From Dehalogenimonas sp. WBC-2 (GTDB lineage Bacteria > Chloroflexota > Dehalococcoidia > Dehalococcoidales > Dehalococcoidaceae), in assembly GCA_001005265.1 (NCBI GenBank), contig CP011392.1:124001-188000 (forward strand): 64,000 nucleotides of DNA. The letters are read 5' to 3'. Within the stretch, counting starts at the first letter, position 1. Every line of letters begins with the position of its first letter. The position numbers were made by a program, and so were the translations under genes. Shown here in pieces: positions 1-64,000 of this stretch. Below the pieces are notes generated by a model, which was not told where the DNA came from, did no database searches, and worked only from the letters and a program-made list of their open reading frames with translations.

Positions 1-1
1 G

Positions 2-2368
2 CTGATAACCCTGTCGCTGGCCTGGGTGCTGGGCGTCTGGCTGGGTTCCCAACTGGCGCCCTCCCCGCTGTGGTTTTTTGCTGCGTTGCTCCCTTTATCC
101 TTGGTCGGTTTGAGACGGTGGCGCGGCAAAGCTGTGGTTGCCTGCCTGGCGCTTTTATTGATCGTCGGCGGCGCTCTTTTTAATAGTTCGACCGGGGCTG
201 ATTTCGATGAAAACAGTATCGGCTGGTATGTTGGCGACACCGCCGCCGTCACCATCGAGGGCATCGTCAGCCGTATGCCGGAGGATAAAGAGAAGTCACA
301 GGCTTTGCGCCTCGCCGATATCACCATTGCGACTCCGGACGGTTTGCGCGCGGTCTCCGGCACTGTCATGGTCTATCTGCCGCCATTCCCCCAATTCCGT
401 TACGGCGACCGCATCACAGTAACTGGCAAACTGCTGGAACCGCCGGTGTTCGACACTTTTGACTGGCGCGCTTACCTCGCCCGCGATGAGGTTTATGCCA
501 CTGTTCTTTACCCCTCCGTCGGCTCTGTTGATCCGGGCCATGGTAACGCGGTTTTGTCGGCCATCTATTCCGTGCGCCACAATATGGCCGACGGTTTGTC
601 CGCCGTCCTGCCTGAACCATATGCCTCACTGGCGCAGGGTCTGACCCTCGGCATCCGTTCCAACATCCCCGCTGAGGTCAAAGACAGTTTTGCTGTCTCG
701 GGCACGTCGCATCTGCTGGCCATATCCGGTTTGCATCTGGGGATCATCGCCGGAGCGATCCTCCTGCTTGCGCGGGGAGTCCTGGGTCGCCGCGGCTATT
801 GGTACGTTTGGCTGGCGATGGCTGCCATCTGGGGTTTTGTGGTGCTTTCAGGCCTGGCGCCGCCGGTCGTCCGCGGTGCCGTCATGGCCTCGGTCTTCCT
901 GCTGGCCGAATTTTTCGGGCGGCAGAAATCGGCGCTGCCTGCCCTGTGTTTTGCCGCAGCCCTGATGGTCGCCGCTAATCCGCAGGTGTTATGGTCGGCT
1001 TCCTTTCAGATGAGTTTTGCCGCCATGGCCGGGCTGCTCTTCCTTTTACCGCCGCTCACCGGAATCGTCCGCCGTCTGACCGCCCGTTTTCCTGGCGAAT
1101 CCAGCCGTTTCCACGGAATCGCATACATTCTTGGCCAGGGATTGGCGGTAACCACCGCTGCCGTAGCTGGTGTACTGCCGCTCATTGCTTATTATTTCGG
1201 CAACGTTTCTCTGGTTGGCGGCATCGCAACCCTGGCCGCCATGCCTGTAGTTCCGTTGGTCATTTTCGGCGGTCTCCTCACCGGCGCCGCCGCTATCTTG
1301 AGTCCGGTCTTTGCCGTGCCTTTTGCCGCCGTCAGCTGGCTGGGGCTGGTTTACCTTCTGGCTGTTGTAGAGCTTTTTGCCCAGGTGCCGGCCATCTCAG
1401 TCGGGGAGTTCGACGCGGGCTGGGTCTGGGGTGCTTATGCGTTGCTGGGGGTGGTTGTCTGGTGGCTGGCACGCTGGCAGCGGCGGCTTGGGATGGTCGA
1501 AAGTCCTGGCCCGATCAAAATGGGACTACCGGGGAAATTCGCTCTACCATCGCTGATTCTGATAGTAGCATTGACCGCGACGGGAATCGTGGCTCCCGCT
1601 GACCACCGCTTGCAGGTCAGTTTTCTGAACGTCGGCCAGGGAGATGCCATCTATATCCGCACCCCGTCCGGACAGGATATCCTCATTGACGGCGGCCCGT
1701 CGCCGCAGCGGTTGGCGCAGGAACTGGGTAAGAAGATGCCGTTTTGGAATCGTACCATCGAACTCGTTGTCTCTACCCACGCCGACGCCGATCACTTGAC
1801 CGGTCTGCTGGAAGCCTTGAAACGGTACAAGGTGCTGCAGATAGTAGACCCCGGTGTTCCGTCTGACACCGATCTTTACCGGGAGTGGCAAAGCTTGATA
1901 GAAGATAAAAAGGTGCCGGACTCCGCTGTGATGGCGGGACAGAGCATTAAGCTCAAAGGCGGTCTGGAGTTTGCAGTTCTGAACCCCATCAATACCGTCA
2001 CTGATGACACAAACCTTGCCTCGGTAGTCCTGAGTTTGACCTACGGCGATGTGTCGTTCCTCTTCACTGGTGATTTACCGATGGAAGGGGAAATGGAACT
2101 CATTTATCGCCGTCTTTTGCCCGATACCACGGTGCTGAAAGTGGCTCATCATGGCTCGGGCGGCTCTAGTTCCGCCGCTTTTCTTTCGGTCAGCAGACCG
2201 GAATTGTCGGTCATTCCGGTGGGTAAAAACAACTACGGCCATCCAAAAGATGAAGTGGTTGCAGCCCTGGAACAGATCTGCCTGGAGGGTGGAGTTTACC
2301 GCACCGATACCTCCGGCACCGTCACTTTCCTCACTGATGGCCGGACGCTGTGGCTACAAACACACTAA
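2..2368 (+). CDS. comEC: ComEC/Rec2 DNA uptake channel, 5' end cut off by window edge
   Basis: Inner-membrane channel that carries single-stranded DNA into the cytoplasm during natural transformation. The frame is open from base 2, and the residues before the first GTG (26) look like the usual ComEC N-terminus, so the true start lies outside the window. The protein has an N-terminal hydrophobic part with a soluble OB-like segment, a long multi-spanning competence domain (roughly residues 200-500), and a C-terminal metallo-beta-lactamase-like domain with the HADADH motif near residue 590. Nearly 790 residues are present, which is full family length. The gene converges on the ferredoxin gene and their 3' ends overlap by 4 bp. 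Confidence in the family is high; competence in this organism is not shown by the sequence. Confidence 0.93.
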   Translation: MITLSLAWVLGVWLGSQLAPSPLWFFAALLPLSLVGLRRWRGKAVVACLALLLIVGGALFNSSTGADFDENSIGWYVGDTAAVTIEGIVSRMPEDKEKSQALRLADITIATPDGLRAVSGTVMVYLPPFPQFRYGDRITVTGKLLEPPVFDTFDWRAYLARDEVYATVLYPSVGSVDPGHGNAVLSAIYSVRHNMADGLSAVLPEPYASLAQGLTLGIRSNIPAEVKDSFAVSGTSHLLAISGLHLGIIAGAILLLARGVLGRRGYWYVWLAMAAIWGFVVLSGLAPPVVRGAVMASVFLLAEFFGRQKSALPALCFAAALMVAANPQVLWSASFQMSFAAMAGLLFLLPPLTGIVRRLTARFPGESSRFHGIAYILGQGLAVTTAAVAGVLPLIAYYFGNVSLVGGIATLAAMPVVPLVIFGGLLTGAAAILSPVFAVPFAAVSWLGLVYLLAVVELFAQVPAISVGEFDAGWVWGAYALLGVVVWWLARWQRRLGMVESPGPIKMGLPGKFALPSLILIVALTATGIVAPADHRLQVSFLNVGQGDAIYIRTPSGQDILIDGGPSPQRLAQELGKKMPFWNRTIELVVSTHADADHLTGLLEALKRYKVLQIVDPGVPSDTDLYREWQSLIEDKKVPDSAVMAGQSIKLKGGLEFAVLNPINTVTDDTNLASVVLSLTYGDVSFLFTGDLPMEGEMELIYRRLLPDTTVLKVAHHGSGGSSSAAFLSVSRPELSVIPVGKNNYGHPKDEVVAALEQICLEGGVYRTDTSGTVTFLTDGRTLWLQTH

Positions 2369-2559
2369 GCCGGGTTTATGGTTATGGCCCCGGTCGGACA
2401 CTGGAATTCGCAACCGCCTAGGAGATCGCATCTATCCTGGTCGGTCACCTTACATAACTCGGTGGCCGGGTCTATCTCAAGGATCTGCCGGGGGCACATG
2501 GCGACGCACACGCCGCAGCCGTTGCACAGATCAGGATCGATTTTAACTTTGTCTTCCAT
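2365..2559 (-). CDS. Small ferredoxin-type 4Fe-4S protein
   Basis: A 64-residue iron-sulfur electron carrier. The first cluster motif is canonical (CxxCxxCxxxCP, residues 12-23). The second half has C-x5-C-x3-CP plus an extra cysteine upstream, so its second cluster, if any, is ligated in a non-classical way. Cytoplasmic, with no signal peptide. It lies directly downstream of a methyltransferase gene on the same strand, 14 bp after it, and may be cotranscribed. The redox partner cannot be named from the sequence. Confidence 0.85.
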   Translation of the reverse strand: MEDKVKIDPDLCNGCGVCVAMCPRQILEIDPATELCKVTDQDRCDLLGGCEFQCPTGAITINPA

Positions 2560-2573
2560 TTATAACCTTCCAA

Positions 2574-3164
2574 TTAATTCCTGATAAGAAATAAAGCCAT
2601 ACCGCGGCCCATGACCCCGCCGCGTTTCTCAATATTGAGTTTTAATGATTCTGCCAGTGTTTCTAAACCGCCGCTGGCCTGATAAACTTTGAAACAGGCG
2701 TAATGTTCACCGCCTACCAGCCATTCTATAAGGCGGATAAACCATCCCGACGGCACTCCAAAATCGGCCAGGACAACCGCTCCACCCTTCTTTGTTACCC
2801 GGCGCATCTCGCCTACAACTTGCTGCTGCAGCGCCAATGGTTTTTCATGCAAAGCCAGAGAAACCGTTGTGTAATCAAATACCCCGTCATCAAAGGGTAG
2901 CGCCGCGGCGTCGGCCACCCGGAAATTCAGGTTATCTTTGCCGTAATTTTTCTTTCTTGAACCGGCCACCGCGATCATCTTGTCATCCAGGTCAATGCCC
3001 CAGGTGTTCAGGCCGCGTTTGGCGTAATATACCGCCTGGTCACCGGTGCCGCAACAGACGTCAAGCGCCTGTTCACCCGTTTTCATTCCGGCGAACTCCG
3101 GTATGGCGTGCCGTAACTGCCGCATGGCCCGGTCAATAAAAATAGAGTAGAAACTGGAGATCAA
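2574..3164 (-). CDS. Class I SAM-dependent methyltransferase (UbiE/Methyltransf_11 type)
   Basis: 196 residues. The SAM-binding motif I is clear (DVCCGTGDQA, about residues 34-43) and is followed by an acidic residue at the end of beta-2 (GIDLDDKMI) and by the DAAALPF motif. It resembles UbiE-like small-molecule methyltransferases, but the substrate is not evident. Its ATG overlaps the stop of the upstream acetyltransferase by 4 bp (ATGA), implying translational coupling. Confidence 0.85.
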   Translation of the reverse strand: MISSFYSIFIDRAMRQLRHAIPEFAGMKTGEQALDVCCGTGDQAVYYAKRGLNTWGIDLDDKMIAVAGSRKKNYGKDNLNFRVADAAALPFDDGVFDYTTVSLALHEKPLALQQQVVGEMRRVTKKGGAVVLADFGVPSGWFIRLIEWLVGGEHYACFKVYQASGGLETLAESLKLNIEKRGGVMGRGMALFLIRN

Positions 3165-3703
3165 CCGGCAAACTCTTCTTTAAGAATGCTATATAACACC
3201 ACATCCACGTATTCGCCGCGGTGGAAATAGAATTTACGGCGGCAACCCTCGTACTTCATACCAAGATGTTGCATCACCCGGCCGGAAACTGTATTTGGGC
3301 GGAGGTGATGCGCGATTATCGTTTTGAGGTTAATAGTGTTAAAACCATAACTGAGAACTGCCTTGGCCGCCTCGGTCATATAAGACTGGCCCCAGCATTC
3401 AGGATTCAGCCAGTAGCCGATCTCGCCGCGATGGTGCTCTTGTGTCAGGATCAACCCGATCGCGCCCATTAATTTGTCATTTGTTTTGTCGGTTATCGCA
3501 AAAATTACTTCTTTGCCTTCGTCAAATTTTTCCTGATGCGTTGACAGCCATTCCACCGCCGCACGGTGCGGGTAGGGATGGGGTATGGTCGGGATGTAGC
3601 GTGATACTGCTTCGTTATCAGCCAAGCGTGTCACCTCGGTGGCATCATTAAGGCTGAAAGGCCGCAAGATGAGGCGTTCGGTCTGGAGCGTGGGGCGTAT
3701 CAT
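3161..3703 (-). CDS. GNAT acetyltransferase, RimJ/RimL type
   Basis: 180 residues with the organisation of RimJ/RimL-type N-acetyltransferases: an N-terminal TERLILRPF strand, GxIGL and EIGYWLNPE segments, and a C-terminal HLGMKYEGCRR region. These enzymes transfer acetyl from acetyl-CoA to an amine, often a protein N-terminus. The substrate is unknown here. First gene of a probable three-gene minus-strand operon (acetyltransferase, methyltransferase, ferredoxin). Confidence 0.85.
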   Translation of the reverse strand: MIRPTLQTERLILRPFSLNDATEVTRLADNEAVSRYIPTIPHPYPHRAAVEWLSTHQEKFDEGKEVIFAITDKTNDKLMGAIGLILTQEHHRGEIGYWLNPECWGQSYMTEAAKAVLSYGFNTINLKTIIAHHLRPNTVSGRVMQHLGMKYEGCRRKFYFHRGEYVDVVLYSILKEEFAG

Positions 3704-3831
3704 ATACTCAGTAATTGTATCATCAAGTTTTTATCTTACCAAGTTTTCCACGATTGCGACTCAATGAGCAGCTAACTTTGCCACTGGTGTTCCGTTATTA
3801 CTATCGAACCTCTATGGAAAGGAGAATGATT

Positions 3832-3951
3832 ATGAACATTAGTATCGGCGGCGTCTGGGAACGGTTGATTTCCAACCTGCGTTGGCTTTTCATGTCACCC
3901 CGTGCCCGCTACGCCGTTTTGTGGAACCGCAGCCGTGATAATTGGGAATAG
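3832..3951 (+). CDS. Small basic 39-residue protein of unknown function
   Basis: ATG at 3832 is preceded by a strong Shine-Dalgarno (AAGGAGA, about 7 bp spacing), and the gene is followed closely by a rho-independent terminator, so it looks like a genuine monocistronic small gene. The product is rich in Trp and Arg (two WxR-like stretches, an LRWLF core and an ARYAVLW segment) and could form one amphipathic or membrane-associated helix. I do not recognise it. Confidence 0.6.
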   Translation: MNISIGGVWERLISNLRWLFMSPRARYAVLWNRSRDNWE

Positions 3952-3993
3952 TTCAAATAATGGGTGAGTTCACAACCACCCTTAATGATAAAA

Positions 3994-4021
3994 GCGGGAG
4001 GTTTCGGCCTCCCGCCTTTTT
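3994..4021 (+). terminator. Rho-independent terminator after the small gene
   Basis: Perfect 8-bp stem GCGGGAGG/CCTCCCGC with a 6-nt loop, followed by CTTTTTT. It is preceded by AAA, so it may also work weakly on the opposite strand. Confidence 0.85.
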
Positions 4022-4073
4022 AACCCGGGTCGTTTATCCTTGATCAATATCCGGTTTCCGGAATGTTTTCAAA

Positions 4074-4102
4074 TTGACACTCTCTTGTTTGTATGGTATT
4101 TT
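4074..4102 (+). promoter_or_regulatory. Sigma70-type promoter of the NifU-like gene
   Basis: TTGACA (4074-4079) and TATTTT (4097-4102) separated by exactly 17 bp. Transcription would start near 4109, about 40 nt before the ATG at 4150. This also shows that the in-frame start at 4093 is too early. Confidence 0.75.
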
Positions 4103-4149
4103 TGAGGATATGGTTGCGTTTGAAACGCGCCGCTTTGAAGGAGTCTCAC

Positions 4150-4371
4150 ATGCAGGAAAAGGTTCAGGAAGTCCTTGATAAAGTCCGTCCCAGCCTACAG
4201 GCTGACGGTGGTGATGTTGAACTTATTGAGGTTAAAGACGGCGTGGTCAAGGTGAAACTTAAAGGCGCCTGCGCCGGTTGCCCCATGTCCCAGATGACCC
4301 TGAAGAATGGCATAGAGCGGATTCTCAAACGTGAGATCCCTGAAGTAAAAGAGGTCGTTTCGGCCGCCTAG
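4150..4371 (+). CDS. NifU C-terminal-domain iron-sulfur scaffold protein
   Basis: 73 residues forming a stand-alone NifU C-terminal (Nfu) domain with the CAGC motif (CxxC, residues 40-43) that holds a transient 4Fe-4S cluster for delivery to apoproteins. The start is set by AAGGAG at 4138-4143, 6 bp before the ATG, and by the promoter just upstream. Such small Nfu proteins work with cysteine desulfurases such as the one at 24670-25830. Followed by a strong bidirectional terminator. Confidence 0.9.
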   Translation: MQEKVQEVLDKVRPSLQADGGDVELIEVKDGVVKVKLKGACAGCPMSQMTLKNGIERILKREIPEVKEVVSAA

Positions 4372-4414
4372 AACGTCACAAGGCGTTCTGTACAGGGTAA
4401 GTTAATTGAAACAT

Positions 4415-4450
4415 AGCAAAAGGCCCGCTCAATTGAGCGGGCCTTTTGCT
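4415..4450. terminator. Bidirectional terminator, 18-bp perfect inverted repeat
   Basis: AGCAAAAGGCCCGCTCAA (4415-4432) is perfectly complementary to 4433-4450. The GC core is flanked by A- and T-runs, so it can terminate both the NifU-like gene and the converging aspartate kinase gene. Confidence 0.9.
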
Positions 4451-4463
4451 ATCCCGGTATGAG

Positions 4464-5681
4464 TTATTCTTCTGTTTCCAGTTCGAAGGCCTTATGCAGC
4501 GCCTGCACCGCCTCTTTGACCCGGCCTTCATCAATGAGTACGGTGATGCGGATTTCTGAGGTGGAGATCAGGTCGATATTGATGCCGGCGTCGTACAACG
4601 TGCGGAACATCTTGGCGGCATAACCCGGAGTGTTTTGAATGCCGGTACCGACAATGCTCACCTTGCCGATGTTCGGGTCAGCGGCGATATGGACTGCACC
4701 TAATTCTTCAGCGATGGGTCTGACCACATCCATCGCCTTTACCAGGCTGGATTCAGCCACGGTGAAAGTCATATCAGTGATGTGCGCCACGCTGGCGTTT
4801 TGGACGATGGTATCAACGCTGACACCTGATTTAGCCAGCGGCTCAAAAAGAGCCGCGGCAATGCCTGGCTTATCCGGTATACCCACCAGTGTTATTTTTG
4901 CCACATCCAGGTCATGTGCAATGCCGCTTACTTTGTTCCTGATTTCCATTGTTCCTCCGCGTATCATGGTGCCGGGGTTGTCATTAAAACTTGAAGCCAC
5001 TAATATCGGTATATTGTAGATTTGCCCCAGCTCAACGGCGCGCGGGTGCATTATCTTGGCGCCGTAAGTTGCCAGTTCCAGCATCTCATCGTAGCTGATC
5101 TCTTTGAGCCTCCGTGCGTCGGGCACCATCCGCGGGTCTGCAGTATAGACCCCGTCCACATCGGTAAAGCGTTCGCAGATTTCAGCACCCAGAATCGCTG
5201 CCAGAGCAACGGCGGAGGTATCTGAACCGCCGCGTCCCAGGGTGGTTACTTCCATACCGTCGGTTATGCCCTGAAAACCAGCCACAATGACAATGCGTCC
5301 TTTATGCAGTTCACGGTGGATCCGTTCAGGCTCAATGCTGGTAATACGGGCACTGGAATGGGAACCGTCTGTTTTAATACCGGCCTGAGCGCCGGACAGG
5401 CTGATGGCATCATGCCCCATGTGCTTAAGCGCCATGGCCAGCATGGTGGAGGACACAATCTCACCGGTGGACATCAGCAGGTCAAGTTCGCGGGGGTCTG
5501 GCGTGTTGGTGAGAGAGCGCGCCAGTTCAATAAGGTCATCGGTAGAATCCCCCATGGCCGAAACCACCGCAACCACCTGGTGTCCCCTTTCCGTGGTATC
5601 AACAATGCGACGGGCCACGGCGCGGATACGCTCAGCGTTGCCAACCGATGTACCGCCATATTTTTGCACGATAATTGCCAT
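4464..5681 (-). CDS. lysC: Aspartate kinase
   Basis: 405 residues. Phosphorylates aspartate, the first step toward lysine, methionine and threonine. N-terminal kinase domain with KYGGTSVG (residues 6-13) and GRGGSDTSA (about 149-157), and C-terminal tandem ACT regulatory domains (about 265-400) that normally sense lysine or threonine. Length is typical of monofunctional kinases. Preceded by a lipoprotein gene on the same strand with a 6-bp gap. Confidence 0.95.
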   Translation of the reverse strand: MAIIVQKYGGTSVGNAERIRAVARRIVDTTERGHQVVAVVSAMGDSTDDLIELARSLTNTPDPRELDLLMSTGEIVSSTMLAMALKHMGHDAISLSGAQAGIKTDGSHSSARITSIEPERIHRELHKGRIVIVAGFQGITDGMEVTTLGRGGSDTSAVALAAILGAEICERFTDVDGVYTADPRMVPDARRLKEISYDEMLELATYGAKIMHPRAVELGQIYNIPILVASSFNDNPGTMIRGGTMEIRNKVSGIAHDLDVAKITLVGIPDKPGIAAALFEPLAKSGVSVDTIVQNASVAHITDMTFTVAESSLVKAMDVVRPIAEELGAVHIAADPNIGKVSIVGTGIQNTPGYAAKMFRTLYDAGINIDLISTSEIRITVLIDEGRVKEAVQALHKAFELETEE

Positions 5682-5687
5682 GTTACC

Positions 5688-6548
5688 TCACCAGAATATC
5701 TTGACCGCGCTGACTATGCCCATGCTCTCCCAGTAGAGTCCGCCCAAGGCAACTGCCATTTCGTCTAACTGACTTTCAGTCTCCTTCAGGCGCTGGTACC
5801 AGTTTTTGAGATAGCCCTGGCTTTGGCTGCCGTTCTTGGCGGCCTGGTTGTAAGCCAGAACTTGTTGCTCATATTCCTGTTTTAAGGCCTCAAACTGCTC
5901 TAATTGATCCAGGTAATCCAGATAGTAATTATAAAGGGGTGAAGCGGCGACCTCAAGGGCAATGATGCCGTACTCTTTACCGATGGCAATATAGGCTAGT
6001 TTGTCGAAGCTCTCAATCACCCCGCCGCCCAGACCCCAGCTTCCGCCGCCGGATGCGGATGTATCATCAATGATTACCAGTCCGCGGTCGGTCGTCTGAA
6101 AAGCCGTAGCTGCATGTCCGACACTATCACCGGCGAAGTCGATAGCCACCCAGGCGGCACGGATACCTGCGGCCTCGGCATTATTATGCAGATCCTGTGC
6201 AAATCCGCCGCACATATAATTATCGGGCAGGTAGGCGTTCCGGTCGGTGTTGTCGGCGCGGACAAATGCCATAAGTTCAGTCCAAGTCGGGTTTGTTGCT
6301 GCCGGATTGTTGGTCAGTGTTACCGCCGGGCCTTGAGGATAAAGTATGTACGGTGGCTGACTGCCTTCATAGGCCAGTGCCCCGGCGATGGAATTATATC
6401 CGTTGACATAATCAGGAGCGTTCAGTGTGATCGGCGGCGGTAAATCGGCCCCTGGCGCCGTCAGAGAGAAGGAACAGCCTGATGAAAATAATGCCAGGAT
6501 GAGGAAGGTAATGGAGATGGATCGTGCCGTTCTAATCATTGGTTTCAT
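5688..6548 (-). CDS. Lipoprotein with transglutaminase/protease-like C-H-D arrangement
   Basis: 286 residues from the ATG at 6548, chosen because it gives a compact signal peptide with a lipobox ending in SSGC; an in-frame start at 6605 would put charged and Cys/Trp residues ahead of it. The mature part contains NYMCGGFAQ, then GHAATAF and VIIDD, the Cys-His-Asp order of transglutaminase-like folds. After it come a Gly/Ser-rich loop and a C-terminal coiled coil (about residues 210-275, rich in Glu, Gln and Tyr). Probably an extracytoplasmic anchored protein. Catalysis is an inference. Confidence 0.65.
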   Translation of the reverse strand: MKPMIRTARSISITFLILALFSSGCSFSLTAPGADLPPPITLNAPDYVNGYNSIAGALAYEGSQPPYILYPQGPAVTLTNNPAATNPTWTELMAFVRADNTDRNAYLPDNYMCGGFAQDLHNNAEAAGIRAAWVAIDFAGDSVGHAATAFQTTDRGLVIIDDTSASGGGSWGLGGGVIESFDKLAYIAIGKEYGIIALEVAASPLYNYYLDYLDQLEQFEALKQEYEQQVLAYNQAAKNGSQSQGYLKNWYQRLKETESQLDEMAVALGGLYWESMGIVSAVKIFW

Positions 6549-6570
6549 GATTGATTTGTTCGCCTTGGAT

Positions 6571-6780
6571 TTAACGCAAAACCAGTGCCAGCACCACCGC
6601 CGCAATCACCACTCCGATGATTACCCAGAACCAGACCGGTGTGCCGCCGCTTGCTTTCGTTCTGCCGCTGCCCGTGGATATGCCCGCCCGCCGTTTTTCG
6701 CAGCAGGCTACGCAGGTACAGGCTGGCGGGTGACCGCCGTAGCGGGTAGCGCGATAGGTTTCATCTTCACGGGGACACAT
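6571..6780 (-). CDS. Small membrane protein with Cys-rich N-terminus
   Basis: 69 residues. A cysteine cluster (Cys2, then CTCVACC at about residues 21-27) is followed by a Gly/Ser/Thr linker and one C-terminal transmembrane helix (about 49-68). GAGGG lies 6 bp before the ATG, which is only 2 bp after the apgM stop, so it is probably cotranscribed with apgM. The cysteines suggest metal binding. Function unknown. Confidence 0.65.
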   Translation of the reverse strand: MCPREDETYRATRYGGHPPACTCVACCEKRRAGISTGSGRTKASGGTPVWFWVIIGVVIAAVVLALVLR

Positions 6781-6782
6781 GA

Positions 6783-7970
6783 CTACCCTCTAACCACCAT
6801 GCTCATCAAATAGTGCGCCTCGGTTACGGTTGTCCCCGTGCTTTTGGCTTCAGCCTCAGTGAACCGCCGCGCGCCGGAGGTCCTTACACCGGAGCCCCAG
6901 ATCATGAATGGCACTGGTTCGGCGGCATGGGTGCGGATACTGATAGGGGTAGGATGGTCCGGCATGACCAGAACGCGCAGTTTTTCACCCTTATAGTTCC
7001 GCAACTGGCCGACCATATCCCGGTCTATAGCCTCAATGGATTTGACCTTCTCGTCAACGTTGCCGGCGTGACCGGCCTCATCCGGGGCTTCTACGTGGAC
7101 TACTACCATGTCATAAGTATCCAGCGCCTTTAGGGCTTCTTCCATTTGACGGACGTAGTCGTTATCTATATTGTCGGTCACTCCATCAATACACAATACA
7201 TCCATGCCCTGCATCTGCCCCAGTCCCCGCAGCAGGTCCACGCCGGAAGTTATAGTGGCGCTTACGCCATACCGGTCGGTAAATGACGGCATTTCGGGCA
7301 GTGGGCCGCAACCCCAGAACAGCCAAAGACTGGTGGCTGGTGATTTACCCTGGGCTATCCTGCTCAGGTTGACGGGGTGATCTTTAAGCACCTCGGCTGA
7401 AGCAGTCATAATGTCACGTAACAATTCGCTGCCCTCGCCGCGGGGCAGGTGAGGTTCAACCACTTGGTCCGGGATATCGTGGGGTGGGGTGCAGATGGAA
7501 TTGAGCGCTTCCGGATGGCCTTTGATTTTCAGTATGTGCCGGTAGCCGACACCCGGGAAGAATTGCTGTCCGGCAGTGCCCAGTTTCTGATTCAATGTGT
7601 CGATGATAGAGGCCGATTCCTCTGAGGTAATATGCCCGGCGGCATAGCTTCGCATGACGCCGCCGGTGATCGTCACCAGATTGGCGCGGAACACGGTTTC
7701 ATCCGGCTCGACACTGATATTCAGGCTTCTGGCTTCGATGGCGGCGCGGCCTTTATAAAAAACCCGGGGGTTATAGCCAAGGACCGACATACAGGCGCAG
7801 GCACTGGAAGGTTCCATGCCTTCGGGCACCGTACCGGTCATACCCACAGTGCTGCGGCGCGCCATTTGGTCTAAATTGGGGGTAATGGCTGCTTCCAAAC
7901 AGGTCTTGCCGCCAAGAGATTCCACCGGCCAGCCGGAGGCTCCGTCAATGATAAGCACCACATACTTCAT
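6783..7970 (-). CDS. apgM: Cofactor-independent phosphoglycerate mutase, archaeal-type (ApgM)
   Basis: 395 residues, alkaline-phosphatase superfamily. Interconverts 3- and 2-phosphoglycerate. Visible metal-site signatures are LIIDGASGWP at the N-terminus, PNLDQMARRS with a following GM..SSAC segment that supplies the nucleophilic Ser, and MPDHPTP and THAAEPVPF near the C-terminus. This form replaces the bacterial mutase in many Dehalococcoidia. The gene is transcribed away from the tRNA-Pro gene. Confidence 0.93.
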   Translation of the reverse strand: MKYVVLIIDGASGWPVESLGGKTCLEAAITPNLDQMARRSTVGMTGTVPEGMEPSSACACMSVLGYNPRVFYKGRAAIEARSLNISVEPDETVFRANLVTITGGVMRSYAAGHITSEESASIIDTLNQKLGTAGQQFFPGVGYRHILKIKGHPEALNSICTPPHDIPDQVVEPHLPRGEGSELLRDIMTASAEVLKDHPVNLSRIAQGKSPATSLWLFWGCGPLPEMPSFTDRYGVSATITSGVDLLRGLGQMQGMDVLCIDGVTDNIDNDYVRQMEEALKALDTYDMVVVHVEAPDEAGHAGNVDEKVKSIEAIDRDMVGQLRNYKGEKLRVLVMPDHPTPISIRTHAAEPVPFMIWGSGVRTSGARRFTEAEAKSTGTTVTEAHYLMSMVVRG

Positions 7971-8023
7971 ACACCCATCCTATTTGCTTTAGTCAGAGAG
8001 CAAGACATATAATATCCGTCTGG

Positions 8024-8101
8024 CGGGGCGTAGCGCAGCCTGGTTAGCGCGCAGCGTTCGGGACGCTGAGGCCGGAAGTTCGAATCTTCTCGCCCCGACC
8101 A
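8024..8101 (+). tRNA. tRNA-Pro (anticodon CGG)
   Basis: Full cloverleaf. Acceptor CGGGGCG pairs with CGCCCCG, D stem GCGC/GCGC, anticodon stem CAGCG/CGCTG with loop TTCGGGA, which puts CGG at positions 34-36. T arm GGAAG-TTCGAAT-CTTCT has one G-T pair. Discriminator A is followed by encoded CCA. Confidence 0.96.
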
Positions 8102-8159
8102 TTAGCTTCAGCAACATCCATTATACCATTTAAGCCTTAGCCTGTTCGACTTTGGCTTA

Positions 8160-8927
8160 TTAACCCTCTGCTTTCATCCTCTCCCACAGTTCGTTTTGCT
8201 GCTGGAAAGAGAGTTCCTTGAAGGCCACCCCCTGATCGTAGCAGTAATTCTCCATCTTTTTGAAACGCTCATAGAATTTGCGGTTGGCGCCCCTTAGGGC
8301 GCTTTCCGAGTTGATCCCCTGGTGTCTGGCGTAGTTGACCATGGTGAACAGCACATCGCCGAACTCTTCTTCCTGTTCCGCGGCCGTCTTTGAGTTTTTC
8401 AGTTCTATGATCTCTTCGGTTAGCTTATCAAGGACTCCCTGATCGTCTTTCCAATCAAATCCAACCCTTGACACACGTCCCTGGATATCCTGACTGTATG
8501 CCAGCGCTGGCAGTGCCTTAGGGACTCCGTCCAGCATGGAGGTCCGCTCCGGCCGTTCCATCTTCTTGATGGCTTCCCAGTGCTGTAGCACCTCAGTGGA
8601 GTCTTTTGCATCATTATCTCCAAAAACATGCGGGTGACGGCGTACCAGTTTGGACACTATGCCCTCAATGACGTCATTTATGGTGAAATCCCCGTTCTCG
8701 GCCGCTATCCTCGCGTGAAAAACCACCTGCAATAAAAGGTCGCCGAGTTCGGTCTTGAGTTCTTGCGTATTACTGGTATCAAGTGCTTCCAGTACTTCGT
8801 AGCACTCTTCCAACAGGCTGTCGCGGATGGAAAGGTGAGTCTGCTCCCGGTCCCAGGGGCAGCCGCCCGGGGACCGCAGTCTGTTAATGATATCAACTAA
8901 TGTCTGGAACTCTCTGACTTTCTCCAA
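8160..8927 (-). CDS. mazG: Nucleoside triphosphate pyrophosphohydrolase MazG
   Basis: 255 residues. Hydrolyses (d)NTPs, including damaged ones, to monophosphates. Two tandem MazG domains: the first has CPWDREQTH and LLEECYEVLEAL (about residues 22-46) with the EExxE metal-binding motif, and the second has EEEFGDVLFTMVNYAR (about 189-204). Length and architecture match the two-domain family. Confidence 0.93.
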   Translation of the reverse strand: MEKVREFQTLVDIINRLRSPGGCPWDREQTHLSIRDSLLEECYEVLEALDTSNTQELKTELGDLLLQVVFHARIAAENGDFTINDVIEGIVSKLVRRHPHVFGDNDAKDSTEVLQHWEAIKKMERPERTSMLDGVPKALPALAYSQDIQGRVSRVGFDWKDDQGVLDKLTEEIIELKNSKTAAEQEEEFGDVLFTMVNYARHQGINSESALRGANRKFYERFKKMENYCYDQGVAFKELSFQQQNELWERMKAEG

Positions 8928-9216
8928 AATTCCTCCCTGGTGACAGATGATGCAATCAATTATACGTCCGAAGGATGGGGGGTGTCATGCCATATGAATA
9001 TAGTTAGCTAAAATTAACATGGATAAGCCGACTATGACTCATATAATCATTGATTTTTCGGTAATTATTTTACAAAAGGACTCCACATGGCGGTGATACT
9101 GATTACAGAGGTAGGTCAAGACATTACTGTATACAATACAAACTTTTGTCTTGGTTTCAAATAACTAATCTTAATTCATGACCAGGCTACACGAGAGTGA
9201 TCGTTCAAGGTAAAAA
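8928..9216. other. Intergenic region without a recognised gene
   Basis: AT-rich spacer of about 290 bp between mazG and the terminator of the collagen-propeller gene. The first part should hold the mazG promoter on the minus strand. I see no ORF with a ribosome-binding site and no strong hairpin. Confidence 0.5.
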
Positions 9217-9253
9217 AGAGGCAAGGATATAAGGTATGCATATCCTTGCCTCT
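9217..9253 (-). terminator. Terminator of the collagen-propeller lipoprotein gene
   Basis: Perfect 14-bp stem AGAGGCAAGGATAT (9217-9230) with 9240-9253. On the minus strand the hairpin is followed by TTTTTTA. Confidence 0.85.
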
Positions 9254-9271
9254 CACATTACAATGAACAGT

Positions 9272-10453
9272 CTATTTTTTACTTACAGTACTGTCGTTGC
9301 CGTTTGCTACCCAGATATTGGCACCATCGAAGCAGATGTCAACAGGAGCAGGGCCGACATTATATGAGCCAACTAATCCACCGTCGCTGGCATTGAGCTT
9401 GGTCACTGTGGCATCGTCGGTATTTGTCACCCAGATACTGACGCCATCGAAGCAGATGCCTGTAGGCGAACGCCCGACAGAATAGGTGCCAACCAACCCA
9501 CCATCGCTAGCTCTAAGCTTGGTTACGTTGGCGCTATCGTAGTTCGCCACCCAGATATTGGCCCCATCAAAGCAGATACCGGCCGGACCATCGCCGACGT
9601 TATAAGTGCCGATGACGGAACCATCACCGGCTCCAAGTTTGGTTACGCTGTCGCTGCCGGTATTTGTCACCCAGATATTGGAACCATCAAAGCAGATGCC
9701 GCTAGGGCCACTACCGACAGAATAGGTGCCAATAACTGCACCGTTACTGGTATTGAGCTTGGTTACGTTGGCGCTATCGTAGTTCGCCACCCAGATATTG
9801 GCCCCATCGAAGCAAATGCCCTGGGGTTCACTACCGACAGAATAGGTGCCAATAACTGCACCGTTGCTGGCATTGAGTTTGGTTACGCTGTCGCTGCCGA
9901 TGTTCGTCACCCAGATATTGGCCCCATCGAAGCAAATGCCCCTGGGTACATTACCGACAGAATAGGTGCCAACCAATCCACCGTCGCTAGCTCTAAGCTT
10001 GGTTACGTTGTCGCTGCCGATGTTCGTCACCCAGATATTGGCCCCATCAAAGCAGATACCTCTGGGGCTACCGCCGGTAGTATTATAGGTAATACCAATG
10101 TCGTTCGCTTCCCACCATCGCAATAGGCCAATTTGGAGGGGATTAAAAGACGTCCCTGTACCATCAGCGCCAGCGGGCCCCACTGGACCTTGCGGGCCAA
10201 TAGCACCTGTGGTTCCTGTAGCTCCAGTTGGACCTTGCGGACCAGTTGCACCTGTAGCTCCAGCTGGACCTTGCGGGCCAATAGCACCTGTGGCACCTGT
10301 GGCACCTGTGGCACCGGTAGCACCAGTAGCGCCAGTCGCTCCAGTAGCGCCGGTAGCGCCTGTAGCCCCGCTATCCCCCGTGCAACCCACTGCGGGTACT
10401 AGGACGAGGATGATAATCGCCAGTACTATTACTAACTTTCCGAATGGTTTCAT
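9272..10453 (-). CDS. Lipoprotein with collagen-like stalk and seven-bladed beta-propeller
   Basis: 393 residues from the ATG at 10453, chosen because GGAGGATATTC lies directly before it. Signal peptide with lipobox (VPAVGC, Cys about residue 24), then about two dozen Gly-X-Y triplets dominated by GAT and GPQ (about residues 26-97), then seven repeats of exactly 40 residues with the core [13 protein letters not shown]. Seven blades of this YVTN/NHL/SMP-30-like type would close one propeller. Surface-displayed with a trimeric collagen-like rod is the obvious model. Monocistronic with its own terminator. No enzymatic motif seen; binding is an inference. Confidence 0.85.
9290..10085 (-). repeat. 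Seven tandem 120-bp coding repeats (propeller blades)
   Basis: The CCCAGATATTGG-like core recurs every 120 bp (for example near 9310, 9430, 9550, 9670, 9790, 9910 and 10030) with little variation. Neighbouring blades are so similar that recombination or gene conversion between them is likely. Confidence 0.9.
10165..10378 (-). repeat. Collagen-like Gly-X-Y coding repeat
   Basis: A 9-bp-class repeat (on this strand gcacc/gtagc variants) encoding Gly-Ala-Thr and Gly-Pro-Gln triplets without interruption. The block of consecutive GAT triplets at 10290-10370 is the most homogeneous part and the most likely to vary in copy number. Confidence 0.85.
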
Positions 10454-10914
10454 GAATATCCTCCAAAGTTTCAAAAAGAACATCAATAAAAGTTTACGAA
10501 AATGGCAAAACACCACTGACGTGGGTAATGGTAATCATAATTAATACCGTTGTCAACCATTGGTTACTGTTCGGTGAACGACATAGCAAATATTGAAATT
10601 TGCCCAACAACCACTGTTTCGTATCCGCGGGCTTTGGTCCTAGGATATAGTATGTCTTGCCAAACCATTCACAGATAAAGTGAAGCTGATTTCTTATTGA
10701 GCATTGACATTCCCATGATTATTAAATTACCGGACAACACTTGGGGCTAGAACTTGTTGAACGTTTTGTATTAGAAATGTGGGTCTAGTTCACTAGTTAA
10801 GTCAAAGTGCTTGGTACGAACTACCCTAGGTTATTTTCAGTGCGCAAACCCAGGCTATTTTGACATTCATCTTTTAGTGACTTAATCTTGAATGATTTCT
10901 CAAGGAGGCAATAA
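10454..10914. other. Intergenic region, divergent promoters expected
   Basis: About 460 bp of AT-rich sequence between two divergently transcribed genes. It must hold both promoters, but no pair of -35/-10 boxes stands out, and I see no repeat or RNA structure. Confidence 0.5.
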
Positions 10915-11304
10915 ATGAAAAACGCCGAAAATGAAACAGAGTGGCTTCAGTCTTTTATAACGCTTCATAATGAAGCTGCAATGTATATCCGGAAAGTTGA
11001 AGAGGGTGTCAACAGTGAGGACGAACAAGCTACGGATCAGGCATTGAAGGACGCTGTGCTTGGTTTACCTGCCATGCTGGTTAATTTGAAAACCGCTCCA
11101 GACCCAAAGAATAAAGAATACAAAGATATAAAAAAGAAATTCCAAAGAGGTTTGAAAGTATTTATTGAAGGTTGTAATTACGGCATTACCTACTTTGAAA
11201 CCCCCTCGCCATGGAACCGCAGTGTCTGGTGGTTGACTGCTGAGACCGCTACCAAACAGCTTAAGGAAGTATCCGATCGTTTACCCCGTAATCAAACGCC
11301 GTAG
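10915..11304 (+). CDS. Hypothetical cytoplasmic protein, 129 residues
   Basis: Begins with ATG after a very good Shine-Dalgarno (AAGGAGG, 7-bp spacing). Predominantly helical and charged, with no signal peptide or membrane segment. A Trp-rich stretch (SPWNRSVWWL, about residues 99-108) lies near the C-terminus. I recognise no family. It converges on lgt. Confidence 0.7.
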   Translation: MKNAENETEWLQSFITLHNEAAMYIRKVEEGVNSEDEQATDQALKDAVLGLPAMLVNLKTAPDPKNKEYKDIKKKFQRGLKVFIEGCNYGITYFETPSPWNRSVWWLTAETATKQLKEVSDRLPRNQTP

Positions 11305-11324
11305 AGAGTCGTAGCCGGCATTAG

Positions 11325-12104
11325 CTAAACGCTGTCGTTTAGGTCTTCAGTTGGGACAGGCCGTCGATGGCGGTACCAGAGGATGCCAGCACTGATGATG
11401 ACGGCGGCACCGGTGATCCAGCGAGCTGTTGGGACGCCGCCTACCGACCAGACATCAATCTTAAAGCCTTCCAGTAAGAAACGGCCAGCACCGTAGTAGA
11501 TGAGGTAAAGCAGAAAGATGTCACCGTCTTTTAGACGGTTGCGCCATTTACGACCTACGACCATCAGGAAAATGAAGCCCGAGAGGTTCCACAAAGACTC
11601 GTATAGAAACATCGGGTGGAAGTGGGTATATTGTTCAAATCCTGGCAGGCGGTTGGCTGGATCGATGAAGATACCCCAGGGCAAGTCGGTGGGATAGCCG
11701 TATAATTCCTGGTTGAAATAGTTGCCCCAACGTCCGATTGATTGAGCCAGTAGGAGACCCGGCGCCAGGATGTCGAACCATCGCAATTTCTTTAGGCCAC
11801 GCCAGGTGGTGTAGATCAGGAGCCCCACTGCGCCGCCGATAACCGCACCGAATATGCCCAAACCTGCGCCACCTATGATTTGGTCTGGGTTTTGAGAGTA
11901 GAAATCCCATTTATCAATGACGTGGTAAGCCCGCGCCCCTATAATGCCTAACGGCAACACAATCAACGCCATGTTGAACAGCTGATCGGTGTTTTCACCG
12001 CGACGCTTGGTTTCAATATAGGCAACGGTAACAGCTGCCAGCGCTCCCAGCGCCAGCATGAGTCCGTAAAGATGTATGGTCAGGGGGCCAAGTTCAAAAG
12101 ACAT
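11325..12104 (-). CDS. lgt: Prolipoprotein diacylglyceryl transferase
   Basis: 259 residues. Membrane enzyme that attaches diacylglycerol to the lipobox cysteine of prolipoproteins. Seven hydrophobic segments and the Lgt signature GRWGNYFNQELYG (about residues 126-138), with the upstream ARAYHVIDKW segment. It would process the many lipoproteins in this window (9272, 12161, 40673, 41390, 47964). Confidence 0.95.
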   Translation of the reverse strand: MSFELGPLTIHLYGLMLALGALAAVTVAYIETKRRGENTDQLFNMALIVLPLGIIGARAYHVIDKWDFYSQNPDQIIGGAGLGIFGAVIGGAVGLLIYTTWRGLKKLRWFDILAPGLLLAQSIGRWGNYFNQELYGYPTDLPWGIFIDPANRLPGFEQYTHFHPMFLYESLWNLSGFIFLMVVGRKWRNRLKDGDIFLLYLIYYGAGRFLLEGFKIDVWSVGGVPTARWITGAAVIISAGILWYRHRRPVPTEDLNDSV

Positions 12105-12160
12105 CCGCGAGGCTCCTTCGTAATGGCGACGGGATTAGGACAAGACCGCCGAATCTGCCC

Positions 12161-13081
12161 TTATTTTAGCGCATCGGCGATGGTTACGGCTAAATTTGAC
12201 ATAAAGGTGAAGTAAGAGCCGTCCGCCGCCAGGCGGTGGGTGGTCAGTTCCACGATCTGGACCCCCGTCGCATCTGATACAGTTTGCACCACTGCCGCGG
12301 ATGTTCCGCTTTCGGCGAAGATGGCCTTGACCGGGTTTGCCTTAATCAGCTTAATGAGTGCCGCGATGTCTGCTGCCGAAACCTCGGCTTGAGTCGAGAG
12401 ATTGGGAATGACGGCACCGACTAACTGGAAACTGTAACGGTCAGCGAAATAGCCCATGGATTCATGCCCGGTGACCAGCTTGCGGTCGTCGGGCGCTACC
12501 CCGGCCACCAGCGCGGTGATTTCGCTGTTTAAGCTGTCAAGTCTGGTTTCTAAGTCAGCGGCGCGGACGTCAACATTGATACCTATTGTAGCTTTAAGTT
12601 CAGCAGCCAGAGCGGTGACGACGCTTTTCATAGCCACGGGGTCTACCCAAAAGTGAGGGTCGGCGGCGCCAATCTGCTGATCAGGGTCGTCACCGGGGAT
12701 ACCCTCACCGAGGCCGACGTGGCGGACGGTTATATAGTCGGTGGCGGTGAAAAGCTTTACCCCCTGATTTTCAGCCGAAGCCAGTGTGGCCTCCAGTCCC
12801 TGTTCCAAGTTGAGGCCATTACGGACAACGAGGCCAGCCTGGTTGACTTTTTCAATATCACGGGCTGAAGGTTCCCAGTCATGGAGGTCGGAGCCGTTGG
12901 GGATCAGCACGGTGACCGTCGCCTCATCTCCGACAAGTTCTTTGACCACAGAACCGAGGATGGAATGAGTAACGACGACCGATTTTGACTCGGTGTTATC
13001 GTTCCGGCAGCCGGACATCATTAAGGCCGAACTCAAGATCAACAATACCGATAGGGTAGCCAACAATACGCGAATTTTCAT
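12161..13081 (-). CDS. znuA: Zinc/manganese ABC transporter substrate-binding lipoprotein (ZnuA family)
   Basis: 306 residues, cluster A-I binding protein. Signal peptide with lipobox MMSGC (about residue 25). Metal-ligand segments are visible in the family order: SDLHDWEPS, DPHFWVDP, GHESMGYFA and a C-terminal AESGTS region. The His-rich loop of proteobacterial ZnuA is absent, so zinc versus manganese is not decided by sequence alone. Cotranscribed behind the Fur-family gene, 3 bp after it, which argues for zinc. The permease and ATPase genes are 3.8 kb away (16916-18560). Confidence 0.88.
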   Translation of the reverse strand: MKIRVLLATLSVLLILSSALMMSGCRNDNTESKSVVVTHSILGSVVKELVGDEATVTVLIPNGSDLHDWEPSARDIEKVNQAGLVVRNGLNLEQGLEATLASAENQGVKLFTATDYITVRHVGLGEGIPGDDPDQQIGAADPHFWVDPVAMKSVVTALAAELKATIGINVDVRAADLETRLDSLNSEITALVAGVAPDDRKLVTGHESMGYFADRYSFQLVGAVIPNLSTQAEVSAADIAALIKLIKANPVKAIFAESGTSAAVVQTVSDATGVQIVELTTHRLAADGSYFTFMSNLAVTIADALK

Positions 13082-13084
13082 TTT

Positions 13085-13522
13085 TCAATCCTTCCTACAG
13101 TTGCGACAGTAGCCGCTGAATGCGAGTTGGTGCTCGGTGATGCGATAACCGGTCTCTCGCTCTAACGCTGCTTCAAGTTCTACCGGGCAATGTCCCGAGA
13201 GATTCACCACTTCGCCGCAACTGCGGCAGACCAGGTGGTGATGGTGCTCTGGCGGTCCGGCCTTGAAGGTGGTGACGGTACTATCATCGTGTTGGAAACG
13301 GCATAACAGGCCCAGTTTTTGTAACAACTCAATGGTGCGGTAAACGGTCACCAGCCCGATATCCGGGTGTTCGGGCAGTAATGCGGCATGCAACGCCTGG
13401 GGGGTGGTGGGCGCGCCACTACCGATCATTGCACCAATGATAGTACGGCGCTGCGGCGTAAGCTTGTAGCCGGCAGTCTTAATTTCATTGAGTATTTTCC
13501 GCTGTGTCGTCATTATAGGCAC
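13085..13522 (-). CDS. zur: Fur-family metal-responsive repressor, probably Zur
   Basis: 145 residues. N-terminal winged helix (about residues 10-85) and C-terminal dimerisation/metal domain with PEHHHHLVCRSCG and CRNCRK, which provides the two CxxC structural zinc pairs. It heads a two-gene operon with znuA, and a perfect palindrome typical of Fur-family operators lies immediately upstream, so autoregulation is expected. Assignment to Zur rests on the znuA partnership. Confidence 0.85.
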   Translation of the reverse strand: MPIMTTQRKILNEIKTAGYKLTPQRRTIIGAMIGSGAPTTPQALHAALLPEHPDIGLVTVYRTIELLQKLGLLCRFQHDDSTVTTFKAGPPEHHHHLVCRSCGEVVNLSGHCPVELEAALERETGYRITEHQLAFSGYCRNCRKD

Positions 13523-13524
13523 CT

Positions 13525-13545
13525 AAATGAAAATCATTTTCATTT
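13525..13545. promoter_or_regulatory. Fur/Zur-type operator, perfect 21-bp palindrome
   Basis: AAATGAAAAT-C-ATTTTCATTT, ten bases each side of a central C with no mismatch, located 3 bp upstream of the Fur-family start codon. It matches the general NATAATNATTATN-like/TGAAAATCATTTTCA class of Fur-family boxes. Confidence 0.85.
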
Positions 13546-13654
13546 ACAATATAACAAAGGCTTTAGATTGTGTCAAGAGGTGAAAAGAGAAGAGTTATCT
13601 GTGGTAAGACAATTCTATGCTGTAAAGAGGAGTATGAACTGAAAAAGAAGTCGT

Positions 13655-15061
13655 TCAGGCGTTGTCGCGTGCTTTGTTCCGCGGCAGTGAGGCGAAGACA
13701 CCCAGGACGCATAAGCCGGTGAAGATGCTGAAGGCGATGCGGATGCTGGTTACCAACTCGGCGTGAACCTCCGGAGAGACCTGGACGCGGCCGATGATAA
13801 GGGCGAACAGCAGCAGGGCGATACCGAGCGACAGCATCTGGCCGACCAGCCGCATCGTCGACAGGGTCGCCGATGCCACGCCGTATTGCTTGCGCTGAAC
13901 CGCGCCCATGACCGCGGCAGTGTTGGGCGAGGAGAAAAGGCCGAAACCGATGCCCAGCACGATGAGGGCGGCGATGATGTAGAGTAAGGAAGTCGTTTCG
14001 TTAATGAAGATCATCAGTCCCAGGCCTGCCGCTGATACTCCCATCCCGATAGAGGCCAGCATCCTGGCGTCGATGCGGTCGGCAAGTCGTCCGGCATACG
14101 GCGATATAATTGCCATCAGTATTGGCTGTGGCACCAGGATCAACCCCGCCTCCGCGGGTGAAAAACCCTTAACGTACTGCAGATAGAGGGAAAGCAGAAA
14201 CCCGGTGGCGAAGGTTGCCGAATAATTAATCAGTGTGGCGGCGTTGGAAAAAGCGAAAACGTGATTGTGGCGGAACAGGTCGACCGATAGCATCGGGTGA
14301 ATTGTTCTGGTTTCGAGAACCAGGAATAGCATCATGCCGATAGCTCCGCCGCCTATCAGGATAAATCCGGTCGGGTCGGGTAACTCTGAGAAGCCCAGCA
14401 TAAGTGTGGTGAGGGCAACACCATATATAATCGCACCTTTAAGATCGAAGCCCTCTCCACTAGCCTCCTGCCATTCTGTTTTAAGCCGGGTCAGGATGAA
14501 AAAGAGGGCAAAAAGGGCCAGCGCCGCCGAAGCGTAAAATATCGAGCGCCAGCCGAAAGCACTGGTCAGCAGACCGCCAGCCGTTGGCCCCAGCGACAGG
14601 CCGGTATAAACCGCCGCCGCGTTCAGTCCCAGCACTTTGCCTCGCTCGGAAGGCGGGAAGACGGATGTCAGGATAGCCACGCCGGTACCGAAAAGCATCG
14701 CCCCGCCCACTCCCTGGGCCACCCTCAGCGCGATAAGCTGGGCTCCGCTCTGGCTGAAGGCGATGGCGAGGGAGGTGACGGTGTAGACCGCCAGTCCCCA
14801 GGTGAATATCAGCCGGCGCCCCTTGATATCGGCCAGCCGCCCGAAAGGCAGCAGGAATACTGCGGCAGCCAGTATATAAGTGGTGGCCACCCAGCCCAGG
14901 TTGACCGCGTCGAGTCCGAACTCCTTACCGATGGCCGGCAGGGCGATGTTGACCGATGAGCCCATGAATGGTGTCAGGAATGACGCCAGGGTTGACGCAA
15001 TCAAGGCGGCGCGGCGCGCAGAGCTGGTGGCGGCAGGCGGTAATATAGAATGCGGCAGCAT
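13655..15061 (-). CDS. MFS drug-efflux transporter, DHA2 (EmrB/QacA-like)
   Basis: 468 residues with a multi-spanning hydrophobic profile consistent with 14 helices. The MFS motif A is visible (GRLADIKGRRLIF, about residues 76-88), as is the motif-C-like stretch GPTAGGLLTSAFGWR. It begins 3 bp after the stop of the VOC-protein gene and is likely cotranscribed with it. Substrate not predictable; proton-driven efflux is the family norm. Confidence 0.9.
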   Translation of the reverse strand: MLPHSILPPAATSSARRAALIASTLASFLTPFMGSSVNIALPAIGKEFGLDAVNLGWVATTYILAAAVFLLPFGRLADIKGRRLIFTWGLAVYTVTSLAIAFSQSGAQLIALRVAQGVGGAMLFGTGVAILTSVFPPSERGKVLGLNAAAVYTGLSLGPTAGGLLTSAFGWRSIFYASAALALFALFFILTRLKTEWQEASGEGFDLKGAIIYGVALTTLMLGFSELPDPTGFILIGGGAIGMMLFLVLETRTIHPMLSVDLFRHNHVFAFSNAATLINYSATFATGFLLSLYLQYVKGFSPAEAGLILVPQPILMAIISPYAGRLADRIDARMLASIGMGVSAAGLGLMIFINETTSLLYIIAALIVLGIGFGLFSSPNTAAVMGAVQRKQYGVASATLSTMRLVGQMLSLGIALLLFALIIGRVQVSPEVHAELVTSIRIAFSIFTGLCVLGVFASLPRNKARDNA

Positions 15062-15063
15062 AA

Positions 15064-15429
15064 TTAAGTGGCGTTTTTATCCGGCTGCATCAGACCGAAG
15101 GGATTGCCTTCTGTGTCGGTGAAATATGCGAAATAACCGATACCCGGTACCGTCTGATCCGGGCTGAGACGTTTGCCGCCGGCGGCGATGACCTTGGCCG
15201 CCGCGTCCTTGAGGTTTCCGACGCCGATGGTGTTGACCGTCTGGCGGATGGTGCCCTCATTGCTCATGATGGCGCCGTTGATGCCCATCTCAGAGTCTGG
15301 TCCGGTTGTGATATTCCAATAGTCCATCGGCCCGGCCCATTTTTCGATCTTCCAGCCAAAGGCCTTTTGGTAGAACTTGACTGCCCGGTCCGGTTTTTCG
15401 GCCGGTAACTCAAAATGAACAACTCTCAT
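15064..15429 (-). CDS. VOC-family (glyoxalase/bleomycin resistance-like) protein
   Basis: 121 residues, a single beta-alpha-beta-beta-beta pair module typical of VOC proteins: VVHFELPAEKPDRAVKFYQKAFGW at the N-terminus and GYFAYFTDTEGNPFGL near the C-terminus. Could be a lyase, dioxygenase or drug-binding protein. The adjoining efflux gene makes a role in detoxification plausible but unproven. Confidence 0.85.
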   Translation of the reverse strand: MRVVHFELPAEKPDRAVKFYQKAFGWKIEKWAGPMDYWNITTGPDSEMGINGAIMSNEGTIRQTVNTIGVGNLKDAAAKVIAAGGKRLSPDQTVPGIGYFAYFTDTEGNPFGLMQPDKNAT

Positions 15430-15442
15430 CTTAATCTCCCGT

Positions 15443-16357
15443 TTATCGTCTGGCGACGTTTATTAACTGGGAAAGCTCAGTTAATTTCCATTGTAGCATG
15501 TAATTTTCGATACTCTTTATGATCCTACGAGGTGCCTCGGGATCGACCAGAGCCGCCGTGCCGATCTGCACCGCCGCCGCTCCGGCCATCAGGAACTCAA
15601 TAGCGTCCTCGCCGGTTGAGATACCGCCGCAGCCTATGACAGGTATCTTCACCGCCCCGGCGACACGGTAAACCATGGCCAGGGCCACCGGTTTGACCGC
15701 CGGACCAGACAGGCCACCGGTGATATTGCCCAGCACCGGCTTTCGCTTTTTGATGTCAATCGCCATGCCCCGCAGCGTGTTTATCAGCGATACGGCGTCG
15801 GCTCCGGCGTGTTCCACCGCCAGCGCCAGGGCAACGATATCCGAGGTGTTGGGAGTGAGTTTCACTATGACAGGTAAAGAGGTCGCCTCTTTGACTGCCG
15901 CGGTCACCGCCGCCGCTGATTCCGGCGTGGAGCCGAACTCCAAGCAGCCGGCTGCCACGTTAGGGCAGGAGATGTTTACTTCTAAAGCCGCGATACCGGG
16001 TACTTTATCTAATCGCCGGGCAATCTTGGCGTATTCTTCGATGGAATCGGCAGCGATATTGACGAACACCGGCACCGGCCATGTCTGCCATAACGGAGCA
16101 TATTTTTCGATAATTTTTTCGACGCCGGGGTTCTGTAGCCCGATAGCGTTCAGTAGCCCGTAAGGCGTTTCCATGATGCGGGGCTGGGGATTACCGGCCC
16201 GGGGTTTCAGTGTGGTGCCCTTACAGATGAATGCGCCGAGTTCTGTCACGTCATAAAGGCGGTTGGGTTCAGCGCCGTAGCCTGCAGTGCCGGAGGCAGT
16301 GATGACCGGGTTTTTAAGGGTGAGACCTGGAAGCAGTTTGGTAGAAAGATCAGGCAT
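15443..16357 (-). CDS. pyrD: Dihydroorotate dehydrogenase, class 1B catalytic subunit
   Basis: 304 residues from the ATG at 16357, which gives normal family length; upstream in-frame starts add about 100 unrelated residues. FMN-dependent oxidation of dihydroorotate to orotate. Motifs: ASGTAGYG, NAIGLQNPG, VNISCPN (residues of the active-site loop with Cys) and GCGGISTGEDA near the C-terminus. Class 1B enzymes normally use a PyrK FAD/2Fe-2S subunit. None is adjacent, although the related NfnA at 23030 belongs to the same superfamily. Confidence 0.93.
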   Translation of the reverse strand: MPDLSTKLLPGLTLKNPVITASGTAGYGAEPNRLYDVTELGAFICKGTTLKPRAGNPQPRIMETPYGLLNAIGLQNPGVEKIIEKYAPLWQTWPVPVFVNIAADSIEEYAKIARRLDKVPGIAALEVNISCPNVAAGCLEFGSTPESAAAVTAAVKEATSLPVIVKLTPNTSDIVALALAVEHAGADAVSLINTLRGMAIDIKKRKPVLGNITGGLSGPAVKPVALAMVYRVAGAVKIPVIGCGGISTGEDAIEFLMAGAAAVQIGTAALVDPEAPRRIIKSIENYMLQWKLTELSQLINVARR

Positions 16358-16493
16358 GGCTGTGATTATAGACCCTGGGTAAACGGCGGGCAAGCAGGAC
16401 GAACGGGCAAGGTGGATTCTCCGTATCCCCTCGAGTCTTGTCAGACCGCTTACTAGAACAATCCTGTTTTTCTCTTGGTTGTGACTAGGAGGG

Positions 16494-16760
16494 TCATTTG
16501 CGCCGGGTGATGGCTTGCAAGGCGGCGACTCCCAGTCCGATGGCCGGCAGCATAGTAATGGTGATAAAAACGTATGAACCCGGTGGGTCCATGTCACCCC
16601 GGGCATCCAGTATCCACCAGATGCCTGCCAGTAGCAGCACGCCGGCAACACCGCCGACAAGCCGGTCATACCAGGTGACTATAGCATTGTGCGCCTTGAA
16701 ATAACGCTCAAGGAAAGCATAACCGGCGATAATGATGAGGAAAAACAAGGCCAGTAGCAT
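16494..16760 (-). CDS. Small membrane protein, unknown function
   Basis: 88 residues with three predicted hydrophobic segments (about residues 2-16, 36-50 and 64-82). A GAGG sequence about 10 bp upstream supports the ATG at 16760. It sits between pyrD and znuC on the same strand. Not recognised. Confidence 0.6.
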   Translation of the reverse strand: MLLALFFLIIIAGYAFLERYFKAHNAIVTWYDRLVGGVAGVLLLAGIWWILDARGDMDPPGSYVFITITMLPAIGLGVAALQAITRRK

Positions 16761-16915
16761 GATTATTTACCTCATTTCTTTCTAAGTATCAGTCGGTGGT
16801 TAATAATAACATTTTTGTTAAGCGAATAAAATACTGAACCAGTGGCCATATGGCCGTAACAGGGAAAAGGACGTCTTCTTCACTGTTGTCGGATAGACCG
16901 GATAATACTTCAGTT

Positions 16916-17713
16916 CTATCCCTCGTTGCGCCTGACGCCGTCATGCCCGTGGCGACATTCCAGCACAGTGACGCCCTTCTGGTCGGCACCGACGACCACA
17001 CCGAAGGTTTCCAAGAGCGCCTGGGGGGTAAGTACCTTATCCGGCGCACCCAGGGCCACTACTTTGTGGGCCAGCAGCATGACCTGATCACACAGAGCCG
17101 CCTCATCCTGGACATCATGGGTGGCCACCACTACGCTGGCACCGCGGCAGAGTTCATCCTTGACTGCCTGAAGATAGAGGCCGTTGCCGCCGATATCCAG
17201 ACTGGAGGTAGGCTCATCCATGACCAGCAGGTCGGCGCGGTGCGCCAAAACCTGAGCCAGATAAACCCGCTGCTGCTGGCCGCCGGACAGGGACCGCAGC
17301 GGGGTATCGGCTAATTTATCAATATCCATGGCGTTCATAGCTTCACGCACAATTGTATCATCCTCTGAAGTCAGGCGTCTTAGCAGGCCGCGGCTGGGAA
17401 AGCGTCCCATGCGCACTACGTCGATAGCCTGCAATGGTAAAACAAAGCCTGAAGCATGGAACTGCCCGAGATAGGCGATGCGGCGGGGGTTGGCACCCGG
17501 ACGGGCGCCGAAAACCTCAATCTGGCCGGAAACCGGTGGCAGCAGGCCGACGATGGTTTTAAGCAGGGTGGATTTACCGGAACCGTTGGTGCCGATGAGG
17601 GCGATGGCCTGTCCGGATTTAAGCTGGAAATCAATATCGGCTACTACGGTCTGTCCGTCATATCCGACGCTCAAATGACTGGCGGTGATGTCAACTGCAG
17701 CCGCATTAACCAT
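16916..17713 (-). CDS. znuC: Zinc/manganese ABC transporter ATP-binding protein
   Basis: 265 residues. Walker A GTNGSGKST (about residues 37-45), ABC signature LSGGQQQR, Walker B LLVMDEPTSSLD and switch His in ATHD. Cluster A-I metal importer ATPase. Its start overlaps the end of the permease gene by 8 bp, so the two are coupled. Together with znuB and the znuA at 12161 it completes an importer. Confidence 0.92.
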   Translation of the reverse strand: MVNAAAVDITASHLSVGYDGQTVVADIDFQLKSGQAIALIGTNGSGKSTLLKTIVGLLPPVSGQIEVFGARPGANPRRIAYLGQFHASGFVLPLQAIDVVRMGRFPSRGLLRRLTSEDDTIVREAMNAMDIDKLADTPLRSLSGGQQQRVYLAQVLAHRADLLVMDEPTSSLDIGGNGLYLQAVKDELCRGASVVVATHDVQDEAALCDQVMLLAHKVVALGAPDKVLTPQALLETFGVVVGADQKGVTVLECRHGHDGVRRNEG

Positions 17714-18560
17714 GTGATGCTTCCGTTTCCCGCGGCAGGCGGCGCGTTTTGAGGTTTATTAATGCGAAAACAGCGAAGAAAATAAGAGTGGCTACCAAAA
17801 TAACCGAGGCACCGGCGGCCAGGTTGAAATGATAGCTCAACAGCAGGCCGATATACATTGAAAGGGCACCGAAACCGGCTGCCCAGGCCATCATGGAGCC
17901 GATACGGCGCGCCAGCAGTGCGCCAGCGCCAGCTGGAGCGACTAGCAGGCCAAAGACCAGTAACGTACCTACTGTCTGGAAGGAGATGATAATAGTGGCG
18001 GCGATCATGAATAGCATGACGTTGTGATATAGGCGGGGAGGGAAGCCGGCCACCTCTGCCTGTTCCGGATCAAAGGCCAGCAGCATAAAGGGGCGGGCGC
18101 AGATCAGGGCGGTAATACCGATGATAATAGTAGCGACAAACTGGATGAGGATGTCACCCCAGCTGATACCCAGCAGTTCCCCGAAGAGGATCCGTGTCAG
18201 GTCACCGGAAAAGGAATCAGAGCGCGACACGATGACCACGCCTAGCGCCAGCATACCGACGAACAGCAGGCCGATGGCAGTGTCGGATGATAACCGGGAG
18301 CGTCGGGTGATGAGTGACACGCCGCCGATCATCACCGTCGCGCCGATGGCGGCACCTATAATGCCGGAAAAACCCATGATCACCGCCAGCGCGATGCCGG
18401 GCAGGACGCCATGGGCCAGGGCATCGCCGATAAATGCCAAGCCGCGCAGAACAATAAATGTACCGGCAATGGCGCAGGCTACAGACACCAGTACCCCGGC
18501 CAGCAGCGCCTGTGTCATAAAGGGGTTATCGCTGAACGGGTTGATAAAAGCGTCAATCAC
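17706..18560 (-). CDS. znuB: Zinc/manganese ABC transporter permease (ABC-3 family)
   Basis: 284 residues with eight or nine hydrophobic segments and the ABC-3 family core (RGLAFIGDALAHGVLPGIA, residues 39-57). First gene of the znuBC pair. No clear Fur-type palindrome like the one before zur is visible upstream, so its regulation is uncertain. Confidence 0.92.
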   Translation of the reverse strand: MIDAFINPFSDNPFMTQALLAGVLVSVACAIAGTFIVLRGLAFIGDALAHGVLPGIALAVIMGFSGIIGAAIGATVMIGGVSLITRRSRLSSDTAIGLLFVGMLALGVVIVSRSDSFSGDLTRILFGELLGISWGDILIQFVATIIIGITALICARPFMLLAFDPEQAEVAGFPPRLYHNVMLFMIAATIIISFQTVGTLLVFGLLVAPAGAGALLARRIGSMMAWAAGFGALSMYIGLLLSYHFNLAAGASVILVATLIFFAVFALINLKTRRLPRETEASHG

Positions 18561-18644
18561 AGGGAAACTCTCCCGGCGCCGGTAAGGCGCTTTTAATAAG
18601 TGTTATGTACATGGATGTCATCATTATACTCTATCGCAACATTA

Positions 18645-21500
18645 TTAGGGACGCCGTCCTCTGGCGACGATGACCAGCGCCGTTAATAGCATTACTACCG
18701 CGCCACCCATGCCAGCCAGGGTAACAGCCAACCAGTCAGGCATGGCCATAGTGAGTGGTGCAGGGGTGGCGGTGGGGGCAGTGATAACAGGACTGGTTGT
18801 GACGGGTACCGTAGCAATTGTTGCCGCCGTGCTGAAAGCAGAAATGGCGCTCCAGGCAGAAAAGCTGTTATCGCTGACAGCCCGTATTTTCCAATAGTGA
18901 GTAGTAGCTGGAGCCAATGCCGATGGCGGCTGCCAGGCATTGCCGCTGATACCGGAGGGTGCGGCGATAATACTTTGGAAAGATGGATCGGCGGACAGCA
19001 ACAGTTCATAACCAGTGGCACCGCTGACCGGTTGCCACTGGAATAAAGGCATTGTAATCAGGTTGATGCCCCCGGGTTCAGGACTTATAAGTTGCGGTAC
19101 GGTGACAGTGCCACCCAGCGCGGTGGTAAAAGTATATTTTGCCGACCACGCTCCGGGCATCGGTGTGACGGCGCGCACCTGCCAATAATAAGTGGTTCCG
19201 GGTTCCAGTGAGTTCAAACGCACGCTTGAAGCCGCAGTGGAGCCATGTAGCAGTGGGACGGACATATCAGAGATATCGTTCAACTGCCATTCATAACCGG
19301 TAGCGCCGCTAATGGATTGCCACTTGATATCTATGCCGTTGACCACCCCGGCCGTAAAGATACCCAGCCCTGGCGCCTGAGGTGCTGGCGACAGCAGCGT
19401 CAGCGTGCCGGCAATGGTATCGGTGTAGCTCATGACGCGGTTGTTGGTAGTATCCAGCGACCACAGTTTCTGGTTATTGATCGATATTCCCCATAGCGTT
19501 GCTCCGTCTGGTAGCCCGGTGTGAGTCAGATTCCAGGCTGCGGATTCATCAAGCGTCCGGGCCAGGCCGCCGGTAGCAGTACTGACGCTATTGGCGCTGG
19601 GGGCATAAATAGCACCGCTTGAGGCGACGGCCAAACCGCTTAAAAGGGTACCGGCGGGTAACCCGGAATCAACGCGTTTCCATGAGGTGCCGCCGATTTT
19701 TAAAACATAAATGCCGGCGTTGGCGGTATTTGAAGAAAGATATACCTTGCCACTGGTGCCGAAATCCGGTGAAAAAGCCAGGCGGAGACTGCCTGAAAGT
19801 GGGGATGTGGGGAGTGCCGTGAAGGTTGCTCCGGTATCGGTTGAAATATATACCTGACCGTTGGAAGCCGCGGCGGTCATTATGTGGTACAGATTGAATT
19901 GTGGCGACAGGGCTAGGGCAGGTAAGGTGACACTGCCGACGTAGACGCTTTCAAAAAACATCCCTCCGCTGGCAGTGCGCCAGACTTCAGACATATTGCC
20001 GTCAAATGTTGTGAAATAGAAGCGGTCTTTATCTGCGGCGGCAAAACCGGCGGTGGAGCTTAGCTCAACCGGCAGACGGATGGTCTTAAAAGTTGTGCCC
20101 CTGTTGCTTGAAATCAGACACAGTCCCCCTTGCAAGTCGGTAGCGGCGATAAAAAGAGTACCGTCGGTGGCGGTTTTCACCAGGTCGATGGTAATAATGT
20201 CAAAATCCCCAGTGCCTAGGATTTTCCGCCAGGACAAACCATCATCTTCGGTGCGCCACAAACCGTGACTGTTGTTAAAACCCAGGAGATATAAGGTGTG
20301 GTCGGTTTCGTATTCCGGTGATGCCAGGATATCCACCAGTGTGCCAGTGTTATCGTCGACAAAGGCAAGAGGTGTCCAGTTCAGGCCGCTATCAACCGAC
20401 TTAAGAAGACCACTATGACTGCCGCCGCTGGCGGCGTACAGGGAATCACCGGTTCCCAATATGGCCGTAAGCTGTTGCCCCCCAGGCTTTCTAAAGGCAT
20501 GTTGCCAGGTTGCGCCACCATTAGCGCTACTTATGATATCTCCGGAAGCGGCGCCAGCCAAAAGACCGTACGCCCCGATGCTGCCACTGACTGAGAAACA
20601 GGCATAATCAGCAGTTCCGGCACTTGATAATTCGACTGCTATAGGAAGTTGGGGTGGGGATTGTGCCGAAACCAACCACAGACCGCCGTTATCACAGCCG
20701 GAGTTTAAGGCGGCATAAAATTGAGGATTGTCGGCGGTGCTGAAATCCGGCGGCAAGGTAATCACTCCATTTACGGCAACTGAAGCTGAGCCTCCGGCGT
20801 GTCTGAGGGGCGTCGCCCTCCAGGTGGAGCCGTTGGAGATCATAACAAAAGTATCGGTACCGTTGGAGGCTAAGGCTAAAAGGGTGCGGTCAATGATGAA
20901 AGTTGGCGAAATAGAAACATCGAGTACGTCATAATTACCGATACCCGTATCAATCCATTTGCTGAATATATCCTGTTCGTTGAGAAGGAAAACGCCGCCC
21001 CATGACTCATCAACGTCATCAGTCACCGACACTGCAATAAGATTGGTGTCGTTATTATTGGTGATGCTCAAGCCGGTAATGCGTTTACCGGGACCGCCGG
21101 GGTTTGTTGCTAGTGTTTGGAAACTCAGACCGCCATCGGCGGAGCGGTACACGGTTGAGTCTGTGGCATAGTATATCTGTCCGGTTTCTGTAACACATAA
21201 ATCTGTCGCGCTATCCGCGGAAGCATAGAGTCGGATGATATTTTCACCCGCACTGTCAGCGCGGAACAAGCCTCCACTGGCACCGGTCACCCAGACATAA
21301 AGACGGCCCTGTGTATCTCTGCCCAATTTGGCAATATCAGTGTCTGGGGTTAATCTCCAGCCGCTGGCTGCACCGGTCTGGGGTAAAGGAACTTCTGACC
21401 AACGGGCATCGGCTGCCGCCAACGGCTGTGGGGCAGGTACAAGTAGAAGCGCTAAAGTGAGGATAACAGGCGCAGTACGGCGGAGGTGGTTATTATTCAT
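18645..21500 (-). CDS. Large surface protein: BNR-type propeller repeats, two Fn3 domains, C-terminal membrane anchor
   Basis: 951 residues from the ATG at 21500, just before a signal peptide ending near PLAAADA. About residues 40-690 contain repeated Ser-x-Asp-x-Gly-x-x-(Trp/Phe) signatures (SANGGATW, SVDSGLNW, TEDDGLSW, STDTGATF) typical of BNR/sialidase-like propellers. Two fibronectin type III domains follow (ISGATGYEWQL and VSGATGYELLL starts, about 705-880). Then come a Thr/Pro stalk, one transmembrane helix and a short RGRRP tail that stays inside. An outward-facing anchored protein; ligand unknown. Confidence 0.85.
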   Translation of the reverse strand: MNNNHLRRTAPVILTLALLLVPAPQPLAAADARWSEVPLPQTGAASGWRLTPDTDIAKLGRDTQGRLYVWVTGASGGLFRADSAGENIIRLYASADSATDLCVTETGQIYYATDSTVYRSADGGLSFQTLATNPGGPGKRITGLSITNNNDTNLIAVSVTDDVDESWGGVFLLNEQDIFSKWIDTGIGNYDVLDVSISPTFIIDRTLLALASNGTDTFVMISNGSTWRATPLRHAGGSASVAVNGVITLPPDFSTADNPQFYAALNSGCDNGGLWLVSAQSPPQLPIAVELSSAGTADYACFSVSGSIGAYGLLAGAASGDIISSANGGATWQHAFRKPGGQQLTAILGTGDSLYAASGGSHSGLLKSVDSGLNWTPLAFVDDNTGTLVDILASPEYETDHTLYLLGFNNSHGLWRTEDDGLSWRKILGTGDFDIITIDLVKTATDGTLFIAATDLQGGLCLISSNRGTTFKTIRLPVELSSTAGFAAADKDRFYFTTFDGNMSEVWRTASGGMFFESVYVGSVTLPALALSPQFNLYHIMTAAASNGQVYISTDTGATFTALPTSPLSGSLRLAFSPDFGTSGKVYLSSNTANAGIYVLKIGGTSWKRVDSGLPAGTLLSGLAVASSGAIYAPSANSVSTATGGLARTLDESAAWNLTHTGLPDGATLWGISINNQKLWSLDTTNNRVMSYTDTIAGTLTLLSPAPQAPGLGIFTAGVVNGIDIKWQSISGATGYEWQLNDISDMSVPLLHGSTAASSVRLNSLEPGTTYYWQVRAVTPMPGAWSAKYTFTTALGGTVTVPQLISPEPGGINLITMPLFQWQPVSGATGYELLLSADPSFQSIIAAPSGISGNAWQPPSALAPATTHYWKIRAVSDNSFSAWSAISAFSTAATIATVPVTTSPVITAPTATPAPLTMAMPDWLAVTLAGMGGAVVMLLTALVIVARGRRP

Positions 21501-21619
21501 GACGCGCATTGTAATTAGCAATTTACAGCGCGTCAACTCGAACTCACTTTAACAATATCGTGGGTGGGATTTCCGGAGAAAAATACTGCCGGGGGTATGA
21601 TTTATATAACGGTGTAAGC

Positions 21620-23026
21620 TTACAACCCAGCCAGGTAACGGTCAATGTCATGAGCTGCTACTTTACCGGCGCCCATGGCGGAAATGACGGTAGCTGCGCC
21701 GGTGACAATGTCGCCGCCTGCCCAAACCGCTTGTTTACTGGTCAGTCCGCTGGTTTCGGTAGCAACCACCGTGCCCTTGGAGGTAACCTCGAGGTCCGGT
21801 GTTGAGCGGGCGACAAGAGGGTTGGGCCGAGTACCAAGAGCCACGATAGCCATGTCAATGGGTAGGATGAATTCAGAGCCCTCGATTGGAAATGGGCGTC
21901 GGCGCCCGGATGCATCGGGTTCTCCCAGTTTCATTTTCTGGCAGGTTATACCGCAAACCCACTTGTGCTCATTAACCTGGAAGCTTGTGGGATTGGTGAG
22001 GTACAGGAAATCAATACCTTCTTCCTCAGCGTTTTCCACTTCCTCGGCGCGGGCCGGCATTTCCTCGCGGCTGCGGCGATAAACCACGGTAGCATGGGCG
22101 CCCAGTCTCACCGCACAGCGAGCAGCATCCATGGCGACGTTACCGCCGCCGATAATCACCACTTCTTTGCCTGTCTTGAGGGGAGTGTCGTATTCCGGAA
22201 AACGCCAGGCTTTCATCAGGTTGACCCGGGACAGGAATTCATTGGCCGAATAAATACCGGAAGCATTTTCGCCTTCGATATTTAAAAATAGCGGCAGTCC
22301 GGCGCCGGTACTTAAAAAGACGGCCTGAAAACCGTCAGCAAAAAGCTCATCAATGGTTATTGTCTTGCCGATAACGGCATTAAGCTCTATCTTTACACCC
22401 AGACTCTTGACATATTCAACTTCTGTTTGGACGATGCTCTTTGGTAAACGGAACTCTGGAATACCGTACATCAGCACGCCACCCGCAACATGTAAAGACT
22501 CAAAAACAGTGACCTCATGGCCCAGGTGCGCCAGTTCGGCAGCGGCGGTCAGGCCGGCTGGTCCTGCGCCAATCACCGCTACCATTTTCCCGGTCAGGGG
22601 TTTATTGCCGGTGCCGCTGTTCAGATTCTTATGTCCCAGTTCCCAGTCGGCGATGTAGCGTTCGAGCCTGCCTATGGCCACCGGAGCTCCTTTTTTAGCC
22701 AGGGTGCAAACCGCCTCGCACTGGCTCTCCTGAGGACATACCCGGCCGCAGATGCCGGGCAGGGCATTGGTGCGTTTCAGTGTTTTGGCCGCCTCCGGTA
22801 AATTACCGGCATTTATGGCTCTTATGAAATCCGGAATGTCGATAGCTACCGGACAACCGGCGACGCAATTCCGGGCTTTGCAATCAATACAGCGGGCAGC
22901 TTCACGCGAGGCTTCTTCAGCGGAGTAACCCAAAGCTACTTCCTGGAAGTTTTCCCGCCGTATGGATGCCTGTTGTTTGGGCATGTCAACGCGTTTGAGA
23001 TCCAGTTTAGCCATTGAGTATCTCAC
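21620..23026 (-). CDS. nfnB: NADH-dependent ferredoxin:NADP+ oxidoreductase large subunit / GltD-like
   Basis: 468 residues starting with GTG at 23026 (an ATG at 23014 is the alternative). N-terminal double 4Fe-4S region (CIDCKARNCVAGCPV and CGRVCPQESQCE) and two Rossmann dinucleotide folds (VIGAGPAGLTAA and IIGGGNVAMDAA). This is the glutamate synthase small-subunit-like family. The adjacent FAD/2Fe-2S subunit gene (4 bp gap) makes NfnB of an electron-bifurcating NfnAB complex the best call, supplying NADPH from reduced ferredoxin and NADH. Confidence 0.88.
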   Translation of the reverse strand: MRYSMAKLDLKRVDMPKQQASIRRENFQEVALGYSAEEASREAARCIDCKARNCVAGCPVAIDIPDFIRAINAGNLPEAAKTLKRTNALPGICGRVCPQESQCEAVCTLAKKGAPVAIGRLERYIADWELGHKNLNSGTGNKPLTGKMVAVIGAGPAGLTAAAELAHLGHEVTVFESLHVAGGVLMYGIPEFRLPKSIVQTEVEYVKSLGVKIELNAVIGKTITIDELFADGFQAVFLSTGAGLPLFLNIEGENASGIYSANEFLSRVNLMKAWRFPEYDTPLKTGKEVVIIGGGNVAMDAARCAVRLGAHATVVYRRSREEMPARAEEVENAEEEGIDFLYLTNPTSFQVNEHKWVCGITCQKMKLGEPDASGRRRPFPIEGSEFILPIDMAIVALGTRPNPLVARSTPDLEVTSKGTVVATETSGLTSKQAVWAGGDIVTGAATVISAMGAGKVAAHDIDRYLAGL

Positions 23027-23029
23027 TAT

Positions 23030-23866
23030 TCATCTGGCAGACTCATGGCAGCGGCATTTTTCCAGCGACTTTTTCTCTTCTTCCACGTAGGTGCGCTGGC
23101 GTGACATGAAGGAGTCCCAGTCAATAGCATGCGCATCGAATTCCGGCCCGTCAACGCAGGCGAAACGGGTTTGACCGGCTACCGAAACACGGCAGCAACC
23201 GCACATGCCGGTGCCGTCTACCATGATAGGGTTCAGACTGACGATGGTTTTGATGCCGAAAGGTTGGGTGGTAAGGGCGGAAAACTTCATCATAATGCTG
23301 GGGCCTATGGCAATAACCCGGTCAATCTTATCACCGCGCTCCAATTTTTCTTTGAGGGGTTCAGTGACCACGCCTTTACGGCCGGCCGAACCGTCGTCGG
23401 TGGTGATGATAAGCTCGTCGCTTACTGCCGCCAGCCGGTCCTGCCAGAAAAGCAGGTCTTTATTCCGGGCACCGACAATGGTGATGACATTGTTGCCCGC
23501 CGTTTTCATGGCGCGGGCAATGGGCATGATTGTGGCAGTTGCAAAGCCGCCGGCAATGCAGCAAACGGTGCCGAAGTTCTCAATTTCAGTTGGATTGCCC
23601 AGCGGGCCGGCAAAATCAACGATAGCATCACCGACACCCAGGCGTCCGAGCTTGGTGGTAGTGGTGCCAACTTCCATAAACACTACGGAGACACTACCGG
23701 AATCAGCATCCCAGTCAGCGATAGTCAGCGGGATACGCTCACCATGTTCATCTACTTTAAGGATGACAAACTGCCCGGCGGCGGCTTTCTTGGCTACCCG
23801 CGGCGCGTATATTTTATAAAGACGCACTCGCGGTACTAATTCTTCGGTGGCGACAATGGGATACAA
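23030..23866 (-). CDS. nfnA: Ferredoxin:NADP+ oxidoreductase small subunit (FAD and 2Fe-2S)
   Basis: 278 residues. FAD-binding beta-barrel (RIPLTIADWD), NAD-binding domain (CIAGGFATATIMPIA) and C-terminal 2Fe-2S cysteines (GTGMCGCCRVSV plus a downstream FACVDGPEFD). Same superfamily as PyrK and sulfide dehydrogenase SudB. Operon order nfnA-nfnB matches other anaerobes. Confidence 0.88.
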   Translation of the reverse strand: MYPIVATEELVPRVRLYKIYAPRVAKKAAAGQFVILKVDEHGERIPLTIADWDADSGSVSVVFMEVGTTTTKLGRLGVGDAIVDFAGPLGNPTEIENFGTVCCIAGGFATATIMPIARAMKTAGNNVITIVGARNKDLLFWQDRLAAVSDELIITTDDGSAGRKGVVTEPLKEKLERGDKIDRVIAIGPSIMMKFSALTTQPFGIKTIVSLNPIMVDGTGMCGCCRVSVAGQTRFACVDGPEFDAHAIDWDSFMSRQRTYVEEEKKSLEKCRCHESAR

Positions 23867-23971
23867 ACGTACTCCTTGATTAAAAGTGACTAGTCCGGAA
23901 GAACTAGCAGGCTACCATAATCTATCATTTAAGACACGGATTTTCAAGGCTACTACTGCATTATATAAGGC

Positions 23972-23997
23972 AAAGGGAGTGTTTTCACACTCCCTTT
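23972..23997 (-). terminator. Terminator after the SnoaL-like gene
   Basis: Perfect 10-bp stem AAAGGGAGTG/CACTCCCTTT with a 6-nt TTTTCA loop, downstream of the minus-strand gene at 24018-24584. Confidence 0.7.
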
Positions 23998-24017
23998 GGA
24001 TGATGTCAAGGTCTTTA

Positions 24018-24584
24018 TTAGAAGTAATCGAAGAATGACTGATCGGCTGACGGTTCATCAGCCTTAAGTTCAGCCTGCCTTTTCTCTTCCTCTTTATTCT
24101 TCTTGGCCTCCTCAGCAGCCTTGGTAGCGGCAGCGGCGGCCTCTTCAGCGGCTTTCTCCTCAGGTGTCGGTTCAGGCAATTTGACTTCACCCGGTATGGA
24201 GAGGTGCATTTCGCTAAACTTCCAATCGTTCTCGATCTTTTCAGCGACTGCAGTCAGGCGCATATCCAGCACTACTGCCTGGGAACCTCTCTTAAGGGTT
24301 TCGTACAGGTGGCTGGAGACCCAGGCAACCAGGCCGTTAGCCTTGATGGTAGTATAACCGTATTTGATGGTGACGGTATCGACGCTGGCGAAAAGTTTTG
24401 TATAGCGTTCCTTTAGCTGACCTTCGCCAATACTCATCTCATCTTGTGCAGGACCGATATTGAGCATGTTGGCGTCTTTGGTTGTGGTATTCAATAAAGC
24501 CTCGACATTACGGGCTTCCATGGCGTATTTGAACTCTTCCAGCAGTGCATTTATGGCGCTGCGTGTCTCCGAATCGGCTCTCAT
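24018..24584 (-). CDS. SnoaL/NTF2-like domain protein with charged coiled-coil tail
   Basis: 188 residues. The N-terminal 125 residues look like an NTF2/SnoaL-like cone (ALLEEFKYAMEARNVEALLNT start, a WKFSEMHLS end). The remainder is an Ala/Glu/Lys-rich helix (about 135-175) ending in SFFDYF. The ATG is preceded by GGGGAGGG. No catalytic residues can be assigned. Monocistronic. Confidence 0.75.
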   Translation of the reverse strand: MRADSETRSAINALLEEFKYAMEARNVEALLNTTTKDANMLNIGPAQDEMSIGEGQLKERYTKLFASVDTVTIKYGYTTIKANGLVAWVSSHLYETLKRGSQAVVLDMRLTAVAEKIENDWKFSEMHLSIPGEVKLPEPTPEEKAAEEAAAAATKAAEEAKKNKEEEKRQAELKADEPSADQSFFDYF

Positions 24585-24669
24585 GCTCCCTCCCCTTTAG
24601 GACATTCTAATCAAGGTATCTTTATAGGCTAAATATGGCTTTAATGTCAAGCCTGTAATTGGTGCCATG

Positions 24670-25830
24670 CTAATTGCGGAGCATCGGGGACATACCGCGT
24701 AGACGGTGAATTATCCCCGGCAAGGTATCCAGTACCCGGTTGATATCGGCCTCGGTAGTCCAGCGGCCTAAGGATAGACGTAAAGATCCAAAAGCCTGGT
24801 TCTGTGGAAGTCCCAGAGCCAGCAGGACGTGGGAGGGCGTAGTGTTGGTGGATGAACAGGCCGAACCAGGTGACGCTGATATACCAGCCAGATCAAGATT
24901 CAGACAGATGGATTCGCCTTCCACATTACTGAAGCTAAAGTTGGCATTATTGGGGAGCCTGTGTGCCGGATGGCCATTCAAACGTGAATCTGGAATACTG
25001 GAAAGCACTCCGCCAATAAGCCGATCACGCAGGATAGTCAGGCGCTCGGCTTCATCAATCATGGATTCTTCAGCCATTTGTGCCGCCTTGCCCAACCCCA
25101 CAATTCCGGGCACATTCTCTGTGCCGGATCTTTTACCTCGCTCCTGTCCGCCACCCCAAATAATAGGTGGCACTTTTGTCCCTTTGCGGATATAAAGAGC
25201 TCCGATACCTTTGGGGCCATAGAGCTTGTGAGCAGAGATACTCAGCAGATCAACCCCCAGAGCCTGTACGTCCACCGGCATGCGTCCTACTGCCTGCACT
25301 GCGTCGGTATGCAAAGATACCCCGGATTGACGGGCGATGTTGGAGATTTCGGTAATATTCTGTATCGTGCCGATCTCATTGTTGGCCATAATGACTGAAA
25401 TAAGAATGGTCTCAGGTTTGATAGACGCGGCAATCGTTTGCGGATCAACGATGCCATCCTTATCCACCGGTAAAATGGTAACCGCAGTCCCTTGTTTCTC
25501 CAGAAAGTGACAGGTTTCCAATACGGCATGGTGTTCGATTGAAGTGGTGATGATGTGGCGGCCTTTGCAGCCTCCGCTCTGAACGATACCGGCAAGCGCC
25601 ATGTTATCCGCTTCGGTACCGCCACTAACAAAAAACAGTTCGTCAGGCCGGGCGTTGATGAGCCGGGCAACGGCACTGCGTGCTGTTTCTATAGCCTGTC
25701 GCGCCTGCTGGCCTTCGGCGTAAATGGCTGAAGGATTGCCAGATGTGTCATGGAAATAAGGCAGCATTGCTGACAAGACCTCCGGGGCGACCGGAGTCGT
25801 TGCGGCATAATCCAAGTAGGTACGTTCCAT
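24670..25830 (-). CDS. Cysteine desulfurase (NifS/IscS)
   Basis: 386 residues. PLP enzyme that releases sulfur from cysteine for iron-sulfur clusters and thio-modification. PLP-lysine segment SAHKLYGPKG (about residues 200-209), and the catalytic Cys in the GSACSS loop (about 325-330). Downstream of an Rrf2 regulator and a small cysteine-rich gene on the same strand, an isc-like arrangement without iscU; the NifU-like protein at 4150 may serve as scaffold. Confidence 0.93.
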   Translation of the reverse strand: MERTYLDYAATTPVAPEVLSAMLPYFHDTSGNPSAIYAEGQQARQAIETARSAVARLINARPDELFFVSGGTEADNMALAGIVQSGGCKGRHIITTSIEHHAVLETCHFLEKQGTAVTILPVDKDGIVDPQTIAASIKPETILISVIMANNEIGTIQNITEISNIARQSGVSLHTDAVQAVGRMPVDVQALGVDLLSISAHKLYGPKGIGALYIRKGTKVPPIIWGGGQERGKRSGTENVPGIVGLGKAAQMAEESMIDEAERLTILRDRLIGGVLSSIPDSRLNGHPAHRLPNNANFSFSNVEGESICLNLDLAGISASPGSACSSTNTTPSHVLLALGLPQNQAFGSLRLSLGRWTTEADINRVLDTLPGIIHRLRGMSPMLRN

Positions 25831-25894
25831 GGTTAGTAATTATATCAGAGTATTGAAACAAGGCGGATACTGAATGGAACCAAGGCAGTCAGGT

Positions 25895-26122
25895 TTAATA
25901 ATCATCAAGGCTGCTGAGAAATATCTCCGGAACAGATGGGGTGTTCTCGTTGACCCATCGTTGTAGACAGACCAAGGAGCAAAAACCGTAACGTTTGATA
26001 TCTTCGGGGCCAGCCAAATGGGATAATATATACCAGCCGTGAAGAGCCATACAAGGCAACTCGGACGGTTCAACATTCTGATTGCATCCGCAACCGTAGC
26101 AGTGACAAGAGCGTTCGCTCAT
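25895..26122 (-). CDS. Small cysteine-rich protein in the Rrf2-desulfurase operon
   Basis: 75 residues with seven cysteines, six of them in CHCYGCGC near the N-terminus and in CSLVC near residue 50, a pattern suited to zinc or iron-sulfur binding. GGTGG lies just before the ATG, which starts 14 bp after the Rrf2 gene. Not recognised; its position suggests a role in iron-sulfur homeostasis. Confidence 0.65.
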   Translation of the reverse strand: MSERSCHCYGCGCNQNVEPSELPCMALHGWYILSHLAGPEDIKRYGFCSLVCLQRWVNENTPSVPEIFLSSLDDY

Positions 26123-26135
26123 CTATCCACCTCGG

Positions 26136-26579
26136 TCAGGCGACCTCTTCAGGGACTTCTGGCTCACCACTGCAACGCCACCGTTCCACCATGTCTCCCA
26201 GGGTGATGCCGTCTAAAATTTTATCTGTCGCTCGCTTTATCTCAGCCCATACATCTCTGGTGACGCAGTGTTCACCTTTCCAGCATACTCGTGAATCATC
26301 CACGCATTCAGAAGGAGCCGTTGAACCCTCGGTAGCCTTAACAACTTCGGATAAGCGTATCTCCCCAGGACTTTTGGCCAAAACAAACCCACCGTTGGCG
26401 CCGCGGACACTGCGTACTAATCCGGCAATACGTAGCGGAATGAAGAGTTGAGCCAGATACTGTTCTGAGATGCGGCGTCGCATGGCAATATTCCTGATTA
26501 AAACCGGACCTTCGCCAAAATGTACAGCCAAATCGAACATGGCCTCCATCGAGTGACGGCCGCGGGCTGAGAGTTTCAT
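26136..26579 (-). CDS. Rrf2-family transcriptional regulator (IscR-like)
   Basis: 147 residues. N-terminal winged helix (MKLSARGRHSMEAMFDLA start) with the recognition part RRRISEQYLAQLF, and the three Rrf2 cysteines (ECVDDSRVCWKGEHC, about residues 92-106) that hold a 2Fe-2S or 4Fe-4S cluster in IscR-like sensors. It heads an operon with a Cys-rich protein and cysteine desulfurase, so control of cluster synthesis by cluster status is likely. Confidence 0.9.
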   Translation of the reverse strand: MKLSARGRHSMEAMFDLAVHFGEGPVLIRNIAMRRRISEQYLAQLFIPLRIAGLVRSVRGANGGFVLAKSPGEIRLSEVVKATEGSTAPSECVDDSRVCWKGEHCVTRDVWAEIKRATDKILDGITLGDMVERWRCSGEPEVPEEVA

Positions 26580-26650
26580 TTAAAGATGCCTCCGCAAGTG
26601 GTTGAAACATTGAAAGCCATAATGATATTAAACCTTGGGTAATCACTCAT

Positions 26651-26679
26651 ATTATCCGGCTCTTGCCGTCATGTGTCAA
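26651..26679 (-). promoter_or_regulatory. Sigma70-type promoter of the Rrf2 operon
   Basis: On the minus strand TTGACA (26679-26674) and GATAAT (26656-26651) with a 17-bp spacer, about 70 bp upstream of the start codon. Confidence 0.7.
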
Positions 26680-26824
26680 CCAAATCAACACTCGGCAGGA
26701 TTTGAGCTGCGTATTTTGATGACATTGCATCAGATACAGGTTTTATAGCAAGGTGTCCAAAGAGTAGCGTTACTTTGTTATCCAAGCTATCGTGGCCTGA
26801 CTTTTACCATGTTATAATTGGCGG

Positions 26825-28126
26825 ATGAACGGAACAGGCACGAATATAAATCTATCCTCCAGGCTGGCGGTTGCAATGTCACCGGAAATTATGACCTTCT
26901 TGCGGAATGCGGCTGAGGTGGCTGCTATAAGGGGCTATCGGTTATTCCTGGTGGGTGGAGCGGTAAGGGATATCCTGCTGGGCCGCCCCGGTTTTGACAT
27001 AGACCTGTCGGTTGAAGGAGATGCTATTGAACTGGCACGGGCACTGGCTGAAAGCCCTGATAATGTTACGCTACATCACCGTTTTAATACTGCCCGGCTT
27101 AAGTGGGGTGAGCATTGTATTGATCTGGCGCGAAGCCGCCAGGAAACTTATCCCCGTCCTGGCGCTTTGCCGACAGTCAGACCGGGTGGCATAGAAGAAG
27201 ACTTGACCCGCCGAGACTTCAGTATTAACGCTATGGCTGTGTCGCTCAACCATAATGATTGGGGACAACTTATTGACTGTCATGCAGGGCAGAGTGATCT
27301 TGAACGCCGAATCATCCGGATACTGCATCCGGCTAGTTTTATCGATGACGCCACCCGTATCTGGCGGGCAGTACGCTATGAGCAACGGCTGGCGTTTGTT
27401 ATTGAACCGCAAACACTGGAGATACTTAAGCGCGATTTACCGATGCTTAAGACCATTAGCGCTGATCGGCAGCGATATGAATTGGAGTGCGTATTAGGTG
27501 AGGCAGAACCGGAGATAGTGTTTCATCATGCCGATACCCTGGGTTTGCTCAAAACCCTTCACCCGGCTTTAAAGGGTGATACATGGTTGAACACCGCCTG
27601 TGCCAGATTACGCGAACTGGATGTAAAACCGCCACCTGAAGCATACTTGGCGCTGCTGGGATGGCGTCTTAGCCATACTGAAAAAGTTGAATTTATTGCT
27701 GGTTTGAGATTGACCAGGCGCCAGTGCCAATCCCTTAATGACAGTACCGTCATTAAGAATGAAATGCCTGTGCTGTCTTCACCACAGACTGCTCCAAGTG
27801 TCGCAGCCTCTAAGTTAAGAGGTTTGGGCGCTGACGCGTTGTTGGCGGCAATGGCTGCGGTTGATTCAAAAGTGGCCCACAGTAACCTTGCTAGATTTGC
27901 AGAGACTTGGCGCCATATTACACCGAGGCTTACCGGTGATGACCTCAAACTGCTAGGGATACCTCAGGGAGCCGTGATAAAACAGTTGCTCAATGAACTT
28001 AGAAATCAGCGCTTGGACGGTGTCATCACTTCACAGGAACAAGAAGTAGCCTTTGTCCACAGATGGCTCAATGAGATGAGAAAACGGTCAGTCTATAATT
28101 ACCCCGAAATCCCCACGCCACACTAA
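26825..28126 (+). CDS. cca: tRNA nucleotidyltransferase / poly(A) polymerase family protein (CCA-adding type)
   Basis: 433 residues from the first ATG; an internal ATG at 26876 fits the usual N-terminus better (about 20 residues before LVGGAVRD). Class II nucleotidyltransferase: LVGGAVRDILLGR, FDIDLSVEGD with the two catalytic aspartates, and RRDFSINAMA. It would repair or add the 3' CCA of tRNAs. A TATAAT at 26813-26818 ends only 6 bp before 26825, so translation from 26825 would be leaderless, another argument for 26876. No HD domain is visible at the C-terminus. Confidence 0.9.
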   Translation: MNGTGTNINLSSRLAVAMSPEIMTFLRNAAEVAAIRGYRLFLVGGAVRDILLGRPGFDIDLSVEGDAIELARALAESPDNVTLHHRFNTARLKWGEHCIDLARSRQETYPRPGALPTVRPGGIEEDLTRRDFSINAMAVSLNHNDWGQLIDCHAGQSDLERRIIRILHPASFIDDATRIWRAVRYEQRLAFVIEPQTLEILKRDLPMLKTISADRQRYELECVLGEAEPEIVFHHADTLGLLKTLHPALKGDTWLNTACARLRELDVKPPPEAYLALLGWRLSHTEKVEFIAGLRLTRRQCQSLNDSTVIKNEMPVLSSPQTAPSVAASKLRGLGADALLAAMAAVDSKVAHSNLARFAETWRHITPRLTGDDLKLLGIPQGAVIKQLLNELRNQRLDGVITSQEQEVAFVHRWLNEMRKRSVYNYPEIPTPH

Positions 28127-28179
28127 GGCCATCGGCCAAATCTGCGTTGCCGATTTACCGTGATGCTGACACAGTGACC

Positions 28180-28683
28180 CTAATTGACCAGTTTGAAATT
28201 TGATTTTGGAGTGCCGCAGATGGGGCAGATATCCGGAGCTTCACCCAATACGGTATTGCCGCAAACCTGGCAGACGTAATATGGCCGTTCCTCAGTTTTG
28301 GCACCTAATTCCGTGTCGTTCAAGGCTTTCTGAAACAGAGAGTGATGGATTTTTTCAACGGCGTTAGCGCTGGTGAAGGTCATTTCAGCCTGCGGCAGAT
28401 TATCTTTCTTGGCCTGGGCGATGAAATCAGGATATATTTGGATGAATTCCTGGTGTTCACCGTTAATGGCTGATTTAAGATTGTCTGACGTGCTGCCTGT
28501 GCCCTTCATCACTCTAAAATGATTGCGGGCATGTACTGTTTCAGCCTCAGCGGCGGCGCGGAAGAGACGCGCTACCTGGGGAAGCCCCTCGGCATCGGCC
28601 TTGTCGGCGAAGAAAAGATATTTGCGGTTAGCCTGACTTTCACCGGCAAAAGCGGCGGCAAGATTCTGTTCAGTTGTTCCCAT
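28180..28683 (-). CDS. Rubrerythrin
   Basis: 167 residues from the ATG at 28683, which has GGAGGGATC immediately before it. N-terminal ferritin-like four-helix di-iron domain with ExxH motifs (AAEAETVHARNHF), and C-terminal rubredoxin-like FeS4 site (CQVCG and CPICG, about residues 137-157). NAD(P)H-dependent peroxide reduction in anaerobes. Monocistronic. Confidence 0.95.
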   Translation of the reverse strand: MGTTEQNLAAAFAGESQANRKYLFFADKADAEGLPQVARLFRAAAEAETVHARNHFRVMKGTGSTSDNLKSAINGEHQEFIQIYPDFIAQAKKDNLPQAEMTFTSANAVEKIHHSLFQKALNDTELGAKTEERPYYVCQVCGNTVLGEAPDICPICGTPKSNFKLVN

Positions 28684-28835
28684 GTGATCCCTCCGTAATT
28701 TGGTATCTTTATCATCATAGCTTAAATATATGTTTGTATCCAAATATCGGGGCATTTGAGGCTGGGTGACTCAGCCTTATATTTGGGTTGGGTTAGCTGA
28801 CCTGAAAGCTGAGTTGTGTTATGATACAAATAGCT

Positions 28836-29321
28836 ATGAAAATTGATGTCACTATTGACAAAGAATTTAAAAAAACAGTTTCGCCACTCTGGTTGCGGAG
28901 CGTAGCGCGGCAGATAATGATCGCTCAATGCGCCGAAGCGGCGTCGGAGATGGGCATATATATCACCGGTCAGGAAAAGATTCGGGACCTGAACCGCCTG
29001 TACCGGCACAAAGACAAACCTACTGATGTCCTTTCATTCTCCTTCTACGTCAAAGAAGCCGCCGCTGATGCCACTACAGATTGTGATTTTCCGCCGTCCG
29101 CGGACGGTATTATCCACCTGGGGGAAGTGGTTATCTCCTTGCCTCAGGCCGAGATTCAGGCGGTGGAATATAATCATCCGCTTAATACCGAACTGGCACG
29201 ACTCCTGATACACGGCATCATGCATTTACTGGGGTTCAATCATGAAATTGACGCCGACGCTGAGATAATGGAAAACCGAGAACAGGAAATTCTGAAACTT
29301 CTGGAGCCGTCTCTTTGCTGA
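28836..29321 (+). CDS. ybeY: Endoribonuclease YbeY (rRNA maturation)
   Basis: 161 residues from the ATG at 28836; an earlier ATG at 28821 lies inside a likely -10 box (TATGAT). The zinc-binding HGIMHLLGFNH motif (H-x3-H-x5-H) is near the C-terminus, and DVLSFSF in the middle. Single-strand-specific RNase involved in 16S rRNA 3' maturation and ribosome quality control. Its end overlaps the next gene by 7 bp. Confidence 0.93.
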   Translation: MKIDVTIDKEFKKTVSPLWLRSVARQIMIAQCAEAASEMGIYITGQEKIRDLNRLYRHKDKPTDVLSFSFYVKEAAADATTDCDFPPSADGIIHLGEVVISLPQAEIQAVEYNHPLNTELARLLIHGIMHLLGFNHEIDADAEIMENREQEILKLLEPSLC

Positions 29322-29887
29322 AGGTTCTTGGTCTTTCTGGGAGTCCGCGGCTGGGTGGTAATACAGAACAATTATTGCACGAGGTTATGCGTGGCGCCAG
29401 AGAACATGGTGCCGAGACGCGCGTTATTGAAATCGCTGACTTGGATATTTCCGGGTGTACTCACTGTGATTACTGTCGGCGCGCCGGTGAATGTAAAATA
29501 AGAGACGATATGGCAATGGTCTATGAGGCGCTCCGCCTGGCTGACCGGGTGGTTGTCGCCTCACCGTTGCATTTCATGTCGGTTACAGCGCAACTTAAAG
29601 CCGCTATTGACCGCTGTCAATGCCTGTGGGTTAGAAAATATGAAATGAAGCTGCCGCCGCTGGAACCTGCCAAGCCGCGGAAGGGTATATTTATCTCAAC
29701 AGGCGGACGCCGGGTGGAAAACCTGTTTGATGCGGCGAGGATTACCGTTAAAGCGTTTTTTACCGTCCTGGATATTGATTACACCGGTGAGATTTTGTTC
29801 TCCGGAGTTGATAAAGCCGGTGCTATTGCGAATGTACCTGAGGCGCTGAAACAGGCTTTTGAAGCCGGAGAGAAGCTGGTAGAATAA
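29315..29887 (+). CDS. Flavodoxin-fold NADPH-dependent FMN reductase / iron-sulfur flavoprotein
   Basis: 190 residues starting with TTG at 29315, overlapping ybeY. FMN-phosphate loop GLSGSPRLGGNT (about residues 5-16), and a cysteine set CTHCDYCRRAGEC (about 49-61) as in iron-sulfur flavoproteins of anaerobes, which transfer electrons from ferredoxin. Followed 21 bp later by a flavin-reductase-like gene. Confidence 0.88.
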   Translation: MLKVLGLSGSPRLGGNTEQLLHEVMRGAREHGAETRVIEIADLDISGCTHCDYCRRAGECKIRDDMAMVYEALRLADRVVVASPLHFMSVTAQLKAAIDRCQCLWVRKYEMKLPPLEPAKPRKGIFISTGGRRVENLFDAARITVKAFFTVLDIDYTGEILFSGVDKAGAIANVPEALKQAFEAGEKLVE

Positions 29888-29907
29888 GCCTTCAGTGAGG
29901 AACGAAT

Positions 29908-30477
29908 ATGGCTAAAATAAAACTTGGTCCACAGTCACTGCTATATCCCATGCCTGCCTTGTTGGTGGGTGCCCAGGTGAATGGCAAACCCAATTTTATC
30001 ACTGTCGCCTGGGGTGGTATTGCCTGCGGAGACCCGCCGATGGTCTCGGTGGCCATTCGACATACCCGCTACAGTCTTAAAGGCATTATGGAAAACAAGT
30101 GTTTTTCGGTGAATATCCCCGGTGCCGATCTAGTTAAAGAAGTTGATTATTGCGGCATTGTCTCCGGTTTGAAGACGGACAAAGTAGCAGACTGCAAATT
30201 TAAGGTTGTTACCGGCAAACTCTGCGGTGCGCCGTTGATCGAAGCCTGCCCGGTGAACCTTGAGTGTGAACTGCACCATACCATTGATTTGGGCAGTCAT
30301 GTACTGGTGATCGGGCGCATCACGGAATGCCATATATCTGAAGAATGTCTTACTAATGGCCGCCCTGACGTAACCAAGATCAATCCCCTGGTCTATACCA
30401 CAGCTCAGTCTCAGTACCAGACACTGGGAGCTGTTGTTGGCAAAGCATTCAAGGTAGGCAACGAGATCAAAGGGTAA
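29908..30477 (+). CDS. Flavin reductase-like domain protein (flavoredoxin family)
   Basis: 189 residues, FMN-binding split-barrel (VNGKPNFITVAWGGIACGDPPMVSV core, about 25-49; SVNIPGADLVKEVDYCGIVSG). Related to flavoredoxin. Cytoplasmic. Likely cotranscribed with the preceding flavoprotein, suggesting a small electron-transfer pair. Confidence 0.88.
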   Translation: MAKIKLGPQSLLYPMPALLVGAQVNGKPNFITVAWGGIACGDPPMVSVAIRHTRYSLKGIMENKCFSVNIPGADLVKEVDYCGIVSGLKTDKVADCKFKVVTGKLCGAPLIEACPVNLECELHHTIDLGSHVLVIGRITECHISEECLTNGRPDVTKINPLVYTTAQSQYQTLGAVVGKAFKVGNEIKG

Positions 30478-30716
30478 CCGCTGGTATCCTTTGATATTTG
30501 ATGTTTGATTTTTCCCAACGAACCATGCCTATAGATCTGAAGTGGCCTCGATATGACTTTTGCCTACTCACGATTAACCCCAGGCTCAGTGCCTGAAAAC
30601 CTGCCTTATTGCGATTTAAATTCGTTTAATTATGACCTTCTACGTTTGAGAATGGCTTTTTTAACCAAAACACGATAAAATTAGTGTTTACTATTCTTAA
30701 AAGAGGTTAATCGGCA

Positions 30717-31823
30717 ATGGCGACAAAACGGGATTATTACGAGGTGCTGGGCATTGCCCGTAGTGCCTCTGACGATGAGATAAAAAAGGCCTTCCGCAAA
30801 CTGGCTTTCCAGTATCACCCCGACCGCAACAAAGAAGACGACGCTGAAGCCAAGTTCAAGGAGATCAACGAAGCCTATTCTGTTCTTTGTGATGCTAACA
30901 AGCGGGCGGCTTATGATCGTTTCGGTCATGCGGGCGCCAACGGCGGGCCTTTTGGAGGAGCAGGTGGTGGCGGCTTTGAGGACTTCGGTTTTGGTGGCGG
31001 ATTGGGTGAGATTTTTGAGACCTTTTTCGGTGGTATGGGTGGCACAGGCAGGCAGGCGGCCCGCCGGGGTACCGACCTTAATTACCGTTTGAATATAACG
31101 CTTGAGGAAGCTTCAACGGGCATTGAAAAAGAGGTCAATATCCAGCGGGTAGAAGCCTGTGAAATGTGTAAAGGTACCGGCGCCAAGGAAGGCACCTCGC
31201 CAACCAAATGTGCTGAATGTGGCGGCCAGGGCAAGGTTTATCAGGTACAACGTAGCGTCTTTGGGCGTTTTACCAACGTGGTTACTTGTCCGCGCTGCCG
31301 TGGAGAGGGTCAGACCATCACTGACCCGTGTCCCAATTGCAAGGGCGTCGGCCGTGAGCGAATGACGCGTACTATTAAGGTTAAGATACCTGCCGGTATC
31401 GATAATGGCAACCAGATCCGAATGAGTGGCGGCGGTAACATGGGTGAGCGAAATGGCGGCGCCGGTGACCTGTATATAACCGTCAATGTTGCCACCCACA
31501 AACTGTTTAAGCGCGACGGCGATAATGTCGTTTATGAACTGCCGGTCAACTTTGCCCAGGCCGCTCTAGGCGTCGAACTTGATGTCCCCACCCTCTACGG
31601 TCCCGCCAGGCTCAAGGTGCCGTCAGGCGTGCAGACAGGCAAGGTTATCCGGCTCAAGGGTAAGGGAATGCCGATCCTCAATAAAACAGCTTCTTTCGGT
31701 GATGAGTGGGTTGAGGTTAAGGTGGTAACACCGGAGAAGCTCAACAAGAAGCAGAAGCAATTGTTTGAGGATCTGGCAAAATCACTGGGGACGCCGGTGG
31801 GGGATGAGGTTGAAACCGGCTAG
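30717..31823 (+). CDS. dnaJ: Chaperone protein DnaJ
   Basis: 368 residues, type I J-protein. J domain with HPD motif (residues 33-35), Gly/Phe-rich linker, four CxxCxGxG zinc modules ([32 protein letters not shown], about 145-212) and the C-terminal substrate-binding domain. Stimulates DnaK ATPase. dnaK/grpE are not in the window, and no CIRCE element is visible upstream. Confidence 0.96.
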
Positions 31824-31871
31824 AAGCCGCAATTGGAAAGACCATAAGTTTCAAGTTCCGAATCCCAAACA

Positions 31872-31932
31872 CGCCGATATGCCATCATTTTCATAAATCT
31901 CTGCGATTTACAGTGCTGTGAAACTTACCCAT
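31872..31932 (-). pseudogene. Decayed reductive dehalogenase gene start (rdhA remnant)
   Basis: On the minus strand AGGAGA precedes an ATG at 31932 that begins MGKFHSTVNRRD, the classical RdhA Tat signal start. One base is missing between 31894 and 31895: restoring it continues D-F-M-K, as in the intact rdhA at 58771 (FHSTISRRDFMK). Nucleotides TTTCACAG..AC....CGCAGAGATTT-ATGAAAA align with the intact gene. After about 20 codons the resemblance ends, so only the very 5' end of a former rdhA remains, next to dnaJ. Confidence 0.75.
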
Positions 31933-32062
31933 TGTTATCTCCTTATTTTTGTTATACTCTTGTCGATCATGGATGCCTAACACATTCTTTCGCCTCCTAA
32001 CTATCCATATTCATATATACACTAATAATTGATATATTGACTTATACATCTTTTATCGCATA

Positions 32063-32087
32063 TATACATCGTACTTAGTATTAGTAC
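32063..32087. promoter_or_regulatory. Motif shared with the rdhA upstream region (copy 1)
   Basis: TATACATCGTAC followed by TTAGTATTAGTAC, 131 bp upstream of the rdhA remnant start. The intact rdhA has TATACATCGTAC-CTTAGGATTAGTAC at 59016-59041. The GTACT...AGTAC part is an inverted repeat, so a dimeric regulator could bind it. Confidence 0.6.
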
Positions 32088-32093
32088 CATATT

Positions 32094-32668
32094 GTACTTT
32101 TTACGTAATTTTTATTGAGATAGCCTACTGTAAAAAAAATAATTCACATTTTTCTTCCCAGTGTGAATCTGGTTGTGCTTCGTCAGTTCAAACAAACTGC
32201 GCTGGGCCAATTTTTTTGCCTACACGTTCAGTTTCGCTTGGAACGCTGTTTGTCAGAACTATTTGGAGTGGACATCGATTGAAACCTCTAGTATCCGTCA
32301 TCTTTTTCCTCAGGGATATCCCATTGCCGCATTGCAATCCTTAATCTCATTGCTAAGCACGAAATTATCCATCTAATACCTAGCAACCCTTTCACTTTCG
32401 GTAACCACTGCAATTTACGATTAGATACTTAATGTACCTGGGTGCGACTTATCACTGTTAATGAACAAACTGAATGTCTTGTAGCTAAATAATATTACTA
32501 AAGTACTACCGTTACTGGTTGGGTATCGCCCTACATAGTTGAATATGCAGGGCGATTTTGATTCTAAAAGAGAAAAGACGCATTAGTTCAACCTTGCTCA
32601 AGAGCTTTGAAACAGCTCTTTTTGGCTAATTAAGGTGTCTGAAAATTTTAATTACTTTTAATGAATCG
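32094..32668. other. AT-rich intergenic region before the phosphate locus
   Basis: No convincing gene. The open frame at 32173-32376 has no ribosome-binding site. A hairpin ATCGCCCT (32525-32532) / AGGGCGAT (32549-32556) followed by TTTT could terminate plus-strand transcription arriving from upstream and insulate the phosphate promoter. Confidence 0.5.
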
Positions 32669-32718
32669 TTAAAGAGGATTTCATGACGTCTTAACACTCC
32701 CTTAAAGTTGGGCTGTTA
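32669..32718 (+). promoter_or_regulatory. Pho-box-like array: five hexamers at exact 11-bp spacing
   Basis: TTAAAG (32669), TTCATG (32680), TTAACA (32691), TTAAAG (32702) and CTGTTA (32713), each separated by 5 bp. PhoP/PhoB proteins bind direct TT(A/C)A(A/C)A-type repeats with this 11-bp helical phase. A TATTAT -10 candidate at 32717-32722 overlaps the last repeat, putting the start of transcription near 32729. The downstream operon is a Pst-type phosphate transporter, which supports phosphate control. Confidence 0.7.
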
Positions 32719-32730
32719 TTATAGGTATTA

Positions 32731-32809
32731 GTGACGACGAAAGTACTGGTGCGGAAATGCCGAAGGAAGTCAGATAAGAGACCGCCGTCACCTTCACAGA
32801 CTTCCTTCG
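32731..32809 (+). ncRNA. Predicted H-type pseudoknot in the leader of the phosphate operon
   Basis: Strand order A1-B1-A2-B2. GTGACG (32731-32736) pairs with CGTCAC (32786-32791), extended by GCGG (32751-32754) with CCGC (32782-32785). CGAAGGAAGTC (32761-32771), lying inside that stem, is perfectly complementary to GACTTCCTTCG (32799-32809) outside it. The structure begins where transcription is expected to start. I match it to no known riboswitch class. Confidence 0.55.
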
Positions 32810-32975
32810 TGCTCAGGTCGAACCCAAGCTTCTTATTGTAACCAGTCGCCACTTACTCGTCAATTACGCTTGGGGTTGCACTGTGTACCGAGGAGGAAAA
32901 ACAAAAAAGAAAAACGAGGTAACAGACTGAGGCAGTTACATCAACCACAAGTAAAGAAAAACGAGGAGATTAAAA

Positions 32976-34514
32976 GTGAATCTATCAAAAGGAAAGAGAA
33001 TAGCCTCCGTTGCTCTGGCTTTGGGCGCCATCGCAGTGACATTAGTCCCGGTCAGCGCAGCCAACACGCCGATTGACCAGGCTGTTAGCCCGGGCATCGG
33101 CCGGTTGAATCACCTAACATTCCAAGGATCTACCACTGTAGGCCCCATCATCCAGCAGGCTGCTGCCGCGTACAATACGGCGCGCGGCTCTACCATCATC
33201 TTGGACGATGGTAACAATATTGTTCAAAAGGGTTCCGGCTACGGCCAGAACGCGATGACCCTCGGTACCGGCGATGGTGCGGCCTTGGGCCACATCGCAA
33301 CCGATATTGGCATGTCTTCCGGCGTGGTAAACGCCACCACTTTTCCTGACGTCAAACCCATCGCTATCGCCCGCGACGGCATGGTAGCCGCCGCCAATGA
33401 GACCGGCGCCGCTTGGGTCGGTCACGAGATCCTCAACATCACCATTGGCCAACTCGACGACATCTACGAAGGCCGCGTCCACAACTGGAACCAGATCATC
33501 GATCCTGTGACCGGCAAGACCGGTCCTGACATGGTCATCGTGCCCCGGGCTCGCAACATCGGTTCGGGCACACGAGCCTCCTGGAAGGATTCTGTAGCCG
33601 GCACCTTCAACCCCGCCGATGTTGATCCCACTGTTGGCGGAGCCCAGGAATACAACGAGAACTGGGTCATCGTCAACTGGGGTCTCAACGCCCGTCTCGG
33701 TACCCAGGTTGAAATGCAGAATGTCCTCAACGGCGCTACAGCTTCCGGCCAGATTGGCTATGTCGGCCTGGGCTTCGGCAAGGATGCCACCCATCCCAAC
33801 ATCACCGATCTCAACATTGTCAAGAATACTTTGATCAAAAACGGCACCGGCACTTTCACCGCTCTAACTAACGCTGGAGACAATGTAAAGGGTTCTCAAC
33901 TGAATGAAGGTGCTAATACCGTTACCGTGACTACCGCTGGCACCTTTGTTATCACTACCCCGGCCGGTTGCACCGGCACAGTGGCTGCCGGGACTGGCAC
34001 CACTATCACTGGTGGTGCTACTCTAGCCGCCAGTAGCACTAACACGGTCACCGTCGCCGGTACCGGCACCATTATCGTTACTTTGAACTACACCCTCGGT
34101 TATGCTCCAACGTCAATCAATATCTACACCGGCGTTTACCCCTTCGCCCGCTTCCTGTGGCTGTTGACTAACACCGACGCGATCTCCGGAACAACAACCT
34201 TCGCCAACTACGATCCCGCTAGCCATGATGGCATCAAGGACTTCATCAACTGGATGCGCCAGGTCGATGGCGCCGGCCAGCAGGCTGTCGTCGATACCGG
34301 GTTCTTACGTCTCGTCGCTGCCCAGGATGTCGATAGCAACGGCGGCGTTAACGTCCTGGACCTCATATCCGTCGGCAACAAAGTCGGCGCTGCCAGCAAC
34401 CTAGGCCGCGCTGATGTTGACCACAATGGTTCGGTCAACGTCCTTGACCTGATCGCCGTTGGTAACTGGGTTGGAGCCGCGATAGTCGCTGACCCGACCA
34501 CCCCACTCCCTTAG
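32976..34514 (+). CDS. Secreted PstS-like phosphate-binding protein with C-terminal type-I dockerin
   Basis: 512 residues, GTG start with GAGGAG 7 bp upstream. Signal peptide for signal peptidase I (cut near VSAAN, about residue 30) with no lipobox. PstS-type fold: FQGSTTVGP (about 48-56) and RARNIGSGTRASW (about 190-202) are the phosphate-loop motifs. A Thr/Gly-rich segment (about 305-375) interrupts the fold. The end (about 452-502) has two dockerin F-hand repeats, DVDSNGGVNVLD and DVDHNGSVNVLD, each a calcium loop. Codons are strongly C-ending, which suggests high expression. First gene of the operon. Confidence 0.88.
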   Translation: MNLSKGKRIASVALALGAIAVTLVPVSAANTPIDQAVSPGIGRLNHLTFQGSTTVGPIIQQAAAAYNTARGSTIILDDGNNIVQKGSGYGQNAMTLGTGDGAALGHIATDIGMSSGVVNATTFPDVKPIAIARDGMVAAANETGAAWVGHEILNITIGQLDDIYEGRVHNWNQIIDPVTGKTGPDMVIVPRARNIGSGTRASWKDSVAGTFNPADVDPTVGGAQEYNENWVIVNWGLNARLGTQVEMQNVLNGATASGQIGYVGLGFGKDATHPNITDLNIVKNTLIKNGTGTFTALTNAGDNVKGSQLNEGANTVTVTTAGTFVITTPAGCTGTVAAGTGTTITGGATLAASSTNTVTVAGTGTIIVTLNYTLGYAPTSINIYTGVYPFARFLWLLTNTDAISGTTTFANYDPASHDGIKDFINWMRQVDGAGQQAVVDTGFLRLVAAQDVDSNGGVNVLDLISVGNKVGAASNLGRADVDHNGSVNVLDLIAVGNWVGAAIVADPTTPLP

Positions 34515-34568
34515 TATCGAACAATCAATAGCAACAGCAATCCAAAAAATAAAACTGAGGAGAATCAA

Positions 34569-35957
34569 TTGAATTCATCAATCTTAAAGAAAGGCCTCAG
34601 CGGACTGGTTGCCATTAGCATCCTGACCGCCTCCCTTGTGGCCGCCATCCCGTTGGCCGCCGCCAACGCCAATGCCATCACCATAGAGAGTAAATCCGTT
34701 GACAATGGCAACACGTTCGATGTGCACGTGAGCGTCACCGCCGACAATGCCTCCGGCGGCCAGGCCAAGATAACCTTCGACGCCTCCATGTTCACCCTCA
34801 ACAGCGCTACCTACAACACCACTCCCAAGTTCTTCGGCACCGGCGAGTTCGATGTCGAAGCGGTCATCGACAACACTGCCGGCACCGTTCTCCTGACCTC
34901 CACCAACGGCGGCGGCACTAAACCGCCGGTTACCGGTACTGGCGTCTGGGCCACCCTCAACTTCACCGCCAAGGTAGCCGCTGCTAACAGCGTCCAGACC
35001 CTTGGCTTTGTTGCCGTCGAGTCTTTCATGGCTGATAGTGTTCCTGCCGCCATGCCCACCGACATGAATACCGGTTCAATCATCATCGGCAACCCGCCCA
35101 CCCCTGACTTCACCGTCAGTAACATAACTAAGACTATCGTCCACACAGGCGCGGATGCCTCCACCGACCCGACCACCTACACCGTTTCCTTTGACGTCAA
35201 CAACATTGGCAATGATGATGCTCCCGCCTCTATTGCCACCATTGACGTTGACGGTGTCACCGTCAATGTCGCCATTGACGCCATCGCCCATGGTGCTTCT
35301 TTCTCCGCCACCAGTTCCGAGATTACTCTGACCGGCGCCAAGGACAACTTCACCATCACCGCCGACGGAAACAGCGTAATCGCCGAATCCAACGAGTCGA
35401 ACAACTCAACCTCCGATTCATTCACCTTCCTTTACCCTGTGGCTGGTGTTCTTCATGAGACTGCTATTGATGGTTACATCAGCGGCAGTCTGGAATTCAC
35501 CGTGCCCGCTTCTGTTGATTTCGGCGCCATGAGCCTCGGCAACAACAACTACTCCGGTATACTGAACGTCAAGACCAATGATGACTGGCAGGTAAACATC
35601 AAGTCTGACGCCGATACCAATGGTTTCATGACCAAATGGGATGGCTCTGTATATGCTACGAACATTCAACTGCACAATGCCATGGTCATTACCACCACCG
35701 GTGGTAATGTTCCCGGCGAAACAGGATACGTTGCATCTCCCGGTCAGGTTACCCCTGAAAACAATATCGTCACTCTGACCGACACCGAGCAGATCCTTGC
35801 CAAGGGCAACACTGATGGCCAGGTAACTTCTATTGATGGTCTGAGCACCCAGGGTGAAGACCGTGGCCTCAGCTACGACCAGTTGGTAGTGGCTTCAGAC
35901 GCCGCTGCTACCTACCACATCGTTGTTTCCTTCATCGCCACCAATATCGTCAACTAA
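34569..35957 (+). CDS. Secreted cohesin-domain protein with CARDB-like domain
   Basis: 462 residues, TTG start (34569) with GAGGAG 6 bp upstream. Signal peptide ending near AAANANA (about residue 37). Cohesin domain about 38-172 (TFDVHVSVTADNASGGQAKITFD start, GTGVWATLNFTA end). Then a CARDB-like Ig domain (about 178-285; SNITKTIVH, NNIGNDDAPA, ESNESNNS), and a C-terminal beta domain (about 300-460) that I do not recognise. No membrane anchor or lipobox. C-rich codon use like the previous gene. Natural partner for the dockerin of the PstS-like protein. Confidence 0.85.
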   Translation: MNSSILKKGLSGLVAISILTASLVAAIPLAAANANAITIESKSVDNGNTFDVHVSVTADNASGGQAKITFDASMFTLNSATYNTTPKFFGTGEFDVEAVIDNTAGTVLLTSTNGGGTKPPVTGTGVWATLNFTAKVAAANSVQTLGFVAVESFMADSVPAAMPTDMNTGSIIIGNPPTPDFTVSNITKTIVHTGADASTDPTTYTVSFDVNNIGNDDAPASIATIDVDGVTVNVAIDAIAHGASFSATSSEITLTGAKDNFTITADGNSVIAESNESNNSTSDSFTFLYPVAGVLHETAIDGYISGSLEFTVPASVDFGAMSLGNNNYSGILNVKTNDDWQVNIKSDADTNGFMTKWDGSVYATNIQLHNAMVITTTGGNVPGETGYVASPGQVTPENNIVTLTDTEQILAKGNTDGQVTSIDGLSTQGEDRGLSYDQLVVASDAAATYHIVVSFIATNIVN

Positions 35958-35973
35958 TCATCGCGTGGAGAAA

Positions 35974-36005
35974 CGCCCGGGAGCGGATTTCACCGCTCCC
36001 GGGCG
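35974..36005 (+). promoter_or_regulatory. Very stable intercistronic hairpin, no U-tract
   Basis: CGCCCGGGAGCGG (35974-35986), loop ATTTCA, CCGCTCCCGGGCG (35993-36005): 13 bp without mismatch, 16 bp after the cohesin gene stop. The following bases are TCAAGGAAAAAG, not a U-run, so it is more likely an mRNA-stabilising or processing structure or a partial terminator than a full terminator. Confidence 0.7.
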
Positions 36006-36045
36006 TCAAGGAAAAAGACAGTTGGAATGCCGGAGTGAGAGACAG

Positions 36046-38181
36046 ATGAAAAAATACCTGATTGGCACCTTGATTTTATTGACAGCAATTGTTGGGTTAA
36101 TACCGGCAATTTCAGCGGTCGCACAGAATAGCATCAGCATACAAGTCTCACCGAGCGAGATCGTTCAAGATTCGGTAACCGCCGGTCAGAGCAAGCAATA
36201 CACCCTATCAGTGGACACCGCTTTTCCGCTGGTGCTGGAAGTTGCAGGGTTGGGGCAGTCATTAGATGGAGCCAGCCAGGTGCTTGCGGCGGCGCAAGAC
36301 ATATTGACCCAATCATGTAGCAGTTGGATTACCTTGGATAAGTCTATCCTTAATCCCGGTAGCGAACAGGATGTTAAAGCGACGTTAAATGTTCCGGCCA
36401 ATGCCCAGCCTGGAGAATATTATGCTTCCCTTTATTTTCATACCCAGCCTAACACCGACAACGGCACCGCGATTATCACCGGTGTCTTGGTGCCATTAAT
36501 TGTCGATGTCAATACCTCTTCTTTCACCCCGACCATCGATATTCATATGAACTCGCTGGACATCTCCAATGCTTACGTTGGCAAGAACATCAAAATTATT
36601 ACTACAGCAACTAATATTGGAAACGTGATGTTCCGGAATGCCAGGGTAACTACGGCTGTAAAAAACAGTAGCGGGCAAATTATCTGGGAAGAGACTTCAG
36701 ACATATCCGGTTCAACGTTATTTCCGAATTATCCCCGAAGGGTTGTTTCCACTTTTTCAGGAATCGGCTTAACCCCGGGAAACTATACTGCCATCTCAAC
36801 TGTTAAGACTGAAGATGGCGAACCTATCGGAGCAACATTGACCAAGGATTTCCAAGTCAGTCAACCTCCGGCAATACCTGGCATTCCAACATTGACAGGG
36901 CCTGGCGAAAGTACAGTCCCTGGACCAGTGATAAACACACTGTCGCCAACTTTGAGTTGGTCAAGTGTCAGTGGAGCAGACAGCTATAATCTCGTGATTA
37001 GAAGTGAACCTTATAACGGTACTGATAAGGTATTTGAATATCCAGGGGTTACCGGAACATCGCTTACTGTGCCTGCGGGTAAATTACTCAGTGGTGCCAA
37101 ATATGTATGGGAGCTTACTGCGGTCAACGTCGGGGGTGAAAGCGCCGCCGCAAAAATGTATTTCCAAACACCGGCGACAGTAAGTACTACTTTGACGACG
37201 GGCGGAGTGACAAACATAACTTCCACAAGTGCCACGCTGACAGGCACCTTGACCTCTAAGGGCGGGTTCAGCCAGGTAGATGTCAGTTTTCAATACGGTA
37301 TCAGTAATTCTGTGCTAAATTCCTCTTCTCCTATTATCAATCGAACCAGTCCAGGACCTTTTTCAGCAGTCTTGAACGAGTTGTCGCCGGACACAATCTA
37401 CTATTACAGGGCAAAGGTGCAGGGCTCGACCGGTGAACCGGTGTATGGTAGTACCCTATCATTCCGGACTCAAACCGTGCCTCCGCCTACTTCAACACAA
37501 CCATCCAATACTCCTCTGAAAGACTACTTCTTACCTCTTATCGATGAATCCAGCCTGACCTCAGCCGATGGCACATATCTGAATGCTTTGGATAAATCGG
37601 GGTGCGAGGTATCAGTCACCGGTGCTTCCGGGAATATCAAAATTATTGCAGGCCGTTACCTCAATGAGCCACAGGCTGCGGTGGCTTTTTCAACGGGTCT
37701 AGTCGACGGGGGAACGGGCAAGTCCGGCATTAAGTGGGTAGGTGTCCGGATTGACGGTACAAATTCGGGTATGGCGCGAGTTACCCTGCATTATTCAGAT
37801 ACCGAAGTAAAAGACTACGATCTTGCGAGCCTGTTCTTAGCTTATCTTAACGGTGGTTCATGGCGGAGGGCAACCAATACCACCGTATCGGCGACAAATC
37901 ATACTATCTCTGCGGATATTCCCGTTGTCAGGCTGACTGGAACAGTTATCGGTATGGGAGGCACTACCTCAAAGAAGACTTCGGCTGTGATACCCGTGGG
38001 TCCTATAGGTGACAATCCTACGCAGAATCCGCCTGCGGTAGTAGGAATGCCGTGGTCTATGGTCGGTATCATTGTCGGCACCATTTTTATTGTCGGCGTT
38101 GTTGTCATCGTAATTGAGTTGAACCGCAGAAAACGCATTGTCGGGAACCAGGACTTTGAAGCTCCGTACAATCGCGAATAA
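36046..38181 (+). CDS. Membrane-anchored surface protein with DUF916-like and Fn3 domains
   Basis: 711 residues from the ATG at 36046, chosen for the signal peptide that begins MKKYLIG and a GGAG upstream. About residues 28-285 form two Ig-like beta domains resembling the WxL-associated DUF916 family (SPSEIVQDSVTAGQ; YYASLYFHTQP; TNIGNVMFRNARV). Two Fn3-like domains follow (about 305-500), then a Pro/Thr linker, a further beta domain (about 510-640), a transmembrane helix (about 667-690) and a positively charged short tail. Probably a stalk next to the cohesin proteins. Confidence 0.75.
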   Translation: MKKYLIGTLILLTAIVGLIPAISAVAQNSISIQVSPSEIVQDSVTAGQSKQYTLSVDTAFPLVLEVAGLGQSLDGASQVLAAAQDILTQSCSSWITLDKSILNPGSEQDVKATLNVPANAQPGEYYASLYFHTQPNTDNGTAIITGVLVPLIVDVNTSSFTPTIDIHMNSLDISNAYVGKNIKIITTATNIGNVMFRNARVTTAVKNSSGQIIWEETSDISGSTLFPNYPRRVVSTFSGIGLTPGNYTAISTVKTEDGEPIGATLTKDFQVSQPPAIPGIPTLTGPGESTVPGPVINTLSPTLSWSSVSGADSYNLVIRSEPYNGTDKVFEYPGVTGTSLTVPAGKLLSGAKYVWELTAVNVGGESAAAKMYFQTPATVSTTLTTGGVTNITSTSATLTGTLTSKGGFSQVDVSFQYGISNSVLNSSSPIINRTSPGPFSAVLNELSPDTIYYYRAKVQGSTGEPVYGSTLSFRTQTVPPPTSTQPSNTPLKDYFLPLIDESSLTSADGTYLNALDKSGCEVSVTGASGNIKIIAGRYLNEPQAAVAFSTGLVDGGTGKSGIKWVGVRIDGTNSGMARVTLHYSDTEVKDYDLASLFLAYLNGGSWRRATNTTVSATNHTISADIPVVRLTGTVIGMGGTTSKKTSAVIPVGPIGDNPTQNPPAVVGMPWSMVGIIVGTIFIVGVVVIVIELNRRKRIVGNQDFEAPYNRE

Positions 38182-38193
38182 CAAAGGATCGAT

Positions 38194-40680
38194 ATGAGAA
38201 GAACTCTAATGCCAACAACAGATCTGAGAACCAAGGGTTTATCCCTGGTTTTTGGAACTGTATTGTTGCTTACGCAATTAGTAACAGGATCAATCCACGT
38301 CAGTGCCGCGGTTTGTAGCGTAAGCGCCGTGCCTTCTATTACCACCGTAGCCCCAGGCGGCAGTTTCGACGTGGCCATCAAAGTATCCAGCGATACTCCG
38401 ACTTCTGGTGGCCAATTCAAATTGAATTGGGACACAACAAAAGTTCAGTGCACTTCAGCTGAAAAAGGGACATTTTTTGTACCATCAGGGGTACAGGGAA
38501 CCGTGTATTGGTCGCCAGACGACCCCGTAATCGACAACACCGTTGGCCGTTTTCCTGATCAGCCTCAAGAAACAGTTTCCAACCCCCAGGCCGTGGCGCT
38601 TTTCGGATTTCCCGCTGGTTTCGGGCCTACAGGCACGGGTGATTTTTATATTCTGCATATGACAGTAAAATCAGATGCCAGTGGAACCTGTAATTTCACC
38701 CTGTCGGATGTCTTCTTGGGTGGTCTCACCAATACCGATAATATTACTCCCGATCTTCATCCCGAAGTTGTCAATGGCAGTATAACCATTGGGGTTCCGC
38801 AACCCACTGTGGATACCAGCGCTCCCAGCGCCATTGCCAGCACAACTATGACGCTAAATGGCAACCTGACATCACTGGGCAGCGGTAACAGCGCCCAGGT
38901 GAGTTTCGAATGGGGGATTTCGACATCGTATGGCAGCTCGACCACCGCCGAAACCAAAACGGCCATCGGGGCCTTCACCGCTGGCATAACCGGCCTTACC
39001 GCAGACACCGAGTACCATTACCATGCCAAAGCTGTGGTGGGGGACACACCGTACTATGGGGCTGACCAGACGTTCCGAACCACAGTCACAGGCACGACGG
39101 CGCCGGGAGTCACCACCAGCGCCGCTTCAACGGTGGCCAACGTTTCGGCTAAGCTGAACGGCAACCTGACTTCGTTAGGCGGCAATGGTAGCGTCTCGGT
39201 CAATTTTGAATACGGTACGACCTCAACCTACGGCACCACGACAAACGCCCAAGCGATGACCGCTGTAGGAGCATTCAGTTTCAACATCGTCGGATTGACC
39301 GAAAACACGACCTACCATTACCGGGCCACGGCGACTGTCGGGTCAACCGTGGCGGTTGGCCCCGATATGACCTTTACTACCCAGCCAGTTATAACCCCCT
39401 TGGGGGTAACAACGGCCGCGGCTAACACCATTACACAGACTGGCACCAAGCTAAATGGTAACCTAACTTCACTTTCCAGTGATGTGATGGTATCGGTTAG
39501 TTTTGAGTATGGAACCTCTACAAATTACGGAAGCTCTACAACTACCCAATCTAGAACCGCAATCGGAGTATTCAATGCCACTCTCTCGGGCTTGACTCCA
39601 GGCACTACCTATCACTTCAGGTCTAAAGCTGTTGGCAGCACTACGGTATACGGCAATGACGCGGTATTTACCACCTCTCCCTCGGCTACGACTCCAAGTA
39701 CGCAAGATGGTGGAACTATAATAATCGTGGGAGGTGGCGAACCACAAATTCTTGACATTTCGGGAGTTATCAATAGCGGTGGAGTCTTCCAAGAAGATTT
39801 CGTTATCGACTTGAAATACGGGACAGACTGGATCGGCATCATCATCAAGAAGGGTACTCGGGCGCTTGACGCTGATGGTCGGCCACTCACCTCAATTGGT
39901 GTTACGGCGCCAGTGTCTCTGGCCTCGCCACCGTCAAGTATAAGCCCTGTACTAGTATTCGAATTGAGCCCGAGCGGGGCGACGTTCAGCATGCCGCTAA
40001 CGTTTACATACCAGTTTGATACGAGGCAACTCCCTTCCGGCGCCAATGCCAGCGATTTGTATATGGCCTTTTATCAAGCTGGTCAAAATACCTGGCAAAT
40101 GGTCGACTATACATTGGATGCGGCTAACAATCGTATCATGGGCAATCTAAGCCATTTCAGCATGTACGCTGTCCTGGTAAATAGCAGTGTCGGCTTGCTG
40201 TCTGGCGGAAGCGGTTTTGGTTGGAATATAGCGGCGACTATTATCATATGCGAGTTGTTGGTAGGCGGTGTTGTAGTCTACCTCTTCAGCCGTCGACGGC
40301 AGCCGGTTCCAGCTATTGCAAGGGCACAGTACAGGTACCAGAGCCAAGCTGCCGCAGTTCCGCGGTCAATGCGAGCGATGGGTCGGCCGCCAGCGCAGAC
40401 AGAAGACAGGGAAACTGAGACGATTATCTGGGATGACTTGTTAAAAGGAAAGCAAGTCTCTAAGACGGCATTCAAAACCCACCTGGAGATCATAGGGGGC
40501 AAATTGGTTGTCCCGGCAGACAAGAACACCACCGATTTCGAAATCATCAGCACACCGGAGCAAAGGACCGTAATCTCTCTGGAGTTCGATCCTGAGACTA
40601 ATCCACGCGGCACGGCCAAAATCAAGGTACTAGGCACAGTTACAGAATACGAAAAATCGAAGGAGTTGAAGCATGAATAA
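38194..40680 (+). CDS. Membrane-spanning cohesin protein with three Fn3 repeats and cytoplasmic tail
   Basis: 828 residues. Signal peptide, cohesin domain (about 45-205; PGGSFDVAIKVSSD, GGQFKLNWDTTKV, GTGDFYILHMTV), three closely related Fn3 repeats (about 208-495, each with LNGNLTSL and a TxYHYRAKA end), and a beta domain (about 510-660). One transmembrane helix follows (about 672-695, then SRRRQ), and a cytoplasmic tail of about 130 residues with a DUF-like beta part (FKTHLEIIGGKLVVPADK). The tail could sense or couple to something inside. Its stop overlaps the next start (ATGAATAA). Confidence 0.82.
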   Translation: MRRTLMPTTDLRTKGLSLVFGTVLLLTQLVTGSIHVSAAVCSVSAVPSITTVAPGGSFDVAIKVSSDTPTSGGQFKLNWDTTKVQCTSAEKGTFFVPSGVQGTVYWSPDDPVIDNTVGRFPDQPQETVSNPQAVALFGFPAGFGPTGTGDFYILHMTVKSDASGTCNFTLSDVFLGGLTNTDNITPDLHPEVVNGSITIGVPQPTVDTSAPSAIASTTMTLNGNLTSLGSGNSAQVSFEWGISTSYGSSTTAETKTAIGAFTAGITGLTADTEYHYHAKAVVGDTPYYGADQTFRTTVTGTTAPGVTTSAASTVANVSAKLNGNLTSLGGNGSVSVNFEYGTTSTYGTTTNAQAMTAVGAFSFNIVGLTENTTYHYRATATVGSTVAVGPDMTFTTQPVITPLGVTTAAANTITQTGTKLNGNLTSLSSDVMVSVSFEYGTSTNYGSSTTTQSRTAIGVFNATLSGLTPGTTYHFRSKAVGSTTVYGNDAVFTTSPSATTPSTQDGGTIIIVGGGEPQILDISGVINSGGVFQEDFVIDLKYGTDWIGIIIKKGTRALDADGRPLTSIGVTAPVSLASPPSSISPVLVFELSPSGATFSMPLTFTYQFDTRQLPSGANASDLYMAFYQAGQNTWQMVDYTLDAANNRIMGNLSHFSMYAVLVNSSVGLLSGGSGFGWNIAATIIICELLVGGVVVYLFSRRRQPVPAIARAQYRYQSQAAAVPRSMRAMGRPPAQTEDRETETIIWDDLLKGKQVSKTAFKTHLEIIGGKLVVPADKNTTDFEIISTPEQRTVISLEFDPETNPRGTAKIKVLGTVTEYEKSKELKHE

Positions 40681-41357
40681 GTTTGGCATCGGGAAAAATT
40701 TAATAGTTATGTCCTGTATGGCGGGTACGTTGGTTCTGGCAGCGGCAGGATGTGGAGGTGGGGGGGGGCGATAATAGCAATATTATCCGCACAACCGACT
40801 CGGGATTTACGACGACAACACCACCTCCGCCAACTAAAACCACGGCACCTGCCACCGACAAAATAAGCGTCACTGCCGTACCATCAAAGATTACGGTGAA
40901 ACCTGGAGAAACGTTCGATGTATTTATCAGGGTGGTCAATGACCAGCAGTGCCGCGGCGTGTCCTTCACTCTGAATTGGGATACCAGCAAAGTGACATGC
41001 AACTCTGGGGAACCTGGCGCCTACCTGAAGGATTTCGCTTCAGCAAATAATGGCGATTTGTTCTATCTGCCTTCAAAAAATCCGGATGCTGACAATTCCG
41101 CTGGACAGTTTCCAAAGACAGTGGGCACTCAAAAGATGCTCCAAATAGTCATGACTGGGGCGATGACTCCCAATGGTATTTTCGTAGGACCCACTGGCAG
41201 TGGCGACATATATGTCCTGCATATGACGGCCAATTCCGGGGTTAGCGGTAACGTGACTTTCAGCTTGTCCAACGTAATTCTTGGGGATACCAGTCCTGAT
41301 ATCCCGAAAGATCTCAATGCCAAGGTGAACAACGGGCAAATCACGATATCGCCGTAA
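40673..41357 (+). CDS. Cohesin-domain lipoprotein, frameshifted by one base at a G9 tract
   Basis: The ATG at 40673 starts a perfect lipoprotein signal (MNKFGIGKN..., LVLAAAGC with Cys27 at 40751-40753). Four codons later the frame runs into TAA at 40772 because of nine consecutive G (40760-40768). With eight G the frame continues as CGGGGGDNSNIIRTT into a complete cohesin domain (about residues 65-225; PGETFDVFIRVVND, FTLNWDTSKV, GSGDIYVLHMTA). So the gene is OFF as sequenced, by phase variation, mutation or a sequencing error. A GTG at 40752 would give only an unanchored cytoplasmic product. The stop overlaps the next gene (TAATG). Confidence 0.75.
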
Positions 41358-41389
41358 TGTGCACAATCAACTCGATAGGCATTACAGAA

Positions 41390-42421
41390 ATGAAAGTTAA
41401 AATCAAAATCGTGACAATCCTTGTCCTGGCCCTCTTGCTGCCGCTATTCGGTTGCACAGTGCAGGGACAGAATGCGGAAGGAATACGGATTGGAGGAGCC
41501 GGAGACATGGCTTACCTGACGCTCCTATTAGATGAATGGGCAGCGAAAGACCCCAACGTGCCATTAGTAAGTATGTCCGTTTTAACAGATGGCATTACAG
41601 AGTTGAAACAAGGCAAATACGATGCCGTGTTGGTGGGCAGAGAACTGACGTCTGCCGAATTAGAGGGGATAACGGATTACATCATAGCATATGATGCTGT
41701 CTGCATCGTGGTGGATGAAAATACCTACCTTGGAGGATCGAAAGACAATATTTTCCTATCTCCGACTGGTGAACAGTATATCTATCCATCGGTCAAGTTC
41801 ACAGGGCTTAAAGGCTTGTCCACCGATGATGTGAAAAATATGTTTACAGGTGGTTTGCAGTGGACCGGCGAGTACTACGAAAGCAAACCTGGAATTGACC
41901 CCGGTAGCGTACTATGGCAGATAGAAGGTGGAAAATACGCTTGGGTGCAAACTCTCAGGCAGTTGTCATCCGCCTTTTCTTTCCAGGTCGGCAAATTCGA
42001 CACTCAGACAGTCCTTTTCCAAACACTCGGGCTGGATGAAAACCAGTTCATTTCCAAACTAAATGCGCTTTCCAGCACTCGGTACAAACTGGAGGAAGAA
42101 GTCATTTCATACGAGTACAGCAATTCGACCTATTCGCAGGAATATGGAATTCAAGACTTTTTATTCCACGTTGCATTCGCGTCAAGACGGGCAATGACCA
42201 TGGCTCCTCAGCATTCTCCGGTCAGGGTGCTGAGTATAGACGGAATCGACCCACTGACAAACCCAGCTTCAGTGTACGATGGCAGCTACCCATTCAGCCG
42301 CCAGATCCACCTGCTTGTGAAAAACGACGCACCGGCTAATGTCAAAGCGCTGGGCGAACTGCTAACCTCACTGGCCGGACAACAATTCATGGCGGACTCA
42401 GGGTACCTGCCGCTTCCATAA
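41390..42421 (+). CDS. Second PstS-like lipoprotein, lacking the usual phosphate-loop motifs
   Basis: 343 residues from the ATG at 41390, which begins the signal peptide (lipobox LPLFGC); an ATG at 41357 overlapping the previous stop is the alternative start. Overall PBP-like fold of the PstS group: GAGDMAYL at the N-terminal loop, DDVKNMFTGGLQW and the C-terminal YPFSRQIHLLVK / GQQFMADSGYLPLP. The GSGT phosphate-binding segment expected after the hinge is not found. It directly precedes pstC, so it could be an adaptor or bind another ligand. Confidence 0.8.
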   Translation: MKVKIKIVTILVLALLLPLFGCTVQGQNAEGIRIGGAGDMAYLTLLLDEWAAKDPNVPLVSMSVLTDGITELKQGKYDAVLVGRELTSAELEGITDYIIAYDAVCIVVDENTYLGGSKDNIFLSPTGEQYIYPSVKFTGLKGLSTDDVKNMFTGGLQWTGEYYESKPGIDPGSVLWQIEGGKYAWVQTLRQLSSAFSFQVGKFDTQTVLFQTLGLDENQFISKLNALSSTRYKLEEEVISYEYSNSTYSQEYGIQDFLFHVAFASRRAMTMAPQHSPVRVLSIDGIDPLTNPASVYDGSYPFSRQIHLLVKNDAPANVKALGELLTSLAGQQFMADSGYLPLP

Positions 42422-42448
42422 TAATTATTGCCAGGATCGGATAAGTTT

Positions 42449-43417
42449 TTGAAACATATAAAGAAAATGGTACCGAAAACCCTCTTTTTCATCTTGGCGA
42501 TGGTGCCTGTGATCGCCCTGATCCTGATTACAGTAAACCTCATTGCGGGCAGCATACTTGCTGTCGATTATCTTGGTTTTGGCCTGTTTAAAAATTCTTT
42601 CATCCCGAGTCCCGAATCTGCCAATGGATTAACACCCGATCAGATGAACTACGGCATTCTGCCGGCGTTGTGGGGGACGTTACTGGTTGTAGGCATTTCA
42701 GTTTCCATTGCCTTCCCGATTTCCCTGGCGCTGGCGGTACTCACTAACGAATATCTAAAAAGACCGTTCAATTCAATGCTTCGAGCGGTAATGGGCGTGT
42801 TATCCGGCATTCCCCCGATTATCTACGCCTTTATAGGTGGATCATTCTATCTATGGTTCCTTTGGCCAAAGCTTGCGGGCAAAGCACTTTCCGGGGCTGA
42901 CCTGCCAGCAGCCAATATGTTACCCACCGACCAGAGCGCCACCATTTTAGGTGCCATGATGTTGGCAATGCTCATAGTGCCGTTTCTCACTCCGCTTCTG
43001 GACGACGCGATTCACAACGTTCCGTCGACATTGAAGGAAGCTTCGTTGTCACTCGGTGCGGGGCAGTGGCATACCCTGCGCTCAGTGACCCTGCAGTTTG
43101 CAATGCCGGGCTTGTTGAATGCGCTATTACTAGGGATATTAACGGCACTGGGCGAAGCCATCATAGTATCATATACCATTGGATTTACGGCGAGTGCGTT
43201 GCCCCAACCAATTTTCGACCTCCTACAGCGAACACCGCCGTTCACTGCCACCATCGCTTACCTGACAGGTGGCGGTTTCTCCTTTGCGCAGCTGATCGGG
43301 CCGGTTGGCAAGTCAGTGGGGCATTTCATGGGACTGCTGCTCCTCATAGTGGCTTTTGTTATCCTAGGATTCACGACCTACATCCAGCACCGCATCGCCA
43401 AGAGGGTAACGCTATGA
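42449..43417 (+). CDS. pstC: Phosphate ABC transporter permease PstC
   Basis: About 322 residues from the TTG at 42449 (TTG at 42428 and ATG at 42467 are alternatives; AGGA lies 12 bp before 42449). Six-helix permease with the EAA-type loop (EASLSLGAGQWHTLRSVTL, about residues 195-213) that contacts PstB. Its stop overlaps the pstA start by 4 bp. Confidence 0.9.
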   Translation: MKHIKKMVPKTLFFILAMVPVIALILITVNLIAGSILAVDYLGFGLFKNSFIPSPESANGLTPDQMNYGILPALWGTLLVVGISVSIAFPISLALAVLTNEYLKRPFNSMLRAVMGVLSGIPPIIYAFIGGSFYLWFLWPKLAGKALSGADLPAANMLPTDQSATILGAMMLAMLIVPFLTPLLDDAIHNVPSTLKEASLSLGAGQWHTLRSVTLQFAMPGLLNALLLGILTALGEAIIVSYTIGFTASALPQPIFDLLQRTPPFTATIAYLTGGGFSFAQLIGPVGKSVGHFMGLLLLIVAFVILGFTTYIQHRIAKRVTL

Positions 43418-44799
43418 CGACTTCAATTGCCATAGCTAAAACGAGCTTGGAAGAAAAACGGGGAATAGACTTATTGGGCGGCACAACGGTCGGAAGCCTT
43501 CTCTTGGCAGCGGGGTCAGCGGTTGTCGGGGTCCTGATATTAGGAATAAATTCGCTCGAATATTTGGCCAGGCCGCTTCTAATAGCTAATGCCACCATTT
43601 TGGGCGTAATGTTTAGCTTGGCGTGGCGGAAAAAACTGACCAAATTCAGCCCACTTCTGCTGATCATTTTGATGACGATTCTGGCAGCTATCCTATTAAC
43701 TTTGATGCCTGAATACGTTCAAGGCTTAAACATCCATGGCATCATGCACCGCTCGCTGGCAGCGGGGCTATTCCTACTGGGGGCGGGAGTGTCGGGTGCA
43801 TGCTACTCGTTGTATTACATGTTCCGAGGGACGCCGAGGGGTTTTGACCTGTCGAGATATCCAATCATTATCTTTTTCGCAGTGGCGGCGTTTATGGCTT
43901 ACGGCATTATTTTTTTTGACATTATTCGCAATGGCGCTATCGATTTCAATGTACCTTTTTTCACAAATCATTTTTCCGACCAATTTGCCATCGTAGAACA
44001 ATGGCAAGACGGTTGGCCGGTGTTTACCAACCAACACCTGATACAGGTAGGTATCCTGAATCACATCATGGGCACACTGATGCTGATGAGCTTGACCTCG
44101 GTTATTGCAATCCCGATAGGGGTCAGCGTCGGTATTTTTGTGCATGAATATGGGAGATCCAAGCTGGGTGGAGTGATCAATTTTTCGACGACAGCGTTGC
44201 GTTCGATCTCAGGTGTCATCTTGGCAGTCACAGCGGTCAGTTTACTGCAAATCCCGGCCCAAGATAGTTTCTGGTTCAAGGTTTTTCATGGATACGGTTA
44301 CGATATCAACGGGGTGTTGCAAGTTGGCAGGAGTTCATTCCTGTTCGCCTCGGTCTTTATTTCGCTGTTGGTGATTCCAATCATCGCCAAGGCTACAATG
44401 GAGGGCTTGAACTCTTTGCCTAAAGACATTCGCGAAGGCTCCCTAGCATTGGGTGCGACTAAGGAACATACCCTTTTTCACGTTCAACTGCCTTGGACAC
44501 TGCCAAATATCATTACCGGTGTGGTACTCGGTTGTGCGGAAGCAGCGGGCGCCTTGACAATTATCTTCTTGATGTCAGGTACCGGACAATATGGTGTAAA
44601 CCCAATGAACGAGACTACTTCTCTGGCGTATCTCGTGTTCGATATGAAATACGGGCGGACGCTAGGAGATACGATTTCAAACTTAATGGGTAACGATAAA
44701 TACCTAGCAGCATTGGCACTCCTTATCATGACCCTGGTACTAACAACGACCGCCCTCATAATGAAACGACAACTATCGAAGAGGTATAAAGGCGGATGA
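43414..44799 (+). CDS. pstA: Phosphate ABC transporter permease PstA with long N-terminal membrane extension
   Basis: 461 residues from ATG 43414 (ATGA overlap with pstC). The last 260 residues are a normal PstA permease domain with the EAA loop REGSLALGATKEHTLFHVQLP. The first 200 residues add about five extra hydrophobic segments and are not part of ordinary PstA (about 290 residues). Extracytoplasmic loop near 165-195. The ATG chosen is the one overlapping the pstC stop; frames open further upstream are shadows. Confidence 0.88.
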   Translation: MTTSIAIAKTSLEEKRGIDLLGGTTVGSLLLAAGSAVVGVLILGINSLEYLARPLLIANATILGVMFSLAWRKKLTKFSPLLLIILMTILAAILLTLMPEYVQGLNIHGIMHRSLAAGLFLLGAGVSGACYSLYYMFRGTPRGFDLSRYPIIIFFAVAAFMAYGIIFFDIIRNGAIDFNVPFFTNHFSDQFAIVEQWQDGWPVFTNQHLIQVGILNHIMGTLMLMSLTSVIAIPIGVSVGIFVHEYGRSKLGGVINFSTTALRSISGVILAVTAVSLLQIPAQDSFWFKVFHGYGYDINGVLQVGRSSFLFASVFISLLVIPIIAKATMEGLNSLPKDIREGSLALGATKEHTLFHVQLPWTLPNIITGVVLGCAEAAGALTIIFLMSGTGQYGVNPMNETTSLAYLVFDMKYGRTLGDTISNLMGNDKYLAALALLIMTLVLTTTALIMKRQLSKRYKGG

Positions 44800-45593
44800 T
44801 CAATACTGAGACCATGACAAATACCCAGGATACCATACAAGAGGTTCGATCTCCTGGTGGATTGCAAATTCGAGAACTTGAAGTCTCGTACGGCAAAAAC
44901 AAAGTGATTAGGGGAATCGATCTGGAGTTTCATCCAGGCAAGATCACCGCAATCATTGGCCCTTCCGGTTGTGGAAAAACCACCATGCTGCGCACTTTAA
45001 ACCGCATGAGTGAATTAACCCCAGGCTGTAAAGTCAAAGGGCAAATATTGCTCGACGGTGAAGATGTTTTGCGGATGGACCCCATCTTACTGCGTCGTCG
45101 AGTAGGTATGGTTTTTCAAAGACCAAACCCTTTCCCCAAATCGATTAAGGAAAATCTGCTTTATGGCATCAAGGCCCAAAAGAAGAAAGTCGACAATAAT
45201 GCCACCATCAAGTCGTGCCTCGAGAAAGCGGCCTTGTGGGATGAATTGCACAACCGGTTGAATGATAATGCATGGGCATTGTCACTCGGCCAGCAGCAGC
45301 GTCTTTGTATTGCAAGGACCATGGCGATTTCACCAGAGGTTATTCTTTTAGACGAACCGGCGTCGTCGCTCGATCCAATCTCTACGGGGGCGCTTGAGGA
45401 AAGCATCATGGCTATGAGGGGCGAATACACCCTCGTCATCATCACTCATAACATGAACGAGGCTAAAAAGATCTCGGACTATACGGCTTTTCTTTATAAC
45501 GGGCAATTGCATGAGTACGGGGAAACCGAACAAATCTTCAATAACCCAAAACAACCGGTAACGAAACAGTATATCGCAGGAAAACTATATTGA
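44796..45593 (+). CDS. pstB: Phosphate ABC transporter ATP-binding protein PstB
   Basis: 265 residues. Walker A GPSGCGKTT (about residues 53-61), signature-like LSLGQQQRLCIAR, Walker B VILLDEPASSLDP, and the PstB-specific Q-loop region RVGMVFQRPNPFPKSI. Overlaps pstA by 4 bp. No phoU follows, unlike most pst operons. Confidence 0.93.
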   Translation: MINTETMTNTQDTIQEVRSPGGLQIRELEVSYGKNKVIRGIDLEFHPGKITAIIGPSGCGKTTMLRTLNRMSELTPGCKVKGQILLDGEDVLRMDPILLRRRVGMVFQRPNPFPKSIKENLLYGIKAQKKKVDNNATIKSCLEKAALWDELHNRLNDNAWALSLGQQQRLCIARTMAISPEVILLDEPASSLDPISTGALEESIMAMRGEYTLVIITHNMNEAKKISDYTAFLYNGQLHEYGETEQIFNNPKQPVTKQYIAGKLY

Positions 45594-45635
45594 ACACTAA
45601 TTTAAAACATTTAGGAGGTATCCAAGGAGGCTGAA

Positions 45636-46499
45636 ATGATAAATGAACACAATTCGAATAGGAATACTCGGGGCGGTATCAGCGGAGGAGGAATGTTTGC
45701 CATCATATTGGTGACTATTCTTATATGTTGTGGCGTAAGTTTGGGACTTACTTCAACCTTAGCCGCTCCTAAATCTGAATATGCTTCGGAAATTGCTTCA
45801 ATTAATAACTCACTCGGGCATCTGAAAGATTCCACCTCTAACCTTGACAGCTTTCTGACTTATCAGAATGATGATGTTCAGTCAAAGATATTTGACTTGG
45901 AAAACGACATTCTCGTGGTAAATGCCGACCTAGCTAACAATAATACTAAGGATGACACTCAAAATACGGCCATCAATGCTTTAAAAATTGATGTAAATAG
46001 CATTGGCTCGTTACAGGTAATACCGACCGTGACGCCAATTCAAAGAACCCTAACAAATGGTGACAAGATTTACGACAGCGGAACCATTAGTCTTGCAATC
46101 AATTCCAGCCAATCGATGGCATCTCAAATTGTAGCTTTCAGAGTTGAATTTACACCGATTGGCTCGACCGGGCCGATCCTGGATGAAGCCGGAAATCCTG
46201 ACCTGGATTGGGCTCTCCAACAGCTTTATGCTTCAATGCCGATTGAGTTGAAGCCGGGAGGGAGCGATAAGTTGTCAATACCAGTCGATCATATTCAATA
46301 TAATGTTTATTTCACATTGGGAGGCTATTATCTTAAAAGCATCGAATTCACGACAAAAGGCACTTCAATATCCAAAGGTTCTCAGACAAAAATACTGGCC
46401 TACACTCTAAACAATGCCTCCATTAATTATGATGTCAAGGTTACTCCAATATTTGAGGCCAAAATAACGACTTCAAATGAAAACATTCCAGTCTGGTAA
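45636..46499 (+). CDS. Membrane-anchored protein with coiled coil and beta domain, unknown
   Basis: 287 residues. ATG preceded by AGGAGG twice (45614 and 45626). Short cytoplasmic N-terminus with Asn/Gly/Arg, one transmembrane helix (about 20-42), a coiled coil (about 50-115) and a C-terminal beta-rich domain (about 130-287). Starts 42 bp after pstB on the same strand, so probably part of the operon. Not recognised. Confidence 0.65.
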   Translation: MINEHNSNRNTRGGISGGGMFAIILVTILICCGVSLGLTSTLAAPKSEYASEIASINNSLGHLKDSTSNLDSFLTYQNDDVQSKIFDLENDILVVNADLANNNTKDDTQNTAINALKIDVNSIGSLQVIPTVTPIQRTLTNGDKIYDSGTISLAINSSQSMASQIVAFRVEFTPIGSTGPILDEAGNPDLDWALQQLYASMPIELKPGGSDKLSIPVDHIQYNVYFTLGGYYLKSIEFTTKGTSISKGSQTKILAYTLNNASINYDVKVTPIFEAKITTSNENIPVW

Positions 46500-46529
46500 C
46501 AAGGGGAATTATTTGACTTAGGTAATAAT

Positions 46530-46805
46530 TTGAGAGGTATCACCATCAAAAGACTATTTGAAGATGAAAAAGGGAACCGTTGGATGGTTATAAAATGCGG
46601 TTCAAGCCTCGAAGTAAGGGGCAATCACGAAAGTACGGAAAACCTTCAAACCATTGCAAAGAGTTGTGCACGGAAACTTGGAGTTACTCATACCCAATCC
46701 GGAGTTCCGTTGGAATTTATTAATGAGCACCGTAGGATTTGGAGCACTATTTGGAATAAGGGTGATATTGTTGAAGAAGTAAGGGAAAGGTTGCAAAATA
46801 ATTAA
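46530..46805 (+). CDS. Small hypothetical protein, 91 residues
   Basis: TTG start at 46530 with TAGG about 8 bp upstream. Basic alpha/beta protein with no signal or membrane segment (KRLFEDEKGNRWMVIKCGSS core). Lies 30 bp after the previous gene on the same strand. Not recognised. Confidence 0.5.
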   Translation: MRGITIKRLFEDEKGNRWMVIKCGSSLEVRGNHESTENLQTIAKSCARKLGVTHTQSGVPLEFINEHRRIWSTIWNKGDIVEEVRERLQNN

Positions 46806-47024
46806 TTTGTATAAAGCTAAATCATCATTCAGCTCTGCTGTCGTAGTTGCCCAACAAGACGATCAAAAACTAAAGGTAAGAATTATTACTATTCAAGCCG
46901 TTTCATCTCCCAATAATATGAGATTTGATTTAAATATGAATAATTGCCCATAAACTAGTAAAAAATATCGCCATTAAAAAACAGCCTTATCAAAGGAAAT
47001 AAATGAGCGAGTAGGAGGTTTGAT

Positions 47025-47144
47025 ATGTGGATGATCGCTTACATTGGGTGCTTGATAAAAAAACACCTTTGGGTAGGAACAAATTATCATTATTGTTTAA
47101 GATGCGGCAAATTGAAAGTCGGAAATTCACCCGGGTCAGCTTAA
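47025..47144 (+). CDS. Very small CxxC protein, 39 residues
   Basis: ATG at 47025 with a strong GGAGG (47013-47017) 7 bp upstream. The product contains YCLRCGKLK, a half zinc-ribbon, and a hydrophobic start (MWMIAYIGCLI). Short, and supported only by the ribosome-binding site and by the next gene also carrying CxxC motifs. Confidence 0.4.
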   Translation: MWMIAYIGCLIKKHLWVGTNYHYCLRCGKLKVGNSPGSA

Positions 47145-47186
47145 AATACAATATAAAATAAATCGTCGAATAGGAGAAAATAAATA

Positions 47187-47540
47187 ATGCCCTTTTGTCC
47201 GAATTGTTATGACCAATATGAATTCCAGGTTGAGTATTGCCCAAATTGTTATGTCAGGACTGTTTTTGAGCTAGTAGATAGCTTAAACGAACAGTGGACT
47301 AATTTAAAGGATTCTGAGTCGGCCGTTGGTGTATTGAGTCATGTTGCGAATGCTTCCAATGCTTCAGTGGCAAAAATCTGGGCTAGGATATTACTAAAAC
47401 ACGGAATATGTACTCGAATTGTCGAAGAAAATGGACGAAGTAGAGAAAATACCATTGGCCCATATTCAACCTTCGAGCTCTTTGTTTTAGAATCGGATAT
47501 TGAAAAAGCTAAAGAGATACTCGGAGTCTTTGTCAGCTAA
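47187..47540 (+). CDS. Zinc-ribbon plus DUF2007-like signal-transducing-type protein
   Basis: 117 residues. N-terminal zinc ribbon (CPNCYDQY and CPNCYVRT, residues 4-26) joined to a ferredoxin-like alpha/beta domain like DUF2007/PII-like putative signal proteins (AKIWARILLKHGICTRIVEE; FELFVLESDIEKAKEILGVF). GGAG 11 bp before the ATG. Possible regulatory partner of the transporter locus; an inference only. Confidence 0.65.
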   Translation: MPFCPNCYDQYEFQVEYCPNCYVRTVFELVDSLNEQWTNLKDSESAVGVLSHVANASNASVAKIWARILLKHGICTRIVEENGRSRENTIGPYSTFELFVLESDIEKAKEILGVFVS

Positions 47541-47963
47541 CAGGAATAGTGTGTTAGATCATCGGCCTTACGTTCTCTGATACCATTAGCAGGGATACTC
47601 TCCTTAAAATACCATAAAATACCATAAACCTCCGTGATGTTATCAAAGGAACACTCCCATTAAATTAGCTATTCAATGTTCTCTAGTCCAAGCCTCGAAT
47701 CCTTTCTATCTTATCAATTTACAAAGTGTTTGGTGGGGAACACCATACAGGTTCTGATGCTGGCAAAAGTAAGAAGAATCCCCTTTGCCATATAGTAGCT
47801 AACTACTAATAAAATATACATTAAGTGAATACCCATACAGATTGGATAAAAAACGATATCCGTTGAAGGCAACTTAAAATAACAAGAAGCGGGCTACTAA
47901 GCCCGCTTCATCAATTAATCCAGAGTCAATCCAGGTGGGGCATTTGCCCCACCTGGCCATATC
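47541..47963. other. Intergenic region with two strong hairpins
   Basis: AAGCGGGC (47887-47894) / GCCCGCTT (47901-47908), and CCAGGTGGGGC (47931-47941) / GCCCCACCTGG (47946-47956). The second hairpin lies just after the BtuF-like gene stop and is likely its terminator; the first may serve converging transcripts. The rest is AT-rich with no gene seen, apart from a short inverted repeat TAGTAG-CTAA-CTACTA near 47796. Confidence 0.6.
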
Positions 47964-48965
47964 TTAGCTGAATAATTCCGGATGGATCAGTTTGGACATT
48001 GCTTCCAGACCATCCACTAGCCGCGGTCCCATTCTCTGGACGATGTTGCCATCCACCTCTAAAACTTTATGGTTTTTTACAGCGGCAACATCGGCAAGTT
48101 GAGGATTGTTTTGCATCTCATCCTTAGCTGATCCGGCGCTCCCCATGCCGCTGGTTATGATGATACCAGGGTTGGCTGACACCAAGACTTCAATAGAGAC
48201 GGTGGGATAACCGTTAGGCATATCCTTGGAGATGCTGATACCTCCGGCCAGGCCGATGATCTCATTCTGCGGGGTATCGGGACCAACGGACATCAAAGGT
48301 TTGGGATAAAGAACGTATAGAACCTTAGGTTTCTGACTGTCGGTTAGATTCTTGGTCTTGGCGGTGACGGCGTCTATCCTGGCTTGTAGCGCATCCACCG
48401 CCGTAGTGGCTTGTTCCAGGTGGTCGGTAATACGTCCCACCAGCAGCATTGCATCCATCATGTCTTTTATGCTCAGAGGATTCAAGGTGAAGACGGCGGT
48501 GTTTGGCAGCAGACCTTCCAGTTGTCCCACGACCGATTTAATGTGGATGTTGGATGTTAAAATAAGATCAGGTTGGGCGGCGACGATCAATTCATTATCG
48601 GCGGTGGAGAAACCGCCCATTTTGGGCTTGGTTTTCGCCGCTTCAGGATAGTCACAGTAGGTAGTATCGCCAATAATTGAATTATCTAGTCCCAAGGCGA
48701 AAGCTATTTCAGTATTGCCCGGCGATAGCGAGACTATCTTCGTTGGCGCTTTGGTGAAGGTAAAGGATTTGCCGGTCTGATCTTGTACTGTGAGCGGGTA
48801 GACCACGGTATAGTCTGCAACAGTGGTTGTCGGCGGTGGCGGTGTTACATCCTCGTCCTGGCAGCCGGCAAGCATACCGCTTACCAGCGGAACAACGGCG
48901 ACAACCAGGGCCAGTGGGATTCTAAGACTCTTGAACCAGGTAGATTTCCGTAGCGATTGACCCAT
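47964..48965 (-). CDS. Periplasmic-type binding lipoprotein, BtuF/corrinoid-like
   Basis: 333 residues from the ATG at 48965, chosen for AGGAG 8 bp upstream. Lipobox MLAGC (about residue 35). Class III helical-backbone binding protein: PTKIVSLSPGNTEIAFALG and GDTTYCDYPEAAKTKPKMGG match BtuF-type proteins. Corrinoid uptake would serve reductive dehalogenases, which need cobamide, but siderophore binding is not excluded. No permease or ATPase genes lie next to it, and no cobalamin riboswitch is visible upstream. Confidence 0.8.
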   Translation of the reverse strand: MGQSLRKSTWFKSLRIPLALVVAVVPLVSGMLAGCQDEDVTPPPPTTTVADYTVVYPLTVQDQTGKSFTFTKAPTKIVSLSPGNTEIAFALGLDNSIIGDTTYCDYPEAAKTKPKMGGFSTADNELIVAAQPDLILTSNIHIKSVVGQLEGLLPNTAVFTLNPLSIKDMMDAMLLVGRITDHLEQATTAVDALQARIDAVTAKTKNLTDSQKPKVLYVLYPKPLMSVGPDTPQNEIIGLAGGISISKDMPNGYPTVSIEVLVSANPGIIITSGMGSAGSAKDEMQNNPQLADVAAVKNHKVLEVDGNIVQRMGPRLVDGLEAMSKLIHPELFS

Positions 48966-49143
48966 TACAAAGCTCCTTTCAAAACCGGGCATTATTTGAT
49001 TCCAATAAACAAGAGCGCTTTATAATAATCTATTAAAATTGATTTGTCAATACCTAATTCACTGGAATTTCTGGTATATTATTCCCATCCGCTATTTACA
49101 TCCAACCCGTGGTGATAGTATTATCAGTCTTTAAAGGAGCGCC

Positions 49144-50400
49144 ATGGATTATCAATCGCCGAGAGGCACGCAGGATATCCTGCCTGAAGAGCAGCTTTAC
49201 TGGCGTTTTGTCCAGGACAAAGCCGCGTCCGTGGCGGAACGCTACGGCTATCAGCGTATTGATACTCCTACCTTTGAAGATTCCCGCCTTTTTATCCGCA
49301 CTGTCGGTGAAGAGACCGACATCGTCAGCAAGGAAATGTACACTTTTGCTGACCGCGGCGGTTCACAACTGACCTTGCGCCCTGAAGGCACCGCGCCGGT
49401 GTGCCGCGCCTATCTGGAACATGGCATGGGCTCCCGTCCCAAGCCGGTCAAACTTTATTATCTGGCCAGCATTTTCCGCTATGACCGGCCCCAGGCCGGA
49501 CGCCACCGGGAGCATCACCAGTTTGGCTTTGAGGTCATAGGTGAGGCCGATGCCGCCGCCGATGCCGAGGTCATCGATATGGCCTGGCGGTTCTACCAGG
49601 AACTGGGTTTGACCACCGTACCGGTACAGCTCAATTCCATCGGCTGTCCCGAATGCCGCCCCGCCTACATCTCAGCTCTTGAGGCTTATTATGCTGAACG
49701 GATCAACACCCAGTGCTCTGATTGCCGGACTCGTTATCATAAAAATCCGCTGCGGTTGCTGGACTGTAAGAAGCCGGATTGCAGCGCCGCTGCGGCCGGA
49801 GCGCCTCATGCTGTTGATTTTCTCTGCCCCGAATGCAAGAGCCATTTTGAAAAGCTGACCGCTTTACTGTCGGCGACAGACATTCCTTTTGAGATTAACA
49901 ATTGCCTGGTTCGCGGTCTGGACTATTATCGCCGCACCGTCTTTGAGATCCAGCCGCAGGAAGAGGGTGCCCAGGCTACTATCGGTGGCGGCGGGCGTTA
50001 TGACGGACTTATTGAACAACTGGGCGGTGAACCTACGCCAGCTATAGGCTTCGCCACCGGTATTGAACGCATAATACTCAATCTCAAGCGGCAGAATATT
50101 ACCGTGGAGGCGCTGCCTTCGCCGCGGTTCTTCGTGGCATGGCTGGGTGAGTCTGCTGCCTCAACGGCCTTTTCATTATCGGCTGAAATCCGGCGGGAAG
50201 GGATCGCGCTTGTCCAGTCGCTTGGAACCCGCAGCCTTAAAGCCCAACTGCGTCAGGCATCTTCGGTGGGAGCCCGGTATGCGCTCATCATCGGTGAATC
50301 GGAGATAGAAAGCCGTACCGTTGTTCTCAGGGATATGACTACTTCAGAGCAGCGTTCGCTGCCGCTGGTTAATTTAGCGGCGGCGCTTAAAGATTTGTAA
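49144..50400 (+). CDS. hisS: Histidyl-tRNA synthetase
   Basis: 418 residues, class II synthetase. Motif 2 FRYDRPQAGRHREHHQFGFE, the histidine A motif LVRGLDYYRRTVFE and motif 3 ATGIERIIL are present, as is the C-terminal anticodon domain. A zinc-finger-like insertion with four CxxC pairs (about 170-240) is typical of several anaerobes. AAAGGAG precedes the ATG. Confidence 0.96.
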   Translation: MDYQSPRGTQDILPEEQLYWRFVQDKAASVAERYGYQRIDTPTFEDSRLFIRTVGEETDIVSKEMYTFADRGGSQLTLRPEGTAPVCRAYLEHGMGSRPKPVKLYYLASIFRYDRPQAGRHREHHQFGFEVIGEADAAADAEVIDMAWRFYQELGLTTVPVQLNSIGCPECRPAYISALEAYYAERINTQCSDCRTRYHKNPLRLLDCKKPDCSAAAAGAPHAVDFLCPECKSHFEKLTALLSATDIPFEINNCLVRGLDYYRRTVFEIQPQEEGAQATIGGGGRYDGLIEQLGGEPTPAIGFATGIERIILNLKRQNITVEALPSPRFFVAWLGESAASTAFSLSAEIRREGIALVQSLGTRSLKAQLRQASSVGARYALIIGESEIESRTVVLRDMTTSEQRSLPLVNLAAALKDL

Positions 50401-50497
50401 AACAATAGATTGTTATAATTTTTCGGGCTGAAAACGAGCAATTTTGTTCCTGAAATGCTATAATATGACGTTTATTTGACTTGGCAGAGAGCTGGAT

Positions 50498-50526
50498 TTG
50501 CTCGCGTTGCGCTAATCGAGTAGAAT
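50498..50526 (+). promoter_or_regulatory. Sigma70-type promoter before the TPR gene
   Basis: TTGCTC (50498-50503), 17-bp spacer, TAGAAT (50521-50526); 32 bp before the start codon. Confidence 0.55.
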
Positions 50527-50558
50527 CTCACTTCTAAAACTGGATACGGGAGCGCACC

Positions 50559-51365
50559 ATGGCTTTTAACGATGATGAGCAAGCCAAATTGAAGAAGAAC
50601 AACACCCAGGCGGCCATTGAACATGCCATGGCCGGACGCTGGCGTGAGGCGGCGGAGGCCAATAAAGCCATTGTTGACCTGTTTGACGGGGATGTTGAAT
50701 CCTGGAACCGTCTGGGACGGGCTTATATGGAACTCGGAGAATATACTGAGGCTAAAAATGCCTACCGTAAATCCAAAGAATTGGATCCTTACAATAGTAT
50801 TGCCGACCGGAACCTGAAACGTATTGAAGTCCTACTGGCTTCCGGGGTTAAAAAGGTGGTTGATTCCGGTGTTCAGCGTGTTGAACCCCAGATGTTTATT
50901 GAAGAGATCGGCAAAGCCGGTGTGTTAGTCCTGGGTAGTCTGGCCTCCGGTGAGGTACTGGCCCGGGTTGATGCTGGAGATAAGGTCAACCTGAGGCCCG
51001 GTCCGGGCAGTCTTTTTATTGACAGTCTTAATGGTGAATATCTCGGCTCCTTAGAAACACGCCATGCCCTGCGGCTTTTAAAACTGATTAAGGGCGGCAA
51101 TCGTTATTCCGCCAATGTCATCAGTTCTTCTGATGATAAACTGGCTGTCATTATCCGTGAGATATATCAGGACCCGTCCCAGGCGGGACAGGTGTCTTTC
51201 CCGGCGCGATTCGCGCCGGCGGCGGCCTCCAAGCCGGAATTGGAGGAGGTACATGTGGAAGAGACAGAACGCAGCCGTGAAGCAGAAGAACCGGAACTGC
51301 CGGCCGAAGAATCAGATGATGATTCTTTTTCCGACGATGATGACGATGAGGAACTGGAGGTCTAA
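50559..51365 (+). CDS. TPR-repeat protein with acidic tail
   Basis: 268 residues. Two tetratricopeptide repeats (about 15-85; [21 protein letters not shown]), a middle alpha/beta region (about 115-210) and a very acidic C-terminus (about 228-268, runs of Asp and Glu). Cytoplasmic. Ends 2 bp before gyrA and is probably cotranscribed with it. Function unknown; TPRs suggest protein binding. Confidence 0.8.
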
Positions 51366-51367
51366 GC

Positions 51368-53812
51368 ATGGTCATAGGTAAAATTCGCCCGATAAATATT
51401 GAGGTGGAGATGAAAAACTCCTACCTTGATTACGCTATGAGCGTTATTGTTTCCCGCGCCCTGCCCGATGTTCGGGACGGCCTGAAACCGGTGCACCGCC
51501 GCATCCTTTATTCCATGAATGAACTGGGGATGCATTACAATACGCCGTACAAGAAAAGCGCCCGCATCGTCGGCGATGTGCTCGGTAAATATCATCCCCA
51601 CGGCGACAGTTCTATCTACGACGCCATGGTGCGTATGGCCCAGAGCTTTTCCTTGCGTTATATGCTGGTGGACGGGCAGGGCAACTTCGGTTCGGTTGAC
51701 GCCGATCCCCCCGCCGCCATGCGTTACACAGAAGCGCGGCTGACGCGCCTGGCTAGTGAACTCCTGGTAGACCTGGACAAGGATACCGTGGATTTCATGC
51801 CCAATTTTGATGCTTCGCTCAAAGAGCCGACAGTGCTGCCGTCCCGGGTGCCCACCCTGCTGATGAACGGTTCCTCCGGTATCGCCGTGGGTATGGCCAC
51901 CAATATCCCGCCCCACAATCTTTCAGAATTATGTGATGCTATTGCTCTGCTGATAGATAACCCGGAATGCACCCTGGATGACCTGATGCATTTCGTCAAA
52001 GGTCCGGATTTCCCCACCGCCGGTATTATCCTCGGCCGTGACGGTATCCGCAGCGCCTTCGCCACCGGCCACGGTAAAGTGGTTATCCGCGCCCGCGCCC
52101 ATATCGCCGAAGCCAATGAGACCAGCGGCAAGCGCCAGATCATCATCACTGAACTTCCCTACCAGGTGAACAAGGCAGAGCTGGTCAAGCGTATCGCCAC
52201 CCTGTCACGTGAACGCAAGGTCACCGGTATCGCCGAGGTGCGTGATGAATCTGACCGCCAGGGCATGCGGGTCGTTCTTGACCTCAAGCGTGACGGCGAA
52301 CCGCAGCAGATACTGAACAACCTTTACAAACACACCAATCTGCAGACCAGTTTCTTCATCAACATGCTGGCGCTGGTGGACAACAGACCGGTGGTGCTTA
52401 ACCTCAAAGAGGCTCTCGGTCATTACATCGCTTTCCGCCAGGAAGTTATCAGCCGCCGCTCCCGTTTTGAGCTTAAAGCTGCCAAAGACCGGGCTCATAT
52501 CCTGGAAGGTCTCAAGATCGCCCTGGATAATCTGGATGCCATCATTAACCTCATCCGCCGCGCCGAAAACGCCGAGGCCGCCCGCCGTGAACTGATGAGC
52601 CGCTTCGCCCTGTCGCAACTCCAGGCGCAAGCCATCCTGGACCTGCAGCTCCGCCGTCTGGCCAGTCTGGAGCGCCAGAAGATACTGGATGAATACGCCG
52701 AGATTTTGAAACTGATCTCCTACCTTGAAGATCTATTGGCCAATCCGCGCAAAATACTGCTGCTGGTCAAGAGCGATATCGCAGAAATCAAAGCCAAATA
52801 CGGTGATGCCCGCCGCACTGAGATACAGGCTCAGGGCGTCATTGAGTTCCGTGAGGAAGACCTCATTCCGCATCAGAGTATGGTAGTGACCTTAACTGAA
52901 CGCGGCTTCATCAAGCGGGTGCCCACTGAGGTTTACCGCCTGCAGCACCGCGCCGGACGCGGCAAGAGCATCATTAAAACCCGTGAGGAAGACGCGGTGC
53001 GCTTCATGATGGTGGCCGACACCCATGACAGCGTGCTGCTGTTCACCAATCGCGGCAAGATATTCTCTATCCGCTGTCATGAGATTCCGTGTGATCTGCT
53101 ACGTACCGCCAAGGGCATCGCCATTATCAATCTGGTGCCGCTGGCGGAGAATGAAAAGATCACCGCCATGCTGGCGCTTTCAGAGTTCAAAGATGATATT
53201 TCACTCATCATGGCCACTGCCAGCGGTGAGGTCAAACGCACCCTGGTGACTGATTTCGCCGCGGTGCGCTCCAGCGGCCTGATCGCCATGGACCTGCCCA
53301 AAAGTGATGAACTCATCGGCGCAGTACTTTCTAAAGACGAGGATAATATCATCCTCATCACCCATAGCGGCCAATCCATTCATTTCCCGGTGGCAGACCT
53401 GCGGACTTCACAGCGCGCCTCCGGCGGCGTCCGCGGTGTCACCCTGGAGATGGATGACGCCGTCGTCGGCCTGGACGTTATGCGGGAGAACAACTTTGTA
53501 CTGGTGGTTACCGAGCACGGTTACGGCAAGCTGACCCCGGTGGAGGAATATCCCCTTCAGCACCGCGCCGGCTCCGGCGTTCTAACCTTCAAAGTGGTGG
53601 ATAAAACCGGCAAGGTAGTGGCCGGACGTGTTGTTGACCGGGAGCACCAGGTGATGATCGCCACCGCTGAAGGCGTGGTCATCCGCACTCCCGTCGGCAC
53701 TGAGGATGAAGAAAAAGGCATCATCGTTATGGGCCGCAGCACCCAGGGGGTTATCGTCATCCGTCCTGATGAAAATGACCGGGTTGTCACCTTCGCTACT
53801 ATGATTGAATAA
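51368..53812 (+). CDS. gyrA: DNA gyrase subunit A
   Basis: 814 residues. Breakage-reunion domain with the catalytic tyrosine in [10 protein letters not shown] (Tyr about 119) and the quinolone-determining region around [17 protein letters not shown], followed by the six-bladed DNA-wrapping C-terminal domain including the gyrase box [14 protein letters not shown] 7 bp upstream of ATG. Subunit B is not in the window. Confidence 0.96.
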
Positions 53813-53840
53813 AAAACTGTCTTTAACACCGCTGCGCCTA

Positions 53841-53888
53841 TTGACAGGCGTGGCCGTGTGAGGTAAAGTATGCAGAGAACAATTGTTC
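53841..53888 (+). promoter_or_regulatory. lexA promoter with SOS box
   Basis: TTGACA (53841-53846), 17-bp spacer, TAAAGT (53864-53869). Immediately downstream at the expected start of transcription is GAAC-AATT-GTTC (53877-53888), a perfect 12-bp palindrome that fits the GAAC-N4-GTTC LexA box of Gram-positive bacteria rather than the CTGT-N8-ACAG proteobacterial form. Confidence 0.85.
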
Positions 53889-53903
53889 AGATAGAGGAAA
53901 GAA

Positions 53904-54557
53904 ATGGCTAGAACAGCACGAAAAACCCTTTCAGATCGTCAGCTTAGCATGCTGGAGTTCATCCGGGGCTATTTTAAGGAATACGGTTTTCCGCCCAGCA
54001 TCCGTGACATCGTCGCCGGTTCCAATATAAGTTCCACCTCGGTGGCAGACTACAACCTGAAACATCTGGAGCGCGCCGGTTACATCCGCCGCCACCGTGA
54101 TATCTCCCGCGGTATTGAGCTGTTAGACGACGCCGAAGGCCGCGCCCGGCCGATGGTGCCCATGCTCGGTCAGATCGCCGCCGGCAGACCTATTCCCGTG
54201 CCTGATGTGGATAGCTGGGATCCGGCCATGTCCGCCGATAACGTAGAAGTGCCCGAATTTATCACCGGACATCGCAAGAACGTTTTTGCCCTCAAGGTCA
54301 GAGGTAATTCCATGGTGGATGCCCTGGTCAACGATGGCGATACCGTTATTTTTGAGGCTGCCCAAGATGTTGAAAACGGTGAGATGGCTGCGGTGTGGCT
54401 GAAGAATGACAAAGAAACCACCCTCAAAAGGGTCTTTAAAGAGAACAGTAAAGTGCGTCTGCAACCGGCCAATGTCCTTATGGCGCCTATCTGGGTTGAT
54501 GCCAAACATGTCATGATCCAGGGCAGGGTCATCGGCGTCATCAGGAAAGTGGCTTAA
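53904..54557 (+). CDS. lexA: LexA repressor
   Basis: 217 residues. N-terminal winged helix (SDRQLSMLEFIRGYFKEYG; recognition helix SSTSVADYNLKHLERAGYI), autocleavage Ala-Gly in IAAGRP (about residues 90-95), catalytic Ser in GNSMVDAL and Lys in TTLKRVF. Represses SOS genes, and is self-regulated by the box in its own promoter. Confidence 0.95.
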   Translation: MARTARKTLSDRQLSMLEFIRGYFKEYGFPPSIRDIVAGSNISSTSVADYNLKHLERAGYIRRHRDISRGIELLDDAEGRARPMVPMLGQIAAGRPIPVPDVDSWDPAMSADNVEVPEFITGHRKNVFALKVRGNSMVDALVNDGDTVIFEAAQDVENGEMAAVWLKNDKETTLKRVFKENSKVRLQPANVLMAPIWVDAKHVMIQGRVIGVIRKVA

Positions 54558-54572
54558 TCCGCCGCCACTGAT

Positions 54573-55154
54573 ATGTCTTCAGATTCATCAGATATATTTG
54601 CCGGTGAGTTCAAGGAAGTTGGCAAGTGCCTCTTCGCCGGCAGCCTGGTCTCGTCGCATAGCGGCAACCTTTCGGTTCGTCTGGATGATGGCCGCATGAT
54701 GATCACCCGCCGCGGCAGCCAGCTTGGCGCCCTGCGGGATCAGGATCTCATCGTCACCGGCATTAGTTATGATGATGACCATACCGCTTTAGCCTCGGTA
54801 GAACTGCCGGTGCACCGTGCCATCCTGCAAAAGACCGGCGCTGGCGCCGTGGTTCACGCCCATCCCCCCCACGCCATCGCCCTGTCCATGACAGAGACCG
54901 AGATCATTTCGGAGCAGGCGGAGCTTTATGAACTGGGCACCGTGCCGGTACTTGGTTGGAATCAGGACGTGCGTCCCGGCCGCCTGGGTGATGTCATCGC
55001 CGATGGTTTGAAAGAACGCAATATCGTGCTGGTTTACGGCCACGGCACCTTCGCCGTTGGCAAAGACCTGGAAGAAGCTTACAAGTACACCGCCGGTCTG
55101 GAAGAAGCCTGCCAGGTGATCTGGCTGGTCAAGACGCTGCGTAAAGCCAAGTAA
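54573..55154 (+). CDS. Class II aldolase/adducin family protein
   Basis: 193 residues. Zinc-binding histidines in VVHAHPPHAIAL (about residues 92-103) and GHGTFAVG (about 155), and the N-terminal SHSGNLSVRL phosphate loop. Could be L-fuculose-phosphate aldolase, ribulose-phosphate epimerase-like or methylthioribulose-phosphate dehydratase; sequence alone does not decide. Starts 15 bp after lexA. Confidence 0.85.
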   Translation: MSSDSSDIFAGEFKEVGKCLFAGSLVSSHSGNLSVRLDDGRMMITRRGSQLGALRDQDLIVTGISYDDDHTALASVELPVHRAILQKTGAGAVVHAHPPHAIALSMTETEIISEQAELYELGTVPVLGWNQDVRPGRLGDVIADGLKERNIVLVYGHGTFAVGKDLEEAYKYTAGLEEACQVIWLVKTLRKAK

Positions 55155-55176
55155 TAAAACTCGGGTTCGCCCGGCG

Positions 55177-55848
55177 CTAGTCCTTTTTTCGTCTGGTAGT
55201 CATGCCCGGAACTTTATGGTACGTTCCATTCTTCGGTTTTATCTCATCCAGCCCGAGTGCAGCCCAGCCGCGTTGGCGGTAATCAACGATAGCCGTCGGC
55301 AGATACTTTATGATGATGACCGCCACCACCGCTGCTGCCGCCGCCATTGCCATTTCAGACCCGGTACGCAGTTGGACGATAGCTGGCAGAGATAACAGCC
55401 CCACCGCATTGGCCAGCACCAGGTTGCGCCGTATCCACCATACCAACAGGATGATAATAATAAAGATGACCGGCACCACAGGGAAATTATAACTTAACGA
55501 TGCCGCCACAATAGCGCCCAAGGCCGTCGCCATGCCCTTGCCGCCCTTGAAACGCAGCCATACCATCCAGTTATGCCCCACCACCGCCATGATTCCCGCA
55601 CCCAGGACATAGGGCACATCGGCATCAAGTAAAAACTTTGCCACAAAGATGGCCGCCGCGCCCTTGGCGATGTCAAGGTAAGCCACCGCCAACCCCGGCC
55701 CCAGCCCAACCCGCCGGATGGTATTGAGCGTGCCGATATTGCCCCCCTCCAGCGCCTCCGCCTTGCCGGTATAGTAGCGGGCAATAAGGTAAGCAGTCGG
55801 TATACTCCCCAGCAGGTATCCTAGAATTAGGGCTATAAGATTCATCAT
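55177..55848 (-). CDS. plsY: Glycerol-3-phosphate acyltransferase PlsY
   Basis: 223 residues. Integral membrane enzyme that uses acyl-phosphate to make lysophosphatidate. Signatures GSIPTAYLIAR (residues 14-24), EGGNIGTLNTIRRVG and FKGGKGMATALG. A basic C-terminal tail extends beyond the usual end by about 20 residues. Confidence 0.93.
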   Translation of the reverse strand: MMNLIALILGYLLGSIPTAYLIARYYTGKAEALEGGNIGTLNTIRRVGLGPGLAVAYLDIAKGAAAIFVAKFLLDADVPYVLGAGIMAVVGHNWMVWLRFKGGKGMATALGAIVAASLSYNFPVVPVIFIIIILLVWWIRRNLVLANAVGLLSLPAIVQLRTGSEMAMAAAAAVVAVIIIKYLPTAIVDYRQRGWAALGLDEIKPKNGTYHKVPGMTTRRKKD

Positions 55849-55856
55849 ATCGTTAA

Positions 55857-56090
55857 ACTGTCATTGCGAGGAGCGTAGCGAGCCTGTCCTGAGCGAAGTC
55901 GAAGGATGGCAATCTCACAGCTTGTCTGTCACTCTCCCGTTCATCGTGGGGCTGACCCCCTTTGTCATTCTACGCCAAAACGGAGAACCCACTAATTAAC
56001 GTTCGCCCTGAGCTTGTCGAAGGGTCTTCCTCTTCCCGTAGCCCTGCCTGCCTCGAGTAAGTACTCGGGGGAGCCTGCCAAAGGGTCTAC
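55857..56090. repeat. Cluster of short intergenic repeat elements
   Basis: Contains TCATTGCGAGGAGCGTAGCG and variants of CCTGAGC(G/T)...GTCGAAGG (near 55890, 56010 and 56070), the kind of dispersed palindromic element found repeatedly between genes of Dehalococcoidia. No gene seen. Confidence 0.6.
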
Positions 56091-56094
56091 TTCT

Positions 56095-57006
56095 TTAAAA
56101 AACCGGCGTGCACCACTTATCGTACTTCGGCAGATTGCCCTTGATGGTCTCAAAATAAAGGTCTTTGAGCTTGGCGGTGATCGGCCCCACCCCGCCGTTG
56201 CCCAGCTTGCGCCTGTCAATCTCGCACACCGGGGTCAGGTGCGCCGCCGTACCGGTCAGGAAGCACTCGTCAGCGGTATAAAGTTCATACCGGTCAACCA
56301 GCCTCTCTTCAACTTCAAGCCCCAGTTCGTTCTTGGCCAGGGTGATCACCGTATCGCGGGTGATGCCGTTCAAAATGCTGGAATAGGTCGCTGGCGTCAC
56401 CAGTTTGCCGTTTTCAATCAGGAAGATATTCTCGCCGGAACCCTCGGCCACATGGCCGTCAGGTGCCAGCATGATGCCCTCGTCAAAACCGTTCTCAATA
56501 GCTTCGGTCTTGGTCAGGGCGTTATTGATATAGAGTCCTGTCGCTTTGACGCTGGGCGGGAAGACGTTGTCGTCCGGGCGTCTCCAGCTGGATACCGCCA
56601 GGCGGCAGGTGTCGGTATCCAGGTAGCGCCCCCACGGTATGGCAAAGACCAGAAAATCACTCTTCAGGTCATGCAGGCGCACTCCCAGGACTTCACTTGA
56701 TTTATAGGCCAGCGGGCGGATATAGGTATCTTCTTTAAAGCCGCTCTTTTTTGTAACCTCCACGGTGATACGCCCCAGTTCCTCAGCGGTATGGGGAATA
56801 TCCAGCTTTAGCACTTTGCAGCCGTTCTTCATCCGTTCCATGTGCTCTTTCAGCCGGAAGATATACACCTGCTCATGCTCCGCGTTCCAGTTGCCGCGGA
56901 TTCCCTCAAATAGCCCTGTGCCGTAGTGCAGGGCGTGGGTCATTACGCTGATCTTGGCATTCTCAAGCGGGATGATTTCACCCTTGAAGTAGCAATATGA
57001 CGGCAT
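56095..57006 (-). CDS. ilvE: Branched-chain amino acid aminotransferase
   Basis: 303 residues, fold type IV PLP enzyme; last step of valine, leucine and isoleucine synthesis. RPLAYKSSEVLGV, TGLYINNALTKTEA (PLP-lysine segment) and EGSGENIFLIENG are the family motifs. The 5' end and upstream region (about 56930-57070) are duplicated almost perfectly at 59495-59645. Confidence 0.95.
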   Translation of the reverse strand: MPSYCYFKGEIIPLENAKISVMTHALHYGTGLFEGIRGNWNAEHEQVYIFRLKEHMERMKNGCKVLKLDIPHTAEELGRITVEVTKKSGFKEDTYIRPLAYKSSEVLGVRLHDLKSDFLVFAIPWGRYLDTDTCRLAVSSWRRPDDNVFPPSVKATGLYINNALTKTEAIENGFDEGIMLAPDGHVAEGSGENIFLIENGKLVTPATYSSILNGITRDTVITLAKNELGLEVEERLVDRYELYTADECFLTGTAAHLTPVCEIDRRKLGNGGVGPITAKLKDLYFETIKGNLPKYDKWCTPVF

Positions 57007-57213
57007 AGCGGCTCTCCTTTTACGGTTATGTAGCTATGGATTATAGCCCTTCCAAGTGGTGAGCGACAAGTTAACAAGATTTACTTGATTTACCTTTTGT
57101 TAACTGAGTACTCGACGATTATTGAACAATCATCGGAATATACGTGGTAAACAAATTCCTCGGCAGTAAGCCGTCGCAACTTTATTAAGAACCTCGCTTT
57201 GGAGTTCTAATAC

Positions 57214-57245
57214 AAAGAGGGGGAGCCGTGCGGCTCCCCCTCTTT
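57214..57245 (-). terminator. Terminator of rdhA
   Basis: Perfect 15-bp inverted repeat AAAGAGGGGGAGCCG (57214-57228) / CGGCTCCCCCTCTTT (57231-57245), 20 bp downstream of the rdhA stop. Confidence 0.85.
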
Positions 57246-57265
57246 CTGACTGCAATTTAAGGATT

Positions 57266-58771
57266 CTACTTCTTATAACCGCCGTTGAATGACATGACTG
57301 TTGAATCATACCCAAGAGTCGGCAGATCCATATCCCACCATTTGTCGGAATCTTTGAGTCCGTAGCCAAATGGTTTGGCCATACTCCAGAACAGTCCATT
57401 GAATAAAGGTGTCGTAGCCAGGGTGGCTCTAATCACCTGGTGAGCCATGGCTCCGGAGTTCACATGGAAGGTACAGACGGGACGGCAGATCCTGCAGCCG
57501 TAAACGTTGCGATACATGACGCAGCAGTGTTGATCCGTCCAAAAGAGCTTTTTACCTGGATTGTTAAAGGTGTTGGGTTGCGGTCGGCCGAAGTTCGGTA
57601 CATCCCACGTCGGTTCTGAATCTTGTGAGATGGAGCCGGAAGGACAGGCATCGGCGCATTTGTGGCATGTATGGCAGAAGCGGAAGATACCGGCATCAAT
57701 CGGCCTGTCGGGAGCCAGCGGCATATCGGTAATTAGTGTCCAATATCCCATATTGGCACCGTATTCTGGATCGATGGCGGCATCGCTATGGCGGGCCATC
57801 TCAGCGATACCACCCATAACGGCACTGGATTCAGAAGGGACAAGCTGTCGGCCGCTCTCATCAGTACCGTAACCTATGTAGCCCAACCCGCGTAGAAAAT
57901 CCTGCAGGCATAATTTTACGGTATTGTAGTTGCGATATCGGCTTGTGTTCGCGGCAGATGCAATGCTGGAAGGCGCATCCGCCATGGCGGTTCGCCATGC
58001 GTCCTTATCCTGCGGAACCATAACGCTGACCTTCCAAAGTTCCTTATTCGGAATGTGGATGACCTTGCCATCATCATATCCGGGGTCTATATCTTCCATG
58101 ACCACCTGACGGCAATCCGTGAGAGGAGGGGGCCAGCTGTCGATGAACTTATCATTGCTGGCATTGCCCCGGAAGTACGTATAAACCAACTTCCGGGCAT
58201 CAGCGCTGGCAGTACCAAGTTCACTGATACCAATTCTGGCCGCTCCGAAGAAACTCGCAGCTGACCTCAGTATGCGGGTGTTTTCTTCCGGAGTGCCGGA
58301 CCACATCGGTAAGCCCACTTCCTCTGGGGTTTTAGCTGTTTTTTTCCCGGTAAAAGTTGATTCGGTGCCATAATCACCGTGGATGTTGGAGTTGGAGCCA
58401 GATGATAATGCAATATCCCTGAGGGTGCTGCCTTTTTGGCCAAGGTTCTTGTTCGCAACTTCGGTAGCTTTTGCCCTCATCGCCAACCAGGCGTCCTTGC
58501 CGACGTATTGGACGTTAACCCATGGTACCTGGGTCTGCATGCGGCAGTCATAGCGTTTCATCGCGGTCCAGTCAATCTCGACCGTCGGATGTTCCAATTC
58601 CAGTTTCTTGATCCACCATGGCCGTTTTACTTCGGCTGAATCGTCGGACATCATGTTATCCAGGTCAGTGAAAGCTGGAGCGGCCAACGCTGCTGCGCCG
58701 ACCCCTGCTCCGGCAATCCCTAAGTTTTTCATGAAATCTCTGCGTGATATTGTACTGTGAAATAATGCCAC
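57266..58771 (-). CDS. rdhA: Reductive dehalogenase catalytic subunit, no adjacent anchor gene
   Basis: 501 residues from GTG 58771, chosen because AGAGG lies 8 bp upstream and the protein then begins MALFHSTISRRDFMK, the usual RdhA Tat start; an in-frame GTG at 58816 adds 15 residues. Tat signal (about 1-35), N-terminal RPWWIKKLELEHPTVEIDW segment, corrinoid-binding core and two iron-sulfur motifs at about 385-460: CHTCHKCADACP and CCVMYRNVYGCRICRPVC. Uses cobamide and two 4Fe-4S clusters to reduce organohalides outside the membrane. No rdhB-like membrane anchor gene is present within 2 kb either side. Substrate unknown. Confidence 0.94.
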   Translation of the reverse strand: MALFHSTISRRDFMKNLGIAGAGVGAAALAAPAFTDLDNMMSDDSAEVKRPWWIKKLELEHPTVEIDWTAMKRYDCRMQTQVPWVNVQYVGKDAWLAMRAKATEVANKNLGQKGSTLRDIALSSGSNSNIHGDYGTESTFTGKKTAKTPEEVGLPMWSGTPEENTRILRSAASFFGAARIGISELGTASADARKLVYTYFRGNASNDKFIDSWPPPLTDCRQVVMEDIDPGYDDGKVIHIPNKELWKVSVMVPQDKDAWRTAMADAPSSIASAANTSRYRNYNTVKLCLQDFLRGLGYIGYGTDESGRQLVPSESSAVMGGIAEMARHSDAAIDPEYGANMGYWTLITDMPLAPDRPIDAGIFRFCHTCHKCADACPSGSISQDSEPTWDVPNFGRPQPNTFNNPGKKLFWTDQHCCVMYRNVYGCRICRPVCTFHVNSGAMAHQVIRATLATTPLFNGLFWSMAKPFGYGLKDSDKWWDMDLPTLGYDSTVMSFNGGYKK

Positions 58772-59197
58772 GTTTGTAACCTCTTTCTGTTGTTGTTTTC
58801 TTTCTGGGTACTTCACGGTCTACTCCCGCCGCCATCCGGTCTCTCCCGAATGCCAGATAGGATTTCAAACCTCCTTATTCCGGAAACTTGATAAAAGCTT
58901 CCCTCTATTGCCTAAATTATGGATGGTAAACCATGGTTTGACTTGATAAGCACGTACCATGGAAGATTATCTTTAGCAATATCCATAGGGCGCAATATAC
59001 TAACTTAAGTATATTTATACATCGTACCTTAGGATTAGTACTCATGCTGATTTATTTTTATTAATCTGTTATTGAGCACGGTGATTAACGAAAATAAATA
59101 CCAGTTACGAAATTCTCATTACCATAAGGGTTATTTTATCTAACTGATATTGAAAATAAGGCAAGATAAAACGGCTAATCTACCTAATTCGTTATTG
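58772..59197. promoter_or_regulatory. rdhA upstream region with inverted repeats and shared motif (copy 2)
   Basis: AT-rich leader of rdhA (read on the minus strand). CCATGGT (58931-58937) and ACCATGG (58956-58962) form an inverted repeat with 18-bp spacing. AATATACT (58994-59001) / AGTATATT (59008-59015) is a second. Directly beside it (59016-59041) is the motif TATACATCGTAC-CTTAGGATTAGTAC, also present upstream of the rdhA remnant at 32063. These are candidate operators for an rdh regulator that is not in this window. Confidence 0.55.
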
Positions 59198-59397
59198 TTT
59201 CTTGATGTGGTGCAAGGGTGGGCGGGGTGATTACAAACCATATAAAAGACCACTAGTAGGAATTATCACTTGTTTAGACGTATTGCAAACCTGGTAATTC
59301 AATGCCTCTAGCCTGATACTCAGTTTAGCTTGATCGCAAGATACCGTCCTTTGGATGGGCTCTCATTGTTGACTTAACCGGGAATTCATCCAAAAAA

Positions 59398-59423
59398 GAG
59401 AGGGAGCTTACAAGCTCCCTCTC
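59398..59423 (-). terminator. Duplicated copy of the hsp20 terminator
   Basis: GAGAGGGAGCTT / AAGCTCCCTCTC inverted repeat corresponding to the hairpin at 63401-63428. Confidence 0.7.
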
Positions 59424-59446
59424 CCTGTGAACAATAACTGATTTAT

Positions 59447-59575
59447 TTAGATTCCATGGCCTTGACCTGCTTCCGCCTCTTTTCCTGTGCCGTAGTGCAG
59501 GGCGTGGGTCATTACGCTGATCTTGGCATTCTCAAGCGGGATGATTTCACCCTTAAAGTAGCAATAAGACGGCAT
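59447..59575 (-). pseudogene. ilvE::hsp20 chimeric ORF (42 codons)
   Basis: Starts with the intact ilvE ATG, ribosome-binding region and first 30 codons (MPSYCYFKGEII...HYGTG), then reads 12 codons of hsp20 out of its native frame (KEAEAGQGHGI) to a stop. Retains the ilvE promoter region, so it may still be transcribed. Best viewed as a recombination scar. Confidence 0.75.
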
Positions 59576-59691
59576 AGCGGCTCTCCTTTTACGGTTGTGT
59601 AGCTATGGATTATAGACCGACCGAGGGGTGGGGGACAAGTAACAAAAACGTCTAATGCTGAAAAATATTTTGGCTTAACGCCTCAAAGCCC

Positions 59692-59720
59692 TTGACATAT
59701 GTGTCATAAAATCGTATTAT
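59692..59720 (+). promoter_or_regulatory. Consensus promoter with operator-like repeat; likely leaderless transcript
   Basis: TTGACA (59692-59697), 17-bp spacer, TATTAT (59715-59720). The ATG of the AAA gene begins 7 bp after the -10, about where transcription should start, and there is no Shine-Dalgarno. TGACA-TATG-TGTCA across the -35 is an inverted repeat that a repressor could use. Confidence 0.7.
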
Positions 59721-59726
59721 TGCGCC

Positions 59727-60887
59727 ATGAAAACCACAAATATGTTCATAAATGAGCTATTTCGTATCGTTAATGGTGCGTTACGTCTCGACCTTGATAA
59801 AGTTCGTAATTATACGGAGTTTCTCGCTGATCGACTTGAGAAGGAAGGCGATCCAACGTCTGCGGGGCGGTTAAGGAAGCTGTTAGTAGAAACTGATAAC
59901 CAGTTGAGGCCTGCGAGTATTGGGACTTCTAAAACCCTCCCAATAGATGCGGAAAGCAGATTCCCTCTCATTGAACATGTTAATCTTAGAGCGATAAATG
60001 ATGCTCCGGTTATACTTGAGGAAGCTCAGTGGGAGATTATTTACGAATTTTTGAGCATAGCCAAGAGCCATGGACAATTAGACGCTGAGGGGATTGGGGG
60101 ATCTGTCAGTCTTCTTATGTGTGGTCCTCCAGGTACGGGCAAGAGCCGCTTGGCTCGACTAATTGCACAACAATTGGGGCTTGGACTGTATATTGCACGT
60201 TTAGATGGTTTGGTTTCTTCATTTCTAGGCAGTACTTCAAAAAATATCCGGGCACTGTTTGATTTTGCTGCAAGGACGCCATGCGTGTTATTTCTCGATG
60301 AGTTTGATGCGATTGCAAAAATTAGAAGCGATACACAGGAAATGGGTGAACTGAAACGTGTCGTAAATAGTTTTATTCAAAATCTGGATTCTTTTGGCCC
60401 ACAATCTATCATTTTGGCGGCAACAAATCATGAAGGATTACTTGATGCTGCTGTTTGGCGCCGTTTTACATACCGTCTTGAATTAGGTTATCCGTCATTT
60501 GAATCACGAACTCAGATGTGGGAGCAGTTCATGCCGCCGTTAGATTTTAACGAACATGACGTCAAATTGCTTGTGGACCTTTCTGAAGGTTTCTCGGGGT
60601 CTGACATTCAGGAGGTTTGCCGGAGGCTTAAACGTCGGAGAGTGGTTACAAAAGAAAATCCAACATTAAATGATGCATTTCAAGTTCTTCAAAACCTTGG
60701 TATCGGTGAAGGAGAAAACCGTAGATTCCTATCTCAACTTAAAGGGATGGGTCCTGGAGTTGTTGCTCAAATTCTGCAAGATCGAAATAAGAAATTATAT
60801 GGAAAGACTGCACTTGCGCGTCTTCTGGGAGTAACTCGGTCAACAATTTACCGTCGAATGGTCATGGAGGAAAAGCAAAATGACTAG
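59727..60887 (+). CDS. AAA+ ATPase with C-terminal helix-turn-helix, partner of an S8 protease
   Basis: 386 residues. N-terminal helical region (about 1-115), AAA+ core with Walker A GPPGTGKS (about 131-138), Walker B VLFLDEFDAI (about 190-199), sensor-1 AATNH and arginine-finger region WRRFTYRLELG, lid domain SEGFSGSDIQEVC, and a C-terminal HTH-like GKTALARLLGVTRSTIYRRM (about 357-376). Overlaps the downstream protease gene by 8 bp. AT-richer than the surrounding housekeeping genes. The pair resembles AAA-subtilase modules associated with defence or regulated proteolysis; the function is an inference. Confidence 0.85.
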   Translation: MKTTNMFINELFRIVNGALRLDLDKVRNYTEFLADRLEKEGDPTSAGRLRKLLVETDNQLRPASIGTSKTLPIDAESRFPLIEHVNLRAINDAPVILEEAQWEIIYEFLSIAKSHGQLDAEGIGGSVSLLMCGPPGTGKSRLARLIAQQLGLGLYIARLDGLVSSFLGSTSKNIRALFDFAARTPCVLFLDEFDAIAKIRSDTQEMGELKRVVNSFIQNLDSFGPQSIILAATNHEGLLDAAVWRRFTYRLELGYPSFESRTQMWEQFMPPLDFNEHDVKLLVDLSEGFSGSDIQEVCRRLKRRRVVTKENPTLNDAFQVLQNLGIGEGENRRFLSQLKGMGPGVVAQILQDRNKKLYGKTALARLLGVTRSTIYRRMVMEEKQND

Positions 60888-63219
60888 CAGCGAGAGCCCC
60901 TGGGTTGATAGACTTCCGATCAAGTTGATAATGCCAAACCAAGGGAAAGAAAAGAAGAATCCCAGTGGAGGTGCGCCTCCGAAACCGTTTCGTACTGTAG
61001 ATGTGCCGTATCGAAAACGACTTTCAGCTGAAGTATCAGCGATCAGTGATGCAGTATTACCTTATGTTAAGCGGATTGGTTCAGCACCTTTTCGTGCCAA
61101 ATTGTTACCAAAAGCAATTGCGAAAAGTCATCGTCCTGAACGGCTTTTTTCAGATGATACTTGTCCAATCATCGGGGTTGGTCGCCTCGGGGAATTATTT
61201 TTAAAAGCAACCCCAGACGGTCTTAACAAACTAAGAAATACAATTGAAAATGACCAAACCCAACAAGTAGTGAAGGAGTTATCTAGCGTTGAAGTATTCG
61301 AACCAATCACGCCTGTTTTTAGAATAAAGGGCGTTGAACCCAAGGACGTACTCCGTTGGAGCCCGCGGCGCGATAATACTTTTGTCACTCGTATTAGTCT
61401 TTTCAATGTGGGGGATGCGGATGAGCAAACTGGGTTGGTTGAAGATTTTAAACGCGTTTGCAAAGAACGAGATATTCATATCAAACCGGAGGGTTATTCG
61501 TCGGACAGTTTCGTTTATGGAGTAGGTTGCCACACAGTTGAAGACGTCGTTGCACTCACTCGGGTTGTGGGAGTCAAGACGGTTGTCAGTATGCCATTAG
61601 TGCGGACGATAAAACCTCAGACACATAACCCAAAACCCATCCCTAAACTGCGTGTTCGCGAGGATTACCCTGGAGATGTTCCTGTGGTTGTAGTGGTGGA
61701 TAGTGGGATTTCAGACCAGATTCCAGAATTGAATTCATGGGTTATTGGCCGTGAATCGAAAGTTGCACCAGTGTATCGGAACCCAGAGCATGGGACTTTT
61801 GTAGCTGGGTTGATTAGCTGTGGGAGCGTTCTAAACCCAACATTTTCTAATATTGATCCCAATCCGTGCGCTATATTCGACTTCCAAGTACTGCCAAATG
61901 GAGATCCCGCAAAAGGTCCCATCGAATTTTTTACGGAACAAGAATTTTTAGTTTCGCTTGAGGAAGTGCTTGGTTTACACGCAAATGAATATAAAGTTTG
62001 GAATCTCTCATTAGGGACTAGTGAGGTTTGTTCATTAGATGAATTTTCATCGTTTGCACAGGAACTGGACAATTTGCAGGAAAAATATAGCGTATCTTTC
62101 GTAATAAGCGCTGGTAATTTCCAAAGCCCTCCTTTGTTAGATTTTCCGAGGACACCGTCTCAAATGGAGGTAGGGCGAATAACGGTTCCTTCTGACAGCG
62201 TATTGGGGATTTCAGTAGGTTCGATTTCACATGTGGATTATAAGGATGACGGGCCAAAAATGAATGAACCATCAGCTTTTTCACGTCATGGTGCTGGACC
62301 GAACTATATTATCAAGCCCGATTTAGTGCATTATGGTGGAGCATGTTCCGTTGATGTCTCTCACATAAGTGGGATCCGATCTCTAGGAGAGTCGGGTTCA
62401 GTGGAAAACATCGGGACAAGTTTTTCGGCTCCTCTTGTATCGAAGACCTTGGCCCAAATATACCATCAAGTTACGCCAACTCCTCAACCGGTTCTTGCGC
62501 GGGCTTTATTGACCCATCATGCGCGTGATCCTCGAACATTGGGAAGAGTTCCCGATGGTGAAGAAAACTATTTTGGATTTGGAATTCCATCGGCTGTGCC
62601 AGATTGTTTAGAATGCACCCCATATTCTTCCACGCTTGTTTTTGAAGATGCTCTCAGACCAGGGTTTTTTCTCGAATGGGATGATTTCCCCTACCCAACA
62701 GCTCTGAAGCGTGATGGCCGCTATTTCGGTGAAATTTGGATGACAGTGGCTTTTTCACCCGAAAGAGGAGCTAGGTGGGGTAGTGAGTATTGTGAGACCC
62801 ATATAGATGCGCATTTTGGAGTTATTCGTGATCATGTCTCTCGCAAAACGGGCGAAATTACAACTTCATTTACTGGACTCGTTCCACCTGAACATAAAAA
62901 TCCTGGTGCATTGTATGAATCATATCAAGTGGAAAAACTTAGAAAATGGGCGCCCGTCCGGACTTATTATGGGGATCTTGGGGAAAATGGCGAACGTGGT
63001 GAACGGTGGAGGTTAGCAGTGAAACTCCTAACACGACACGGCATCGAGGACGTTGATTCGTTTAAACCCCAACCGTTTTCTTTAATAATAACTATTTCTG
63101 ATCCACGAAAGATTGCCCCAGTTTATGATGAGATGGCCCGGATAGTCCGCTCCCGCTTTCAAGCCCAGAATCTTACACTTAGAGCAACAGCTAGAATTCA
63201 AAGGAACACTCTCGGATAG
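60880..63219 (+). CDS. Subtilisin-like (S8) serine protease, cytoplasmic, paired with the AAA ATPase
   Basis: 779 residues. No signal peptide. N-terminal region of about 260 residues, then the S8 triad in order: Asp in VVVVVDSGIS (about residue 272), His in PEHGTFVAGL (about 306) and Ser in IGTSFSAP (about 512). A beta-rich C-terminal domain of about 240 residues follows. The lack of a secretion signal and the coupling to an AAA+ protein indicate an intracellular, ATPase-controlled protease. Horizontally acquired appearance (low GC, flanking duplications). Confidence 0.87.
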   Translation: MTSSESPWVDRLPIKLIMPNQGKEKKNPSGGAPPKPFRTVDVPYRKRLSAEVSAISDAVLPYVKRIGSAPFRAKLLPKAIAKSHRPERLFSDDTCPIIGVGRLGELFLKATPDGLNKLRNTIENDQTQQVVKELSSVEVFEPITPVFRIKGVEPKDVLRWSPRRDNTFVTRISLFNVGDADEQTGLVEDFKRVCKERDIHIKPEGYSSDSFVYGVGCHTVEDVVALTRVVGVKTVVSMPLVRTIKPQTHNPKPIPKLRVREDYPGDVPVVVVVDSGISDQIPELNSWVIGRESKVAPVYRNPEHGTFVAGLISCGSVLNPTFSNIDPNPCAIFDFQVLPNGDPAKGPIEFFTEQEFLVSLEEVLGLHANEYKVWNLSLGTSEVCSLDEFSSFAQELDNLQEKYSVSFVISAGNFQSPPLLDFPRTPSQMEVGRITVPSDSVLGISVGSISHVDYKDDGPKMNEPSAFSRHGAGPNYIIKPDLVHYGGACSVDVSHISGIRSLGESGSVENIGTSFSAPLVSKTLAQIYHQVTPTPQPVLARALLTHHARDPRTLGRVPDGEENYFGFGIPSAVPDCLECTPYSSTLVFEDALRPGFFLEWDDFPYPTALKRDGRYFGEIWMTVAFSPERGARWGSEYCETHIDAHFGVIRDHVSRKTGEITTSFTGLVPPEHKNPGALYESYQVEKLRKWAPVRTYYGDLGENGERGERWRLAVKLLTRHGIEDVDSFKPQPFSLIITISDPRKIAPVYDEMARIVRSRFQAQNLTLRATARIQRNTLG

Positions 63220-63400
63220 CTATTGTTATGAGTATTTCGGTGAGTACTAAAAAAACTGTTCAAAAGAAAGAATGGTTCTTTATTCCTTCCAATGCGGTTA
63301 ATTGTAACGGCAATAATAGCACCTGCTTTTCTTGATGTGAAGCTACTATCTTTTTTGAAGCGGGTCTCATTGTTAATTCAAGTTGGTTAATCCCAAAAAC

Positions 63401-63428
63401 AGAGAGGGAGCCTGTAGGCTCCCTCTCT
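63401..63428 (-). terminator. Terminator of hsp20
   Basis: AGAGAGGGAGCC / GGCTCCCTCTCT, 12-bp perfect stem with a TGTA loop, 22 bp after the hsp20 stop. The related hairpin at 59398-59423 is its duplicate. Confidence 0.85.
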
Positions 63429-63449
63429 CCGGGTTGAACTCTGACGGCC

Positions 63450-63905
63450 TTATTTGGATTCTATGGCCTTGTGCTCTTCCTTGACCGTTACCTTGATCTG
63501 CTTCCGCTTCTTTTCCTCTGCCGTGGGTAGGGTTATGGTCAGTACGCCGTTAGCGTACACCGGCTCAATTTTGGCCGTATCAATGGTATCAGGCAGTGAC
63601 AACGCCCGGTAGAAAGTACCGCATGATCGCTCGCGCACCATGTAACCGCCTTCCTCCATTTCTTTTTCTGTGGCGCTTTCGGCCTTAAGAGTCAGGACAT
63701 TGTTCTCAACCGATACTTCAATGTCCTCTGCTTTGACCCCTGGCAGAGACGCCTTCACGATGAACTCATCCCCTTTGCGGGCTACATCAACCGGAATATT
63801 CCACTCCTCAGCCTCTTCCGGCCACCCGTACCCCCGCCATAGACGGTTCATTGCCCTGTCAACCTGCCTCATTTCACGTATAGGATCCCATTTTTGTAGT
63901 AACAT
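63450..63905 (-). CDS. hsp20: Small heat-shock protein, Hsp20/alpha-crystallin family
   Basis: 151 residues. Alpha-crystallin domain (about 38-140) with VKASLPGVKAEDIEVSVENNVLTLKA and the C-terminal ANGVLTITLP motif. Holdase chaperone forming oligomers. AGGAGG-type site before the ATG. Its 3' end and terminator are duplicated at 59398-59487. Confidence 0.95.
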   Translation of the reverse strand: MLLQKWDPIREMRQVDRAMNRLWRGYGWPEEAEEWNIPVDVARKGDEFIVKASLPGVKAEDIEVSVENNVLTLKAESATEKEMEEGGYMVRERSCGTFYRALSLPDTIDTAKIEPVYANGVLTITLPTAEEKKRKQIKVTVKEEHKAIESK

Positions 63906-64000
63906 AACTGTACCTCCTGTAATTTTTATTGTCGTCTTCCTGAACTTGCCCGGCCGCTATTAGTATTTTTGATGCCTCACCTCCATTATGATTGGACTTT

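Follow-up and report, generated by a model that had tools for sequence, protein, structure and literature searches.

The stretch of DNA analysed here (the window, 64,000 nucleotides of Dehalogenimonas sp. WBC-2, genome G000) carries a phosphate transport locus at positions 32976–45593, in which Pst transporter genes are interspersed with genes for cohesin, dockerin and other surface proteins, presumably as a single operon. A homologous cluster is found in G050, a Dehalococcoidales metagenome-assembled genome from a family other than that of Dehalogenimonas WBC-2. The gene content suggests that Pst is linked here to a cohesin/dockerin system of non-cellulosomal type. The first-pass annotation of this DNA had proposed a pseudoknotted regulatory RNA controlling a phosphate locus, and the locus was correctly named: it is a pst operon that also encodes cohesin/dockerin surface proteins and is preceded by Pho-box-like repeats. 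The features are as follows, with the predicted helices labelled P1 (P1a and P1b), H1 and H2.

32647..32707, + strand: Pho-box-like operator, hexamers TTTAAT, TTAATG, TTAAAG, TTCATG, TTAACA and TTAAAG at exact 11-bp steps (pattern scan)
32713..32722, + strand: presumed -10 region CTGTTATTAT, following the hexamer array (sequence)
32731..32736, + strand: putative P1a 5' strand GTGACG (sequence; G050 match GGAAACG/CGTTTCC)
32751..32754, + strand: putative P1b 5' strand GCGG (sequence; GCCG in G050, one G-C to C-G change)
32761..32771, + strand: H1 5' strand CGAAGGAAGTC (sequence, folding, two-sided changes at three pairs over three copies)
32782..32791, + strand: putative P1b 3' strand CCGC (32782–32785) and P1a 3' strand CGTCAC (32786–32791), within the H1 loop (sequence, joint tests)
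32799..32809, + strand: H1 3' strand GACTTCCTTCG (sequence, two-sided changes)
32811..32825, + strand: conserved box GCTCAGGTCGAACCC, adjoining the 3' side of H1 (alignments)
32823..32874, + strand: putative H2, CCCAAGC (32823–32829) with GCTTGGG (32868–32874), the weakest helix (G050 CCCGAG/CTCGGG)
32976..34514, + strand: first gene past the leader, PstS-like phosphate-binding domain and dockerin repeats (PF12849)
34569..45593, + strand: remainder of the presumed operon, CARDB protein, two surface proteins, cohesin protein, second PstS, PstC, PstA and PstB (profile matches; G050 homologues)

Besides PF12849, the first gene matched PF00404 slightly below the cut-off and TIGR02136 below the cut-off. 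The PstA-like permease (43066–44799) is extended at its N-terminus by sequence that matches DUF6962. Since the first start listed for it overlaps PstC, the actual protein has fewer than 577 aa; the G050 homologue (483 aa) is extended too. A direct repeat, AAGAAAAACGAGG, occurs at 32905–32967, once at the pstS ribosome-binding site and once ~48 nt upstream. Elsewhere in the window, a long perfect inverted repeat between T runs (4413–4452) is probably a bidirectional terminator, the Rfam scores for a Thr/Leu leader at this position being weak and apparently spurious, and a reductive dehalogenase gene (PF13486) lies on the reverse strand at 57266–58816.

Pho regulon promoters are recognised by 11-bp direct repeats upstream of the -10 region, and six such repeats stand in register here; nowhere else in the 64 kb window do three or more TTNANR hexamers line up in this way. 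The array, which resembles PhoB/PhoP boxes, suggests PhoB/PhoP-type control of the operon. In the corresponding G050 leader only two hexamers scored, and the counterpart of the -10 region, CTGTTACTAT, follows that genome's own repeats. With a presumed -10 region after the six hexamers, a transcription start at ~32728–32731 is plausible for the window, just before the first predicted helix.

The complementarities claimed for P1 and H1 lie exactly where the first-pass annotation placed them and are more than chance. H1 comprises 11 perfect pairs and is the sole perfect 11-mer inverted repeat with a spacer >18 nt in the 64 kb window (spacers of 3–60 scanned), whilst P1 is in two parts, of 6 and 4 pairs, separated on the 5' side by a 14-nt bulge. 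The strands are interleaved (P1 5', H1 5', P1 3', H1 3'), which is an H-type topology. Folding of 32725–32815 gave -31.7 kcal/mol against a shuffle mean of -20.6 kcal/mol (z -3.29, better than 200/200 shuffles), an excess driven by H1; the signal is local, since z was only -1.42 over the whole 251-nt leader. A competing 5' hairpin (-8.4 kcal/mol) is predicted against P1, and a two-state switch between the two is at most conceivable. By itself the window sequence is only suggestive of P1, with 34/500 shuffles equally good (p 0.07), and the support for this helix comes from the homologous G050 leader rather than from the window alone. A further partial stem, proposed near 32824 and 32868, is present as H2 (strands AACCCAAGC at 32821–32829 and GCTTGGGGTT at 32868–32877), but one additional G on the 3' side limits it to seven contiguous pairs, CCCAAGC/GCUUGGG.

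A DNA search of 101 relatives returned a 32-nt match in G050 at 88% identity, with E 2.9e-4 for that genome, which would be weak if taken alone. This match falls, however, in the leader of a PstS-dockerin gene, at the head of a pstS-dockerin/cohesin/pstCAB operon and in the same place as in the window. Judged by their proteins the two operons are homologous, with identities of 65% for PstB, 38% for PstA, 35% for PstC, 33% for the second PstS (PstS2), 30% over 125 residues for PstS-dockerin and ~27–43% in parts of the surface proteins. Pairwise identity over the whole leader alignment was 57%, the mean-column figure being 76%. In the stretch that runs from H1 through the box, 43/60 positions agree (72%), including 27/31 from the H1 3' strand to AAGC, as do 25/60 (42%) past the box. 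Because identity drops beyond the box, the conserved core consists of H1 and the box, and sequence similarity gives H2 no backing in this comparison. In the G050 leader the counterpart of this P1 strand is 63 nt downstream of the corresponding -10 region and so is not 5'-terminal.

A covariance model built from these two leaders, searched against 156 genomes of the order, found a second copy in G050 that was not in the model (52.7 bits, E 5.5e-12). It lies downstream of the pst operon leader copy, in a 500-nt gap before a dockerin gene, hence the element is not confined to pstS. The two G050 copies are alike over 64 nt only (86%), from H1 through the box, and this common core stops before the P1 5' strand. 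Across the three copies the box after H1, GCUCAGGUCGAACCC, is nearly invariant; the longer form GCTCAGGTCGAACCC is identical in the G050 leader and reads GTTCAGGTCGAACC in the second copy. About 60 nt past the second copy begins a c-di-GMP-II riboswitch-like sequence (L035:1354-1437, reverse strand, G050 contig 17), which precedes the dockerin protein gene and scored 37 bits, below the gathering score of 53.5 (E 1.2e-5). An Rfam scan of the window leader detected no such aptamer.

The element is therefore represented by three copies in two genomes. A model built from all three was run on 39 relatives of the window genome, 39 of G050, 400 phylum genomes and 392 class genomes (overlapping sets, with strict filters for the large ones) and found no further credible copy; the element is absent from the other seven Dehalogenimonas genomes. 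Weak matches to one model (R2) in the phylum and class stood at the level to be expected from the number of genomes. Matches to the box pattern elsewhere in the order look like coding DNA with no H1, and a reversed control of the pattern matches about equally often. Among genome and viral contigs carrying the box pattern, the element was found on the G050 contig alone and other model scores were weak, the best viral match (L121) being coding-like DNA; a viral scan with H1 alone was uninformative, and plasmids and phages yielded no match to the element. Neither PstS-dockerin protein, used as a query at strict cut-offs, revealed a third PstS-dockerin locus, and we found no publication describing an RNA element at this locus.

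Compensatory changes, as expected in the stems of a conserved structured RNA, were observed in all three helices over two or three sequences; their numbers are small because the three copies come from two genomes. H1 shows three two-sided changes over the three copies (C-G/A-U, A-U/G-C and G-C/U-A), each G050 copy carrying a single mismatch. H2 shows one (CCCGAG/CTCGGG in the G050 leader), and its partner is displaced in the second G050 copy. Taken together, H1 and H2 had 94% of cells paired, with four pairs changed on both sides, a result equalled by 11/500 shuffles, and slid controls were 28–53% paired.

P1 pairs GUGACG/CGUCAC and GCGG/CCGC in the window, and GGAAACG/CGUUUCC and AGCCG/CGGCU in the G050 leader, with three compensatory changes between the two. 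Its geometry is common to both leaders: the two 3' strands adjoin each other within the H1 loop, and gaps of 14 and 16 nt separate the 5' strands. For the G050 leader alone p was 0.016. When both leaders were required to form P1 with this geometry, 1/1000 shuffles succeeded, as did 7/3000 trials with real segments for both leaders and 13/3000 with the window kept; without the geometry the count was 39/3000 (P 0.013). The probability of both leaders forming P1 by chance is about 0.001–0.002 with the geometry and 0.013 without, under tolerances that were partly post hoc, as the G050 pairing had been noticed by eye before testing. The second G050 copy lends P1 no support, with only an outer match that 118/500 shuffles equalled. 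In the G050 leader, the P1 arrangement has a first loop of 93 nt and a third of only 4 nt, and the H1 loop has an alternative 13 bp pairing, including G-U pairs, with a downstream GGAGGUGGGCCGC. The alignment of related leaders that the first-pass annotation had called for supports both stems of its H-type pseudoknot between the window and G050 leaders, in few sequences, but not P1 in the second copy. We consider a pseudoknot in the leader likely.

These results point to a credible new structured leader RNA of no catalogued family, whose regulatory role we infer from its position, conservation and promoter. The reading we prefer, and hold to be somewhat probable, is a conserved cis-acting structured leader that includes the pseudoknot. 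Transcription would start just before the element from the Pho-boxed promoter, the RNA would form the long hairpin H1, and the H1 loop would pair back to the 5' region through P1, whilst the box after H1 may be free or paired (in H2 or a local hairpin). Pseudoknot and box would then govern how well the pst/cohesin-dockerin mRNA is translated or how stable it is, acting through protein binding, small-molecule binding or structure alone. Control at the translation or stability step is itself a tentative guess; it is a better one than attenuation, since neither the window nor the G050 leader has an intrinsic terminator and H2 ends ~100 nt before the start codon.

It is possible, if rather doubtful, that H1 and the box function alone, for example as a protein-binding or processing site, and that P1 is coincidental. 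The core shared by the G050 copies ends short of the P1 5' strand, P1 is weak in the window by itself and unsupported in the second copy, and the G050 loop has other potential partners; set against this are the two-part geometry common to both leaders and the three compensatory changes in P1. A narrower form of the preferred reading, in which the pseudoknot is a small-molecule aptamer tied to phosphate status or surface life, seems unlikely to us. A conserved pseudoknot upstream of transport genes would suit a riboswitch, and the sub-threshold c-di-GMP-II-like aptamer makes the neighbouring G050 leader riboswitch-like, but no Rfam riboswitch matches, no terminator or start-proximal switch was found, phosphate would already be sensed by Pho-type promoter control, and only three copies are known.

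Conservation for reasons other than RNA folding, as a leader peptide, short coding sequence or DNA-level operator, is very unlikely. Open frames of 36 codons with a GTG start (window) and of 75 codons (G050) overlap the element, but the 5-nt difference in loop length shifts the frame between them, no start codon precedes 32870 in the window for the frame that both have past the loop, and the G050 copies differ at the three codon positions 5, 3 and 6 times, with no third-position excess; a 5 bp spacer change would also poorly suit a DNA dimer site. We regard as no more plausible, indeed slightly less so, a processive antitermination element of the LoaP/dfn or EAR kind, to which the structured leader ahead of ~12.6 kb of co-directional genes and the second copy before a later G050 gene would lend themselves, but each genome encodes one ordinary NusG and no specialised paralogue, and EAR, which is in Rfam, did not match. 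Functionless complementarity could be invoked for P1 in the window alone, where p reaches only 0.07, but it is hardly credible for the whole, as this reading is largely contradicted by the recurrence of H1 and the box, with compensatory changes, in a homologous leader from another family.

If the preferred reading is right, the element would represent an RNA family not yet catalogued and would place a further level of control, acting after initiation, on a phosphate operon of organohalide-respiring bacteria. It would also couple phosphate uptake to a surface system of cohesins and dockerins that is not a cellulosome; the c-di-GMP-II-like neighbour in G050 suggests a tie to cyclic di-GMP signalling. 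More speculatively, and in our view doubtfully, it may represent a new pseudoknotted RNA class restricted to a few Dehalococcoidia, sensing a ligand or protein after initiation on a Pho-type cohesin/dockerin phosphate operon, possibly in tandem with a c-di-GMP-II riboswitch.

Comparison with known RNAs agrees with the original statement that no riboswitch consensus is recognisable, as no relevant Rfam 15 match covered the element, whether in the window or in G050, even with permissive filters. Resemblances to cobalamin and glutamine riboswitches were unsupported by Rfam; the window shares a superficially similar string, GAAGTCAGATAAGAGACCGCC, with the cobalamin riboswitch, but there was no permissive-filter match and the string is not retained in G050. 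A boxA-like reading of the box fails, with only UGCUC shared. As with LoaP/dfn and EAR antitermination leaders, a hairpin element lies ahead of a long operon, but those systems differ in the NusG paralogue and the EAR match that are missing here. The H-type pseudoknot riboswitches (preQ1, SAM-II and c-di-GMP-II) are alike in their 5' leader position and interleaved stems, whereas the present element has a longer H1 and longer loops, matches none of them in Rfam and has no recognisable expression platform, neither a terminator nor a sequestered ribosome-binding site, the start codon being ~100 nt past H2; the c-di-GMP-II-like aptamer in G050 adjoins the element and is not part of it. In the window the element also resembles the 5'-terminal mRNA-stabilising structures of ompA-type leaders, being a stably folded region at or close to the start of a long mRNA, but it differs from these in its internal position in G050 and in its conserved loop and box.
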